Of a stretch of 64,000 bases of DNA, positions 1-64,000 are shown in pieces (the stretch's first letter is position 1; each line of letters begins with the position of its first letter). The DNA comes from Xanthomonas arboricola (GTDB lineage Bacteria > Pseudomonadota > Gammaproteobacteria > Xanthomonadales > Xanthomonadaceae). Both the position numbers and the translations under genes were made by a program. The notes below the pieces were generated by a model that made no database searches, had not been told where the DNA came from, and worked only from the letters and a program-made list of their open reading frames with translations. The stretch covers positions 992,001 through 1,056,000 of the forward strand of contig NZ_MIGY01000001.1 in NCBI RefSeq assembly GCF_002940665.1, written 5' to 3'.

Positions 1-483
1 TGTCGCATACTGGGTTGCGACTTGATGAAGGGGATAATCAACCACTTGGCCACGGCTCCATATCGGCGTGCCGATACGAAGAGCCACCGTTGCAGCTCTG
101 ACCTGCGATGTTGAATGCCACTTCTCCAGCAAGCTACCGTAACTAGCGCTGTCCAATCGACCTGCATCGCTCAATACGCCAGCCGCCATATGGTGAAGCA
201 CCAGGTCATGCAAATGTACGATTCCGGGCACCGCCGCCATAAGGGGGAGCATCCAGCCGTGGAACGTCGGGTGGTTCCCCATCTGATACACGACGGCATC
301 CGCCGCGCGTAGACCCGCAATGATCTGCGGCGCGCTTTTCTGCTCGACATCCGCAAGGGTGACCGTCTCAACCGACAGGCCGCAATCACGCAGCATGTCG
401 ACTAGGCCGGCTGCGTACTCGGCAATGCCTGATCGGTCAGGAGGCTGGGGCCCGACCATTGCGACTCGGAACGGAGCACTCAA
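1..483 (-). CDS. GT4-type glycosyltransferase, N-terminal part (runs off window)
   Basis: About 160 codons stay open from a TTG at 483 to the left edge of the window. The N-terminus carries VAMVGPQPPDRSGIAEYA, the nucleotide-side loop typical of GT4 glycosyltransferases, and later residues such as HLHDLVLHH fit the first Rossmann domain. The TTG overlaps the TGA of the preceding gene as TTGA, with GAGAG just upstream; an ATG at 459 (MVGPQPP) is the alternative start. Its position behind wzm, wzt, the WbdD-like gene and another glycosyltransferase suggests that it builds the exported O-polysaccharide in the cytoplasm. The sugar donor cannot be read from the sequence. The C-terminal half lies outside the window. 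Confidence 0.75.
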   Translation of the reverse strand, partial: MSAPFRVAMVGPQPPDRSGIAEYAAGLVDMLRDCGLSVETVTLADVEQKSAPQIIAGLRAADAVVYQMGNHPTFHGWMLPLMAAVPGIVHLHDLVLHHMAAGVLSDAGRLDSASYGSLLEKWHSTSQVRAATVALRIGTPIWSRGQVVDYPLHQVATQYAT

Positions 484-1574
484 AGCCTGCTCTCCACGAG
501 GTGACGGATCACGCGGTCCCAGGTAATGGTCTCGCTGAGGCGATGTCCTTCCTCAGCCAGCACGCGAAGCTGGGCGGGTGTCTTGGCATAGCAGTCAAGC
601 AGGCTCTCGGCGATGGCTTCCGGTGTCGCAGCGGTCACCCAGCCGCTGCCTGTGGACCGAACGATACGGCACACTTCACCGCTATCATCAACGGTAATGA
701 CCGGCTTATGCGCGGCGAAACTTTCGAGAGTCGCGAAGCCATAGTCCTCGTCGACTGGCGAATAGAACACCGCGCGGCAATTGGCGATCAGCTCAAGCAA
801 ACGGACATCTTCGATAAAGCCGGCCAGCTCGACCCTGTTTTCCAGGCCCAGCTCGCGCACCAGCGGTGCTAGTGAGCGTGCGTAGTCACTTGCACCGGTT
901 CCGGCAATAACGACCTTTGCATGTGGTACATGCTGTGCCGCCCGGATCAACAGGTCCGGCCGCTTCATCGATTCAAGACGCCCGATACACAGTACGAAAT
1001 CCCCGTATTCGCCCGACTTGATGTGTGGCGCCAGCTTGGACGGCGGATACAACACTTCCGAAGACAGCCCGCAATATTGCGTCAGCCTGTCGGTAACCGT
1101 CTGGGAAATTGTAAACCGCGAATCAATGTCAGACAACATCTCCTTGTCCGACACGCGCAATGCATCGCGTACCGCAGAGTCCCTGCTGCTCAAATGAGGC
1201 TGATCGAAGCGCGTATGTGCGAGGTCATACAGCACCCTGTGCTGGTGCACAAGCCACAGCGTCTTGTTGGCATGCGACGCTGCGTAGGTCGGAAACTTGG
1301 TGCAGATGCACAAGTCAATCTTCTGCCCATTGGCCTCGCTAAGGTCCAGCAGCCGCCAGGAAAGCATCGCAGAGAGGATCTCGGTTTCTGGGTACCACTT
1401 GTAGGGTAGTTGCACCAGCTCAGCGACGACGTGGCGCTGCTTGCCCCACAGATTGATCTGACGCACCAACTCTTCATTGAGGAGCTCGGCGCCTCCACGA
1501 ACAAACGGCACTTGCGCGCCAAGTACGATAATTCTTTTCAAAACTGGGTCCCCTTTCGATATTGCCCTTGCCAC
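480..1574 (-). CDS. GT4-type glycosyltransferase (O-antigen cluster)
   Basis: This is a 364-residue GT-B fold glycosyltransferase. The N-terminal KRIIVLGAQVPFVRGGAE segment contains the acceptor-side glycine loop. The C-terminal donor domain has CIGRLESMKRPDLLI, and EDYGFATLE gives the E-x7-E signature of GT4 enzymes that retain the anomeric configuration. It probably adds a hexose such as mannose or rhamnose to the O-polysaccharide on the cytoplasmic face of the inner membrane. The start shown is GTG at 1574 with GGAAG eight bases upstream; a TTG at 1541, preceded by AAAGGGGA, would give KRIIVLG as the N-terminus and is nearly as good. The stop overlaps the next gene. The substrate is unknown. 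Confidence 0.85.
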   Translation of the reverse strand: MARAISKGDPVLKRIIVLGAQVPFVRGGAELLNEELVRQINLWGKQRHVVAELVQLPYKWYPETEILSAMLSWRLLDLSEANGQKIDLCICTKFPTYAASHANKTLWLVHQHRVLYDLAHTRFDQPHLSSRDSAVRDALRVSDKEMLSDIDSRFTISQTVTDRLTQYCGLSSEVLYPPSKLAPHIKSGEYGDFVLCIGRLESMKRPDLLIRAAQHVPHAKVVIAGTGASDYARSLAPLVRELGLENRVELAGFIEDVRLLELIANCRAVFYSPVDEDYGFATLESFAAHKPVITVDDSGEVCRIVRSTGSGWVTAATPEAIAESLLDCYAKTPAQLRVLAEEGHRLSETITWDRVIRHLVESRL

Positions 1575-1592
1575 TGCGATGACTTCCGTGAA

Positions 1593-3986
1593 TTACTGCT
1601 CGGGTTTCCTTACTCGGCGCCCGATTTGGTCGAGCGCGGCCAGCCGCTTCTCCAGCGCCGCATCAGCAGGACTTGGCAGGTCCTCGCCATAAGCGATGGC
1701 ATTGGTCGGTTCCGTCTTTCTGGGAACTATCTGTGCCGGTGGTTCATCACGCCTGAGCACCTTGGTGGTCACCCATCTCAACGGCGCGGTGACGCGCCAC
1801 GAGCGACTGGTATGGAACTCCGCAATTAGTCCCTCTAGCCCACCGACAATGTACTCAAGTTCACGAACCCGAGCACGCGACGTTTCCACGTCCTGATTGC
1901 GCTGCGACAGATTGGCCTGCAGCTCCTTCAGCCGACGCCGATCGTGTTCGCCGGATGTTTCGGAGCGCTCGATCCTCTGCAGCAGGGAGTCAACACTGGA
2001 TTGGAGCTCCACAACCTTAGCTTCCAGGCGTTCGTTGGAAAGCTGCTTTTCAGCTACCTCGTCCTGTAACTGGTCTCGCTCTGCAGTTAGCCTGCTGACA
2101 TCGGTCGCCAACAACTCCGCGAGCTCCCGCGCCCGCTGCCGTTCTTCCAGTTCAACTTCAAGCTCGGTGATGCGATGGGAGAGCTCCAGGTTGTTGACCT
2201 CGAACGTTGCAGACTGCGCCTTGAGTTCGGCGGCTTGTTCGCTGAACCTGTCTCTGCTCGCCTCGGCCTCCAGAGCCCGACTCTCTAGTACCTTCACCTG
2301 CCCACTTAGCTGACCGGTGCTTTTTTCGAGCTCTTTTGCACGCGCTTCGAGTTCTTTCGCGTGCTCTTCGAGTTTCTTGGACCACTCAGCCATACGCAGG
2401 CTGTTTTCTTCCAGATCGTGGTAACGGCTGGCCGCCATCTCGATCTCGAGCTTAAGCGCAACAAGCTTCTCCTGACCTTGTTGCGCTTCGTCGCGTACGC
2501 GCGCCAGCGCAGACTCGCTTGCCATCAATGCGGCATGTTCGTGCTCGTGCTGTGTAAACAACGCCCGCACATATCCGTTGTAGGTGCGCAGGGATCGCTG
2601 CAAGTACTGATAGATCGACATCCATCCCGGCACCTCATCGGATATCGACTCAGGCAATGCCAGATTGTCCTGAAGTTCCTGAAAGGTCCAGTACGATTGT
2701 GCTTGCCCGAACAAGCGAATGAATGCGTTCCGATACCGGAAAGGCAGCGACATCAGATCCAACGCCGGCTCACGGCTCGGGCTGGTAGGCACTATGTGGC
2801 GTTCAAGAATCTCCTTGACGGTAATCAAAAAGGCCAGCAGCGGATCGTCCAGCCAGGAGCTATCCGTAGCCTCGGAAGAAACGGCGCCGTAGTCAATCAG
2901 GACGGCGTGCCCGTCCCGTGTCATGAGCACGTTCCAGCAGCGCACATCGTTGTGATACAACCCTGCGCGCTCAAGCGCCACCAGCTGAGCCAACAGCTCA
3001 GATACGATCCGATCGGCATCGTAAAGCGTTTCGTCGTCGATCAGCTCCGACAGCAAGCGACCTTTCATCATCTCCCTGGCAAGGAAAAGGTCGGATCGGT
3101 CGTCCAGCGCTGCGATCAGCCTGGGAGCGTGATAACCCTCGGGGGGATTTCGCAGAAAATCGACTTCGTTATGGAATTCTTTAAGATTGATATCAGCACG
3201 GTCGCCCATGCCGAGTGTCATCTTTTTCACAAAGACGCCGTCGCCGAAGTAATACCGCCTGCTGTATTGATGGGTACCTCTACCATGGACGTGTGATTCC
3301 CCCGACCAGGAATCGAATTTTCCAACAACCTCGTCCACATACCACAGCCTGCTACTCACAAAATATAGCGGTCGCGCGATCGCCGACAGGTGGGTCGCCT
3401 GCCGCGACAGCAGCCGCGTGAAGGAATAGCCTGCCAACAGCTCCGCGGGGTCGCTTGGCAAGGAGGTAGCCCAATAGAGCGGCTCCTCGCGCAAGGCCAT
3501 CTCGAAGATGCCTGCCTCGGTTGAATCGGCAAGCTTTTGGCACAACCCGCGAACACGTTCGACACCCTGAGCATGCACAAGGTGATGAAACACACTCAGG
3601 CCCAACACTAGGTCGTATGTCTTGTCTTCGAGCCGCTCAATCACATCCTCGACCGTTGTGTGTTCGAAGGTAGCTTCAAGTGCAGGGTTAGCACCAGCGA
3701 GCGCCTGGCAAAGTGCAACGTTCCGATCAAGGAAATCCACGCCATGGACCCTATGACCTTCGGCTGCCAGACTCAAGGAGAAAAAACCCTGCGCACAGCC
3801 AAGGTCGAGCACGCGAAGTGGGCGCCCAAGCGAGTCCTGCATTCGCTTCGCACACTGGGCAATCAGCACGAGCCTATCTTCGCACCCCCTCGAGCTCCCC
3901 TCCGAAAGTTCCGAGTGCCCGAAGATCGGCTGGTACTTTTCCGGCAGCGCCGTTACCAGCGCACTAATACTTTCTGATTCGGTCAT
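1593..3986 (-). CDS. WbdD-like methyltransferase/kinase with coiled coil (O-antigen chain terminator)
   Basis: This 797-residue protein has three modules. Residues about 55-210 are a class I SAM methyltransferase with VLDLGCAQGFF at 59-69. Residues about 240-400 are a protein-kinase-like fold, with YHNDVRCWNV (344-353) as the catalytic loop and DYG (365-367) in place of DFG. From about 470 to 730 there is a long heptad-rich coiled coil, followed by SWRVTAPLRW, a tail motif often seen in polysaccharide enzymes. The order matches E. coli O9a WbdD, which phosphorylates and methylates the end of the growing chain and uses its coiled coil as a length ruler. The gene sits directly after wzt, as in O8/O9a. 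Terminator function is inferred from architecture and context. Confidence 0.8.
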   Translation of the reverse strand: MTESESISALVTALPEKYQPIFGHSELSEGSSRGCEDRLVLIAQCAKRMQDSLGRPLRVLDLGCAQGFFSLSLAAEGHRVHGVDFLDRNVALCQALAGANPALEATFEHTTVEDVIERLEDKTYDLVLGLSVFHHLVHAQGVERVRGLCQKLADSTEAGIFEMALREEPLYWATSLPSDPAELLAGYSFTRLLSRQATHLSAIARPLYFVSSRLWYVDEVVGKFDSWSGESHVHGRGTHQYSRRYYFGDGVFVKKMTLGMGDRADINLKEFHNEVDFLRNPPEGYHAPRLIAALDDRSDLFLAREMMKGRLLSELIDDETLYDADRIVSELLAQLVALERAGLYHNDVRCWNVLMTRDGHAVLIDYGAVSSEATDSSWLDDPLLAFLITVKEILERHIVPTSPSREPALDLMSLPFRYRNAFIRLFGQAQSYWTFQELQDNLALPESISDEVPGWMSIYQYLQRSLRTYNGYVRALFTQHEHEHAALMASESALARVRDEAQQGQEKLVALKLEIEMAASRYHDLEENSLRMAEWSKKLEEHAKELEARAKELEKSTGQLSGQVKVLESRALEAEASRDRFSEQAAELKAQSATFEVNNLELSHRITELEVELEERQRARELAELLATDVSRLTAERDQLQDEVAEKQLSNERLEAKVVELQSSVDSLLQRIERSETSGEHDRRRLKELQANLSQRNQDVETSRARVRELEYIVGGLEGLIAEFHTSRSWRVTAPLRWVTTKVLRRDEPPAQIVPRKTEPTNAIAYGEDLPSPADAALEKRLAALDQIGRRVRKPEQ

Positions 3987-4026
3987 GACTCTTTGGTCTT
4001 TGAGTTGATATGAAAGCGCCAGAGGC

Positions 4027-5313
4027 TCATGCAGATGCCTCCACGATCTCGAAATCTGCCTTGAGGTCCATCATTCCCCAGAACAACATGGCTCTAGCGA
4101 CATCGAGCACGATGGAGTCATATCGTCTGTCCAATGGCACTAATTCGGTCAACGGGTCGCCACTGGACACGCCCAGCGACACCAGATAGTTCGCTTCATT
4201 CAGGTCCAGCGGCATGGTGAACTTGCAGACGATCACATCGCCAGCCTTGACGGTCATGCCCACTCTCCCCTCACTGGACAGGAAGGAATTGGTCCCGTAC
4301 AGGAATAATCCTTCGAGCGTTTTTATGAGAAAGCCTGGAACAACATTGTCGAAATCGCGGTCAAACGCGATCTTCACATAGAACGCCGTCCTTGAGCCGC
4401 TCTCCAGACGCGGCGGAAACTCTTGCCCTTCGCTGACGACCACGTAATCGAGGATTCTTGCGCCGCCATGTCCCCAACGGTGCTCATTTGCGTTGTAGTA
4501 GGGCCGGGTGTGAAATACATCTTCGCTGCCGCCGGCCATCGCCTGCGGCGCGTCCTTAGTATCAGTTTGGAGTGAGACAGGCTTCTGACCAAACAGCTCG
4601 TCCAGATAAAGATTGGAAACATCGCGGGATGGTCCGTCAGCATAAACCCGGCCCTCCTTGATCAGGATTGCCCGATCGCAATGCTTGACGATATCCCCAG
4701 CCGAATGACTAACGAGAATGAGGGTCGTGCCTTCGTCCTTAAATGACTGGATACGTTTGAAGCATTTAGCCTGGAAGTAGGCATCGCCCACCGACAATGC
4801 TTCGTCGACAATCAGGATGTCGGGACGAAAAGCAGTTGCAACGGCGAAGGCAACACGCACCTGCATGCCGCTGGAGTAGGTACGCACCGGCTCATCAAAG
4901 TACTCTCCGATCTCAGCGAAATCCTGGATCTGTGGCAGCACTGCATCGATCTGATCGCGCGCGTATCCCATAAGGCCTGCGGAGTGGCGCGCGTTCTCCC
5001 GCCCACTGAGCTCAGGATTGAACCCCATGCCAAGTTCCAAGATCGCGGCAATACGCCCGCGACGCACGATTCGCCCTTCGGTAGGTTGGGAAGTCCCCGT
5101 GATGAGCTTGAGCAGTGTGCTTTTGCCGGCACCATTGCGCCCCATGATCCCGATCGACTCGCCGGCAGCAATTGAAAAACCCACATCCCTCAGAACCCAG
5201 TGCTCCTCCCGTGGCTTGACCTGCAGACCGAACCAGCGGGCGGCGCGCAGCCATTCACTGCCCCAGACACGATAGGATTTCCCCAGCCCCTCCACTGTCA
5301 ACATTGCGCTCAT
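4027..5313 (-). CDS. wzt: O-antigen ABC exporter, ATP-binding subunit with carbohydrate-binding C-terminus
   Basis: The 428-residue ATPase has Walker A at about 58-66 (GRNGAGKST), a YSSGMQ signature at 146-151 and Walker B ILIVDE at 166-171. An extra C-terminal beta-sandwich domain from about 290 begins near HRWGHGGARILDYVV. Such Wzt C-domains bind the capped non-reducing end of the polysaccharide, so export depends on termination by a WbdD-type enzyme, and one is encoded next door. The start is ATG 5313 because it overlaps the wzm stop as ATGA; an in-frame extension back to 5412 would lie entirely inside wzm. The protein works with Wzm at the inner membrane. Confidence 0.93.
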   Translation of the reverse strand: MSAMLTVEGLGKSYRVWGSEWLRAARWFGLQVKPREEHWVLRDVGFSIAAGESIGIMGRNGAGKSTLLKLITGTSQPTEGRIVRRGRIAAILELGMGFNPELSGRENARHSAGLMGYARDQIDAVLPQIQDFAEIGEYFDEPVRTYSSGMQVRVAFAVATAFRPDILIVDEALSVGDAYFQAKCFKRIQSFKDEGTTLILVSHSAGDIVKHCDRAILIKEGRVYADGPSRDVSNLYLDELFGQKPVSLQTDTKDAPQAMAGGSEDVFHTRPYYNANEHRWGHGGARILDYVVVSEGQEFPPRLESGSRTAFYVKIAFDRDFDNVVPGFLIKTLEGLFLYGTNSFLSSEGRVGMTVKAGDVIVCKFTMPLDLNEANYLVSLGVSSGDPLTELVPLDRRYDSIVLDVARAMLFWGMMDLKADFEIVEASA

Positions 5314-6101
5314 AGTGCATCCACCATTTCTGCGCTTGCGCGGCGGAAAACCACGAGAGACAAAGCGCCCAACACCATTGTTGCCGCCGCCAATGGGAGC
5401 AGGTCCATCCACTCAGGAGAACGCCCGTAAAGTAGAACCTGCTGATATGCGCTAACGAGCGGAAACAATGGGTTGAGCTTGAACAGCTGCTGCGTCTGCT
5501 CTGGAAGGATATCGATGGTGTAAACGATAGGCGTCACCCAGAACATCGCCTGCAGAACGACCGGCACAACCTGCCCGATGTCACGCACGAAGACATTGAA
5601 GACGCCAAGCAGCAATCCGATCGACATCGCGAAAGCCAGCGTCAGCAGCATCAGCAGCGGCAGCCAGGCCGCCTGCGGCCCCAGGGTATGCCCCAGGATC
5701 GCGAACACGATGATGATTGCCAGGAACAGCAGAAGGTTGTTCACCATGACAGTGCCACCGGCAATGAGTGGCAGGCAGATCCGCGGGAAGGCCTGCTTCT
5801 TCATCAGATTGCCGTTATCTACGAACAACGAAACACACTTGCCAATGCATTCGGCGAACAGGGTCCAGCACAGCGTTCCGGCCATCAGGTACAGTGCGTA
5901 GGCAAACTTGTTGTTGACGCCCGGCAACTTGGCCGCCAGGACCTCAGAGAGGATCGTCGCAAAGATCAGTACCTGCATGAGCGGATGGATGATCATCCAC
6001 AACGCGCCCAGCTTGCTCTGCACAAAACGCAGTCGCAGATCGTTCCTGATTGACGAGAGGATGAAATAACGGAAGGCCCATACGGACCGGATCATGTCCA
6101 A
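5310..6101 (-). CDS. wzm: O-antigen ABC exporter, membrane subunit
   Basis: This 263-residue ABC-2 family permease has about six hydrophobic spans and the typical N-terminal WAFRYFILSSIRNDLRLRF interface segment before the first span. It forms the inner-membrane channel that moves the undecaprenyl-linked, full-length O-polysaccharide to the periplasm, powered by the overlapping wzt product. The start shown is TTG 6101 with AGAGG eight bases upstream; ATG 6095 (MIRSVW) is the alternative but lies 14 bases from that site. The gap to the upstream glycosyltransferase is 95 bases, so one transcript from metB onward is plausible. Confidence 0.93.
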   Translation of the reverse strand: MDMIRSVWAFRYFILSSIRNDLRLRFVQSKLGALWMIIHPLMQVLIFATILSEVLAAKLPGVNNKFAYALYLMAGTLCWTLFAECIGKCVSLFVDNGNLMKKQAFPRICLPLIAGGTVMVNNLLLFLAIIIVFAILGHTLGPQAAWLPLLMLLTLAFAMSIGLLLGVFNVFVRDIGQVVPVVLQAMFWVTPIVYTIDILPEQTQQLFKLNPLFPLVSAYQQVLLYGRSPEWMDLLPLAAATMVLGALSLVVFRRASAEMVDAL

Positions 6102-6196
6102 CGTTGCTACCTCTGAAATCGTTCAGCACCTTGTTGAAGCCGCTGCACACAGATCGCTGCATGCCCATGAATGAGGTTACGCCGTCACCGGCGCGG

Positions 6197-7579
6197 TCAG
6201 TCCATGACTTCGGTTACTTCCGCAACCCGCGCCATCAGTTGCCGCGCCGCAGTGTCCGGGGAAAGTTGCAGGCGAATGTCGTCCCTCGCCACCTCACCGA
6301 GCGCGCGCGCGCGTGCTGGATCGTCGGCGAGGCGCCGCATGGCAGCAGCTGCGCTTTCAACCCGCGGCTCGGCCCAGCTGGCGCCGTCTGAATCGGGGTA
6401 CCGGCCTGCAACGGCGACCAAATCGTACTCTACAAGACAGGAGTTACGACTGGTCATGAATTCCATATTGCCGGACCATCCGGTCGCGATGACGGGCTTG
6501 CCCTGCGACATGCACTCGGCCAGCCCCAGTCCGAAACCTTCTGCACGATGCAGCGAGACATACACATCGCAGCAACGCTGGAGCGCACGCACATGCGCGT
6601 TGTCGATCACTTCATCACGTAACAGGATTCGCGAATCCTGGACCACGAGTGCGAGGAGTTCACGCATGTGTTCGGGATACATATGCCCATTGCTTGACTT
6701 CAGCACGAGGCAAACGTCGTCACGACTGCGTGGGAACGCCTGCAGGAAGGCATGCACAACTGCCTGCGGGTTCTTTCTGGCGACGAAGGAATGGAAATCG
6801 AAGGTGAAAAGAAAGACGAACTTGTCTGCATCGAGCCCGAAGTCATGCCGCTGCAGCCCGCTATCGCGCCTGTCGGACAATGGCAAAGGCAGCCGAATGA
6901 TCGGCTTGTCTGTAATCTGCAGGAAGGCGTTTTCGATGAATCGCGAGGCCACCATGATCTCGTCCACGAGTCCGACCGCGCTCAACCAGCTCGGCGGGAT
7001 CACTTCCAGCTCCCAGAACCAGCAGGCGATCACATAATGCCCCTGCATGCGCGCGCGACCGACATGCTCGAACGCGGCCTCCAGGTAGTCGGGGTTCACG
7101 AAGACGATCGTGACCCGATGCGGCATGCGCTGGTCGATAAAGCCGTCCATGCTCCGTTCCTGCCAGGAGTGTGGCAGCCCCATTTCCAGGTCATACAACG
7201 ACACCGGCACCCCTGCGTTGATGAGTGCCCGCGCGTACATCCTGGCGCTCTCTGCCAACCCGAATTCGCCACGGATATAGCCGAGAATATTGACTCCTGC
7301 TGCCGATTCGACTGCAGGCAAGGCGCCGCTGTTTTCCAGCTGCAAAGACTCGTCGCAGCCCTGCAGTGCCAGGTCCCAGGCCTCCGTTCTCTGAAAGCGC
7401 GTTTGCACCCTGGCACGGGCGGAGAGCAGTGCGGATACGCGCGCGCGCAGGCCCCACGGAAACAATCGATAGATGCGCTGCAGCCACGGCTGCTGGCGTA
7501 TCCATGACTGCATGCGCAGTCCTGCAAGCCCGGTCCGCCAGGAAGCAGAGATGCCCTGACGTTGCGGCGACGCGGTCAT
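6197..7579 (-). CDS. GT4-type glycosyltransferase overlapping metB
   Basis: The 460-residue protein has a GT4 donor domain with EGFGLGLAE (E-x7-E) followed by GKPVIATGWSGNMEFM and a downstream VEYDLVAV segment, a pattern common in mannosyl- and rhamnosyltransferases of LPS clusters. About 110 N-terminal residues precede the catalytic fold and contain a basic, helical stretch that may associate with the membrane. The ATG at 7579 overlaps the metB stop as ATGA, so translation and probably transcription are coupled to metB. Its GC content is closer to the chromosome than that of wzm-wzt. The sugar specificity is unknown. Confidence 0.87.
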   Translation of the reverse strand: MTASPQRQGISASWRTGLAGLRMQSWIRQQPWLQRIYRLFPWGLRARVSALLSARARVQTRFQRTEAWDLALQGCDESLQLENSGALPAVESAAGVNILGYIRGEFGLAESARMYARALINAGVPVSLYDLEMGLPHSWQERSMDGFIDQRMPHRVTIVFVNPDYLEAAFEHVGRARMQGHYVIACWFWELEVIPPSWLSAVGLVDEIMVASRFIENAFLQITDKPIIRLPLPLSDRRDSGLQRHDFGLDADKFVFLFTFDFHSFVARKNPQAVVHAFLQAFPRSRDDVCLVLKSSNGHMYPEHMRELLALVVQDSRILLRDEVIDNAHVRALQRCCDVYVSLHRAEGFGLGLAECMSQGKPVIATGWSGNMEFMTSRNSCLVEYDLVAVAGRYPDSDGASWAEPRVESAAAAMRRLADDPARARALGEVARDDIRLQLSPDTAARQLMARVAEVTEVMD

Positions 7580-8775
7580 GGAGAACTGGATGCCTCGAGC
7601 GCCTGCGCCAGATCCCCCCGCAAATCCCCCACATCCTCAACCCCCACGCTCAACCGCACCAGCGCATCGCTGATGCCAAGCTGGTCGCGGCGGGCCACCG
7701 GGATGGAGGCATGCGTCATGACGGCGGGATGGTTGACCAGGCTTTCCACGCCGCCGAGCGATTCGGCCAGGGTGAACAGTTCGGTCTTCTCGCAGAAACG
7801 CTTGGCCGCGTCGAAGCCGCCCTTGAGCACGATCGAGACGATGCCGCCGAAGCCGGACATCTGGCGCTGGGCCAGTGCGTGCTGCGGGTGCGAGGCCAGG
7901 CCGGGGTAGATCACCTTCTCGATCGCGGGGTGGGTTTCCAGCCATTGCGCCAGCGCCAGCGCGTTCTCGCAATGCGCGCGCATGCGCAGCGGCAAGGTCT
8001 TGAGGCCGCGCAGCGCGAGGAAGCTGTCGAACGGGCCTTGCACGCCGCCGATGGAGTTCTGCAGGAAGGCCAGTTGCTCAGCCAGCTCGGCGTTGTCGCC
8101 GACCACCGCGATGCCGCCGACCATGTCCGAGTGGCCGTTGAGGTACTTGGTGGCCGAGTGCACGACGATGTCGGCGCCCAGGCCGAGCGGGCGTTGCAGC
8201 ATCGGCGAGGCGAAGGTGTTGTCGACCACGATCAGCAGGCCGTGCTTGCGCGCGATCGCGGCGATGGCGGCGATATCGACCAGCTTGAGCATCGGGTTGG
8301 TCGGGGTCTCGATCCACACCATCTTGGTGTCGGGGCGGATCGCGGCTTCGAAGGCGGCCGCATCGGTCAGGTCGACGAAGCTGAAATCCAGGCCGGCGGT
8401 GCGGCGACGCACCCGCTCGAACAGGCGGAAGGTGCCGCCGTACAGGTCGTCCATCGCCACCACGTGGCTGCCGGCGTCCAGCAGTTCCATCACCGTGGAG
8501 GTGGCGGCCATGCCGGAGGCGAACGCGAACGCACGCGTGCCGCCTTCCAGCGACGCGACGCAGCGCTCATAGGCAAAGCGCGTGGGGTTGTGGGTACGCG
8601 AATACTCGAAGCCCTGGTGCTCGCCCGGGCTGGACTGCGCATAGGTGGACGTCGCGTAGATCGGCGGCATCACCGCCCCGGTGCTGGGGTCCGGCGACTG
8701 CCCTCCATGGATCGCCAACGTGGCGAGCGAGAGTTCGCGCTCGCCATCGTGGCTGGGTGTGGTGCGATTGGACAT
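7576..8775 (-). CDS. metB: Cystathionine gamma-synthase / gamma-lyase family enzyme
   Basis: This 399-residue fold-type I PLP enzyme carries the cofactor lysine in SATKYLNGHSDMVGG and the SRTHNPTRFAYE substrate-site segment. The family covers cystathionine gamma-synthase (O-succinylhomoserine plus cysteine) and gamma-lyase (cystathionine to cysteine), and sequence alone rarely separates the two. The gene lies 101 bases downstream of a cystathionine beta-synthase gene on the same strand, which favours at least some gamma-lyase use in reverse transsulfuration. The name metB follows Xanthomonas usage, where this gene borders the LPS cluster. A GGGAA site precedes the ATG. The enzyme is cytoplasmic. 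Confidence 0.92.
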   Translation of the reverse strand: MSNRTTPSHDGERELSLATLAIHGGQSPDPSTGAVMPPIYATSTYAQSSPGEHQGFEYSRTHNPTRFAYERCVASLEGGTRAFAFASGMAATSTVMELLDAGSHVVAMDDLYGGTFRLFERVRRRTAGLDFSFVDLTDAAAFEAAIRPDTKMVWIETPTNPMLKLVDIAAIAAIARKHGLLIVVDNTFASPMLQRPLGLGADIVVHSATKYLNGHSDMVGGIAVVGDNAELAEQLAFLQNSIGGVQGPFDSFLALRGLKTLPLRMRAHCENALALAQWLETHPAIEKVIYPGLASHPQHALAQRQMSGFGGIVSIVLKGGFDAAKRFCEKTELFTLAESLGGVESLVNHPAVMTHASIPVARRDQLGISDALVRLSVGVEDVGDLRGDLAQALEASSSP

Positions 8776-8876
8776 GGAGGTTCCCGGAAAAAGTGGCGGA
8801 TTGTAGCAAGCAGGTCTGAATGGCCGGTGCCGCGCGTCTCATCCGGGCGCGCGGCGCTACCCGACCCTGCCTGCGA

Positions 8877-10247
8877 TCACTGCACGCGGCGGCGCAGGTA
8901 GTTCAGCAGGTCGATACGGGTGATCAGGCCGAGGAACTGGTTGCCGTCCATGACGATGGCGACCTGGCCGCGGTCGAACACCGGCAGCAGCGCTTCGATC
9001 GGCGAGGCGACATCCAGGCGATCGAGCTTGCTGACCATGGCGGTGGAGATCGGGTCGCGGAAGCGCGCCTCGTCACCGTACACATGCAACAGCACGTCGC
9101 TCTCGTCGACGATGCCGACCAGCTCACCGTCATCGATGACCGGCAACTGCGAGACGTCGTACAGCTTCATGCGCTGGTAGGCGGTGGTCAGCAGGTCCTT
9201 CGGCCCGACCACCACGGTGTCGCGCTTGTTGTACGGGCGCAGGATCAGGTCGCGCAGGTCGCCGTGCTGCGGGCGCTCCAGGAAGCCGTTGTCCAGCATC
9301 CAGTAGTCGTTGTACATCTTGGACAGGTACTTGTTGCCGGTATCGCAGACGAACACCAGCACGCGCTTGGGCGTGGTCTGCTCGCGGCAATACTTCAGCG
9401 CGGCGGCCAGCAGGGTACCGGTGGACGAACCGCCGAGGATGCCCTCCTTGGCCAGCAACTCGCGCGCGGTGTGGAAGCTTTCCGCGTCAGTGATCGAATA
9501 GGCCTTCTTGACCCGCGAAAAATCGGAGATGTCCGGCAGGAAGTCCTCGCCGATGCCTTCGACCAGCCAGCTGCCGGATTTCTCGCTGACCGTGCCCTCT
9601 TCGATGTACTGGGTAAGGATCGAGCCGACCGGGTCGGCCAGCACCAGCTCGGTGTGCGGCGAGGCGGTGGCGAAGGCGCGCGACAGGCCGGTCATGGTGC
9701 CGGAGCTGCCGCAGCCGAACACAATCGCATCCAGATCGCCGTCCATCTGCGCCAGGATTTCCGGGCCGGTGCCGAATTCGTGCGCAGCCGGGTTATCCGG
9801 GTTGCCGAACTGGTTGATGAAGTAAGCGCCCGGGGTCTCGGCGGCGATCCTGGCGGCCAGGTCCTGGTAGTACTCCGGGTGGCCCTTGGCCACGTCCGAC
9901 CGGGTCAGCACCACCTGGGCGCCCATGGCCTTGAGGTTGAAGATCTTCTCGCGGCTCATCTTGTCCGGCACCACCAGGATCAACCGGTAGCCTTTCTGCT
10001 GGGCGACCAGTGCCAGACCCAGGCCGGTATTGCCGGCGGTGCCTTCGACCAGGGTCGCGCCCGGGGTGAGGTCGCCGCGCTGTTCGGCCGCCTCGATCAT
10101 CGACAGGCCGATGCGGTCCTTGATCGATCCACCGGGGTTGGCCGCCTCCAGCTTGAGGAACAGCTCGCAGACGCCGGTGTCCAGGTGCTGTGCCTTGACG
10201 ATCGGCGTGTTGCCGATCAGTTCGAGTACGGAGGAATGGATCGCCAT
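8877..10247 (-). CDS. cbs: Cystathionine beta-synthase with C-terminal CBS domains
   Basis: The 456-residue protein starts with a fold-type II PLP domain. The cofactor lysine is in NPGGSIKDRIGLSM, GNTGLGLA lies in the substrate loop and GSSTGT is the phosphate-binding loop near residue 275. The last 120 or so residues form a pair of CBS (Bateman) motifs, including VGIVDESDVLLHV and FLGLITRIDLL. It would condense serine (or O-acetylserine) with homocysteine to form cystathionine. Together with the downstream metB gene it makes a two-gene transsulfuration unit. CBS domains suggest allosteric control by an adenosyl ligand, but no binding evidence is visible. The heme-binding extension of animal enzymes is absent. 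Confidence 0.92.
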   Translation of the reverse strand: MAIHSSVLELIGNTPIVKAQHLDTGVCELFLKLEAANPGGSIKDRIGLSMIEAAEQRGDLTPGATLVEGTAGNTGLGLALVAQQKGYRLILVVPDKMSREKIFNLKAMGAQVVLTRSDVAKGHPEYYQDLAARIAAETPGAYFINQFGNPDNPAAHEFGTGPEILAQMDGDLDAIVFGCGSSGTMTGLSRAFATASPHTELVLADPVGSILTQYIEEGTVSEKSGSWLVEGIGEDFLPDISDFSRVKKAYSITDAESFHTARELLAKEGILGGSSTGTLLAAALKYCREQTTPKRVLVFVCDTGNKYLSKMYNDYWMLDNGFLERPQHGDLRDLILRPYNKRDTVVVGPKDLLTTAYQRMKLYDVSQLPVIDDGELVGIVDESDVLLHVYGDEARFRDPISTAMVSKLDRLDVASPIEALLPVFDRGQVAIVMDGNQFLGLITRIDLLNYLRRRVQ

Positions 10248-10535
10248 CGGAATATCGTCACTGCGTCGCGCGGGGCTTGGCCGCCCATTATCCGACGAAC
10301 GGCTGGGGAATGCTCATTCAGACTGGAACCGATCGCGCCGGCCCGTGAACGGGCGGGCTCAGCCAGCGCTGCGTCACTACCACCGGCCTGACTGCGCGGT
10401 CGCCAGACGGGCATCGCGCCCTGCTGCCAGGCGCGTGACACGCAGATGCGCAAATTAAAGACGCGGACGGTGGCAAGCCGACGAGGAGGCCGCCACCGCC
10501 CGCGGCGGTGAACTTGTTCTAGCGGTGGGGAAGGA

Positions 10536-10754
10536 TCAGTGGGTGAGCTGGTCGTACATCCGGGTGAGCTTTTCTTTCGCCTGCAACTTCTCGCGCTTCA
10601 TCTGGCCCAAGGTTACGTCGTCGATGGGGAGCACCCCGAGTTCGGCATCCATGCATTTCTTGTTCAAGAGCTTGTGGCGTTGGTACAGCTGCTTGAACTC
10701 GGGATCGGACTTGACCAATGCGTCGATTTCGGTCTGCGGTTGCCCTTCGAACAT
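10536..10754 (-). CDS. Small DUF465 (YdcH-like) protein
   Basis: This 72-residue, charged, all-helical protein ends KLTRMYDQLTH and belongs to the DUF465 family of short proteins whose role is not established. The start is ATG 10754, because an ideal GGAGG lies seven bases upstream and longer in-frame extensions read through a terminator-like hairpin. It is monocistronic, with a terminator of the preceding unit upstream and the cbs gene about 290 bases downstream. The high-quality ribosome site suggests strong translation. In the 288 bases between this gene and cbs I see only a GC-rich hairpin (10494-10510) and presumably the cbs promoter. Confidence 0.85.
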   Translation of the reverse strand: MFEGQPQTEIDALVKSDPEFKQLYQRHKLLNKKCMDAELGVLPIDDVTLGQMKREKLQAKEKLTRMYDQLTH

Positions 10755-10775
10755 GGCGTTACCTCCTTCACTTGA

Positions 10776-10819
10776 AACACTTAAAACAAGAACGCCCCGG
10801 CCGCGGGCGGCACGGGGCG
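10776..10819 (-). terminator. Intrinsic terminator, minus strand
   Basis: CGCCCCG (10793-10799) pairs with CGGGGCG (10813-10819). On the minus strand the stem is followed by TTCTTGTTTT. It ends transcription arriving from 11.0 kb, either the OmpA-like operon with a long 3' region or a separate small RNA, just before the DUF465 gene. Confidence 0.6.
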
Positions 10820-10904
10820 CTGCTTGGGGATGGAAGACTCGCGGATCACAATGGCAAGCGCACTGGCGGAACCAAAAAGCTGTCCACCGAATTGCGTTGA
10901 TGCG

Positions 10905-11045
10905 TGCCCTTGCGTCACTGGCCCGGCCCTCCGTACTTCCAGGCAGCGGAGTGCTGCCCGGGAGTACGACCCTACGCCGGTCGCGGAGGGGGTTCAAGGC
11001 CAGAACGGCTGCTTTTGCCGTTCCCTGCCTCAATCAGTGACCGCG
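10905..11045 (-). ncRNA. Candidate structured RNA (3' region of OmpA-like operon or separate sRNA)
   Basis: The 345-base gap 10755-11099 has no credible coding sequence but folds strongly. A 15-pair stem with one mismatch joins 10933-10947 and 10953-10967. It is flanked by CCCTCC (10927-10932) and GGAGGG (10985-10990), followed by a perfect GAACGGC/GCCGTTC hairpin (11003-11009 and 11017-11023), and GTCACTG (10914-10920) can close on CAGTGAC (11035-11041). On the minus strand an intrinsic terminator lies about 90 bases downstream. I do not recognise it as 6S, tmRNA, SRP RNA or RNase P. The strand is inferred from the terminator. No convincing promoter was found, so processing from the operon transcript is the alternative. 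Confidence 0.35.
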
Positions 11046-11099
11046 GTTCAACCGGGCGTCATGCCCGGGTTAAAAGACCTTAACTTCCAACCACTTGCA

Positions 11100-11990
11100 T
11101 TACGGCGAGACAACCACCTCGGCAGCGCGCGTCTTGCTGGCGGCGGCCTTGGTGCCATTGACCTGCAGCCGTGCGCTGGCAACACCGGCAGCCACCAAGG
11201 CGTCGCGTAACGCTTCGGCCCGCTTCTTGGCGGTGGCCGCATCGCTGTCGTAGCCGACGATGCTGACCCGGCCTTTCTTGCCGATGTTCAGATACTCGGC
11301 CAGCGCCTTGGCCTGCCCCGCGGCATCGCCGGACAGCGCGGCCTTGCCACCGAAGGCGCCACTGCCCAGCGAAAACACTTCGCCGCGGCTGTCGAACTTG
11401 GCGGACGGCAACTTGGCTCCGGCCACCAGCTCGGCTTCTTCATGCGCCAGCTGCACCGCTTTTTGCTGGGCCGCATTGAGCTTGGCGGTCTGCTTGCCGG
11501 CCACGCTGGTCAGCGCCAGCTCGGCGTCCTGGCGGGCCAGGGTCTCCTGTTCGGCCGCCTGCCGCATGCGCTCGGCCTCCTCGGCCTGGATCTGCGCCTG
11601 CACGCGCAGACGCTCGGCTTCCTGGCGCGCGCGCGAGGCGTCACGGCGGCTGGCTTCGATCAGCAGGTCGTTGCGAGTGCCTTCCAATCGATCCAGCTCA
11701 CGCCGCGCCAGTGCGGTGCGGGCAGTGAGTTCGGCGATTTCGACCCGGCGGTCGGCCAAAAACACCAGCTCGTCGCGGTCGCGCCGCTTGGCCTCGGCCA
11801 GCGCCGCCACGCTCTGCTGCGCCTGCAGCCGCTCGAAGCGGGCCAGTTCATTGGTCTGCGGGTCGTTCTGCAGCGCGGCCAGGCGCCGGTTGAGCGCGTC
11901 GGCCTGCGGGTCGTCCTTGGCCGCCATTGCCAGCGACGGCAGGGTGCCCAGGCTCAGTACACCTAGATAGAGAAGCGGACGCAGTTTCAT
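11100..11990 (-). CDS. OmpA-like envelope protein with coiled coil
   Basis: This 296-residue protein starts with a signal peptide (MKLRPLLYLGVLSLGTLPS, cleavage near AMA-AKDD). An alanine/arginine/glutamate-rich coiled coil follows from about 25 to 175. The C-terminal OmpA-like domain, about 205-296, includes LAEYLNIGKKGRVSIVGYDSD and RAEALRDALVAAG and probably binds peptidoglycan in the periplasm. It lacks the usual OmpA beta-barrel. The ATG overlaps the stop of the upstream DUF4398-type gene, so the two are translationally coupled and may form one complex. The function is not known beyond cell-envelope association. Confidence 0.8.
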   Translation of the reverse strand: MKLRPLLYLGVLSLGTLPSLAMAAKDDPQADALNRRLAALQNDPQTNELARFERLQAQQSVAALAEAKRRDRDELVFLADRRVEIAELTARTALARRELDRLEGTRNDLLIEASRRDASRARQEAERLRVQAQIQAEEAERMRQAAEQETLARQDAELALTSVAGKQTAKLNAAQQKAVQLAHEEAELVAGAKLPSAKFDSRGEVFSLGSGAFGGKAALSGDAAGQAKALAEYLNIGKKGRVSIVGYDSDAATAKKRAEALRDALVAAGVASARLQVNGTKAAASKTRAAEVVVSP

Positions 11991-12370
11991 CGGCCGGCCT
12001 CCCCGGTGTTGAGGCTGTTCTGCAGTTGCGCCACTTCCTTGCGCCGCTGTTCCAGCTGGGCGGTGACCACCGCCTCTTCGCTGCGCGCCTTGGCCAGATC
12101 GGCGTCGGCCGCTGCGCGCAAGGCGATCTGTGGCACCTGCTTGCGCTGGCGCTTGTCCAGTTGAGCCTGCTGGGCCTGCATCAGTTCCTGGCGGGCCAGA
12201 TTGACCAGATCAGGGGCGTACTGGTCGGCATCGGCCTGGGTGGCGCGTTGCACGGCCTGTTCGGCGGCGGTGAGCTCCGGTGCCACCTGGGCGGCAGCAG
12301 GAGAGGAAAGAACCATGAAACAGGCGATGCCATACAGGGATCGCCGCAAGTATGCGAAGCTAGCCGTCAT
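11987..12370 (-). CDS. Secreted DUF4398-like coiled-coil protein
   Basis: The 127-residue protein has a signal peptide (MTASFAYLRRSLYGIACFMV, then LSSPAAAQ) and a mature part that is almost entirely helical and rich in Ala, Gln, Glu and Arg (for example LARQELMQAQQAQLDKRQRK). This resembles DUF4398 proteins, which usually sit beside OmpA-domain genes. The start is ATG 12370; an in-frame extension to 12541 would run into the pilU leader and lacks the signal-peptide logic. It is the first gene of a two-gene unit with the OmpA-like gene and is divergent from pilU across 98 bases. Confidence 0.72.
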   Translation of the reverse strand: MTASFAYLRRSLYGIACFMVLSSPAAAQVAPELTAAEQAVQRATQADADQYAPDLVNLARQELMQAQQAQLDKRQRKQVPQIALRAAADADLAKARSEEAVVTAQLEQRRKEVAQLQNSLNTGEAGR

Positions 12371-12468
12371 TAGGGGAGCCGTAGCGAGAAGTCTCGAGCA
12401 CGGCCATTGTCGGAAGCCTGCGGCGGACTTGCAACGAGACGCTGCCGTTTGTTGGGGAACCATTGCGC

Positions 12469-13602
12469 ATGGATATCGGCTACTTCCTGAAGCTGATGAC
12501 CGAAAAGAATGCCTCGGACATGTTCTTGACCACCGGCGCACCGGTGTACATCAAGATCGAAGGCAAGCTCTACCCGCTCGGCAATACGGGGTTGCCGCCG
12601 GGAATGGTCAAGAAAATCGCTTATTCATTGATGGACGAAGGCCAGGTCCCGCAGTTCGAGCGCGAGCTGGAACTCAATATGGCCATCGCCCTGTCAGACG
12701 CCGGGCGCTTCCGCGTGAACGTGTTCAAGCAGCGCGGCGAGGTGGGCATGGTGATCCGCGCCATCCGCAGCCGGATTCCCAGCATCGAAGAGCTGAACCT
12801 GCCGCAGGTGCTCAAGGACGTCATCATGACCCCGCGCGGGCTGGTGCTGGTGGTCGGCTCGACCGGCTCGGGCAAGTCGACCTCGCTGGCCTCAATGATC
12901 GACCATCGCAACAGCACCACCACCGGGCACATCCTCACCATCGAGGATCCGATCGAATATCTGCACAGGCACAAGATGTCGATCGTGAACCAGCGCGAGG
13001 TGGGCCTGGACACGCACGCCTTCCAGAGCGCGCTGAAGAACGCGATGCGCGAGGCGCCGGACGTGATCCTGATCGGCGAGATCCTGGATGCCGAGACCAT
13101 GGAGGCGGCGATCGCCTTTGCCGAGACCGGCCACCTGTGCCTGGCGACGCTGCACTCCAACAATGCCGACCAGACCATCGAGCGCATCCTCAACTTCTTC
13201 CCCGAGAGCGCGCACAAGAACGTGCTGATGAACCTGGCGCTGAACCTGCGCGCCGTGGTGTCGCTGCGCCTGGTCAAGGGCGTGGACGGACGCCGCCGGC
13301 CGGCGACCGAAGTGCTGCTCAACACGCCGATGATCCGCGACCTGCTGCGCCGCGGCCAGGTGCACGAGGTCAAGCAGGCAATGGAAGAGTCGCTGGAAGA
13401 AGGCGTGCAGACCTTCGACCAATGCCTGTTCCGCATGGTCAAATCCGGCGAGATCGAGCAGGAGGAAGCGCTGCGCGCGGCCGACTCGCGCGATGGCCTG
13501 GCGTTGAAGTTCCGCCTGTCCGAAGGCGGCTCCGGCGAGCACGACCCGTATGCGGATTACGAAACGGCAGCGGCGCCGAAGATCAGCCACGGGTTTGTTT
13601 AG
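12469..13602 (+). CDS. pilU: Type IV pilus retraction ATPase PilU
   Basis: This 377-residue PilT-family hexameric ATPase has Walker A GSTGSGKST, the Asp box TIEDPIEYLH, a Walker B region PDVILIGEILD and the His box HLCLATLHSNN. Walker B reads GEILDAETME where PilT has GEIRDxET. The C-terminal extension after the ATPase core, ending KISHGFV, is typical of PilU. PilU assists PilT in pilus retraction at the inner-membrane base. ATG 12469 is preferred; TTG 12463 is possible, with GGGGA upstream of both. pilT is not adjacent, so this may be an isolated copy. The 3' side is occupied by hairpin repeats. Confidence 0.92.
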   Translation: MDIGYFLKLMTEKNASDMFLTTGAPVYIKIEGKLYPLGNTGLPPGMVKKIAYSLMDEGQVPQFERELELNMAIALSDAGRFRVNVFKQRGEVGMVIRAIRSRIPSIEELNLPQVLKDVIMTPRGLVLVVGSTGSGKSTSLASMIDHRNSTTTGHILTIEDPIEYLHRHKMSIVNQREVGLDTHAFQSALKNAMREAPDVILIGEILDAETMEAAIAFAETGHLCLATLHSNNADQTIERILNFFPESAHKNVLMNLALNLRAVVSLRLVKGVDGRRRPATEVLLNTPMIRDLLRRGQVHEVKQAMEESLEEGVQTFDQCLFRMVKSGEIEQEEALRAADSRDGLALKFRLSEGGSGEHDPYADYETAAAPKISHGFV

Positions 13603-13717
13603 AGCGACCAACAAAATTTAGCGTGCGGCCGCCGGGCGGTGAGCGCAGTGGTTTTGTAGGCCGCATTTTGGTGGATGCAGCCAGAAGCCCAGCTCAAACG
13701 CTGAGTGGGTCGAGGGC

Positions 13718-13820
13718 GCGGTGCCCTCACCGCTCGCGGGACACGCCGTAAACCCGTCCCTGGGGGCTCGGTGGCGGCATCCATGCCGCCACACGGTCCC
13801 GCAATCGGCGAGGACACCGC
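13718..13820 (-). repeat. Long-stem intergenic element, copy A
   Basis: Arms of 25 bases (13718-13742 and 13796-13820) pair at 21 positions and end in GCGGGAC/GTCCCGC. Inside is a near-perfect GTGGCGGCAT-CC-ATGCCGCCAC hairpin (13771-13792). Read on the minus strand, its order of parts equals that of copy B. I recognise this type of sequence as widespread between Xanthomonas genes. It is non-coding. Confidence 0.7.
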
Positions 13821-13960
13821 ACCAAAGAGTTAATCGGTAGCTTTTTTGAAAGCCTGCAGACTGATCGCCTCGCGTTGCGAAGCTGATCCGACGCTGCGTT
13901 ATTCAAAAAACGCACATCCTGCCTTGTTTGCAACCCTGCACACCGACCATCTCGACTGGT

Positions 13961-14062
13961 CCTTGCCCGCTCGCCGTCGCGGGACCTTACGTGGCATGGA
14001 TGCCGCGTAAGAGCTTACAAGGACGTACTTGCAGCGTGTCCCGCGATGGTGGGCGGGCAAGG
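13961..14062 (+). repeat. Long-stem intergenic element, copy B
   Basis: Arms 13961-13985 and 14038-14062 pair over 25 positions, with 22 Watson-Crick pairs and three G-T wobbles. They enclose a GGCAT-GG-ATGCC hairpin (13990-14008) and the palindrome GTAAGAGCTTAC. It has the same architecture as copy A but the opposite orientation and a largely different spacer sequence. Copies A and B fill most of the 602-base gap 13603-14204, which has no gene. Confidence 0.7.
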
Positions 14063-14204
14063 GCCCTGCAGCGCGGCCGCAGATCAGCGACCTGCAGTAG
14101 ACCGGCGTGAGCGTCAGGGTCCGCACGCGCGTCGATGGCTTGGCGTGCCCTCTAACATTGCGGGAGGCTGCCGAAGGGCAGATGCGGTCGGCAACTCCCC
14201 GCTT

Positions 14205-14867
14205 CTACACTGCCGCGTCAGCCTGCATTTCCGGCCGCGCGGCGTCGAACGCCGGCACTGCCAGGCAGGCCTGTTCGATGCGTTGCAGGGTGGGATACGC
14301 CGTCAGATCGACGTTGAAACGGCGCGCGTTGTAGAGCTGCGGAATCAGCACGCAATCGGCCAGGCCCGGCCTGTCCCCGTGGCAGAACTCGCCCGTCTGC
14401 GCGTCGTTGGCCAACTGTGCTTCCAGTGCGGAGAAGCCGCGCTGCATCCAGTGACGCGTCCATTGCTGGCGTTGCGCGGCATCCAGTTGCCATTCGCGCT
14501 CGAAGAACTGCGTGACACGCAGATTGTTGAGCGGATGTACATCGCAGGCGATCACCTGCGCCAGGGCACGCACGCGGGCACGCGCGGCCGGTGTGGCGGG
14601 GAGCAGCTGCGTACTGTCCGCAAACGCGTCTTCCAGATATTCCAGGATCGCCAGCGACTGCGGAATCACCACCGCGCCATGCCGCAACGTGGGCACCAGT
14701 TCCTGCGGGTTGAGCTGCGCATAGGCCGGTGCATGCTGCTCGCCGCCGTCGCGCAGCAGATGCACCGGATGCGCGAGGTAGGCCAGCGCCTTGAGGTGCA
14801 GGCCGATGCGCACGCGATACGCGGCGCTGGAGCGCCAGTACGAGAACAGTTCAAGTGGCGCGCTCAT
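14205..14867 (-). CDS. maiA: Maleylacetoacetate isomerase (zeta-class GST)
   Basis: The 220-residue protein has an N-terminal thioredoxin-like GST domain starting SYWRSSAAYRVRIGLHLK, a variant of the SSxSxRVRIAL active-site motif of zeta GSTs. NPQELVPTLRHG is the glutathione-binding loop, and a helical C-domain follows. It isomerises maleylacetoacetate to fumarylacetoacetate in tyrosine/homogentisate breakdown, using glutathione as cofactor. The start is ATG 14867, 43 bases after the fahA stop; longer reading on this frame overlaps fahA. It forms an operon with fahA and acts in the cytoplasm. Confidence 0.9.
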   Translation of the reverse strand: MSAPLELFSYWRSSAAYRVRIGLHLKALAYLAHPVHLLRDGGEQHAPAYAQLNPQELVPTLRHGAVVIPQSLAILEYLEDAFADSTQLLPATPAARARVRALAQVIACDVHPLNNLRVTQFFEREWQLDAAQRQQWTRHWMQRGFSALEAQLANDAQTGEFCHGDRPGLADCVLIPQLYNARRFNVDLTAYPTLQRIEQACLAVPAFDAARPEMQADAAV

Positions 14868-14910
14868 GCCCGGCCTCGCGTGCGGTGTTGTGCAGGCGCC
14901 CTTGCCGATG

Positions 14911-15900
14911 TCATGGCAGCGGCTGACGTTCGACGCGCTGTTCGATCGCACCGAAGATGCTGGCGCCATCGGCAGCGAACATCTCGATCCGCACCACGTC
15001 GCCGAAGGACAGGAACGGCGTGCTCGGGGTGCCGTCGCGCAGGGTTTCCACCACGCGCTGCTCGGCAAAGCACGAGGCGCCCAGCGTGGTGTCCTGGTTG
15101 GCGATGGTGCCGGAGCCGACGATGGTGCCGGCCGAGAGCGGCCGGGTCCTGGCGGCGTGGGCGATCAGCTGGGCGAAGTCGAACTGCATGTCGTCACCGG
15201 CTTCCGGCGCGCCGAACCAGGCGCCATTGACGTGGGTGACCAGCGGCAGATGCACCTTGTTGTCGCGCCATGCCTGGCCCAACTCATCCACGGTGACGAA
15301 CACCGGCGACAGCGCCGAGCGCGGCTTGGATTGCACGAAGCCGAAGCCCTTGGCGAGCTCGGCCGGGATCAGATTGCGCAGCGACACGTCGTTGACCAGG
15401 CCGACCAGCTGGATATGCGCGGCGGCCTGCTCGGGCGAGGCCCCCATCGGCACATCGTCGGTGATCACCACCAGTTCGGCTTCCAGATCGATGCCGTGGT
15501 CTTCGCTGATCACCTTGATCGCATCGCGCGGGCCGTAAAACCCGGCACTGGTGGCCTGGTACATCAGCGGGTCGGTGTAGAAGCTCTCCGGCACCTCGGC
15601 GTTGCGAGCGCGGCGCACGCGCTCCACATGCGGCAGGTAGGCGCTGCCGTCGACGAACTCGTAGGCACGCGGTAGCGGCGCGGCCAGCGCCTGCAGATCC
15701 AGATCGAACACGCCATCGGCACTGCCTTCGTTGAGCGAGGCCGACAAGGCGTTCAGGCGCGGCGCGAGATTGCTCCAGTCTTCCAGCGCGCGCTGCAGCG
15801 TCGGCGCGATGCCGGTGGCGCGGACCGCGGTGCGCAGGTCGCGCGCGACCACGATCAGGCAGCCATCGCGGCCGCCTTCCTTCAGGGAACCTAGCTTCAT
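14911..15900 (-). CDS. fahA: Fumarylacetoacetate hydrolase
   Basis: This 329-residue FAH-fold enzyme shows the metal-binding acidic residues in DHGIDLEAELVVITDD and the catalytic segment GSGTIANQDTTLGASC near the C-terminus. It splits fumarylacetoacetate into fumarate and acetoacetate, the last step of tyrosine degradation. ATG 15900 (MKLGSLKEGGRDG) is the conserved family start; the open frame upstream is unrelated and basic. Its partner maiA follows at 43 bases. The homogentisate dioxygenase gene is not in this window. Confidence 0.92.
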   Translation of the reverse strand: MKLGSLKEGGRDGCLIVVARDLRTAVRATGIAPTLQRALEDWSNLAPRLNALSASLNEGSADGVFDLDLQALAAPLPRAYEFVDGSAYLPHVERVRRARNAEVPESFYTDPLMYQATSAGFYGPRDAIKVISEDHGIDLEAELVVITDDVPMGASPEQAAAHIQLVGLVNDVSLRNLIPAELAKGFGFVQSKPRSALSPVFVTVDELGQAWRDNKVHLPLVTHVNGAWFGAPEAGDDMQFDFAQLIAHAARTRPLSAGTIVGSGTIANQDTTLGASCFAEQRVVETLRDGTPSTPFLSFGDVVRIEMFAADGASIFGAIEQRVERQPLP

Positions 15901-16001
15901 GACCGTCCTGTGCTGTGGCTGATCGGTCGATTGTACGGCCTGCCGCACTAGTGGTTGCAACTGAAACAACTGACCCGCAGCCCAACCGATCCACTCGCCT
16001 T

Positions 16002-16030
16002 TTGTGCAGCGCGCCAAACGCGCGTACACT
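16002..16030 (+). promoter_or_regulatory. Candidate sigma-70 promoter for rhlE
   Basis: TTGTGC (16002-16007) and TACACT (16025-16030) are separated by 17 bases. If it is used, the rhlE leader is about 240 bases long. It lies in the 378-base divergent gap between fahA and rhlE, where I see no gene. Confidence 0.4.
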
Positions 16031-16278
16031 GGCCCGGTCTGCATGCGGCCGTCCGTTTCCCTTAGGGACAGCCGGCGAGGCCAGGATCGATCGATCCGCT
16101 CGCCCGCCCCACCCGACGTCTTTCGTGGTGCCGACAAACCCATCGCTCCTTAGATTGGGTTGTTCCACCATCTCGCAGCGCGGTTCACGGGAACGCTCCG
16201 AGCCTCACTTTTTTGCATCTGCAATGCGTTTGCGCTCCGGGCCTGTCCTGGCGGCGACGCTTTACTTGGAGCTTTCCG

Positions 16279-17667
<1,389 letters not shown>

Positions 17668-17711
17668 CGCCAGGGCGCCAGTGCGACCGGCGCCCAGCTC
17701 TGCGTTGAACT

Positions 17712-17743
17712 GAAAAAAAGCCGCCTTTCGGGGCGGCTTTTTT
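17712..17743. terminator. Bidirectional intrinsic terminator
   Basis: GCCGCC (17720-17725) pairs with GGCGGC (17732-17737), flanked by an A-run on the left and a T-run on the right. It therefore serves rhlE on the plus strand and the M28 peptidase gene on the minus strand. Confidence 0.85.
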
Positions 17744-17822
17744 GTGGGCGCTGCACAGGCGATGCGGACGATGCGGTGCAAACGCGACTGCGCGTCAACC
17801 TTCGACGCAATCCGTCACGCCC

Positions 17823-20108
17823 CTAGCCTTCGATCAACGCGGTATTGCGATCGATCGCCTCGCGATACCGGTCCAGCACCGCGGCGGTCTGCACGATGTA
17901 GGCGCTCAAATCCTCCCAACGCCGGTCTTCCAGCGCTTCGCGGATGCCGGGCAAGGTCTTGACCTCGTATCCGGTGGCCAGACCCGGTGCATAGATCAGG
18001 TTCCGGTACCACGGCCGTCCCGGCAGACCGCCTTCGGCCAGCAGGGTCTGATCGATGCGCTGCAGCGAGGCATTGAGCTTGCCGCGCACGCGTGCATCCA
18101 ATGCGCCGCCGCGCGATGCCAGTGCATCGTCATAGCGTCTGGCGCTGGTTTGCAGGCGGCTAATGGCCTGATCCAGTGCGGCAAAGTCGATCTGCGGCAC
18201 CGCAGCTTTCGGCTCAGGGGCGCGTTGCGGCCGGTTCGGGTTATCGACCGCGGTATAGGCACCGGCCTGCAACAACGCGGCCTGGGTGCGGGCGGCAGTG
18301 CGGTCGCTGTCGGCCTGCTGCTTGAGCTCCTGCGCGTAGCCGGCTACCGCGTCGGCAAAGTCGCCGAAGCGTTGCGGCAACACCGGCGCGTTGGCGACGC
18401 GCAGCACCGTGCGGCCGACCGTCTGCGACAACAGCGGCAGATAGCTGAAGTCCGGGTCGATGTAGCGCGCGAAATAATCGTAGGAGTCGTACAGCGAGTG
18501 ATAGACACCGCTGCCGCCGCCCTGCCCGCCATAACCCAGATCCAGCGTGGTCAGCCCCAGATGCTGCAGGAACGGGCTGTAGTCGCTGCCCGAGCCCAGT
18601 GCCTTCAGCGGCACGTCGCCGCCGGCCGCGAGCTGCTTGGCGATGTCTTTTTGCGCCGGCTTGGCGGTGGGTGCCAGCGCGTCGATGCGGGCACGGGCGC
18701 GTTGCCGTTCGAGCACGCTCACGCCGCTGTCGGGGTCGCGCAGGTCCGCCGCCACGCCGTTGACCAGGCGTTGCAGCGCATGGCTGCCGCCGGCATTGAG
18801 AAAGCCGCGCCCGTTGCCGTCGGTGTTGACGTACAGCACCGCCTTGCGGCGCAGTTCGTCGGCGTGCTGTTCGGCCCACTCGGTGGAGCCGAGCAGGCCG
18901 GCCTCCTCGCCGTCCCAACTGGCGTAGACGAGCGTGCGCTTGGGGCGCTGCCCCTGTCTGGCCAGCTCGCCGATTGCCTTGGCTTCGGCCAGCAAGGCGG
19001 TGGTACCCGAGAGCGGATCGGCCGCACCGAACACCCAGCCGTCGCGGTGATTGCCGCGCACCACCCACTGGTCCGGATACTCGCTGCCACGCAGGGTGGC
19101 GATGACGTTGTAGATGGTCTTGCTGCCCCACTCCGCGTCCACCTTGAGATGCACGCGCGCGGTGTCGTCGCCGCCGATGCGGTAGGTGATCGGCAGCGCG
19201 CCACGCCAGTCCTCCGGTGCCACCGGCCCGCCCAGCGCGGCCAGCAAGGGCTGCGCGTCGCCCCAACTGATCGGCAGGGTCGGGATCTTCAACACGCTGC
19301 CGGCCTGGTCGATCTTCAGGCGTTTGGCGCCCTTGCTGGCGCCGACGCCCGGGGTCAGCGGATCGCCGGGATAGATCGCGAAATTGGCAACCGAGCCGCG
19401 TTGCACGCTCCACTGATTGCGCGCCGGGCCATCCGGATACGCCCGATCCTGGAAATAACCGTCGTCGCGCGGATCGGAATAGATGATCGCGCCGATGGCG
19501 CCATGCTCCTGCGCCAAGCGCGGCTTGAGCCCGCGCCAACCCTTGCCGTAGCGGGCGATGACGATCTTGCCGCGCACATCCACGCCGTTACGCGCCAGCG
19601 CTTCGTAGTCTTCGGCGATGCCGTAATTGACGTAGACCAGATCGCCGGTGACATCGCCGTTGCCGCCGTAGATCACATACGGCGGCAGCACGTTCTCGGT
19701 CTGGGTGGAGGTGCTGTCGCCCGGCAGCGGCGGCTCCTTCAGACGCGCGACATACGGCTTGGCCCCGAGCAATTCCAGCTGCGAGCTCCTGGGCGAGGGC
19801 CACAACACCTCGAAGGTCTCGATGCGCGCATCCCACCCGTAGCCGCGCAGGCGGTTTTGCAGATCGCGGGCGTTTTCCAGGTTGTGCGGCGAGCCAACGT
19901 GATTGGGCGCCGACGCCCATTGCTTCAACCAGCCGCGATAATCGGCGTCCTTCAGGCCGCTATCGAAACGCGCTTCCAGCGCGCGCTGCGCCTGTGCGGC
20001 AGCGGCGTCGTAACCCGGCAGCGCGACGGCTTGGGCAGCAGGTTGGGCGGCGAGGGAAGGTGCGACAAAGGCCAGGGCGAGCAGCCAGGCATGCGGCGAA
20101 GACGTCAT
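17823..20108 (-). CDS. Secreted M28 metallopeptidase (glutamate carboxypeptidase II-like)
   Basis: This 761-residue exported protein has a signal peptide (MTSSPHAWLLALAFVAPSLA). A PA domain near LVYVNYGIAEDY is inserted before the di-zinc catalytic core NHRDGWVFGAADPLSG, SWDGEEAGLLGS (catalytic Glu pair) and NTDGNG, with a late zinc ligand in YHSLYDSYDYF. A helical TfR-type dimerisation domain ends the protein. This is the M28B layout of glutamate carboxypeptidase II, which removes C-terminal glutamate or short acidic residues from peptides. ATG 20108 gives the signal peptide. The TonB receptor gene 108 bases upstream on the same strand may supply or import the peptide products. Confidence 0.87.
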   Translation of the reverse strand: MTSSPHAWLLALAFVAPSLAAQPAAQAVALPGYDAAAAQAQRALEARFDSGLKDADYRGWLKQWASAPNHVGSPHNLENARDLQNRLRGYGWDARIETFEVLWPSPRSSQLELLGAKPYVARLKEPPLPGDSTSTQTENVLPPYVIYGGNGDVTGDLVYVNYGIAEDYEALARNGVDVRGKIVIARYGKGWRGLKPRLAQEHGAIGAIIYSDPRDDGYFQDRAYPDGPARNQWSVQRGSVANFAIYPGDPLTPGVGASKGAKRLKIDQAGSVLKIPTLPISWGDAQPLLAALGGPVAPEDWRGALPITYRIGGDDTARVHLKVDAEWGSKTIYNVIATLRGSEYPDQWVVRGNHRDGWVFGAADPLSGTTALLAEAKAIGELARQGQRPKRTLVYASWDGEEAGLLGSTEWAEQHADELRRKAVLYVNTDGNGRGFLNAGGSHALQRLVNGVAADLRDPDSGVSVLERQRARARIDALAPTAKPAQKDIAKQLAAGGDVPLKALGSGSDYSPFLQHLGLTTLDLGYGGQGGGSGVYHSLYDSYDYFARYIDPDFSYLPLLSQTVGRTVLRVANAPVLPQRFGDFADAVAGYAQELKQQADSDRTAARTQAALLQAGAYTAVDNPNRPQRAPEPKAAVPQIDFAALDQAISRLQTSARRYDDALASRGGALDARVRGKLNASLQRIDQTLLAEGGLPGRPWYRNLIYAPGLATGYEVKTLPGIREALEDRRWEDLSAYIVQTAAVLDRYREAIDRNTALIEG

Positions 20109-20216
20109 CGGAGTTCCTTGGAAATTGTCCGGGGGCGAACGGCGATTGGGTTGAGACAGCACTCTGGAGCACGCACGCACCATCGCACGGGCGTGCATGG
20201 GCCGTGCGTGTGCCGA

Positions 20217-22859
20217 TCAGAATCGATAGTCCAGGCCCACGGTGAAATAACGCCCGCGCAGGTCGTACTGGGTGAAGTCGTAAGGCGCACGAATGCCCGG
20301 GAACGAGGCGTCGACCGGCGGTTGCTTGTCGGCCAGGTTCTCGATCTTGGCGTACAGGGTGAGCTTGTCGATGCCGGTGTAACCCAGATACAGGTCGAAC
20401 TGGTTGTAGTCGCCCACGCGCGACTGCACGGCAGTGGCCGCGGCGCTGGCCTTCTGGTCGTAGCCGCCGGTGTAGTACCAGGTCAGTGCGGCGCTGACGG
20501 TGCCCAGGTTCCAGTCCAGCGTGGTGGTGGCCTTGTTGCGTGGCAGCGACGGGCCGAGATTGCTGCCGGCGTAATCCTGCAACGGACCACCGACCACGGT
20601 GGGGCGGCGGTAATCGCGCACATGGGTGTAGGCGGTATTGAGGCCGAAGTTGCCGGCCGCCTCGGTGCGCCAGCGCTGGCGCAGTTCGACATCGATCCCC
20701 GAGGTCGTCAGCTCGCTGAGGTTCTGGTAGCGGTTGTACACCGCCACCAGGGTGCCGCGCTCGTTGCGGATCACGTCGGCCGGGTCGTTGTTCTGCACGA
20801 TGGTGGCGTTGTTGCCGGTGCCGACCAGGTTCTCCAGTTCGATCTTGTACCAGTCCACGCTCAGGCTGGTATCGGCCCACGGCGACAGCACCACGCCCAG
20901 GTTGTAGCTGCGCGTGCGCTCGGGTTCGAGCGCGGTGTTGCCGACGGTGAAGAAGGTCGGGTTCTGGCGCGAGCCCGGCACGTCCGGATCGAACGGGTCG
21001 ACCACCGAGCCGTAGGAAATATTCGTGCTGGCCGCATTCTCCGACAACGACGGTGCGCGGAAGCCGCGCGAGGCGGCCGCGCGCACCAGCACGGCGTCCA
21101 GCGGTTGCCAGCGCAGGCTGGCCTTGGGCGAAAACGCCTCGCCGAAATCGCTGTAGTGATCGCCGCGCCCGGCCAGCTGCAGTTCCAGCGCTCGCAGCAG
21201 CGGCAGGTTGACCTCGGCATACAGCGCCGACACCCGGCGCTCGCCATCCACCGCGGCAATTGCGGGGCGGATCTGCAGGCCCTGGTCGATCTGCCAGGGA
21301 TTGCGCGAGACCAGCTCTTCCTGCCGCCACTCGGCGCCGGCAGCGAACCCGACGCTGCCGGCCGGCAGCTCGAACAGGTTGCCGGACACCTTGGCATCGA
21401 CGCCGCGCAAGGTCGATTGCGCCGGGCGCAGCGTGCTGAGGTTGATGCCGTCGATCACCGACTGCGGCGTGGCGGACGGGTCGAGCAGGTTGTAGCTGCC
21501 GTCGGCCAGCGCCTGCGCCAGCGTGAAGCGGTTGGCGAAGCCACCGGACACGGTTTCGTGCTCGGTGCTGCGCGCGGTGAACGCAGCCGCCTCCCAATCC
21601 CAGCGCTCGGTCTTGCCGCGCACACCGCCGAGAAAGCGGTAGGACTGCGAGCGATTGGTTTTGACCGTCTGGCCCAGGTCGAAGAAGGTGTATTCGATCG
21701 GCACCGCGGCGCCGTACGGGTTGTATGGGCTGGAGGCCGGCAGCAGGTTGGACACCGGCTCGGCCAGCCCGCTGCTGGCGTTCAAGGCGAAGCGGCCGCC
21801 TTCCAGAGTGAAGTACGGGCTGGAGCCGAAGATCGACACGCCCTTGACCTCGCTGTAGAGCGCCTCGCCGAACGCCTCGACATTGTCGCTGAGCCGGAAG
21901 GTGGCGTTGGTGTAGGCCTGATAGCGCTTGGTCGAGGGAATCAGCGTAGTGAACGGGGCCTGGTTGAAGCCGCAGGTGTCGCCGGCCAGGCCGTCGATCG
22001 GCGCGCTGGCGGTCAGCACGGTGCCGCTGGGGCAATTGCCTTGCGCATCCAGCATCGGCACCGAGCGGCCGCCGACCAGATAGCGCGCGCCCTTGGCCGA
22101 CCAGCCGTTCCAGCGCCCGCCGGGCAGGTCGGTGTAGATGCCCGAGCGAGTCAGCGCGCGCTGATCCTGATCCAGCCGGTCGCGGTTGTAGGCGTCGAAA
22201 CTGAAAAGGATGTTGTAGCCGTCGCGGTCCAGGTCGCCGATGCCGCCGATGAACTTGGCACGCTGGGTATCCATGCCGCCCTGATCGGAGGTGCCGCCGC
22301 TCAGACCCAGCTCGGCGCCCTGGAAATCCTGCCGGGTGATGATGTTGACCACGCCGGCCACCGCATCGGAGCCGTACACGGCAGAGGCGCCGTCCTTGAG
22401 CACTTCGATGCGTTCCACCGCCACCAGCGGCAATGCGTTGAGGTTGACGAAGGTGTCGCCCAGGCCATTGGCGGGAAAGCCGTAGTTGGCCAGGCGGCGT
22501 CCGTTGAGCAGCACCAGGGTGTTCTTCTGCGACAGCCCGCGCAGGCCGATGCCTGCCGAGCCGGATGCCCAGCCGTTGTTGGTGGTTTCGTTGGTGGCGT
22601 TGCCGGTGTTGGCCGAGATCGAGCGCAGCGCGTCGGCCACGGTGACCTTGCCGGACTGCTCCAGCTGCTGGCGGTCGATCACCTGCACCGGGTTCGGGCC
22701 TTCGCTGTCGGTGCGCTTGATATTGGAACCGGTGACGCTGACGGTGGCCAGGGTCTTGCCCGTGTCGGGTGTCGCGTCGTCGGCATGGGCAAGGGGAATC
22801 AGCGCCGACAGAACGGCAGCAGACAGCAGATAAGGCATCGGGCGCTTCACGCACGGCAT
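20217..22859 (-). CDS. TonB-dependent outer-membrane receptor (GSNIKR plug type)
   Basis: The 880-residue receptor starts with a signal peptide (about 1-26, cleaved near AHA-DDATP). The plug carries VSVTGSNIKRTDSEGPNPVQ and ends with VERIEVLKDGASAVYGSDA and GVVNIIT; the long beta-barrel ends in YFTVGLDYRF with a terminal Phe. Receptors of this type in Xanthomonadales often take up peptides or plant-derived carbohydrates rather than iron. The neighbouring secreted peptidase downstream favours a peptide substrate, but that is an inference. It is divergent from queD across about 260 bases. An internal start MPYLLSA is possible. Confidence 0.9.
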   Translation of the reverse strand: MPCVKRPMPYLLSAAVLSALIPLAHADDATPDTGKTLATVSVTGSNIKRTDSEGPNPVQVIDRQQLEQSGKVTVADALRSISANTGNATNETTNNGWASGSAGIGLRGLSQKNTLVLLNGRRLANYGFPANGLGDTFVNLNALPLVAVERIEVLKDGASAVYGSDAVAGVVNIITRQDFQGAELGLSGGTSDQGGMDTQRAKFIGGIGDLDRDGYNILFSFDAYNRDRLDQDQRALTRSGIYTDLPGGRWNGWSAKGARYLVGGRSVPMLDAQGNCPSGTVLTASAPIDGLAGDTCGFNQAPFTTLIPSTKRYQAYTNATFRLSDNVEAFGEALYSEVKGVSIFGSSPYFTLEGGRFALNASSGLAEPVSNLLPASSPYNPYGAAVPIEYTFFDLGQTVKTNRSQSYRFLGGVRGKTERWDWEAAAFTARSTEHETVSGGFANRFTLAQALADGSYNLLDPSATPQSVIDGINLSTLRPAQSTLRGVDAKVSGNLFELPAGSVGFAAGAEWRQEELVSRNPWQIDQGLQIRPAIAAVDGERRVSALYAEVNLPLLRALELQLAGRGDHYSDFGEAFSPKASLRWQPLDAVLVRAAASRGFRAPSLSENAASTNISYGSVVDPFDPDVPGSRQNPTFFTVGNTALEPERTRSYNLGVVLSPWADTSLSVDWYKIELENLVGTGNNATIVQNNDPADVIRNERGTLVAVYNRYQNLSELTTSGIDVELRQRWRTEAAGNFGLNTAYTHVRDYRRPTVVGGPLQDYAGSNLGPSLPRNKATTTLDWNLGTVSAALTWYYTGGYDQKASAAATAVQSRVGDYNQFDLYLGYTGIDKLTLYAKIENLADKQPPVDASFPGIRAPYDFTQYDLRGRYFTVGLDYRF

Positions 22860-23120
22860 CCATGAATGGGGGTTTTGCAGTGGGCCATGCGCGATCGATT
22901 AACAAAAATTACAGATTTGCATAGAGATATGACGCGCCATGACACACGCCGCTGGCCGGACGCGGTAGAGCGCGCGTCGGACTTTGTGCGGCCGATCGGG
23001 TGCGGCGCTCCCGCGCAACGCGACCACCCCGCGTTGCGGATGCCACGCCAGGGCGCAGAGACGCTGTGTCGCCGCGATCGGGTCAGCCCGGCAGGCACCG
23101 GCGCACTTACAATGGCGCGC

Positions 23121-23474
23121 ATGGATATCTTCAAAGTCTTTACGCTCGAAGCCGCGCACCGGCTTCCCAATGTGCCGCCCGGCCACAAGTGCGCCCGCCT
23201 GCACGGGCATTCGTTCCGGGTCGAGCTGCATGTCAGCGGCGAACCCGGTGCCGAGACCGGCTGGATCATGGATTTCGGCGACATCAAGGCCGCCTTCCAG
23301 CCGATCTACGACCGCCTGGACCACCACTACCTCAATGACATCGAGGGGCTGGAAAACCCGACCAGCGAGCGGCTGGCGATCTGGATCTGGAACCAGCTCA
23401 AGCCGGCGCTGCCGCAGCTGAGCGAGATTGTGGTGCATGAAACCTGCACCTCCGGCTGCCGCTATCGCGGCTGA
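23121..23474 (+). CDS. queD: 6-carboxy-tetrahydropterin synthase QueD
   Basis: This 117-residue protein of the PTPS fold has zinc histidines in EAAHRL and LHGHSFR and the catalytic cysteine in PPGHKCARL. It converts dihydroneopterin triphosphate to 6-carboxytetrahydropterin for queuosine and other 7-deazapurines. The start chosen is ATG 23121 (MDIFKVF), as in relatives; ATG 23112 adds three residues and cannot be excluded. The gene stands alone with a terminator 30 bases after the stop; other queuosine genes are not in the window. Confidence 0.92.
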
Positions 23475-23501
23475 TCGCGCAGCGCAGTCGTGTGACGCAA
23501 G

Positions 23502-23523
23502 GCCGCCTCCGGGGCGGCTTTGC
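23502..23523 (+). terminator. Intrinsic terminator after queD
   Basis: GCCGCC (23502-23507) and GGCGGC (23513-23518) form a compact stem, followed by a short T-containing stretch. The T-run is weak. Confidence 0.5.
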
Positions 23524-23595
23524 CGTTTCTACGGCAGGGATAATGGATTGATTCCAAAAGGCTTTGCAGGCGATTTCGGAAATTTTCAGCGAACG

Positions 23596-23636
23596 TGTTG
23601 CATCGCAGCAATATCCGCGTATGCTGCAACGCAACA
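23596..23636 (+). promoter_or_regulatory. Phasin promoter overlapped by a TGC-rich palindrome
   Basis: TTGCAT (23598-23603) and TATGCT (23620-23625) with a 16-base spacer form a promoter 42 bases before the phasin start. An imperfect palindrome, TGTTGCATCGCAGCA (23596-23610) and TGCTGCAACGCAACA (23622-23636), matches at 13 of 15 positions and covers both hexamers. TGC-rich palindromes of this sort are known as PhaR targets in other bacteria; PhaR itself is not in the window. Confidence 0.5.
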
Positions 23637-23666
23637 ACGGTCACAGCCTTCCCCAAGGGGTTCGCA

Positions 23667-24029
23667 ATGTCGGCGCAGTTCGAAAACGGCTTCAACAGCT
23701 TTGCCTCTGCAGCGGCACGCGCCAACCAGTTGGCGATGGAACACGCGGAAAACGCGTTTGGCCTGCAGCTGAAGACGCTCGAACGCAACGTCAGTGCGAC
23801 CACCAGCTTCTTCGGTGAGTTTGCCCAGGCCCGCGACCTTGGCGCCTACCAGACGCTCTGGCCGAAGGGGCTGCAACTGGCCCGCGACAACCTGGAACGG
23901 CTGGCCTCGGTGAATCAGGAAGTGGTTGGACTGGGATTGAAGGCATCCGATGCGCTCGGCCAACTGGCCAAGCAGCAGTTCGAGGCCAACAGCGAGCAGG
24001 CAACCAAAGGCAAGACCCGGCGCGCGTAA
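23667..24029 (+). CDS. Phasin-family protein
   Basis: The 120-residue amphipathic helical protein begins MSAQFENGFNSFASAAARAN and matches the Phasin_2 pattern of granule-associated proteins. Phasins coat polyhydroxyalkanoate granules and limit their size; in Xanthomonas they may also act as general chaperone-like proteins. The ATG at 23667 has AAGGGG upstream, and the frame before it has no family similarity. It is monocistronic, with a strong terminator 55 bases downstream and a palindrome-covered promoter upstream. No PHA synthase gene is nearby. Confidence 0.82.
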   Translation: MSAQFENGFNSFASAAARANQLAMEHAENAFGLQLKTLERNVSATTSFFGEFAQARDLGAYQTLWPKGLQLARDNLERLASVNQEVVGLGLKASDALGQLAKQQFEANSEQATKGKTRRA

Positions 24030-24083
24030 GCGCCAACAAAAAATTCAGCGTCTTTGCATGGGTCCCTCCCCCCATGCAATCCG

Positions 24084-24117
24084 GCCCGACAGATCCCTCC
24101 CTCTGTCGGGCTTTTTT
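24084..24117 (+). terminator. Intrinsic terminator after the phasin gene
   Basis: GCCCGACAG (24084-24092) pairs perfectly with CTGTCGGGC (24103-24111) and is followed by TTTTTT. This is a strong rho-independent terminator. Confidence 0.88.
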
Positions 24118-24230
24118 ATTGTCTGCGCATTGCGCGTGCTGCCAATCCGACCAGGTGCTATCGCGGCGCAGGTGCATCGGAAACGCCGGGACGCAGGGCG
24201 AGTCCCCGGCGGCGCGCAAGGCTGGGACGG

Positions 24231-24270
24231 TATCTGGCGATCTGCGTTGCAGTGACGCAGTCGCCAGATA
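24231..24270. repeat. Long hairpin at the 3' end of bioD
   Basis: TATCTGGCGA and CTGCGT (24231-24247, one extra base) pair with ACGCAG and TCGCCAGATA (24255-24270), giving a 16-pair stem with a 7-base loop. It sits 11 bases from the bioD stop and lacks a T-run, so it may protect the 3' end of the bioD messenger. Confidence 0.6.
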
Positions 24271-24281
24271 GCCAACGTCAC

Positions 24282-24956
24282 TCAGACCGGCACGTGCAGC
24301 CCCAGCGACTGCGCCGCGGCATCGGCGCCCGGCCGCCAGGCGATGCGGCCCCAGCACGGCATCGCCAGGCGCTGGCGCAGCATGCCGATGTTCTCCTCGA
24401 TGCGCTCCATCTGCGGGTCGACCTCGTTGGCGATCCAGCCGATGCAGTCCAGCCCGTCGGCAGCGATCGCCGCGGCGGTCAGGCGCGCGTGATTGATGCA
24501 GCCCAGCCGGATGCCGACCACCAGCACCACGGGCAGTTTGAGCGCACGCACCAGATCGGCCTGGTCCAGATCGGCGCTCAATGGCGCAGCCCAGCCGCCG
24601 ACACCTTCCACCACCACCACCTCGGCCTGCGCGCGCAATTGCGCGAAAGCCTGGGCGATCGGCTCCAGCGACAGGCTCACGCCGACATCGGCGGCGGCCA
24701 GTTCCGGCGCCAGCGGTGCCGGCAAGGCATAGGGATTGAGGGTGGCGTAATCGGGTTGCGGGGCGCTGGCGGCCTGCAGCGCCAGCGCGTCCTCGTTGCG
24801 CCAGCCCTGCGGCGTGTGCTCGCAACCGCTGGCCACCGGCTTCATGCCGACCGCCGTGTGGCCCTGCCTGCGCAGTGCGTGCAGCAGCGCGGTGCTGGCC
24901 ATGGTCTTGCCGATGCCGGTGTCGGTGCCGGTGACATACAACGCCGGAAGCTGCAT
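24282..24956 (-). CDS. bioD: Dethiobiotin synthetase
   Basis: This 224-residue P-loop enzyme has Walker A GTDTGIGKT at residues about 10-18, the substrate segment MKPVASGCE and VVVEGVGGWAAPL in the carbamate-binding region. It makes dethiobiotin from 7,8-diaminopelargonate, CO2 and ATP. The start at ATG 24956 gives MQLPALYVTGTDTG. The gene is alone here; bioABFC are not in the window. It is divergent from msrC across about 117 bases. Confidence 0.93.
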   Translation of the reverse strand: MQLPALYVTGTDTGIGKTMASTALLHALRRQGHTAVGMKPVASGCEHTPQGWRNEDALALQAASAPQPDYATLNPYALPAPLAPELAAADVGVSLSLEPIAQAFAQLRAQAEVVVVEGVGGWAAPLSADLDQADLVRALKLPVVLVVGIRLGCINHARLTAAAIAADGLDCIGWIANEVDPQMERIEENIGMLRQRLAMPCWGRIAWRPGADAAAQSLGLHVPV

Positions 24957-25073
24957 GCGTGTGTTCCTGCGGCCGCGCCGCGGTTGCCGTGGGGGCGCGC
25001 AGCATAGCGTGCCGATCCGAACGCGCGGCTGAGTCGCAATGCCGCTGCGGATGGCCGCTGCTAAACTTCGGCC

Positions 25074-25556
25074 ATGTTCGCAACCTCTTCGCTGACCGGC
25101 AGCAAGCCGGAACAATACGCCCAGCTCACCGCCCAGGCCCAGGCCCTGGTGCATGGCGAGCCGGACCGGATCGCCAATGCCGCCAACCTGGCCGCACTGA
25201 TCTTCAATGCGTTGCCGTCGCTCAACTGGGCCGGCTTCTATTTCTACGACGGCCGCGAGCTGGTGGTGGGGCCGTTCCAGGGCTTGCCGGCCTGCGTGCG
25301 CATTCCGCTGGACAAGGGCGTGTGCGGCGCGGCTGCCAGCACCCGGCAGAGTCAGCGCATTGCCGACGTGGATGCCTTCCCCGGGCATATCGCCTGCGAT
25401 TCGGCCTCGCGCTCGGAGCTGGTGATTCCGCTGGTCAAGGGCGATGCGCTGATCGGCGTGCTGGATCTGGACAGCCCGGAGCTGGATCGCTTCGACGCCG
25501 ACGATCAGCGCGGCCTGGAAGCCATTGCCCAGATCTTTGTCGGCGCGCTGACGTGA
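25074..25556 (+). CDS. msrC: Free methionine-(R)-sulfoxide reductase (GAF domain)
   Basis: The 160-residue single GAF-domain protein resembles YebR/fRMsr. The three conserved cysteines are visible in PACVRIPLDKGVCGAAA and PGHIACDSASRSE, and LNWAGFYFYDG and GVLDLDSPELDRF are family hallmarks. The enzyme reduces free methionine-R-sulfoxide with thioredoxin as electron donor, a cytoplasmic antioxidant role. It overlaps the next gene by GTGA, so the two are co-translated. Confidence 0.9.
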   Translation: MFATSSLTGSKPEQYAQLTAQAQALVHGEPDRIANAANLAALIFNALPSLNWAGFYFYDGRELVVGPFQGLPACVRIPLDKGVCGAAASTRQSQRIADVDAFPGHIACDSASRSELVIPLVKGDALIGVLDLDSPELDRFDADDQRGLEAIAQIFVGALT

Positions 25557-25945
25557 CCACCGAACGGCTGCGCAACATCGGCCCGAAAAGTGCGGCATGG
25601 CTGCGTCAGGTCGGCCTGCGCACGCAGCAGGATCTGCAGGCGGTGGGGGCGGTGGGCGCATTCGTCAAAGTGCGCCGCGCCGGCTTCAAGCCCAGCCTCA
25701 ACCTGCTGTATTCGCTGGAAGGCGCGTTGACCGACTGCCATTGGCAGGATGTGCCGGAAGCGCGCCGGCATGCCTTGCTGGCCGAATACGAGGCAGCCAG
25801 TGCGCTGTTGCCGGTGCGCGGCCGCGCGGTCGGTGGGCCGGTGGAAACCGTGCACTACGCACGCGCCGACAACGACGATACGCACGGCGAGATGGGCGAA
25901 GCAGACGACGACACTGCGGACCTGAGCGAAACGCGCGACGACTGA
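25553..25945 (+). CDS. TfoX C-terminal-domain protein
   Basis: The 130-residue protein begins at a GTG that overlaps the msrC stop. Residues about 3-80 form the TfoX_C helix-hairpin-helix-like domain (RLRNIGPKSAAWLRQVGL, then LYSLEGALTDCHW). The TfoX N-terminal domain, which completes the competence regulator in Haemophilus and Vibrio, is missing. The tail is acidic and ends TADLSETRDD. A role in competence cannot be claimed; the coupling to msrC hints at a linked redox or DNA-related function. Confidence 0.78.
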   Translation: MTTERLRNIGPKSAAWLRQVGLRTQQDLQAVGAVGAFVKVRRAGFKPSLNLLYSLEGALTDCHWQDVPEARRHALLAEYEAASALLPVRGRAVGGPVETVHYARADNDDTHGEMGEADDDTADLSETRDD

Positions 25946-26063
25946 GTGCCTGCGCCGAGGTGTCACCGCTGCATGCGCATGGCGCCAGCGCTGCGACCAG
26001 CAACAGCATGCTTGTCGATGTAGAGAGCGGTTTATCTTCGAGCGCTTGCTTGATCTGACTTCA

Positions 26064-27017
26064 TCAATGCGTCGCTGCAGCTTGTAACGTTGGCGCAAGC
26101 GATGCGCCCAACGTCTGGCCATGGCTGAGGCCTGGCAGCGGTTGATAGTCGGCGGTAAGGCTGGGTAACGACGACAGCAGCGCAACGAGACGTTGTGCGG
26201 CCTGCGGATCTGCGCGCGGCCGCCCCGGACGATCCGGTTTTGCATTGTTCGCTTGTGGTCCGCCCTCGCCTGCCATCAGCGTCAGCCGACGCCTGGATGG
26301 CTGCGTGCCTGCCGAACCCTCCCGTGCATGGTCGACCACACGCTGCGCCTGCTGGACGACAAACCCATCGCCCCACCACAGCGACGGGTCGACCGCGACG
26401 TAGTGCTGGAACAGCTGCGGCTGCGTCAGCAACACCTGCAGCACGAACAATCCACCATACGAATGGCCCCATAGCGTCTGCCGCTGACGGTCCACCGCCA
26501 CGCGCGCTTCCACCTGCGGGCAAATGCCTGTTGCGATCAGCTGCGCGAACGCCGCCGCACCGCCGGTTCTGCGTTGCGGATTGAGCGGATCGGTTTCCAC
26601 CCGCCCGTCGCTGTAGCGCGCAGGCGTGTAGTCCAGGCTGCGCCCCACCGCATCGATGCGCAATGCGCTGTCGTCGGCGATGAACACCAACACCGGCGCA
26701 TCGCCGTGGGTGGTCAGGCTGTCGAGCAGGCGCTCATCCAGCTCCATCAGCGCGGCATTGCCATCCAGCAGATACACCACCGGATACCCCGCAGCCGGCG
26801 GCGCAGCTTTGGGGGTGGCGATGCGCACACGGTAATGGCGCTGGCCATCGGCCGAATCCAGGCGCACCGCGCTGAAGCCATACGAGGCACTGGGACGATC
26901 GGCGACGGTGCTGCCGATCGTGCGGCTTAGGTCCGGCTGTGCGAACGCCGGCATAGCGCCGGCGATCCACATCAGCGCAGCGGCACACGCAAGCCGCCAA
27001 CGATGCTGTCGGATCAT
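26064..27017 (-). CDS. Exported siderophore-type esterase (alpha/beta hydrolase)
   Basis: This 317-residue protein has a signal peptide (MIRQHRWRLACAAALMWIAG, cleaved near AFA-QPD) and the esterase-D/IroE-like fold. VVYLLDGNAAL forms the oxyanion region, GHSYGG carries the nucleophilic serine, and GLSHGQT near the C-terminus carries the histidine. IroE-type enzymes trim catecholate siderophore esters in the periplasm. The gene follows the TonB receptor gene by 50 bases on the same strand, which supports a joint iron-uptake role. ATG 27017 gives the signal peptide. General lipase activity is the alternative. Confidence 0.82.
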   Translation of the reverse strand: MIRQHRWRLACAAALMWIAGAMPAFAQPDLSRTIGSTVADRPSASYGFSAVRLDSADGQRHYRVRIATPKAAPPAAGYPVVYLLDGNAALMELDERLLDSLTTHGDAPVLVFIADDSALRIDAVGRSLDYTPARYSDGRVETDPLNPQRRTGGAAAFAQLIATGICPQVEARVAVDRQRQTLWGHSYGGLFVLQVLLTQPQLFQHYVAVDPSLWWGDGFVVQQAQRVVDHAREGSAGTQPSRRRLTLMAGEGGPQANNAKPDRPGRPRADPQAAQRLVALLSSLPSLTADYQPLPGLSHGQTLGASLAPTLQAAATH

Positions 27018-27067
27018 TGCACTCTCCTGTTGCGGCGCGCACGTTCGCACGGGGCGCCGCGTCGCTG

Positions 27068-29335
27068 TCAGAAACCGAAACTCAGGCTCGCCCAATACGC
27101 GCGCCCGGGTTCGTTGTAGGTGGCTGCACCCGCCGCGCCGCCGGTGTTGTTGGTGCCTTCGCGGAACAGACGGGTGTCGAACAGATTGTCCACACCGACG
27201 CCCACGCTGACCTTGCGGGTGATCCGGTAACGCGCACTGACGCCCCACAGGTCATAGGGGTCGCGCGTGTCGGGGGCGATGGCGCCGCCGCTGGTGCTCG
27301 ATTGCGTGGCCGACTCCTGCTTGCCGTAGAAGGTCCCGGTGAGCAGCAGCGACAAGGCCTGGGTCGGCTGCCAATCCAGCGTGGTGTTGACGGTGTATTC
27401 CGGGATCACCGACAGCGGTTGATCGGTCGCGGTGTTCTTGTTCTCGATCATGTAGGTGACATTGGTGTTCCACTTCAGCTCGCGGCCCTGCTCGCCCAGC
27501 AGCGGCAACGTGAGATTGCCTTCCACGCCCTGCACGATCGCTTCCGATGCGTTGGTCCACTGGAACACCTGCCCGCGCCGGTCGACGGTGATACCGACCG
27601 GCGTCATGCCGGCGACGATCTTGTTGTCGTAGGCGTTATGGAAGTACGTCAGCGAGGCGTGGTGACCGGTTTGCGGTGCCCACTCGATGCCGATCTCCTT
27701 GTTGATGCTGGTCTCCGGATCGAGGTTGTCGTTGCCCTGGATATAGCAGCCCGAACCAAGATTGGGGAACAGCACCGGGCAGCCATTGCCGCGTGTGTAA
27801 TACAGATAATTGGCGTTGGACTGGTACAGGTTGGGCGCCTTGAAGGCGCGCGCGATGCCGCCCTTGAGCAACCAGTCTTCGCTGAGTTTGTACTGCACGT
27901 TGAGGCTGGGGCTAAGGTTGTTGCCGAACTGGCTGTGGTGATCCAGTCGCACACCTGGCGTCAGCGTCAGCCGCTCGCTGGCATAGATGTTGTCTTCCAG
28001 ATACACCGCGCTGAGCGTGGCCTCGCTGCGCGGACTGCGCGTACCGTCGGCAAGACCGGGAAAGCCACCGCCGGCGCTTACCGTCTGCGACACCGAATAC
28101 GCATCGCTGAGGCGGCTCTGGCGACGCTCGAAGCCTACCGTCAGCACCTGCTCGGCCCAGGCCTGCAGCGGCATGTTGAACTCGCCGTCGATATTGAGAT
28201 TGTCGAGCGTGGCAGTGGAATCGAGCAGGCTGGCGGCAATGGAGCCTTCCGGCCCGCCGGCCAGGCCTTCGTTGAGACGGGTATTGTCGGTGCCTTCATA
28301 GGCGGCTGTGAGGCGCGAGGTGCCGAGCGCCCAGGTACCGCGATGGGTCAGCGAGGCGGTGCGGCGGATCATGGTGTTGGTTTCGCTGCCGAACAATGCG
28401 CCCAGATCCGCACCGGCCAGGCCATCGGCGCTGACGGCGCGATCGCCGGCATACAGGTTGCCCTGACGGCTGAAGCCGGCATCGAGTTCGATCACCTGGC
28501 CTTGCGTCGGATCCCAGCGCAGCAGGCCGTTGATGTCCTTGTTGCGCACGCCCTCGCGCCCGGCCGGTGGCACCGCCGCGGCACTGCTGGCAAAGCGGCG
28601 ATTGAGATCCAGCGAATCCGGATCGGTCTTGTTGAGATTGCCGTAGAGACGGAACGAGAACGTATCGGTCAACGGCCCGCTGAGCTGGAAGCCCGCACGC
28701 TGGCCGCCGCCTTCGGCGCCGTGCTGCGGCACCAGACCGAACACGCTCATCGAGCCGGTCAGATCACCGGTCGGCTTCTTGGTGATGATGTTGACCACGC
28801 CGCCGGAGGCACCGGAGCCGTAACGTGCCGCGGCCGGGCCACGCAGCACCTCGATGCGCTCCACCGCCTCGGCGGGCACCCAGTTGGTGTCGCCGCGCGT
28901 ATTGCGCTCGCCGCTACGGCCCATGCGCACCGCATCACGCGATCCCACCGGCTTGCCATCGACCAGAATCAGCGTGTTTTCCGGGCCCATGCCGCGCAGA
29001 TCGATCTGGCGATTGTTACCGTACTGGCCGGAGGCGCTGTTGCCGGTGAGATTGACGCCCGGCATGGTACGCAGCAACTGCGACAGATCGTTGACCGGAG
29101 GACGCCGTTCGATGTCTTCGGCGGTGATCACCGATGAACCCAGGGCCTGGCGTGCGATCTGCGCGGCGGTGACGTGCACGGTGTCCAGCGACTGCGGCTC
29201 GGTTGCAGCGTCTTCGGCAGATGCGCTGCAAATGCAGCTGCCGCAACCGACCGCAATGGCCAGCACCAGCTGACGGCGGGACAACACTGGACGACGTGCA
29301 GGCGCAGACATCCATGACGGGCGTGATGCGGACAT
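27068..29335 (-). CDS. TonB-dependent siderophore receptor (FepA/PfeA-like)
   Basis: The 755-residue receptor has an N-terminal export signal (residues about 1-50, including LVLAIAVGCGSCICSASA), then a plug with DTVHVTAAQIARQALGSSVI, GPENTLILVDGKPV and VERIEVLRGPAAARYGSGAS. The barrel ends in AYWASLSFGF. The plug pattern with NTRGDTNWVPAEAVER is like that of ferric-catecholate receptors. ATG 29335 is chosen for GAGAGG seven bases upstream; ATG 29311 is the alternative. It is the first gene of a two-gene unit with the exported esterase and has a Fur-like site about 140 bases upstream. Confidence 0.88.
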   Translation of the reverse strand: MSASRPSWMSAPARRPVLSRRQLVLAIAVGCGSCICSASAEDAATEPQSLDTVHVTAAQIARQALGSSVITAEDIERRPPVNDLSQLLRTMPGVNLTGNSASGQYGNNRQIDLRGMGPENTLILVDGKPVGSRDAVRMGRSGERNTRGDTNWVPAEAVERIEVLRGPAAARYGSGASGGVVNIITKKPTGDLTGSMSVFGLVPQHGAEGGGQRAGFQLSGPLTDTFSFRLYGNLNKTDPDSLDLNRRFASSAAAVPPAGREGVRNKDINGLLRWDPTQGQVIELDAGFSRQGNLYAGDRAVSADGLAGADLGALFGSETNTMIRRTASLTHRGTWALGTSRLTAAYEGTDNTRLNEGLAGGPEGSIAASLLDSTATLDNLNIDGEFNMPLQAWAEQVLTVGFERRQSRLSDAYSVSQTVSAGGGFPGLADGTRSPRSEATLSAVYLEDNIYASERLTLTPGVRLDHHSQFGNNLSPSLNVQYKLSEDWLLKGGIARAFKAPNLYQSNANYLYYTRGNGCPVLFPNLGSGCYIQGNDNLDPETSINKEIGIEWAPQTGHHASLTYFHNAYDNKIVAGMTPVGITVDRRGQVFQWTNASEAIVQGVEGNLTLPLLGEQGRELKWNTNVTYMIENKNTATDQPLSVIPEYTVNTTLDWQPTQALSLLLTGTFYGKQESATQSSTSGGAIAPDTRDPYDLWGVSARYRITRKVSVGVGVDNLFDTRLFREGTNNTGGAAGAATYNEPGRAYWASLSFGF

Positions 29336-29469
29336 TCTCAAACCTCTCGACAGGAGACGGACCTCTGGCGAAGGCTTGAGGTGACACGGTGGGGTGATGC
29401 ATGCAGCAGGCGTAGCACGTACGTGCGCGGTGCTGACGCAGTCAAGCTTGTCCGCGCATTCTACACAGA

Positions 29470-29484
29470 TGCGATTCATTCTCA
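29470..29484 (-). promoter_or_regulatory. Candidate Fur-binding site
   Basis: On the minus strand TGAGAATGAATCGCA matches the 7-1-7 Fur model (TGATAAT-N-ATTATCA) at 10 of 14 positions, with a strong left half. It lies about 135-150 bases before the siderophore receptor start, in the 378-base gap 29336-29713, which otherwise shows no gene. Confidence 0.4.
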
Positions 29485-29713
29485 AATCGAAGAACTGCGC
29501 CGGCATGGCCGCGGGTGGGCGCTGCAGCTTCGGGTGGCGCATGCCTCACCGATGACGCGCACGGACCGGAGGCGGTGCGCGGCAGCTGGCCGACAATGCG
29601 GCCGGCGCGCGAAAGACCTTCATTCAAGGCGGCAAATGCCGCCAGCGGACGGCGATGCTGGTTGCTGCACAGCCTTGTGGACGACGCCTGCACCTCCGGT
29701 ACCACCGCGCGCC

Positions 29714-30364
29714 TCACTCCAACACAAGCAATTGCCGCATGTCATCGACAATGGCCACCGCGCCGGCGCTCTGCACATCGAAGCCGCGCAGATAACCGTA
29801 ACGCACCATCGCCAGCGGCATTGCGGCGGCGTTTGCAGCGGCCGCATCGGTGGCCGAATCGCCGACCATCAGACACCGCTGCGGGGTGTGCCGGAACTGC
29901 CTGGCCAGGTGCAGCAGCGGCGCCGCATCGGGCTTGCGCTGCGGCAGCGAATCGCCACCGAGCACGCTGCTGAAATGTGCGGCGATGCCCAGATGCTCCA
30001 GCAGCGGCGCGATGAAGCGCGCGGGCTTGTTGGTGCACAGCGCCAGCGTGGCGCCGGCCTCGCGCAGGCCTGCCAATGCCTCGGCAACACCGGGATACAG
30101 CTGCGGGTTGTGCAGCAGGCAGGCTTGGTAGTGACGCATCATCACCGGCATCTCGGTATCGGCATCGTGGGTGCCGCCGGCTTCGCGCAAGGCGGTGGCA
30201 AGCAGTACGTGCACGCCTTCACCGATCCAGCTGCGGATCGTCGCCTCGCTGAACTGCTGCAGCCCAAGTTCCTGCAAGGTGGCGTTGAGCGCTTCGGCGA
30301 TATTGGGTGCGCTGTCCACCAGCGTGCCATCCAGGTCGAAGATCACCAGCGGATACGGAAACAT
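29714..30364 (-). CDS. gph: Phosphoglycolate phosphatase (HAD family)
   Basis: The 216-residue HAD hydrolase has motif I VIFDLDGTLVDSAPN, motif II around LALCTNKP, and motif IV MVGDSATDAAAA with the acidic pair; a small helical cap lies between. It removes phosphate from 2-phosphoglycolate formed during DNA repair. ATG 30364 is favoured because CGAGG lies eight bases upstream; a GTG at 30370 is too close to that site. Closely related sugar phosphatases cannot be excluded. Confidence 0.85.
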   Translation of the reverse strand: MFPYPLVIFDLDGTLVDSAPNIAEALNATLQELGLQQFSEATIRSWIGEGVHVLLATALREAGGTHDADTEMPVMMRHYQACLLHNPQLYPGVAEALAGLREAGATLALCTNKPARFIAPLLEHLGIAAHFSSVLGGDSLPQRKPDAAPLLHLARQFRHTPQRCLMVGDSATDAAAANAAAMPLAMVRYGYLRGFDVQSAGAVAIVDDMRQLLVLE

Positions 30365-30546
30365 GCACACGGCCTCGTTGGGGAGCGGACTGCAGTTTAC
30401 GAGCTGCCGGATTCAGGACATGTCGCCGTGGCGCGATGCGGCTTTCCGATGCGAGCGTCGATGCAGGTGCTGATACGCAGGCGGCTGCAGTCATCGCTGC
30501 ACGCAACACGCCACCGCCGCCGCAACGCAGGCATGACGCGTCGCAC

Positions 30547-31626
30547 TCACTGCGCCTGCGGCATATCGCCGAACAACTGGCCCTGCACCGCGCCCTCTTC
30601 CGCGTCGCTGAAGCCGCTCAATCCCACCCCGACCAGGCGATAGCGCGTGTCCTCGGGCAACTCCACGCGCCGGGTCAGCGCCAGCGCGATGTCCGCCAAT
30701 GCCTCCAGCGAGGCCGGTGGCTGATCCGGCGTGTAGGACCGGGTCAGGATGCGGAAATTGGAGGTCTTCAACTTGAGCACCACGGTCCGGCCGATGCGCT
30801 CGGTGCGCCGCGTGGCCAGCCAGGTCTTTTCGGCCAGGCGCAGGATGTGCGGATCCAGCGCCTCCAGCGCGATGTCCTCGCTGAAGGTATCTTCCGAGGA
30901 GACCGACTGCACCTCCTGGTCCGGCTCGACCGGACGCTCATCGATACCGCGTGCGCGCCGGTACAGGCTCTGCCCGAAGCTGCCGAAATGCGCCTGCAGT
31001 TCTTCCAGGGGACGCAGCCGCAGGTCGCTGACGGTGACGATGCCCAACGCCGCCAGCTTGCCATCCATCACCTTGCCCACGCCGGGAATGCGGTTGACCG
31101 GCAGCGGCAGTAGGAACGCATCCACACGACTGGGGGCGATGACGAACTGCCCGTCGGGCTTGCGCCAGTCCGAGGCGATCTTGGCCAGGAACTTGTTCGG
31201 TGCGATGCCGGCCGATGCGGTGAGCTGGGTTTCCTCGCGGATCTGGGTGCGGATCAGCTGCGCGATTTCGGTGGCCAGCTGCATGCCGGTCTTGGCCTGC
31301 GTGACGTCCAGGTAGGCTTCGTCCAGGGACAGCGGCTCGACCAGGTCGGTGTGGCGATGAAAGATCTCGCGTACCTGCCGCGACACCGCCTTGTAGCGCG
31401 CGAAATCCGGCGGCACGAACACCGCATCCGGACACAGACGCTCGGCACGCAGCGCCGGCATGGCCGAACGAATGCCATAGGTGCGTGCCTCGTACGAGGC
31501 CGCACACACCACCGAACGCGCACCACGCCAGGCCACCACCACCGGCTTGCCGCGCAGCGATGGATCGTCACGTTGCTCCACGGACGCGTAGAACGCATCC
31601 ATGTCCACGTGCACGATCTTGCGCAT
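30547..31626 (-). CDS. dinB: DNA polymerase IV
   Basis: This 359-residue Y-family polymerase has HVDMDAFYASVEQRDDP with the first catalytic aspartate and EPLSLDEAYLDVT with the second acidic pair. The helix-hairpin-helix RIPGVGKVMDGKLAAL and a C-terminal little-finger domain follow. It performs error-prone translesion synthesis, often of lagging guanine adducts. ATG 31626 is chosen; a TTG one codon earlier is possible, with GGAGAG upstream. I saw no clear LexA box. It is divergent from fabA. Confidence 0.94.
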   Translation of the reverse strand: MRKIVHVDMDAFYASVEQRDDPSLRGKPVVVAWRGARSVVCAASYEARTYGIRSAMPALRAERLCPDAVFVPPDFARYKAVSRQVREIFHRHTDLVEPLSLDEAYLDVTQAKTGMQLATEIAQLIRTQIREETQLTASAGIAPNKFLAKIASDWRKPDGQFVIAPSRVDAFLLPLPVNRIPGVGKVMDGKLAALGIVTVSDLRLRPLEELQAHFGSFGQSLYRRARGIDERPVEPDQEVQSVSSEDTFSEDIALEALDPHILRLAEKTWLATRRTERIGRTVVLKLKTSNFRILTRSYTPDQPPASLEALADIALALTRRVELPEDTRYRLVGVGLSGFSDAEEGAVQGQLFGDMPQAQ

Positions 31627-31965
31627 CAAGCTGGCATCTCTCCGAAAGTCGGACCATGATAAATCAGCCGCGTCTCATGCCTTGCGCCGTGCCGGGGTGC
31701 CCGCCCGGGCGCGAACGGACGCAAGCGCCGGCGGGACGCCCTGCAGCGACTGTTCCGCGCTGCCCCATAGCGAGTACGCGTGCCCGACCACGATTCGCTG
31801 AATGCCGGTACCTGCGTTGGTTCCTGTCCGCACGACGCGCGTGCCGCACTGCGCAATGGGGCTGAAAACAGCACGCATGCGTACGGATAAAACGTTTGAT
31901 TGAACCGCGCGCCCTCATGCACCCTTGCCGGCCTCGCCTTTCGCTTCTTGCAGGAAACGTTCGTC
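31627..31965. other. Divergent dinB-fabA intergenic region
   Basis: These 339 bases hold no credible gene. Two short palindromes lie near the fabA side: ACGCATGCGT (31873-31882) and AAACGTTT about ten bases later. They are placed where a fatty-acid regulator could bind, but neither matches a site that I can name. Confidence 0.3.
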
Positions 31966-32481
31966 ATGACTCGTCAAAGTGCGTACTCGCGCGACCAATT
32001 GCTGGCCAGCGCGCGCGGGGAATTGTTCGGACCCGACAGTGCCCGCCTGCCCAACGACCCGATGCTGATGTTCGACCGCATCACCGAGATCAACGACAGC
32101 GGCGGCGCGCATGGCAAGGGCCTGATCCGCGCAGAACTCGACGTGCGCCCGGACCTGTGGTTCTTCGGCTGCCACTTCATCGACGACCCGGTGATGCCCG
32201 GCTGCCTGGGCCTGGACGCGATGTGGCAGCTGACCGGCTTCTTCCTCACCTGGATCGGCGCAGCAGGCCGCGGCCGCGCGCTGGGCTGCGGCGAGGTCAA
32301 GTTCACCGGCCAGGTGTTGCCGAGCGCCAAATTGGTCAGTTACGAAATCGATATCAGCCGCGTGATCAACCGCAAGCTGGTGATGGCGCAGTCCGATGCA
32401 CGCATGCTGGTGGACGGGCGCGAAATTTATACGGCCAACGATCTGCGCGTGGGCATGTTCACTTCAACGGAGAATTTCTGA
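31966..32481 (+). CDS. fabA: 3-hydroxydecanoyl-ACP dehydratase/isomerase
   Basis: The 171-residue hot-dog fold enzyme has the active-site histidine in [20 protein letters not shown] and the paired acidic residue in LGLDAMWQ. It dehydrates 3-hydroxyacyl-ACP and isomerises trans-2- to cis-3-decenoyl-ACP, which commits chains to unsaturated fatty acids. ATG 31966 has AGGAA nine bases upstream. The stop overlaps the fabB start by one base (TGATG), so the pair is coupled. Confidence 0.95.
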
Positions 32482-33689
32482 TGCGTCGCGTCGTCGTCAC
32501 CGGAATGGGCATCACTTCCTGCCTGGGCAATGATCTGGACACCGTCTCCAGCGCCTTGCGCGAGAGCCGCTCGGGCATCACCGCATTGCCCGATCATGCC
32601 GACGCCGGCCTGCGCAGCCAGGTTGGCGGTGCGGTGGCGCTGGATCTGGACAGCCTGATCGACCGCAAGCTCAAACGCTTCATGGGCGATGCCTCGGCCT
32701 ACGCCTACCTGGCCATGCGCGATGCGATCGCCGATGCCGGACTGGATGCCGAGCAGGTCAGCGACCTGCGCACCGGCCTGATTGCCGGCTCCGGTGGCGG
32801 GTCCAGCCAGTGGCAGGTGGAAACCGCCGATCTGCTGCGCAACCGTGGCGTGCGCAAGGTCGGCCCGTACATGGTGCCGCGCACGATGTGTTCGTCGGTC
32901 TCCGCTTCGTTGGCGACCGCGTTCAAGATCCGTGGCCTGAGCTATTCGCTGTCGGCCGCGTGTGCGACCTCGGCGCATTGCATCGGCGCGGCCGCGGACC
33001 TGATCCGGCACGGCGCGCAGGATGTGATGTTCGCTGGCGGCGGCGAAGAACTGCACTGGACCATGAGCGTGATGTTCGATGCGATGGGCGCGCTGTCCAC
33101 CGGCTTCAACGATCGCCCCGCCGTGGCCTCGCGGCCCTACGATGCGCAGCGCGACGGCTTTGTCATCGGCAGCGGCGGCGGCATGCTGGTGCTGGAAGAC
33201 TATGACCACGCCATCGCGCGCGGCGCACGCATCCATGCCGAACTGCTCGGCTATGGCGTGACCTCCGATGGCGCCGACATGGTGGCGCCCAGCGGCGAAG
33301 GTGCGGTGCGCTGCATGCACATGGCCATGCAGGGCCTGACGCAGCCGATCGACTACCTCAACACGCACGGCACCTCCACGCCGCTGGGCGATGTGACCGA
33401 GCTGGGCGCGGTACGCGAGGTGTTCGGCGACAACGTCCCGCCGCTGTCCTCGACCAAGGCGCTGTCCGGCCATTCCTTGGGCGCGGCCAGCGTGCACGAG
33501 GCGATCTACAGCCTGCTGATGCTGCGCGACGGCTTCATGGCCGGCTCGGCGCATATCGACGAACTCGACCCGCGCGCCGACGGCTTCCCGATCCTGCGAC
33601 AGACCCAGGACGCCACATTGAACACGGTGATGTCCAACAGCTTCGGCTTCGGCGGCACCAACGCGGCGCTGGTGTTCGGGCGGGTGTGA
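32481..33689 (+). CDS. fabB: 3-oxoacyl-ACP synthase I
   Basis: This 402-residue ketosynthase has the catalytic cysteine in [14 protein letters not shown], histidines in [11 protein letters not shown] and [12 protein letters not shown], and the C-terminal [12 protein letters not shown] loop. It elongates the cis-3-decenoyl-ACP made by FabA and so keeps the double bond. The start ATG 32481 overlaps the fabA stop; the open frame upstream is only the shadow of fabA. The gene ends facing prlC, with a perfect GC-rich palindrome just after the stop. Confidence 0.95.
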
Positions 33690-33690
33690 C

Positions 33691-33786
33691 GGCGCGGCGC
33701 CGGGCGCCGCGCGGAATTGGGAATTGGGGATCGGTGTGCGGAGAGATCGCTCCTGCCACTCCCCAATCCCGATTCCCCACTCCCGG
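33691..33786. repeat. Palindrome plus inverted GGGGATTGG-type repeat
   Basis: After fabB there is GCGCGGCGCC-G-GGCGCCGCGC, then GGAATTGGGAATTGG (from 33713) facing CCAATCCCGATTCCCC (33764 onward). The second part belongs to the same repeat family as the ATP-operon repeats. The region separates convergent fabB and prlC and may act as their terminator. Confidence 0.55.
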
Positions 33787-33787
33787 T

Positions 33788-35812
33788 TCAGCCCGCCATG
33801 CCGTTATGCCGCAGCAATGCGTCGATGTTCGGCGCACGCCCACGGAAGGCGCGGAAGTTGTCGGCCGCGCTGCGGCTGCCACCGCGCGACAACACTTCAT
33901 GACGAAAACGTGCGCCGGTGTCAGCGACCTGTTCGGGCGCCTCTTCGAAGGCGGCGTAGGCATCGGCGCTGAGCACTTCGGCCCACTTGTAGCTGTAGTA
34001 ACCGGCTGCGTAACCCCCGGCGAAGATGTGGCTGAACTGGTGCGGGAAGCGATTCCATGCCGGCGGGCGGTTGACCGCCACCTCGTCGCGCACGCGCTCG
34101 ATCAGTTGCAGCACGTTGTCCTGGGTCGGGTCGAAGCTGCTGTGCAGCTGCATGTCGAACAACGCAAATTCCAGCTGGCGCACGGTGAACATGCCGCTCT
34201 GGAAATTGCGTGCGGCCAGCAGCCGGTCGAACAGGTTGCGCGGTAGCGGCTCGCCGGTCTGCACGTGCGCGGTCATCGCCTGCACGCGCTCCCATTCCCA
34301 GCAGAAGTTCTCCATGAACTGGCTCGGCAGTTCCACCGCGTCCCATTCCACGCCGTTGATGCCGGCCACGCCCAACTCGCCGATGCGGGTCAGCAACTGA
34401 TGCAGGCCGTGGCCCATTTCATGGAACAGCGTGGTGACTTCGCCATGCCGGAACGTGGCCGGCGTATCGCCACTGCCGCGGCCGAAGTTGCACACCAGAT
34501 ACACCAGCGGGGTCTGCACGCCGTTGGCGGTGTCGCGGCGGTTGCGGCAATCGTCCATCCACGCGCCGCCACGCTTGCCTTCGCGTGCGTACAGGTCCAA
34601 ATAGAACTGGCCGACCAGCTCGCCCTGCGCATCTTCCAGACGATAGAAGCGCACATCCGCATGCCAGACCGGCGCGCGGTCGGGCTTGACGGTCAGGCCA
34701 TACAGGCTGTGGATCACATCGAACAGACCGGCCAGCACCTTGGGCTCGGTGAAGTACTGCTTCACCTCCTGCTCGGAGAAGCTGTAGCGCGCCTGCTTGA
34801 GTTTTTCGGAGGCGTAGGCCAGATCCCAGGCCTGCAACTGGTCCAGGCCAAGTTCGTCGCGGGCGAAGGCTTCGAGCTCGGCACGGTCGCGTTGCGCATA
34901 CGGCTTGGCGCGTACCGCCAGATCGCGCAGGAAGCCCATCACTTCATCCGGGCTTTGCGCCATCTTGGTGGCGACCGAATACTCCGCGTAACTGGCAAAC
35001 CCGAGCAGCTGCGCCAGCTCGGCGCGCAGGGCCAGGATACGGTCGATATTGGCGCTGTTGTCCAGCGCGGCATCGCCGAACTCGGAGGCGCGCTCGGCGT
35101 TGGCGCGATACAGCCGCGCGCGCAGCGCGCGATTGTCCGCATCGGTCTGCACCGGCAGATAGCACGGCATCTGCAAGGTCAGCTTCCAGCCCTGCATGCC
35201 GTCTTTTTCCGCGGCCGCGCGTGCAGCGGCGACCACTTCGGCCGGCAGGCCAGACAGCTCGGTGGCGTCATCGCTCACGTACGACCATGCATCGGTGGCA
35301 TCGAGCACGTTCTGCGAAAACCTGGCGGCCAGCGCGGACAGTTCTTCCTGGACCTGCGCAAACCGCGCCTTGGACGCGTCATCCAGCTCGGCACCGCCGA
35401 GGCGGAAATCGCGCAGCGCGTTTTCCAGCACCTTGCGCCGCGCGGCGTCGTAGTGCGCCGCTTCCGGTGCTTCGGCCAGGGCCTTGTACTGCGCATACAG
35501 CGCCAGATTCTGCGCCAGCGCACTGCCGAAGCGACTGAGCTTGGGCAGGTTGCTGTTGTAGGCCTCGCGCAGTTCCGGCGTGTTGACCACCGCCTGCAGA
35601 TGGCCAACCTGGCCCCAGGCGCGCCACAGCCGCTCGGTGGCATCGTCCAGCGGCACCACGAAGCTGTCCCAGCTGACCGGGCTGACCTGCTCGGCCGCTT
35701 TCACCGCGGCCTCGGCGTCGGCCAGCAGTTGATCGATCGCCGGGCCCACGTGCTCGGGGCGGATCGCATCGAAGGACGGCAGTCCGGACAGGTCGAGCAG
35801 CGGGTTGGTCAT
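33788..35812 (-). CDS. prlC: Oligopeptidase A (M3 family)
   Basis: The 674-residue cytoplasmic metallopeptidase has the zinc motif HEMGHGLHQLL, with the third ligand in the following helix (NGVEWDAVELPSQFMENF). The size and the start MTNPLLDLSGLPSFDAI are typical of oligopeptidase A, which degrades signal peptides and other short peptides. The related dipeptidyl carboxypeptidase Dcp is the alternative, but the C-terminal region ending ALLRHNGM fits PrlC. The gene is monocistronic. Confidence 0.92.
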   Translation of the reverse strand: MTNPLLDLSGLPSFDAIRPEHVGPAIDQLLADAEAAVKAAEQVSPVSWDSFVVPLDDATERLWRAWGQVGHLQAVVNTPELREAYNSNLPKLSRFGSALAQNLALYAQYKALAEAPEAAHYDAARRKVLENALRDFRLGGAELDDASKARFAQVQEELSALAARFSQNVLDATDAWSYVSDDATELSGLPAEVVAAARAAAEKDGMQGWKLTLQMPCYLPVQTDADNRALRARLYRANAERASEFGDAALDNSANIDRILALRAELAQLLGFASYAEYSVATKMAQSPDEVMGFLRDLAVRAKPYAQRDRAELEAFARDELGLDQLQAWDLAYASEKLKQARYSFSEQEVKQYFTEPKVLAGLFDVIHSLYGLTVKPDRAPVWHADVRFYRLEDAQGELVGQFYLDLYAREGKRGGAWMDDCRNRRDTANGVQTPLVYLVCNFGRGSGDTPATFRHGEVTTLFHEMGHGLHQLLTRIGELGVAGINGVEWDAVELPSQFMENFCWEWERVQAMTAHVQTGEPLPRNLFDRLLAARNFQSGMFTVRQLEFALFDMQLHSSFDPTQDNVLQLIERVRDEVAVNRPPAWNRFPHQFSHIFAGGYAAGYYSYKWAEVLSADAYAAFEEAPEQVADTGARFRHEVLSRGGSRSAADNFRAFRGRAPNIDALLRHNGMAG

Positions 35813-35911
35813 GGGGCGCTCCGGCGGTGGACTGGATCAGGAATCAGGGCGAGGGGATGGCAGACGCTGCGAGACGCAGCGGTTCTGCCAGCGGCTCACG
35901 GGATATGGCGG

Positions 35912-37015
35912 TCATTCCAGCGCCGCACAAGGCAGCGCGGGCAAGTCGCCGCCGTTCACCGCGATGGCAATGGCCGCATCGCTGTCGATGACGTCGATGT
36001 CGCGCGCCACGTACCAGGCCGGGTCGTAATAGCTGTGCGCATAGCGCTCGCCGGCATCGCAGAGGATGGTGACGATGGAGCCGCTGCGGCCCGCCTCGCG
36101 CATGCGCTGGGCGGCCTGCAGCACGCCGACGAAGTTGGTGCCGGTGGAGCCACCGACGCGGCGGCCGAGCGTGGCGCTGACATGGCGCATCGCCGCCAGG
36201 CTCAGGGCGTCGGGCACCTTGATCATCACGTCCACACAACTGGCGATGAAGCTGGACTCCACCCGCGGGCGGCCGATGCCTTCGATGCGCGAGCCGCCGG
36301 TGATGGCCAGCTCCTTGGGGCACTGCCCGTCCACCGCGCGGCAATAGCCGTCGAAGAACACCGATACTTCCGGGTCGGCGCACAGGATGCGGGTGGCGTG
36401 GCGCCGGTAGCGCACATAGCGGCCAAGCGTGGCGCTGGTGCCGCCGGTGCCGGGGCTGCAGACGATCCAGTCGGGAATCGGATGCGGCTCCTCGGCCAGC
36501 TGCTTGAAGATCGATTCAGCGATGTTGTTGTTGGCACGCCAGTCGGTGGCGCGCTCGGCGTAGGTGAACTGGTCCATGAAATGGCCGCCAGTCTCGCGTG
36601 CGAGCTGGTGCGAGGCGCTGTCCAGATCGCAGGCACGTTCGACCAGATGGCAGCGGCCGCCCTGGAATTGAATCGCGGCGATCTTTTCCGGCGAGGTCGA
36701 GGCTGGCATCACCGCGATGAAGGGCACGCCCAGCAGCCGCGCGAAATAGGCCTCGGAGATGGCGGTCGAGCCACTGGACGCCTCGATCACCGGCCGCCCG
36801 GCACGCAGCCAGCCGTTGGTCAGCGCGTACAGAAACAACGAGCGCGCCAGCCGGTGCTTGAGGCTGCCGGTCGGGTGGCTGGACTCGTCCTTGAAGTACA
36901 GGTCGATGCCCGCAAAGCCCGGCAGGTCCATCGGAATCAGATGGGTGTCGGCCGAACGGTTGAAATCGGCCTCGATCTTCTGGATGGCGGCGGCCACCCA
37001 CTGGCGCTGCGACAT
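35912..37015 (-). CDS. cds1: Cds1-like L-cysteine desulfhydrase (PLP-dependent)
   Basis: This 367-residue fold-type II PLP protein has the cofactor lysine in [19 protein letters not shown] and the long conserved runs [39 protein letters not shown] and [13 protein letters not shown]. These closely follow the mycobacterial Cds1 pattern rather than CysK or CysM. Cds1 breaks cysteine to sulfide, pyruvate and ammonia and feeds respiration or redox balance. ATG 37015 starts [21 protein letters not shown]. Many annotations would call it cysteine synthase. It is divergent from copL across 142 bases. Confidence 0.8.
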
Positions 37016-37087
37016 GGCAGGACTGTGCGGCGAAGGAAGCACCAATTCTACCGCTGCCGGGCGCGCGGACACGGCGGGCGGGTCATC

Positions 37088-37135
37088 GGGCGGACAGCTG
37101 CAAGCCGGTGCTATGCTCATGCCACCTGTCCGCCC
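37088..37135 (+). promoter_or_regulatory. Inverted repeat at the copL promoter
   Basis: GGGCGGACAG (37088-37097) and CTGTCCGCCC (37126-37135) form perfect 10-base arms around 28 bases that contain a TATGCT -10-like hexamer. The right arm is 22 bases from the copL start. It could be an operator or a leader hairpin. Confidence 0.45.
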
Positions 37136-37157
37136 GCCCTGACTGCTCCGACTGCCC

Positions 37158-37559
37158 GTGCTGGATTGCCTGCTCCGTCTGCTGTTGTGCCTGTGCCTGG
37201 TTGCCAATACGGCCACCGGTGCATGGGCGTCGGTGGGCATGGCACTGCCGGAGATGGCGTCGGCCGGGGTGCCGTCGGCCGACTCGATGGCGCACGCGTC
37301 CATGCCGGCGGCGATGCCGTGCCATGAGCAGATGCCGCCGCCCGCTGCGGCGCACGCCCCCGATAAAACCCAACAGGCGCACGCGGCCGACTGCTGCAAG
37401 CTGGGCAGCTGCGACTGCCTGCAGCACTGCAGTCTCGCCTTGCTGACCCTGCCTGCAGTGCCCGCAGGCCTCCCTGGCCGCCCCACCCTGCTTGCCACAC
37501 TGGCCGGAGGGCGCAGCAGCCCGGTGCCCGAGCAACCGGTTCGACCTCCCATCGCCTGA
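37158..37559 (+). CDS. copL: Copper-responsive regulatory protein CopL
   Basis: The 133-residue protein is rich in Cys, His and Met, with a hydrophobic N-terminus ([13 protein letters not shown]) that looks like an export signal and a C-terminal cysteine cluster, [14 protein letters not shown]. In Xanthomonas, copL lies directly upstream of copA and is needed for copper-induced expression of copAB; its mechanism is not settled. GTG 37158 is the first start in frame. The position, 103 bases before copA, fits this role. A GACGGC-TTTGC-GCCGTC hairpin follows the stop. Confidence 0.88.
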
Positions 37560-37662
37560 GCGCTGACGGCTTTGCGCCGTCGTCGGTCCCGCGCGCGTGT
37601 TGCGTGGGCTTTCCTAGCGATGCATGCGTCGGCCGTCAGTGGCCGGCCGCAGTGGAGATGTC

Positions 37663-39474
37663 ATGTCTTTCGATCCTGCTTCTTTCGATCCCTCTTCCAG
37701 CGGCGGCCTGAGTCGACGCCGCTTCGTGCAAGGCCTCGCCCTGGGCGGTATTGCGGCCGCCGGCGGCCTGTGGCGCGGCGATGTACGTGCCGCCCCCTCG
37801 GCCACACCCGTGTTGCGCGGCACCAGTCAGGTGCTGCAGATCGGCCGCATGCCGGTCAACCTCACCGGGCGCACGCGCAGCGCCATCACCGTCAATCACA
37901 GCGTGCCGGCCCCCACGCTGCGCTGGCGCGAGGGCGACACGGTCAACGTGCGCGTGCGCAATACGCTGGCCGACCAACCCAGCTCGGTGCACTGGCACGG
38001 CCTGTTGCTGCCCGCCAACATGGATGGCGTGCCGGGGATGAGTTTCGACGGCATCGCGCCGGGCCAGGAGTATCACTACCGCTTTGCGCTGCGCCAGTCC
38101 GGCACTTACTGGTATCACAGCCATTCGATGTTTCAGGAACAGGCCGGCCTGTACGGCGCGATCGTCATCGACCCGCTGACACCGCCGCCGTATCGGCACG
38201 ATCGCGAGCACGTGGTACTGCTCTCGGACTGGACCGACCTGGACCCGGCCGCGCTGTTCCGGCGGCTCAAGCAGATGCCCAGTCACGACAATTACGCGCA
38301 GCGCACGGTAGGCGATTTCCTGCGCGACGCGCGCGACGACGGCTTGCGCGCAACGCTGGCCGATCGCGGCATGTGGGGCCGCATGCGCATGACCCCGACC
38401 GACCTGTCCGACGTCAACGCCAATACCTACACCTACCTGCTCAACGGCGTCGCCCCGGCGGGCAACTGGACCGGCCTGTTCAAGCCCGGCGAGAAGGTAC
38501 TGCTACGTTTCATCAACGGCTCGTCGATGACCTACTTCGACATCCGCGTTCCCGGCCTGCGCATGACCGTGGTGGCCGCCGACGGCCAGTACGTGCATCC
38601 GGTCAGCGTGGACGAGTTGCGCATTGCTGCAGCCGAAACCTTCGACGTGCTTGTCGAGCCCATTGGCCAGGACGCGTTTACCGTGTTCGCGCAGGACATG
38701 GGCCGCACCGGATTCGCCTGCGGCACGCTGGCGGTGCGGCATGGACTGCAGGCACCGATTCCTGCGCTGGATCCGCGCGCCATCCTCACCATGCAGGACA
38801 TGGGGCACGGCGATGGCATGGCGCATGCAGGTCACGCCATGCACGGCGCCGACACGCCGCACAGCGACCCACACGCGGCACACGCGATGGCAATGCCGAT
38901 GCCGGCCGCGCAGACGCACGGGCATGCAAGCGGCGATGCGCAGCGCAAGAGACCGCACCACCCTGCCAGCGAAGACGGCAACCCGCTGATCGACATGCGC
39001 AGCAATGCCACGGTTCCACGCCTGGACGACCCCGGGGTTGGCCTGCGCGACAATGGCCGCCGGGTGCTGCGCTACGCCGACCTGCGCAGCCTTTTCGAGG
39101 ATCCGGATGGACGCGCGCCTGGGCGCGAGATCGAACTGCATCTGACCGGACATATGGAAAAATTCGCCTGGTCGTTCGACGGCATCGCCTTCGCCTCGGC
39201 AGAGCCACTGCAGCTGCAGTACGGCGAGCGTCTGCGCATCGTGCTGGTCAACGACACGATGATGCAGCACCCCATCCATCTGCACGGCATGTGGAGCGAT
39301 CTGGAAGACGCCGACGGCAATTTCCAGGTGCGCAAGCACACCATCGACATGCCCCCCGGCACGCGCCGCAGCTATCGCGTCCGCGCCGATGCGCTGGGCC
39401 GCTGGGCCTACCACTGCCATCTGCTGTACCACATGGAAGCGGGCATGATGCGCGAAGTGCGGGTGGAGGCATGA
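37663..39474 (+). CDS. copA: Multicopper oxidase CopA (copper resistance)
   Basis: The 603-residue periplasmic enzyme has a Tat signal (SRRRFVQGLALGG). Copper-ligand motifs are HWHGLLLP, YHSHSMFQEQ, HPIHLHGMW and YHCHLLYHMEAGM, giving type 1 and trinuclear centres. A Met/His-rich stretch at about 380-440 (DMGHGDGMAHAGHAMHG) probably binds extra copper. It oxidises Cu(I) and sequesters copper. ATG 37663 has GGAG five bases upstream; an earlier in-frame ATG at 37624 lacks a site. It overlaps copB by ATGA. Confidence 0.94.
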   Translation: MSFDPASFDPSSSGGLSRRRFVQGLALGGIAAAGGLWRGDVRAAPSATPVLRGTSQVLQIGRMPVNLTGRTRSAITVNHSVPAPTLRWREGDTVNVRVRNTLADQPSSVHWHGLLLPANMDGVPGMSFDGIAPGQEYHYRFALRQSGTYWYHSHSMFQEQAGLYGAIVIDPLTPPPYRHDREHVVLLSDWTDLDPAALFRRLKQMPSHDNYAQRTVGDFLRDARDDGLRATLADRGMWGRMRMTPTDLSDVNANTYTYLLNGVAPAGNWTGLFKPGEKVLLRFINGSSMTYFDIRVPGLRMTVVAADGQYVHPVSVDELRIAAAETFDVLVEPIGQDAFTVFAQDMGRTGFACGTLAVRHGLQAPIPALDPRAILTMQDMGHGDGMAHAGHAMHGADTPHSDPHAAHAMAMPMPAAQTHGHASGDAQRKRPHHPASEDGNPLIDMRSNATVPRLDDPGVGLRDNGRRVLRYADLRSLFEDPDGRAPGREIELHLTGHMEKFAWSFDGIAFASAEPLQLQYGERLRIVLVNDTMMQHPIHLHGMWSDLEDADGNFQVRKHTIDMPPGTRRSYRVRADALGRWAYHCHLLYHMEAGMMREVRVEA

Positions 39475-40766
39475 GTACGCCACGGACGCAATACAGGGCG
39501 CTGCTCGCCCTGCTGCTGAGCGCATCGGCAACTGCACAGGAGCATCAGCATGCGGCGGTGGATTCATCCGCGCATGTCGATGGCGCACATGCAATGCAGA
39601 TGACCAACCAGGCAACGGCTGCCCAGCCACAGACATCCAGCGCGACGGCGGCGTCGCCACCATCCACACAACAGAGCGCTGAGGCGATGCAGATGGATCA
39701 TGCGCAGATGCAGCACGCGCAGCACTCCAGCAGTGCATCGGCATCGGCAAACGATGCTGACAGCACGCCTGAGCAACGCCCGGTAGAGGCCGACGTTTCA
39801 GCATCGCCGGCATCGATGCACCACACAGGCATGCAGCACGCCGCACACCAGACCTCTGCAAATCCACAACTGGACCACACCCGGCAATCGCAGACAGACA
39901 GCGACCACGGCGCAATGGAGCACGCATCGATGGATCATGCCTCGATGCATCATGGGCAAGCCCAGCATGGGGCGATGGATCACATCGGCATGGAACACGC
40001 GCCGCACACCGAAGCGGCGACGCAGACGCCGGCATTGGCCATCGCCGGCGCACTGCCCCGCACGCCGATCCCCGAGCCCACTGCCGAGGAGATCGCTGCG
40101 GCATTCGCACCCTTGCAGCACCATGCGATGCACACACCAGGCATCAATCACTACGTATTACTCGATCGCCTGGAAGCCTTCGACACCACGCGCGGCAGCG
40201 GTCACGACTGGGAAGCGCGCGCCTGGATCGGTGGCGACATCGACCGGCTCTGGCTGCGCAGCGAAGGCGAGCGGCAGGACGGGCGCACGCAGGCCGCATC
40301 GATGGAAGCGTTCTATGGTCGTGCCATCTCGCCATGGTGGGACCTGCTGGTCGGTGCACGTCAGGACATCGGAGCGGGCGAGCATCGCAGCTGGGCCGCC
40401 TTCGGCGTGCAGGGCCTGGCGCCCTACAAGTTCGAGACCGAAGCCACGCTCTATGTCGGCAGCGGCAGCCGCGCGGCACTGCGCCTGGAAGGCGAGTACG
40501 AAGTACTGCTCACCAACCGGCTGATCCTGCAGCCGCGCGTGGAAGCCGACATCGCCCTCACCGACGATGACCGGCGCGGCGTCGGCAGCGGGCTGGAGCA
40601 GGTCCAGGTCGGCCTGCGGCTGCGCTACGAAATCACCCGCCGCTTCGCGCCCTACATCGGCTGGGTGCACAGCCGCAATTTCGGCGACACCGCACGCCGC
40701 GCCGCGATCGAAGAGGAACCGGCACGCGACAGCCGGTTCGTTGCCGGCGTGCGCGTCTGGTTCTGA
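39471..40766 (+). CDS. copB: Outer-membrane copper-resistance protein CopB
   Basis: This 431-residue protein starts with a signal peptide (MSTPRTQYRALLALLLSASA). About 180 residues then form a low-complexity region full of Met and His (MDHASMHHGQAQHGAMDHI and similar), likely a copper sponge. The C-terminal 230 residues form the CopB beta-barrel domain, ending SRFVAGVRVWF with a terminal Phe. The start overlaps the copA stop. The Met/His region is made of short imperfect repeats and is expected to vary in length between strains. Confidence 0.92.
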   Translation: MSTPRTQYRALLALLLSASATAQEHQHAAVDSSAHVDGAHAMQMTNQATAAQPQTSSATAASPPSTQQSAEAMQMDHAQMQHAQHSSSASASANDADSTPEQRPVEADVSASPASMHHTGMQHAAHQTSANPQLDHTRQSQTDSDHGAMEHASMDHASMHHGQAQHGAMDHIGMEHAPHTEAATQTPALAIAGALPRTPIPEPTAEEIAAAFAPLQHHAMHTPGINHYVLLDRLEAFDTTRGSGHDWEARAWIGGDIDRLWLRSEGERQDGRTQAASMEAFYGRAISPWWDLLVGARQDIGAGEHRSWAAFGVQGLAPYKFETEATLYVGSGSRAALRLEGEYEVLLTNRLILQPRVEADIALTDDDRRGVGSGLEQVQVGLRLRYEITRRFAPYIGWVHSRNFGDTARRAAIEEEPARDSRFVAGVRVWF

Positions 40767-40978
40767 GACAGCCGCTGTGCGCATGGGCCTGACCGTTCGG
40801 ATCCAGGTCCATGCCGCGACCTTGAACAGCGCAGTTCGTGCTGTCGCGCGCGATCGGTCACAGAGCGACGCCAGACCGCCGACGCGCACGGTGCAGACAT
40901 GCCGACAACCATTGCCCCGCTAACATCTGCGTCCGACGCAGCGTGACCTGCCCCCCACATTCCACCGAGGAGACCGTA

Positions 40979-41503
40979 ATGCCTTTGTCCAATCTGCAAC
41001 ACGTCCCCGGCGCCAGCGCCGCGCCTGCCGACACCGCCGGCTTCGTGTTCAACCACACCATGCTGCGCGTCAAGGATGCGCAGCGTTCGCTGGATTTCTA
41101 CACGCGCGTGCTGGGATTCCGCCTGCTGGACGCGCGCAATTTTCCCGATGCGCAATTCAGCCTGTACTTCCTGGCCCTGCTGCCCGACGGCACCGCGATC
41201 CCCGACGACGATGCCGCGCGTCGGCTGTGGATGGCCGGCATCCCCGGCGTGCTCGAACTCACCCACAACCACGGCACCGAAACCCAGGACGGCCCGGTCT
41301 ACCACGACGGCAACAGCGAGCCGCGCGGCTTTGGCCACATCTGCATCTCGGTGCCCGACATCCACGCCGCCTGCGCGCGCTTCGACTCCCTAAAAGTGCC
41401 GTACCAGAAACGCCTGGAAGACGGCCGCATGAAGCACCTGGCCTTTATCAAGGACCCGGACGGCTACTGGGTGGAGATCATTTCCAATACGCCGTTGGCG
41501 TGA
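40979..41503 (+). CDS. gloA: Lactoylglutathione lyase (glyoxalase I)
   Basis: The 174-residue vicinal-oxygen-chelate enzyme has metal ligands in NHTMLRVKD (His), LELTHNHGTE (Glu), GHICISVPD (His) and YWVEII (Glu). It converts the methylglyoxal-glutathione hemithioacetal to S-lactoylglutathione. The length and N-terminal extension match the longer, human-like class. GGAG lies about ten bases before ATG 40979. A strong terminator follows directly. Confidence 0.94.
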   Translation: MPLSNLQHVPGASAAPADTAGFVFNHTMLRVKDAQRSLDFYTRVLGFRLLDARNFPDAQFSLYFLALLPDGTAIPDDDAARRLWMAGIPGVLELTHNHGTETQDGPVYHDGNSEPRGFGHICISVPDIHAACARFDSLKVPYQKRLEDGRMKHLAFIKDPDGYWVEIISNTPLA

Positions 41504-41511
41504 CGCATAAC

Positions 41512-41545
41512 AAAATGCCCGGAGTTCACGGGCATTTTTTGTTTC
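41512..41545 (+). terminator. Intrinsic terminator after gloA
   Basis: AAATGCCCG (41513-41521) pairs with CGGGCATTT (41529-41537), followed by a T-run. The remaining bases to 41911 hold three more hairpins but no gene: arms 41705-41717 with 41723-41735 (13 perfect pairs), 41824-41831 with 41848-41855, and 41865-41896. Confidence 0.88.
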
Positions 41546-41911
41546 AAGCACGTGCGCTGTCGGCACGTCGCTTTCGAGCAGGGTATGTCGGCAGAGGGGG
41601 CGCCCACGCAGTTGGATCGGCCAGGCTTTGCTGGACGGGCGAACAGTCGGACCGCGGAAATACGCCATCAGGTGAGCTGCAGCGCCGGATCCTACCCCAA
41701 CAACGTCGCATTGCGTGTCCCCCACGCAATGCGACATGGCACTGTCAGATCGCGCGGACAGCGATCAACGGCACAGTGCTTTGGTCCATCGGACAACGAT
41801 CCGCAGTCGGCTAGAACGCTCAGTTGCGCACTTAGTGTGAGCGCATCGTGCGCAATTGGCAGTCGGGGCGGTCCCCACGTCTGTAGGGGCCGCCCCGGAG
41901 GTGGCACTTCT

Positions 41912-42385
41912 CTACGCGCGCAGCAGTCCGCCATGACTGCGCTGCCACTCGTGCGGCGGGCGCAGGGCGGCAAGCGTGTGGACCAGCTCGCGATAGGTGG
42001 CGGCCAATTGCGCGAACAGGCCTGCATCGCTGTAACGCGTGTCGGCCACCTCGAAATACGCGCCGCGGCCCAACGCGATGAAATAGTCGACGCTGAGCCG
42101 TCGGCGCTGCGCAACTCCGGGAAACAGGCCCGCAATCAACAGGCATTGATCTCCGATATCGCGTAACGCATCCGCCCGCAGGCTGCCGATCTGGTTCTGG
42201 GCATGCAGCCAGGCCAGGGCCTGCGTGCGCGAAAACAGCTGCGCATCGCGCTGCAGGCGCAGCAACACGAAGACCAGATAATGCTCGCGCGATTCGTCCA
42301 GCGGACGTGCAATCCGCTGCCCCGCTTCACGTACCAACGCCTGCCACACCTCGGCCGGCGCGCCCTGTTTGAAAGACTCGTGCAT
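41912..42385 (-). CDS. Hypothetical protein with structure-masked start
   Basis: I do not recognise this 157-residue protein. It is soluble, helical and rich in Leu, Ala and Arg, with QRRRLSVDYFIALGRGAYFEVADTRYS as its most distinctive part (given in two pieces: QRRRLSVDYFIALGRG and AYFEVADTRYS). There is no signal peptide and no membrane span. ATG 42385 is chosen for the perfect GGAGG three to eight bases upstream; the longer open frame to 42646 has unusual Arg-rich composition. Its ribosome site and start are held in a long stem, so translation may be conditional. It is alone between gloA (convergent) and glmS. Confidence 0.65.
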   Translation of the reverse strand: MHESFKQGAPAEVWQALVREAGQRIARPLDESREHYLVFVLLRLQRDAQLFSRTQALAWLHAQNQIGSLRADALRDIGDQCLLIAGLFPGVAQRRRLSVDYFIALGRGAYFEVADTRYSDAGLFAQLAATYRELVHTLAALRPPHEWQRSHGGLLRA

Positions 42386-42427
42386 ACGTCCTCCTGCGTG
42401 ATGGGACCCTCGCAGGAAGCGTATGCA
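42381..42427 (-). promoter_or_regulatory. Stem masking the ribosome site and start codon
   Basis: In the minus-strand RNA, the arm from 42427 to 42411 pairs with 42398 to 42381 over 17 pairs with one bulge and one G-U pair, leaving a 12-base loop. The AGGAGG and the ATG of the hypothetical gene both lie inside the stem. The wobble pair works only in minus-strand RNA. Confidence 0.55.
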
Positions 42428-42722
42428 TAACCTGGACCAGAGCGTTGGCAGCCGGATCGCTCGTCTGCCAATCTTCCGTCGCTGCGGCACCGATAGCGAC
42501 CCAAGCGCGGTCGCGCGAAGCGGCGCCGCATCTGCCCTTGCGCGATGCCGACGCAGAGCCACTCGTAGCGTCACCCGACGCCGACATGTGCGAGCGAAGG
42601 AAGCGATGAAACGTAGCGGGGGCGTTGGGCGGGCGCGCGAACCCACAACAGTGCATGGTGGTAGAGGCCGCCGGCAGCGACTGCGCTCATTCGAGTGAGC
42701 GCAGCCCTGCGATCGGCCGTGC
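42428..42722. other. Gap between glmS and the hypothetical gene
   Basis: I see no gene in this gap. It must hold the 3' end signals of glmS and the promoter of the hypothetical gene on the minus strand. A TATGCA hexamer at about 42423-42428 could be a -10 box, with CTGCCA 16 bases upstream, but the match is weak. Confidence 0.3.
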
Positions 42723-44552
<1,830 letters not shown>

Positions 44553-44588
44553 AGGACAACCCTTGAGGACGAAGCCGCACATTTTAGC

Positions 44589-44663
44589 GTGTCCGCTCTT
44601 GTCCGCTGCATGACCGTGCCCGGACAACCTGTCCGCACCGGTGTCCGCGGACACTGCGGACAC
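44589..44663 (+). promoter_or_regulatory. Array of TGTCCGC sites (enhancer-like)
   Basis: GTGTCCGC occurs at 44589-44596, TGTCCGC again at 44600-44606, CGGACA-ACC-TGTCCG at 44621-44635, a perfect palindrome GTGTCCGCGGACAC at 44641-44654, and TGCGGACAC at 44655-44663. The array lies 47-121 bases before the -24 element of the exporter promoter, where NtrC-family activators bind. Confidence 0.6.
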
Positions 44664-44707
44664 TGGCCGCCAGCCCACAAAATCGATTGCTTTCAATGGC
44701 TTGAAGA

Positions 44708-44726
44708 TTGGCACATGTCCTGCTTT
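44708..44726 (+). promoter_or_regulatory. Sigma-54 promoter of the exporter operon
   Basis: TTGGCACATGTCCTGCTTT has GG at 44710-44711 and GC at 44722-44723, the exact GG-N10-GC spacing. It matches TGGCACR-N4-TTGC except for one base. Transcription would start near 44735, 22 bases before ATG 44757. Confidence 0.7.
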
Positions 44727-44756
44727 ATCGCAGTGACGCCACCGAGCCAGCCGACC

Positions 44757-46028
44757 ATGATTCGCGATACCTCTGCCCAGGACCAGGTTCTCCGTACACC
44801 CGCCCAGCGCGCGCCCTGGCGCCGTTGGCTATGGCCCGGCATCGCCGCGGTCGCGGTACTGGCCGGTATTGGCTGGGCGATCACCGCATGGAGCGCCGGC
44901 AGCCGCTCGTTCGATGCCAGCCGGGTGCGTATCGCCACGGTCAGCCAGGGCGACCTGGTCCGCGACATCGCCGCCGACGGCCGCGTCATCGCCGCCAACA
45001 GCCCGGTGCTGTATGCCATCTCGGCCGGCACCGTGACGCTGAGCGTGGTGGCCGGCGACGTGGTCAAGCAGGGCCAGGAGCTGGCCCGTATCGACAGCCC
45101 GGAGCTGCGCAGCAAGCTGGCCCAGGAGCAGGCCACCCTGGCCGGGCTGGAAGCCGAGTCCAGCCGCGCCGCTTTGGATGCCACCCTGGCCCGCGCCACG
45201 GCCAGCAAGCTCACCGACCAGGCCAAGATCGACAAGCAGGCCGCCGCGCGCGACCTGGAACGCTACCAGCGCGGCTACGATGGCGGCGCGGTGCCGCAGG
45301 TGGAACTGGCCAAGGCCCAGGACACCCTGAAGAAAACCGACATCGACCTGCAGCACGCCAAACGGGATGCGTCTCTGAAGAGCCAGGGTGCAGACCTGGA
45401 TTCGCGCAACAAGCGCCTGCTCGCCGACCGCCAGCGCGCGGTGGTGGCCGAGGTGCAGCGCCAGGTCGATGCGCTCACGCTGCTGTCGCCGTTCGATGGC
45501 CAGGTCGGCCAGGTGCAGGCCGTGCAGCACACTCAGGTCGCGGCGAACGCGCCGATCCTGGGTGTGGTGGACCTGTCCAAGTTCGAAGTCGAGATCAAGG
45601 TGCCGGAAAGTTTTGCGCGCGATCTGGCGATCGGCATGCCGGCGCAGCTCACCAGCGGCAGCGGCGAGCCGTTCCCGGGCGCCATCTCGGCGGTGTCGCC
45701 GGAAGTGGTCAATGGCGAAGTCACCGCGCGCATCCGCTTTGCCGACAAGCAGCCGCCGGGCCTGCGCCAGAGCCAGCGCATGAGCGCACGCGTGGTGATG
45801 GACACGCGCCGCAACGTGCTCAAGGTCGAACGCGGCCCGTTCGTCGAACAGTCCGGCGGCAGCTATGCCTATGTGATGGATGGCAACACCGCGGTGCGCC
45901 GTCCGGTGCGCATGGGTGTCAGCAGCCTGGGCGAGGTGCAGGTGCTGTCCGGGCTGCAGGTCGGCGACCGCGTGGTGGTCTCCGGCGCAGACAACTTCGG
46001 GGATGCACCGCGCGTCACCGTTCACTAA
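44757..46028 (+). CDS. Membrane fusion protein of an ABC exporter
   Basis: The 423-residue protein has one N-terminal membrane span ([20 protein letters not shown]). Biotinyl-lipoyl-like halves flank a long coiled coil (about 95-210), with beta-barrel and membrane-proximal domains after it, as in MacA/HlyD. It links an inner-membrane exporter to an outer-membrane channel. ATG 44757 is chosen because the earlier ATG at 44715 lies inside the sigma-54 promoter. It heads a four-gene operon with an ATPase and two FtsX-type permeases. No outer-membrane channel gene is present. Confidence 0.87.
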
Positions 46029-46130
46029 AGCGGCCAGCACACCTGCTGCGCAGCCGTCAGGCTGCTTGCCACGGCTTGTCAGCCACTCTCAATCTCTTTC
46101 GCACACACCTTCTTCGTAAAGGAATCGGCA

Positions 46131-46850
<720 letters not shown>

Positions 46851-46862
46851 GAGGCACACCCC

Positions 46863-48164
46863 ATGTTCGGCTATTACTTCAATCTTGCCTTACGCAGCTT
46901 CCGCCGCAACAAGGTACTCACCGCGCTGATGGTGCTGGCCATCGCGCTCGGCATCGGCGCCAGCATGACCACGCTGACGGTGTTCTATGTGCTGTCCGGC
47001 GATCCGATCCCGCAGAAGAGCGACCGCTTGTTTAGCGTCCTGGTGGATCCATACCCCAAGGCCGGATACCAGCCGGGAGAAGAGCCTGGCGACCAGGTCA
47101 CTCGCTTCGATGCCGAAGCGCTGCTGCGTGAAAAGCGTGCAAAACGCCAGGCGCTGATGACCGGCGGAAGAGTGGCGATCGAGCCCAGCAAGAATGGCAT
47201 GACCGCCTTCAAATCCGAAGTACGCTTCACGTCGGCAGATTTCTTCCCGATGTTCGAAACGCCTTTCCTGTATGGCCAAGGCTGGTCGGCCAGTAGTGAC
47301 GAGGCGCACGAACGCGTTGCGGTGATCACCCAGGAACTCAACGACAAGCTGTTCGACGGCAGCAATAGCGTTGGCCGCGACCTGCGCATGGACAAGAACA
47401 CCTTCCGCATCGTTGGCGTTCTTGCTCACTGGAAAGCCAATCCGCGCTTTTACGATCTCAGCGATAGCTACGGCTCGAACGAACAGGCGTATCTGCCGTT
47501 TTCCGTGGCGATAGATCTGAAAATGGACCATTACGGCGGCACGAATTGCTACGGCAAGAGCGCCAGCAGTGATCAAACCGCGCTCAATGCGCCCTGCACC
47601 TGGATGCAGTACTGGGTGGAGCTCGATAGCCCAGCGCAGGCTGGCGACTACAAAGCCTACCTGGATAACTACTCCGATCAGCAGCGCGCTGCAGGGCGTT
47701 TCGAACGTCCGAACAATACGCGTCTGCGTAACGTGATGGAGTGGCTGGACTACAAGGAAGTGGTTCCTGGCGACGTTCGCCTGCAGCTGTGGCTGGCGAT
47801 GGGCTTCCTGCTGGTGTGCCTGCTCAATACCGTGGGTCTGTTGCTCGCCAAGTTCCTGCGCCGCAGTGGAGAGATCGGTGTGCGTCGTGCCCTGGGCGCC
47901 TCACGCGGTGCCATCTTTGCGCAGTGCCTGGTCGAAGCCGGAACCGTCGGACTTGCCGGCGGCATTGCAGGGCTTGGGCTGGCATGGTTGGGCTTGTGGG
48001 TGGTGCGCCAACAACCTGTCGACTACGCCAAGCTTGCGCATCTGGATCCAAAGATGCTGTTGCTCACCTTCGCACTGGCGCTGGTTGCCAGTCTATTGGC
48101 CGGCTTGCTGCCGTCCTGGCGCGCCATCCAGGTCGCGCCCGCACTGCAGCTCAAAGCATCCTGA
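46863..48164 (+). CDS. FtsX-type permease 1 of the exporter
   Basis: This 433-residue permease has one N-terminal span (LTALMVLAIALGIGASMTTL), a large periplasmic domain of about 260 residues, and three C-terminal spans with the GEIGVRRALGASRGAIFAQ coupling segment that contacts the ATPase. It begins 12 bases after the ATPase gene. It pairs with the second permease to make the heterodimeric membrane part of a MacB-like transporter. Confidence 0.9.
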   Translation: MFGYYFNLALRSFRRNKVLTALMVLAIALGIGASMTTLTVFYVLSGDPIPQKSDRLFSVLVDPYPKAGYQPGEEPGDQVTRFDAEALLREKRAKRQALMTGGRVAIEPSKNGMTAFKSEVRFTSADFFPMFETPFLYGQGWSASSDEAHERVAVITQELNDKLFDGSNSVGRDLRMDKNTFRIVGVLAHWKANPRFYDLSDSYGSNEQAYLPFSVAIDLKMDHYGGTNCYGKSASSDQTALNAPCTWMQYWVELDSPAQAGDYKAYLDNYSDQQRAAGRFERPNNTRLRNVMEWLDYKEVVPGDVRLQLWLAMGFLLVCLLNTVGLLLAKFLRRSGEIGVRRALGASRGAIFAQCLVEAGTVGLAGGIAGLGLAWLGLWVVRQQPVDYAKLAHLDPKMLLLTFALALVASLLAGLLPSWRAIQVAPALQLKAS

Positions 48165-48218
48165 CTCCCACACCCGCCGCGCTGCGGCGGGCACGGCCTC
48201 TTATCGAAGGTACCGCCC

Positions 48219-49451
48219 ATGGACATCCGCCCCATCATTTCCACGTTGCGCCGTCACAAGACCGCAGCCGCATTGATCGTGCTCGAGATCGCACTGGCCT
48301 GCGCGATCATCTGCAATGCCATGTTTCTGATCGGCAACCGCATTGAAACGCTGCAACAGTCCAGTGGCATCGCTGAGTCGGAACTGGTCAGCGTCCAACT
48401 GGGGGGCATCGGTACCCAGGTCAATGCGCAAGCACGTACGCGCGAGGACCTGGCTGCGCTGCGAAGCCTGCCCGGTGTCCGTGGCGCGATCGTCATCAAC
48501 CAGGTGCCCTTCGTCCATTACTCATGGAATAGCGGCATCTCCCTGACCAGGGAGCAGGAGCGCCAGACGCTCAATGCCGCACAATTCATGTCGGGCGAAA
48601 GCACCGTGGGCACGCTTGGCCTGCAACTGGTAGCCGGCAGGGATTTCGCTGCAAGCGAATTCATTGATATGGAGCAAGCGAACAACGACAGATTTCTCGA
48701 CAGCCGAGGGATCTCGGTGATCATCGCGCAGCCCATGGCCGACAAGCTGTTCCCGAACCGCAATGCGTTGGGCAAGACAATTTACGCGGGTGAAACGGCA
48801 TTACACATCATCGGCATCGTGCAGACACTGGCACGCCCGAACAACAACAATTTCAATGGCGTCAATCAAAGCAACTACTCGATGTTGCTGCCCATACGCA
48901 TCGATTACACCTCAGGCCAGTACATCATCCGTGTCACCGACCAAGCGCGTCGCGCAGAGGTGTTGCAGTCCGCAGTCGCCGCATTGATGAAGTTGGACAA
49001 CGGCCGACTGGTGCTGAAGCAGCAGACCTACAGCGAGATCCGCGACGAATACTTCCAGAACGACCGGGCGATGGTCTGGTTACTTGGTGCAGTCTGTATC
49101 GCGCTGCTGATCGTCACCGCGCTGGGCATCGTTGGCCTCGCCAGCTTCTGGGTGCAGCAACGCACCAAACAGATCGGCATTCGTCGCGCCCTGGGCGCAA
49201 CGCGCGGCCAGATCCTGCGCTACTTCCAGATCGAGAATTTTCTGCTGGCCTCGGTCGGCATCGTGCTCGGCATGTTGCTGGCGTACTCGATCAATGTCTG
49301 GTTGATGGCCCGCTACGAGTTGCCGCGCCTGCCGGTGCTGTATCTGCCGATCGGCGCACTGCTGCTCTGGGCGCTGGGCCAGATCGCCGTGTACTGGCCC
49401 GCACGGCGCGCCGCGCTGGTACCACCGGCGGTGGCCACGCGCAGCGCGTGA
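48219..49451 (+). CDS. FtsX-type permease 2 of the exporter
   Basis: The 410-residue permease has the same topology as its upstream neighbour: one N-terminal span, a periplasmic domain and three C-terminal spans, with KQIGIRRALGATRGQILRYF as the coupling helix. Between the two permease genes lies a hairpin CCCGCCGC-GCT-GCGGCGGG (48173-48191) that may adjust their ratio. Just after the stop, TGCTGCACGTC (49458-49468) and GACGTGCAGCA (49490-49500) form 11-base inverted arms. Confidence 0.9.
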   Translation: MDIRPIISTLRRHKTAAALIVLEIALACAIICNAMFLIGNRIETLQQSSGIAESELVSVQLGGIGTQVNAQARTREDLAALRSLPGVRGAIVINQVPFVHYSWNSGISLTREQERQTLNAAQFMSGESTVGTLGLQLVAGRDFAASEFIDMEQANNDRFLDSRGISVIIAQPMADKLFPNRNALGKTIYAGETALHIIGIVQTLARPNNNNFNGVNQSNYSMLLPIRIDYTSGQYIIRVTDQARRAEVLQSAVAALMKLDNGRLVLKQQTYSEIRDEYFQNDRAMVWLLGAVCIALLIVTALGIVGLASFWVQQRTKQIGIRRALGATRGQILRYFQIENFLLASVGIVLGMLLAYSINVWLMARYELPRLPVLYLPIGALLLWALGQIAVYWPARRAALVPPAVATRSA

Positions 49452-49854
49452 TGCGCATGCTGCACGTCAGCGGTCGCTGTCGACCCGCCGACGTGCAGCA
49501 CACAGCGATGTTGCGCAGATCCTGCACGATCGCAGCACGCTGAAATTAACGAGGACATCGGTCGTTTGTGAAACGCTGATTGCGCCACGATCGCCTTAAC
49601 CAAGGCGCCTGCGGCGCGGATTCCTGGCCGCCTGATATCTGGCGCTGCGCCCGGACCTGCGCTTGAGGTCGGCATCGACGCAACCTGCTGCCAACCTCAT
49701 TGCACTGCTCGGACGATCCCCACATTGCCGGAATCTGCCCCGTCTGGCAGGAGATTGTCAGGCGCATGCACTCTCCTTTGCCGGCACAGTTCCGCCACGC
49801 GTCGAATCCTGTTCTGATAGTCGTTCCCTCCCGCGCCTTCCACCGAGCAATGCG
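49452..49854. other. Gap between exporter and regulator genes
   Basis: These 403 bases have no credible gene. The inverted arms at 49458-49500 may end or protect the exporter transcript. The regulator must have its promoter further right or be reached by read-through. I saw no GG-N10-GC element and no TGTCCGC copies here. Confidence 0.3.
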
Positions 49855-51194
<1,340 letters not shown>

Positions 51195-51198
<4 letters not shown>

Positions 51199-52559
51199 TC
51201 CCCGACATGTGGCAACGCTCCTTCACGTTCTCGCTGTTTTTGCGGCTGTTGCCGGTGCTGGCGCTGGCCGCCGCGCTGCCCTGGTTCATGGCGTACTGGA
51301 TGGACCGCGGCTGGCAAGTGGCCGCAGTGTCGGTGGTGGTGGTGCTGTCGGCGATGTGGTTCAGCCTCAGCCGCGCCACCGCGCCGATGCGCTCGCTGTT
51401 CCGCGCCCTGGCCGGCACCACCAGCAGCTACCGCGATGGCGAATACAACTTCGGCGTGTACTGGCGCGGTAGCGACGAACTGGCGCAACTGGTGCAGGCG
51501 CATGCGGAACTGGGCGAGGTGCTGCGCGCGCAACGGCGCAACCTGGTGCAGCGCGAACTGATGCTCGACACCATGCTGCAGAACACTCCAGTGGCGATGC
51601 TGCTGGTGGTGGCCGGTGGCGATGGCGTGCGCCGCATCAGTTTCTCCAACAACGCCGCACGCAAGCTGTTGTACGACGGCCGCAAGCTCGAAGGCCAGCA
51701 CCTGGACGACCTGCTCGCGCGCATGCCCGGCGAACTGCGCGATGCGCTGGCGCGCGGCGGCGATTGCCTGTTTGCGGTCCGCGAGGACGGCGATGACGAA
51801 GACGACGAGCAGATCTATCACCTGTCACGCCGCAGTTTCCATCTCAACGGACGCGGTCACGAGTTGCTGCTGATTCGCACCCTGACTACCGAACTGCGGC
51901 GCCAGGAAGTGCAGACCTGGAAAAAGGTCATCCGCGTGATCAGCCATGAATTGAACAACTCGCTCGCGCCGATCGCGTCGCTGGCGCACTCCGGCGCCGA
52001 GTTGCTGCGTCGCGAACGCACCGACCGGCTCGGCACGGTGTTCGAGACCATCGAAGAACGCGCACGTCATCTGGAAGGCTTCATCCGCGGCTACGCCCGC
52101 TTTGCCAAGTTGCCGCAGCCGCAGTTGCAGACCATCGAATGGGCACCGTTCCTGGAGCGTTTGCGGCAGCAGATTCCGTTTCAGCTGCAGGGCGCACTGA
52201 GCGATGTCTCCAGCCGCATCGATGCCGCGCAGATCGAGCAGGCGCTGCTCAACCTGCTCAAGAACGCGCACGAAGCCTGCAGCGAAGCGCAGCCGCCCAA
52301 CAGCGAGGTCGCCGTGCGCGTCACGCGCGTGCCGCAATGGCTGCGGATCGAAGTGCTGGACCGCGGCAACGGCATGAACGAGGCCGTGCTGCATAACGCG
52401 CTGATGCCGTTCTACTCGACCAAGCGCAACGGCACCGGGCTCGGGCTTGCGCTCACCCGCGAGATCGCCGAAGCGCACGGCGGGCGCATCTCGCTGCATA
52501 ACCGCGAGCACGGCGGGTTGTGCGTCACTTTGCTGCTGCCGGCTGCGGCGGCCGGCTAG
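51195..52559 (+). CDS. NtrY-like membrane histidine kinase
   Basis: The 454-residue kinase has two N-terminal spans (about 10-33 and 43-57) with almost no periplasmic loop. A PAS-like region follows at about 125-225, then the phospho-His251 in VISHELNNSLAPIASL and an ATPase domain with LNLLKNAHEA and GTGLGLALTREIAEAHGG. The HELNNSLAPI form is typical of NtrY relatives. The short sensor loop suggests that it senses within the membrane or through the exporter, as BceS-like kinases do. The start overlaps the regulator stop; ATG 51207 is an alternative. Confidence 0.9.
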
Positions 52560-52754
52560 CTCGCAAGCCCCTGGCGCGCGTTTCTCGGCCATTCCTATCG
52601 CGATACCGCTGGCATGCGATCCACCCTCGAACCGACCGGGACGATCGCCAGCACCACTGAATTGCCACGCGTCGCCAGGCTGCCCAGGCCATTGCCTCGA
52701 CCAGCATGCCAGCGTGGCCGGCATCGTCTCGCGATCATTCGCCGATCGCAGCGC

Positions 52755-53726
52755 TCAATCGCTGCGGATCGTCCCACGCTCGTCGATCCGCGGTTGTTTC
52801 AACGCACCGCAGGTATCGTCGTCACCGCTGGTGCGGGTGGCGGCGATGGCGCCGTAATAACCGGCTCCCACGGTATTGTCGACGAACTGCCCGCCTTGCG
52901 AAGGACATTCGCCATCGGGCTTGATCCAGTCGGAAAATGCCGCGTACTTGCCGGTCTTGACGAAATGATTGGTCGCCACGTAGGTGTTGTCGGAGGCATC
53001 CCGGGTGCGCACGGCATCGCCGTTGACGTCGGTGAAGGTATTGCCTTCGATGCGGTTGCCGGACGAGTGGTGCGCCAGGTAGATCGCGTGCACGAAACCC
53101 GAGGTCCTGGTGTCGTTCTCGATCGACACGAAGCGATTGTGTTCGATGCGGTTGTCGCGCGAGTTCTGCAAGCGGATCGCCGCGAACGAGTACGCCGCTT
53201 CGCTGCTGCTGCCATGAATCCCACCAATCCGCTCGAAGGTCATGTTGCGGATGATGTTGCCGCTATTGCCGTCCGCGCTGCGCTTGCTGCTGCCCAGGTC
53301 CATCGCCATCCAGTAATTGCTGACCTTCAACCCGGCGAAGGTCAGCCGGGTGGCAGCATTGCCGCCGCCCTTCAGCATGAACCAGGTCGCGCCACCGCGT
53401 CCGTCAAACCACGGAGGCGCGGCAGCATCGGGCGCAGCGATGAAGCGAATGGCTGCCCCGTTGGTGAATGTCCATTGCACCGACTGCCGCAGATACGTGC
53501 CTGCGGCGATCACCACGTCCACCGCACCGCTGGGCCGCTGCTCCAACAGCCGTTGCTGGGCGGCCGCCAGACTCCGCAATGCGGTCGTTGCGCTGGTACC
53601 TGCCGCCGCATCGTTGCCATCGGGCGCCAGATATAGCCGGTAGGTTTGCGCATGGGCCGCAGCTGGCAGCACTGCCGCCGATAGCAGCAGCCATGTCACC
53701 AGCAACGCGCAACGTGGCGTTCGCAT
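52755..53726 (-). CDS. Secreted right-handed beta-helix protein
   Basis: This 323-residue protein has a signal peptide (MRTPRCALLVTWLLLSAAVL). YLAPDGNDAAAGTSATTALR is a start typical of parallel beta-helix proteins, and repeating coils follow, such as NRIEHNRFVSIEND and NRIEGNTFTDVNGDA. Such folds are used by polysaccharide lyases and binding proteins. I do not see a known lyase catalytic set, so the function is unassigned. It lies 109 bases upstream of nothing on its strand except the gap after glmU, so it may be the second gene of a glmU transcript. Confidence 0.8.
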   Translation of the reverse strand: MRTPRCALLVTWLLLSAAVLPAAAHAQTYRLYLAPDGNDAAAGTSATTALRSLAAAQQRLLEQRPSGAVDVVIAAGTYLRQSVQWTFTNGAAIRFIAAPDAAAPPWFDGRGGATWFMLKGGGNAATRLTFAGLKVSNYWMAMDLGSSKRSADGNSGNIIRNMTFERIGGIHGSSSEAAYSFAAIRLQNSRDNRIEHNRFVSIENDTRTSGFVHAIYLAHHSSGNRIEGNTFTDVNGDAVRTRDASDNTYVATNHFVKTGKYAAFSDWIKPDGECPSQGGQFVDNTVGAGYYGAIAATRTSGDDDTCGALKQPRIDERGTIRSD

Positions 53727-53835
53727 CGTGCACCTCCTGACCCATCGTGACGGGCGTAGCCTATGCATGGCATCGCTTTACAGCAGCTGTGCGCGCTGCA
53801 GCGACGTGCAGCCAGGCCGCACGCCTGTAGACACA

Positions 53836-55200
53836 CTACTTCTTGACCGGGCGTTCCCAGCCTTCGACCACGGTCTGACGCGCACGCGTGACGCTGAGTT
53901 GCCCGGCAGGCGCATCGCGGGTGATCACCGAGCCCGCGCCGATGATGGCCATGGCGCCGATCTCGATCGGTGCCACCAGTGCGCTGTTGGAACCGACGAA
54001 GGCGCCATCGCCGATGGTGGTCTGCGACTTGTTTACCCCATCGTAGTTGCAGGTGATGGTGCCGGCGCCGATGTTGACCTTGCTGCCGATCACCGCATCG
54101 CCCAGGTAGGTCAGATGGTTGGCCTTGCTGCCTACGCCCATCGTGACCTTCTTGGTCTCGACGAAGTTGCCGATATACACGCCATCGGCCAGCACGGTGC
54201 CAGGACGCAGCCGCGCGAACGGGCCAATCTGCACCGCCCCTTCGGTCGCCACGCCGTCCAGATCGCAATGGGCGCGGACCTGCGTGCCGGCACCGAGCGT
54301 CACATCGCGCAAGCGCACGAAAGGACCGATCACCACGCCATCGCCCAGCGTCACCTCGCCTTCCAGGATCACGTCGATATCCAGCTGCACGTCGCTGCCC
54401 ACCGTCACGGTGCCGCGCTGCTCCACGCGCGCCGGATCGGCCATGCGCACGCCCTGCAGGCAGAGCGCACGGGCGGCCCGCAGCTGCCAGGCGCGTTCCA
54501 GCTGCGCCAGTTGCCAGGGGTCGTTGGCGCCTTCCACATCCTGCGCGTCGGCCACATGCACCATGTCGGCCGGGGTGAAATCGGCGGCGGCGCTGGCAAA
54601 TACGTCGGTGAGATAGAACTCGCCCTGCGCATTTTCGTTGGACAGACCGGCCAGCCAGCGGCGTAGCGCGGTGGACTCGGCAGTGAGGATGCCGGTGTTG
54701 ATGGTGCGGATGCGGCGCTGCTCGTCGTTGGCATCCTTCTGCTCGACGATCGCGGCGACCTTGCCTTCGGCATCGCGCAGGATGCGGCCGTAACCGGTGG
54801 GATCGGGCACATCGGCCACCAGCACCGCCATGCGCCCGGGGGCATGCAGCAGCTGCAGCAGGTCCCGGGACTGGATCAGCGGCACATCGCCGTACAGCAC
54901 CAGCACGGTGGCCGCATCCGGAATCGCATCCATCGCCTGCTGCACCGCATGCCCGGTGCCCAGTTGCCGACGCTGCTCGGCCCAGTGCAGATCGCCCTGC
55001 GCGGCAAACGCCGCCTGCACCTGCGCGCCACCGTGCCCGTGCACCATATGGATCGCCGCCGGTTGCAGCTGCCGCGCCGTGGCGATCACATGTGCCAGCA
55101 TCGGCTGGCCCGCCAGCGGCTGCAGCACCTTGGGCAGGGACGAGCGCATGCGCTTGCCCTCGCCCGCGGCCAGGATCACGACGTGCAGGGGCAGGGTCAT
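53836..55200 (-). CDS. glmU: Bifunctional GlmU (UDP-GlcNAc synthesis)
   Basis: The 454-residue enzyme has an N-terminal uridylyltransferase domain ([18 protein letters not shown], then [10 protein letters not shown]) and a C-terminal left-handed beta-helix acetyltransferase with [20 protein letters not shown]. It acetylates glucosamine-1-phosphate and adds UMP to make UDP-GlcNAc for peptidoglycan and lipid A. ATG 55200 gives the conserved [13 protein letters not shown] start. It is on the same strand as glmS and the atp operon but separated from glmS by the exporter block. Confidence 0.96.
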
Positions 55201-55345
55201 CGAAGCGTTCCAGAACGTGGGAGTACCAAATTCTAGTCGCTGTCCCGGCAGTGCGTCGTGTCCTGCCTGCAGCATGCGCGGCGATGACACTTTTCAAGCG
55301 CCGCTGCCGTTAGCATGAGCGCCCTTCCACGATGACCCGGCCTGC

Positions 55346-55729
55346 ATGAGTCTGTTCCGCCAAGGCAGCCAATTCATGATCATTGGTGCCCTGCAGCTGG
55401 CGGTGGATTGCGGCATCTTCATCGCCGCCACCGCGGCCGGCATGCCGGCGGTCCCTGCCAACCTGCTCGGGCGGATCAGTGGTGCGGTGCTGGGCTTCTG
55501 GCTCAACGGCCGCTACACCTTTGCCCAGGCAGGCGGCGCACGTCTGGGCTGGCCGCGTTTTCGCCGCTTTGCGCTGATGTGGCTGGCGCTGACACTCGTC
55601 AGCACCTGGCTGTTGTCGGCAACGGTGGATCTGGTCGGCCTGCGTCAGGCCTGGCTGGCCAAACCGCTGGTGGAAGGCGGCCTGGCGATCGTGTCGTTTT
55701 TCCTGGGCCGGCACGTGGTGTATCGCTGA
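55346..55729 (+). CDS. GtrA-like membrane protein
   Basis: This 127-residue protein has four hydrophobic spans and the GtrA pattern FMIIGALQLAVDCGIFI, then NLLGRISGAVLGFWLNGRYTF. GtrA proteins help to flip or present lipid-linked sugars for modification of surface polysaccharides. There is no glycosyltransferase partner next door. The gene is divergent from glmU and faces the chorismate mutase gene. Confidence 0.82.
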   Translation: MSLFRQGSQFMIIGALQLAVDCGIFIAATAAGMPAVPANLLGRISGAVLGFWLNGRYTFAQAGGARLGWPRFRRFALMWLALTLVSTWLLSATVDLVGLRQAWLAKPLVEGGLAIVSFFLGRHVVYR

Positions 55730-55771
55730 GCGAACGCGCCTAATCCCATGCAGTGTTGGACCTGGCGCGCA

Positions 55772-56341
55772 TCAGTGGCAGAAATCGCCCAGGCTGCGCA
55801 CCAGTGCGGCGCGATGCAGCGCGTCCAGCTGCCATTGCGCGGCGTAACGGGCGGCGGCACGCGCGGTGTGGGTCGGGCATTGCGGCGCTGCACGTGCCGG
55901 CGCGACATCGGCCAGCGCGTCGAGCAGTTCGCCCTGCAGTTGATCCAGACGCGTGCGCAGGCTCGCCAGATCCGGACGCGCGGTGTCCGGCGCGCGCCCG
56001 CGTTCGTGCCAGGGGTTCAACAACGCGTACTGCACCGCCTTGTTGGCCTCGATCTGCGCGGCGAAAAAGCGCGCCGCGTCGTCGGCATCCAGCCCATGCG
56101 CAGGCGCCTGCTCGCGCACGCTCTGCAGCACCGCCGCCTCGCGGGTCTGGTCCAGTACCGGCTTGCCGCTGTCCCACTTGCTCAGCGCCACCGCATCGCC
56201 GATCGCGTTGCGCTGCACGATGCGATCCAGCAACGCATCCAGCGACGACTGGCTGCGTACCGGTGGCGCACATCCCAGCATCGCCAGGGCCAGCAGGCCG
56301 CTCAGCGCGTAACCACGAAAGCCATCGATCGGGCGGGTCAT
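55772..56341 (-). CDS. Exported chorismate mutase (AroQ-gamma)
   Basis: The 189-residue protein has an export signal (about 1-30, LSGLLALAMLGCAPP) and an all-helical AroQ-type core with the active-site run RNAIGDAVALSKW and ARFFAAQIEANKAVQ. It converts chorismate to prephenate outside the cytoplasm. Secreted AroQ-gamma enzymes are known from Xanthomonas oryzae and other plant-associated bacteria, where they influence virulence. MLGC resembles a weak lipobox, so a lipoprotein form is possible. It follows the atp operon terminator on the same strand. Confidence 0.85.
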   Translation of the reverse strand: MTRPIDGFRGYALSGLLALAMLGCAPPVRSQSSLDALLDRIVQRNAIGDAVALSKWDSGKPVLDQTREAAVLQSVREQAPAHGLDADDAARFFAAQIEANKAVQYALLNPWHERGRAPDTARPDLASLRTRLDQLQGELLDALADVAPARAAPQCPTHTARAAARYAAQWQLDALHRAALVRSLGDFCH

Positions 56342-56466
56342 GGGCGTTCCTCATGCATGCGTGAGATGCCGCACCGCCTGCAGCCGGCGGCACAGCGTAA
56401 GGCATGCAGTGTGCCTGCTGCGCCCCGGCCTGGAAGCAGCGCCACGCATGCGCAGCTCCAGAAACG

Positions 56467-56493
56467 AAAACGCCGACACGAGGTCGGCGTTTT
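56467..56493 (-). terminator. ATP operon terminator
   Basis: AAAACGCCGAC (56467-56477) pairs with GTCGGCGTTTT (56483-56493), and on the minus strand the stem ends in TTTTCGTTTC. It lies about 75 bases after atpC. Confidence 0.85.
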
Positions 56494-56569
56494 CACTCCA
56501 CACCTGCGTGCGGCAGGTAGCCGGTCTCGCGTTTGCGTGCGCGACCAGCAGGGGCTCAGGCCCTCGTGC

Positions 56570-56992
56570 TCAATGCTTGAGATTGCGACGCAAGCGTTCC
56601 AGTGCCTGCAGCTGCACGGTCGCCTCGGCCAGCCGACGCTGCGCATCGGCTACATCCACCGTGTCGCCACGGTTGGCCAGCAGACGCTCGGCCTCTTCCT
56701 TGACCTTGCGCACGGCGGCTTCGTCGATGTCCTGCGCACGTACTGCGGTGTCGACCAGGACGGTCACCACCTGCGGCTGCACTTCCAGGATGCCGCCGGA
56801 AATGGCGAAGTCCAGTTGTTCGCCGCTGGCAGTGGTGACCACCACCTTGCCCGGCTTCAGGCGCGTGATCAGCGGTGCGTGCTTGGGCGCAATGCCCAGC
56901 TCACCCAGCTCGCCGGTGGCCACGACCAGCGTCGCCTCACCGTGGAAGATTTCCTTCTCGGCGCTGACGATGTCGCAACGGATAGTGCTCAT
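56570..56992 (-). CDS. atpC: ATP synthase F1 epsilon subunit
   Basis: The 140-residue subunit starts [20 protein letters not shown], with the N-terminal beta-sandwich ([19 protein letters not shown]) and the C-terminal two-helix part ending [10 protein letters not shown] that can inhibit ATP hydrolysis. ATG 56992 is chosen; the longer open frame to 57067 is a translation of the intergenic repeat. It is the last gene of the operon. Confidence 0.95.
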
Positions 56993-57010
56993 GGTGCCTC
57001 GCGTTGTGAG

Positions 57011-57131
57011 GCGGGGATTGGGGATTTGGGATTCGGGATTGGCAACCGCAGCTTTCACTGTGTCCACTCACCTCGTTTCCGCACCCAATTACCGCCGTAC
57101 CAAATCCCGAATCCCGAATGCCAAATCCCGG
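57011..57131. repeat. Inverted GGGGATTGG/CCAATCCC repeat, atpD-atpC junction
   Basis: GGGGATTGGGGATTTGGGAT (57013 onward) faces ACCAAATCCCGAATCCCGAA (from about 57099), separated by about 55 bases. The repeat fills the 142-base gap between atpD and atpC. Confidence 0.65.
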
Positions 57132-57134
57132 CGC

Positions 57135-58663
<1,529 letters not shown>

Positions 58664-59527
58664 CTATACGGCGGCCGCGCCGCTGACGATTTCCGAAATT
58701 TCCTGGGTGATCGCCGCCTGACGCGCCTTGTTGTAGACCAGTTGCAAGGTGCCGATCATCTTGTTGGCGTTGTCGCTGGCGGCCTTCATCGCCACCATGC
58801 GCGCGGCATGTTCGGAAGCCACGTTTTCCAGCACGGCCTGGTACACCAGCGACTCGATGTAACGCGTCATCACGTGCTCCAGCACGGTCGCGGCATCGGG
58901 TTCGTACAGGTAATCCCAATCGTGATGCGCCACCTTGTGCTCGGCGGCCGGCAGCGGCAGCAGCTGATCGAAGCTGGCCTTCTGCGTCATCGTGTTCACG
59001 AAGCGGTTGTAGACCAGATATACGCGGTCCACCTTGCCCTCGACGAACGCATCCAGCATCACCTTGATGACACCGATCAACTGCTCGATGTGCGGACTGT
59101 CGCCCAGATGGGTGACGCTACCGACCATGTTGACCTTGATGCGACGGAAGAACGCCGAGGCCTTCTGGCCGATGGTCACCACGTCGATCTCGGCGCCCTT
59201 GTCCTGCCACGGGCGCACTTCGCCCAGCATCTTGCGGAACAGGTTGTTGTTCAGACCGCCGGCCAGGCCGCGGTCGGAAGAGATCACGATGTAACCGACC
59301 CGCTTGACCTGCTCACGCTCGACCAGGAACGGATGCTGGTAGTCGGTGCTGGCTTGCGCCAGATGCCCGATCACCTGCTTCATCGCCTGCGCGTACGGAC
59401 GCGAGGTCTTCATACGGTCCTGCGCCTTGCGGATCTTGGAGGCCGAGACCATTTCGAGCGCGCGCGTCACCTTGCGGGTGTTCTGCACGCTCTTGATCTT
59501 GGTTTTGATTTCGCGTCCGCCTGCCAT
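58664..59527 (-). CDS. atpG: ATP synthase F1 gamma subunit
   Basis: The 287-residue central-stalk subunit starts [20 protein letters not shown] and ends in the long C-terminal helix ([19 protein letters not shown]) that rotates inside the alpha3beta3 ring. [16 protein letters not shown] is the conserved core segment. The length is normal. It is separated from atpA by 193 bases that hold a hairpin and a repeat. Confidence 0.96.
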
Positions 59528-59543
59528 ACTCGCTCGCTTCGAT

Positions 59544-59715
59544 GGTGGGATTCGAGATGGGTGATTCGGGATTGGCCGAAGCCGCCGACGTCACCTCACC
59601 TACAAACCCTGAGTACCTGAATCTTGAGATCCGAAGTGGTGATCCTGAGCGTTCAAGCCCTCAGATCACCACTCCTACGAATCCCGAATGCCCAATCCCG
59701 AATCCCGAATCCCGG
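59544..59715. repeat. Repeat and hairpin, atpA-atpG junction
   Basis: GGTGATTCGGGATTGG (59560-59575) faces CCCAATCCCGAATCCC from about 59691. Inside lies a separate stem, GTGGTGATCCTGAG (59636-59649) with CTCAGATCACCAC (59660-59672), 13 pairs with one bulge. The 193-base gap has no gene. Confidence 0.65.
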
Positions 59716-59720
59716 CGCTG

Positions 59721-61268
59721 TTACCAGCTGCCCGTGGTCTTGAACTCTTCGATGCCTTTCTTGAAGGCCGCTTCGATGTCGTTGTCCCAGCCGCCGGTGC
59801 TGTTGATCTTGGAGACCAGCTCACCCTGGGTGTTGGCGAAGTGCGCGTGCAGGCCTTCTTCGAACGCCAGCAGCTTGTTGACCGGCACTTCATCGAGGTA
59901 ACCCTCGTTGACGGCGTAGATCGACAGTGCCTGGTCGGCGATGGACATCGGCGCGTACTGCTTCTGCTTCATCAGCTCGGTGACGCGCTGACCGCGCTCG
60001 AGCTGCTTGCGGGTGGCTTCGTCCAGGTCCGAGGCGAACTGCGCGAATGCCGCCAACTCGCGGTACTGCGCCAGCGAGATACGGATGCCGCCGGACAGCT
60101 TCTTGATGATCTTGGTCTGGGCTGCACCGCCAACGCGCGACACCGAGATACCGGCGTTCACCGCCGGACGGATGCCGGCGTTGAACAGGTCGGTTTCCAG
60201 GAAGATCTGGCCGTCGGTGATCGAGATCACGTTGGTCGGCACGAATGCGGACACGTCGCCGGCCTGGGTTTCGATGATCGGCAGCGCGGTCAGCGAACCG
60301 GTCTTGCCGGTCACCGCCCCGTTGGTGAACTTCTCCACATACTCCTCGGACACGCGCGCCGCGCGCTCGAGCAGGCGGGAGTGCAGATAGAACACGTCGC
60401 CCGGATAGGCTTCGCGACCCGGCGGGCGCTTGAGCAGCAGCGAGATCTGGCGGTAGGCCACGGCCTGCTTGGACAGATCGTCGTACACGATCAGCGCGTC
60501 TTCGCCACGGTCCATGAAGTATTCGCCCATGGTGCAGCCGGCGTAGGGGCTGATGTACTGCATCGCGGCCGATTCGGACGCGGTCGCGGCCACCACCACC
60601 GTGTGCGCCAGTGCGCCGTTCTCTTCGAGCTTGCGCACGATGTTGGCAACGGTCGAGGCCTTCTGGCCGATCGCCACGTACACGCACTTGATGCCCGTGC
60701 CCTTCTGGTTGATCACCGCATCGATCGCCAGCGCGGTCTTGCCGGTCTGACGGTCGCCGATGACCAGCTCGCGCTGACCGCGGCCGATCGGGATCATCGC
60801 ATCGACCGACTTGTAACCGGTCTGTACCGGCTGGTCGACCGACTTGCGCCAGATCACGCCCGGCGCAACGCGCTCAACCGGTGCGGTCTGGCTGGCGCCC
60901 AGCGGACCCTTGCCGTCGATCGGCTCGCCGAGCGCGTTGACCACGCGACCGAGCAATTCCGGACCGACCGGCACTTCCAGGATGCGGCCGGTGGTCTTGG
61001 CCACGTCGCCTTCGCGCAGGTTCTCGTAATCGCCCAGCACCACGGCGCCGACCGAATCGCGCTCCAGGTTCAAGGCAAGCGCGAAGGTGTTGTTCGGCAG
61101 TTCGATCATTTCGCCCTGCATCACGTCGGCCAGGCCGAAGATGCGCACGATGCCGTCGGACACGCTGGTCACGGAGCCTTCGTTGCGCGACTCTGCGGAC
61201 AGCTTGACCGCCTCGATACGGGTCTTGATCAGGTCGCTGATTTCGGAGGGGTTGAGCGTGGTTGCCAT
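59721..61268 (-). CDS. atpA: ATP synthase F1 alpha subunit
   Basis: This 515-residue subunit has Walker [34 protein letters not shown] and the [20 protein letters not shown] segment with the arginine finger region. It forms the non-catalytic positions of the ring. The start [20 protein letters not shown] is standard. It lies 47 bases after atpH. Confidence 0.97.
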
Positions 61269-61315
61269 CGTTCAGTCCTAGGTGCCGGCCGCGAGGGCCA
61301 TGCGTTTATGTGAAT

Positions 61316-61843
61316 TCAGTGGGCGAGCGAGCTTTGCAGACGCGCGAGCTTGCCCTTCAGCGAGCCATCGATGACCACGTCGCTGGTGTCGATCACCGCG
61401 CCGCCGATCAACGAAGCATCCACCGCGGTGGTGATGTCCACCTCGCGGCCGAAACGCTTCTTCAGCGCAGCAGCGATCGTGTCCAGTTCCGCCTGGCTCA
61501 TTGCAGCCGCCGAGGTCACCGTCGCCTTGACGACGTGTTCGGCTTCGGCCCGCAGCTGTTCGTACAAGCCTGCCACTTCCGGCAGCAGCGACAGTCGCTG
61601 CGCGTCGGCCAGCAGGCCGAGGAAACGCAGATAGTCTTCGCTCGCCTGCGGCGGCGCCAGCAACGTCACTGCCTGATCCTGGCCCAGGGCCGGGTTGAGC
61701 AGCAGCGCGGCCACGCGCGGGTCGCCGGCCACCTGCGCCGAAAACGCCAGCGCCTCGGACCAGGGCGCGAAGTTGCCGCCCTCACGCGCGATCGCAAACG
61801 CGGCGCGGCCGTACGGACGGGCAAGTGTGAGGGCCTGACTCAT
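61316..61843 (-). CDS. atpH: ATP synthase F1 delta subunit
   Basis: The 175-residue subunit connects the F1 head to the peripheral stalk. Its N-terminus is [15 protein letters not shown] and its C-terminus includes [20 protein letters not shown], the OSCP/delta signature. It starts three bases after the atpF stop. Confidence 0.96.
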
Positions 61844-61846
61844 CGA

Positions 61847-62317
61847 TTAAATCTCCGCCGCCAGCTCGTCGAGCAGCGCCTTGTGGGCGTTGGCATCGAT
61901 TTCGCGCTTGAGCAGCTTTTCGGCACCGCTGACGGCCAGCACGGACACCTGCTTGCGCAGCTCCTCACGGGCACGCGTGGCGGATGCGTCGATCTCGGTC
62001 TGCGCCAGATCCTTCTGACGGTTGGCTTCGGCAATTGCCTCGTGCTTGGCCGCTTCGATGATCTGGTTGGCGCGCGCATGGGCCTGATCGATGATCTCGT
62101 TGGCCTTGGTGCGTGCGTCCTTCAATGCTTCGTTGACCTTTTCCTGCGCCTGCGCCAGATCCTTCTGACTGCGGTCGGCCGCGGCCAGACCTTCAGCGAT
62201 CTTTTGCTGACGCTCTTCGATCGCCTGCAGCAGCGGCGGCCAGATCTTGGTCGCGACGATCCAGATCAGACCGGCGAAGGCCAGCGCCTGGGCAAAGATG
62301 GTAAGGGTGATATCCAT
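61847..62317 (-). CDS. atpF: ATP synthase Fo b subunit
   Basis: The 156-residue subunit has one N-terminal membrane span ([20 protein letters not shown]) followed by a long charged helix that dimerises into the peripheral stalk. Its length is typical. It is separated from atpE by 113 bases that contain two hairpins. Confidence 0.96.
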
Positions 62318-62343
62318 GGGTCGCTCAATCGCTGTTTAGGGGT

Positions 62344-62407
62344 GAAAGCGCCACCGCATGGCGACGCTTTCCGACCTTCATCCGCGGACGCAACCGCACG
62401 CGGTTGC
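62344..62407 (-). other. Two hairpins between atpE and atpF
   Basis: GAAAGCG (62344-62350) pairs with CGCTTTC (62365-62371), and GCAACCGC (62390-62397) pairs perfectly with GCGGTTGC (62400-62407). They follow atpE, whose product is needed in about ten copies, and may stabilise that part of the messenger. Confidence 0.5.
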
Positions 62408-62430
62408 CTCCACATCCTGCTACCGCTGGA

Positions 62431-63607
<1,177 letters not shown>

Positions 63608-63632
63608 GTGTCCGGAGCCCTTTAAGTTCGAA

Positions 63633-63998
63633 TCAACGCCTGGCCAGAGCCAGAACCTGAAAAATCAGCCCGATGGCGATACCCGCCAACAAGGCCAGAG
63701 GAGGCAGCCGCCACAGGCCGAAGCCAAGCGCCAGCGCCACGAAAACCAACACCCACTTCAACACCATCGCCAGAATCAGCCGCACCATGGCAATGCCGGC
63801 TGCCTGAATACCGCCACCTAGCGCGGTACGTGCTGCCACCCAACCGCCCAACACCGTCGCAAACCCGGTCAATGCCAGACCGGCAGCGTAGCGGGGACCG
63901 ACCAACAGCAACCCCAGACTGGTTATAGCTACAGCGGCAAGCGGATATACCGCAGCGCGCAGCATCAACCGCCGACCCGCGTCAACGGAGTTCAGCAC
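63633..63998 (-). CDS. atpI: ATP synthase protein I (AtpI)
   Basis: This 121-residue protein has four hydrophobic spans and basic ends, as expected for AtpI, which helps to assemble the c ring. A GTG at 63998 gives MLNSVDAGRRLMLR. The window ends two bases upstream, so the ribosome site, the promoter and any earlier start are outside view. Confidence 0.82.
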   Translation of the reverse strand: MLNSVDAGRRLMLRAAVYPLAAVAITSLGLLLVGPRYAAGLALTGFATVLGGWVAARTALGGGIQAAGIAMVRLILAMVLKWVLVFVALALGFGLWRLPPLALLAGIAIGLIFQVLALARR

Positions 63999-64000
63999 TA

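Follow-up and report, generated by a model that had tools for sequence, protein, structure and literature searches.

A candidate sigma-54-switched MacAB-type exporter with an exchangeable permease pair in Xanthomonas arboricola and its relatives

An operon of the plant-associated bacterium Xanthomonas arboricola, situated in a window of 64,000 nucleotides (the whole stretch of DNA that was analysed), looks by its gene content like a MacAB-type exporter placed under an NtrC-type two-component system. Taken as a whole, it is best explained as a dedicated tripartite exporter of MacAB type that is switched by two-component control and sigma-54 and carries an exchangeable permease pair, a reading to which we assign a probability of about 70 %. 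Comparison of sequences shows the conservation of promoter and enhancer, the co-occurrence of site and regulator, the absence of the site in a relative lacking rpoN, the exchange of the permease cassette and its variable copy number. The original prediction of a circuit made of kinase, activator, sigma-54 promoter and exporter appears well supported by the comparison of genomes, more strongly than it had been stated. In the proposed mechanism, an envelope signal would cause the kinase to phosphorylate the NtrC-type regulator, which would then bind the TGTCCGCGGACA enhancer. With the DNA looped, probably with the help of IHF, the regulator would open sigma-54 RNA polymerase at the -24/-12 element, a promoter type in rare use, and turn the operon on. 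The product would be a tripartite ABC exporter consisting of one adaptor, one ATPase and a presumably heterodimeric permease pair that works in the export direction, with an outer-membrane channel supplied by a gene elsewhere in the genome. The permease pair would set the recognition and may be replaced by recombination or multiplied, with motor, adaptor and switch held constant. Most likely, the exporter would serve to clear the envelope of antimicrobial peptides or toxic compounds of a similar kind.

Genes of the operon and their surroundings

The coordinates of the genes and of the candidate regulatory sites are given in Table 1.

Table 1. Genes and candidate regulatory sites of the exporter operon (positions in the window)
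Feature	Position	Strand	Size	Remarks
glmS	42723-44552	-		divergent neighbour outside the operon; borders the intergenic region that holds the enhancer
Outlying enhancer half-sites TGTCCGC	44590-44596, 44600-44606, 44630-44636			read from the sequence
Outlying enhancer half-site CCGGACA	44620-44626			read from the sequence
Putative core enhancer (UAS), palindrome GTGTCCGCGGACAC	44641-44654			about 60 bp upstream of the -24 element
Putative core enhancer (UAS), second part GCGGACAC	44656-44663			
IHF-like box TCAATGGCTTG	44693-44703	+		between enhancer and promoter
Putative sigma-54 -24/-12 promoter element TTGGCACATGTCCTGCTT	44708-44725	+		by pattern conservation upstream of the adaptor
Periplasmic adaptor	44757-46028	+	423 aa	HlyD/RND_mfp family, MacA-like
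ABC ATPase	46131-46850	+	239 aa	LolD/MacB/DarD type; ABC_tran 2e-32
Permease 1	46863-48164	+	433 aa	MacB_PCD and FtsX; first half of the cassette
Permease 2	48219-49451	+	410 aa	MacB_PCD and FtsX; second half of the cassette
NtrC-family response regulator	49855-51198	+	447 aa	receiver, sigma-54 AAA+ with GAYTGA, Fis-type HTH
Sensor kinase	51195-52559	+	454 aa	H-box HELNNSL

The adaptor matched HlyD_D23 (1.3e-14) and RND_mfp (2.5e-38), over cut-off, and had MacA as its best solved relative in the PDB (7.5e-18); it stayed under the cut-off of the MacA equivalog model. The adaptor protein was present in 215 of the 247 family genomes sampled, in 49 of 54 genera. For the ATPase, DarD was the best NCBIfam model (7.1e-79) among the best 25 of 191 models, under its cut-off. 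Both permeases surpassed the Pfam cut-offs for MacB_PCD and FtsX, and the nearest solved relative of permease 1 by sequence was MacB (PDB, 1.1e-20). Among the specific models listed (MacA, MacB, Dar, ADOP), none had its cut-off reached by adaptor, ATPase or permeases. The exporter is not MacB proper, because its ATPase is encoded by a separate gene. The operon contains no outer-membrane gene, and several OEP genes (21 domain matches) were located elsewhere in the genome; a relative from another family of the order (G498) carries an outer-membrane efflux gene inside its operon. The spacer that separates permease 2 from the regulator (49452-49854) was examined for remnants of permeases, an idea that was rejected: only short and weak matches occurred, the best with an E value of 2e-4 and on the opposite strand.

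Gene order and domains agreed with the original prediction, in which the exporter is followed by a sigma-54 activator with GAYTGA and a kinase. GAYTGA was conserved in 132 of 135 distinct regulator sequences, the remaining ones being GAFAGV (G034), GAYTSA (L218) and a stretch that ends before the motif (L185). Hydropathy and alignment placed two N-terminal membrane helices in the kinase at about residues 10-35 and 39-58. The loop between them has few residues and an outer sensing domain is absent, which confirmed the description of a kinase almost without a periplasmic loop.

Several observations concern the surroundings of the operon. A GlmU-like ORF, read from its translation, lies beyond the operon (53836-55290, minus strand of the window), so that the module is situated between a glmU-like gene and glmS. 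Upstream of glmS (37572-41503), copper-resistance-like ORFs rich in methionine and histidine and a glyoxalase I-like ORF were recognised by reading. A DUF885 gene lay between permeases and regulator in two loci (L057:5994-7823 and L250:6310-8109, Pfam match), and ORFs similar to it were seen by reading in two others (L065, L087); an alpha/beta hydrolase-like ORF occupied the place between the last permease and the regulator in L248:1420-2625 (G487), likewise by reading. In a Xanthomonas genome (L246, G175) the adaptor gene was broken (237-1219), with the -24/-12 element present and glmS matching over nearly its full length. A record titled Bacillus subtilis strain SK7B5 (L182) held a Stenotrophomonas-like operon and is probably mislabelled or contaminated. 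In a locus of X. phaseoli (L143) several frames of the operon seem interrupted; over the full length, its ATPase was 63 % identical to that of the window, its regulator 62 % and its kinase 43 %, local matches of regulator and kinase reaching 96 %.

Conservation of promoter, enhancer and regulator

The putative -24/-12 element has GG at 44710-44711 and GC at 44722-44723 with ten bases between them, and 33 bases separate GC from the adaptor ATG (44757). The sigma-54 consensus reads TGGCACG-N4-TTGCW or, in a shorter form, TGGCAC-N5-TTGC. TTGGCACATGTCCTGCTT deviates from the former in two of 12 positions and from the latter in one, and the single mismatch originally ascribed to the GG-N10-GC element holds against the shorter consensus. 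In the window alone, TGGCACG-N4-TTGCW was matched 16 times when up to two mismatches were allowed, compared to 19 expected, which is not above chance. It is the conservation across genomes, not the statistics of the window, that lifts TTGGCACATGTCCTGCTT above chance. The weights behind the sigma-54 bit scores were approximate, therefore the main counts were based on the plain pattern TGGCA[CT]-N6-TGC. All 81 of 81 genomes had this pattern in the 300 bp that precede the adaptor gene, namely the window and 80 same-family relatives that are mutually related and come mostly from the top of an identity-ranked list (214 other genomes with a match) rather than from a random draw. Its median position was 54 bases before the adaptor start. 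The control regions upstream of ATPase, permease 1 and permease 2 contained it in two, two and one of 80 cases, the reverse strand in one of 81, and 20 dinucleotide shuffles had a mean of 0.5 and a maximum of 3. Among the open positions, the first was G (73) or A (8), and the other five took all four bases. Exact TTGGCAC-N6-TGCTTT sites occurred three times in the genome including the one at the adaptor, with none for the reversed control; the other two (L262, L263) are candidates for further sigma-54 promoters.

Repeated half-sites TGTCCGC and GCGGACA surround the palindrome GTGTCCGCGGACAC and span 44590-44663. Upstream of the adaptor a mean of 6.3 half-sites GTCCG/CGGAC per 300 bp was observed in 81 genomes, in comparison to 0.5-1.2 upstream of the other operon genes and 1.3 in shuffles. 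Of the 81 genomes, 80 had a palindromic GTCCN..NGGAC ahead of the adaptor; the controls yielded 0-4 of 72-80 and the shuffles a mean of 5.9 with a maximum of 11. Upstream activator sites appear to be present in the form of this conserved palindrome, as putative binding sites. The exact 12-mer TGTCCGCGGACA occurred a single time in the genome, upstream of the adaptor, and a search for a wider regulon with up to one mismatch revealed 18 places including its own versus 17 for the reversed control. Because the exact sequence is unique and the near-matches are about as many as in the reversed control, the regulator looks dedicated to the adaptor promoter. The consensus for IHF is WATCAANNNNTTR. An IHF-like box, TCAAN4TTR, was contained in 57 of 81 upstream segments and located 15-16 bases before TGG in 56 of those 57 (shuffles: mean 0.86, maximum 3); it was missing in 24 of the 81 family loci, the enhancer pattern in one. 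Enhancer and IHF-like box would be parts of the promoter beyond the element of the original prediction.

The co-occurrence of site and regulator was followed in 20 distant loci picked by hand, two being divergent members of the family itself and 18 belonging to further families of the order or class; eight of the 18 fall in one family, and as the loci are related the counts overstate their independence. A -24/-12 site of at least 14 bits, 48-89 bases upstream of the adaptor, was present in 15 of the 20 loci. All 15 had a regulator ortholog in the genome, 13 of them linked and two unlinked. Ten linked regulators were located within the first stretch, three after the stretch had been extended (L208, L210, L214). 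In the genomes G475 and G430 the regulator ortholog, with 68-69 % identity, was encoded elsewhere, with a similar kinase nearby. The five loci without a site (L219, L221, L222, L223, L225) had best scores of 5-10 bits in 350 bp, and their genomes, of which G437 is 89 % complete, contained no regulator ortholog at E 1e-100; L223 and L222 each had one match above 14 bits away from the adaptor, as chance may give. A 15/5 split would arise by chance once in 15504 if the loci were independent, a figure that for related loci is only a guide. Three loci (L217, L218, L227) had site and regulator and no enhancer by the pattern used, L218 being the one with GAYTSA. The arrangement occurs in the family and beyond it in further families of the order; a single case came from a genome that shares no more than the class. 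Together with the sites in 81 of 81 family genomes, the co-occurrence supports the claim of a sigma-54 promoter before the exporter that is tied to the adjoining regulator. The circuit had also been called closed. This part stood less firmly: no site was present in the 300 bp upstream of the regulator (0/72), hence the circuit, if closed, would close by read-through of the operon.

Two rpoN genes are present in this genome, and at least one copy in 244 of the 247 family genomes. The three exceptions are G034, which is 99 % complete, and G014 and G080 with 82 and 86 %. Two different sigma-54 domain models detected no rpoN in G034, which means absence from an assembly in 20 contigs, not proof of loss. 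The one strong sigma-54-activator domain match of this genome is the regulator of the operon. G034 retains the operon, the kinase and the enhancer palindrome; the 17 kb read contained no -24/-12 element of at least 13 bits, and TTGACA stands before the adaptor, as in a sigma-70 -35 box. In the regulator GAYTGA has become GAFAGV, with the receiver aspartate region and the DNA-reading helix kept. The changes in loop and site, in this one lineage, run in the direction predicted by the sigma-54 reading. G034 may be seen as a natural experiment, in which the absence of rpoN goes with the absence of the site and an altered sigma-54-contacting loop.

Exchange and copy number of the permease pair

Strains were compared by the labels of their records. 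Between X. arboricola NL_P126 and the window, the identity was 98 % for the adaptor, 99 % for the ATPase, 96 % for the regulator and 94 % for the kinase, but only 64 and 60 % for the permeases; at four-fold sites the permeases agreed in 48 and 61 %, the flanks in 80-91 %. Within permease 1, for region borders chosen by the analyst, the first 45 residues were identical (45/45), the periplasmic part agreed in 131 of 251 and the last helices in 103 of 133 residues. The periplasmic domain was the most variable part of the permease pair. X. arboricola pv. guizotiae and X. cissicola share 97 % of the four-fold sites in both permease genes, and in the flanks 77 % (adaptor), 89 % (ATPase), 78 % (regulator) and 68 % (kinase). 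Compared to another X. arboricola, the four-fold sites of pv. guizotiae agreed in 88-92 % for the flanks and in 56 and 63 % for the permeases. Since the permeases agree between species where the flanks diverge, and the reverse holds within X. arboricola, the pair bears the signature of a recombined cassette swapped between species. Not every strain differs: in the nearest one, X. arboricola pv. juglandis, the permeases were 97 and 93 % identical to those of the window.

Of the 81 loci (window and 80 named relatives), 66 had a complete operon as far as the regulator, the other 15 being cut or without a readable regulator. Counting permease frames of at least 330 codons, one pair was present in 50 of the complete loci, two pairs in nine, three pairs in four and unpaired extra genes in three. 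Larger arrays were observed in another family of the order, with six (G448), seven (G487) and 12 pairs (G498), flanked by one ATPase and one regulator. In G498, 23 of 24 permease genes had an open frame of 380 codons or more, and the remaining gene ran across the edge of two stretches; G448 had 11 open permease frames and one across an edge, G487 had 14. A single ATPase and a single adaptor can be accompanied by as many as 12 permease pairs. In a tree of 116 permease-1 proteins, the classes largely followed the position in the operon and mixed Xanthomonas and Stenotrophomonas. Old paralogs and exchange probably both contribute to the diversity of the permeases.

We advance only tentatively a more far-reaching view, according to which one sigma-54-switched motor serves an open-ended series of exchangeable permease pairs, gained from other species by recombination or kept in arrays of at most 12, and the operon would act as an adaptive locus of chemical defence. 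Each pair would be the recognition module for a different toxic compound, all of them under one shared alarm. If the pairs were such interchangeable modules, a comparison of strains in which little but the cassette differs would reveal the compounds that a MacB-type exporter recognises, and the cassettes would hint at the compounds met in the habitat of a strain.

Signal, role and known systems

The same circuit could serve an exporter that secretes a product of the cell itself, a peptide, lipid or lipoprotein signal or toxin. We regard this as unlikely, even if MacAB pumps export virulence factors too (PMC5985334) and the ATPase is nearest to Dar and Lol types. The intergenic gaps read, at most eight stretches and not a systematic set, showed no evident precursor or biosynthetic gene; seen in those operon gaps were a DUF885 gene, a hydrolase-like ORF and an outer-membrane gene. 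The locus at the side of glmS with its foreign permease pairs better fits an outward recognition of changing compounds.

A second alternative, already raised in the original prediction, concerns the origin of the signal: the exporter may be the sensor, with the permease pair detecting the substrate and signalling to the kinase through the membrane in a Bce-like manner. Kinases of Bce modules have a short loop, their regulators are of the OmpR type and the modules are not known to have an adaptor. The almost missing periplasmic loop of the kinase is in line with this idea, as is the cooperation of BceAB transporters with a two-component system (PMC5985334). The membrane part of the kinase had partial correlations with the two permeases of 0.30 and 0.21 in 45 single-pair loci and of 0.31 and 0.27 in 17 Xanthomonas loci; the values for the remaining kinase sequence lay between -0.01 and 0.14. 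Strain pairs pointed in both directions. In L151 and L133 the membrane part was 78 % identical, the rest of the kinase 99 % and permease 1 64 %. Conversely, L131 and L137, both labelled X. hortorum, share 97 % in the membrane part with permeases of 68 and 62 %, and L128 and L138 share 82 % in the membrane part with permeases of 98-99 %. With a weak signal and contradictory strain pairs, the idea that the membrane part of the kinase co-evolves with the permeases was not accepted. Furthermore, the two-component genes of G430 and G475 are located away from the exporter, and the regulator, a member of the NtrC family, differs from the OmpR-type regulators of Bce systems. An exporter acting as sensor is considered improbable.

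We give quite a small chance to permeases that act mechanically on the cell wall or envelope, as FtsX-like proteins, with the link to glmS reflecting cell-wall metabolism. The permeases do have an FtsX domain, and the divergent glmS, which shares the enhancer region in the family, was near the adaptor in 89 of 91 family rows (one row being this genome again). Against a mechanical function stand the MacA-like adaptor and the outer-membrane efflux gene in the operon of one relative; moreover, among the 20 distant loci glmS occurred only in the two family loci, about 2 kb away, and none was detected close to the operon in any of the 18 stretches from other families. Very unlikely, finally, is a chance match at -24/-12 with transcription of the operon by sigma-70: such matches are at chance level within the window and its statistics alone would fit, but the conservation in 81 of 81 genomes, the co-occurrence with the regulator and the absence together with rpoN and GAYTGA argue against it, and the region 44500-52700 held a single sigma-70-like match, inside permease 2, a number equal to that in shuffles.

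The two-component, sigma-54-switched tripartite exporter remains the preferred reading, and it can be set beside described systems. MacAB-TolC, of the type VII ABC superfamily, shares with it a MacA-like adaptor and permeases with the MacB periplasmic core and FtsX domain; the separate ATPase gene, the unlike permease pair, the tandem multiplication and the presumed sigma-54 two-component control are differences. The MacAB pumps of E. coli and Salmonella are controlled by PhoPQ (PMC5985334). Bce modules also combine a MacB-related permease with a two-component system, but BceB has ten helices in one chain (PMC5985334), unlike the permeases found here, which are two proteins (433 and 410 aa) that follow the MacB_PCD-FtsX plan. 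As its permeases are not of the BceB plan, the operon is not a Bce module. The darobactin exporter, represented by the DarB, DarC and DarD models, resembles it in having a separate ATPase, an adaptor and a MacB-type permease, with the ATPase closest to DarD; all scores, however, were under the Dar cut-offs. Permease 1 and permease 2 match the first and the second half of ADOP (TIGR03434), respectively, yet they are two genes and score far under its cut-off. SmaCDEF of the relative Stenotrophomonas maltophilia (Smlt1651-4) is likewise an ABC efflux pump, denoted by four gene letters and as many locus tags (PMC11356428), and its raised expression has been reported (PMC12189255, PMC11356428). The SmaCDEF qPCR primers (PMC11356428) had an exact match in none of the loci compared, a set in which K279a is absent and in which strain-specific primers can miss. 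SmaCDEF is probably another locus.

In the open-access literature, covered mostly by titles and the beginnings of abstracts, no paper was recognised as treating the locus, and passages of PMC3162934, PMC6085468, PMC8277102, PMC8772754 and PMC10434189 contained nothing on it. RNA-seq data of X. campestris rpoN mutants exist, with the operon not named in the main-text passages available (PMC7280030). The original statement that no system of this make-up had been described in Xanthomonas stands insofar as no paper on the locus was recognised; it has to be restricted, since the arrangement is not specific to Xanthomonas and a link between sigma-54 and FtsX-like permeases was predicted in 2025 (PMC12316311). 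That survey in PLoS One predicts sigma-54 control of FtsX-like ABC permeases (COG0577), calls it the first evidence, and reports an enrichment under sigma-54 promoters in gamma-Proteobacteria, Opitutia and Bacteroidia (PMC12316311). As far as its available text goes, it is a bulk prediction without such a locus with regulator, enhancer or permease cassette (PMC12316311), whereas here one circuit was followed across genomes with and without regulator and rpoN. The operon would provide a specific, testable member for a link so far only predicted in bulk.
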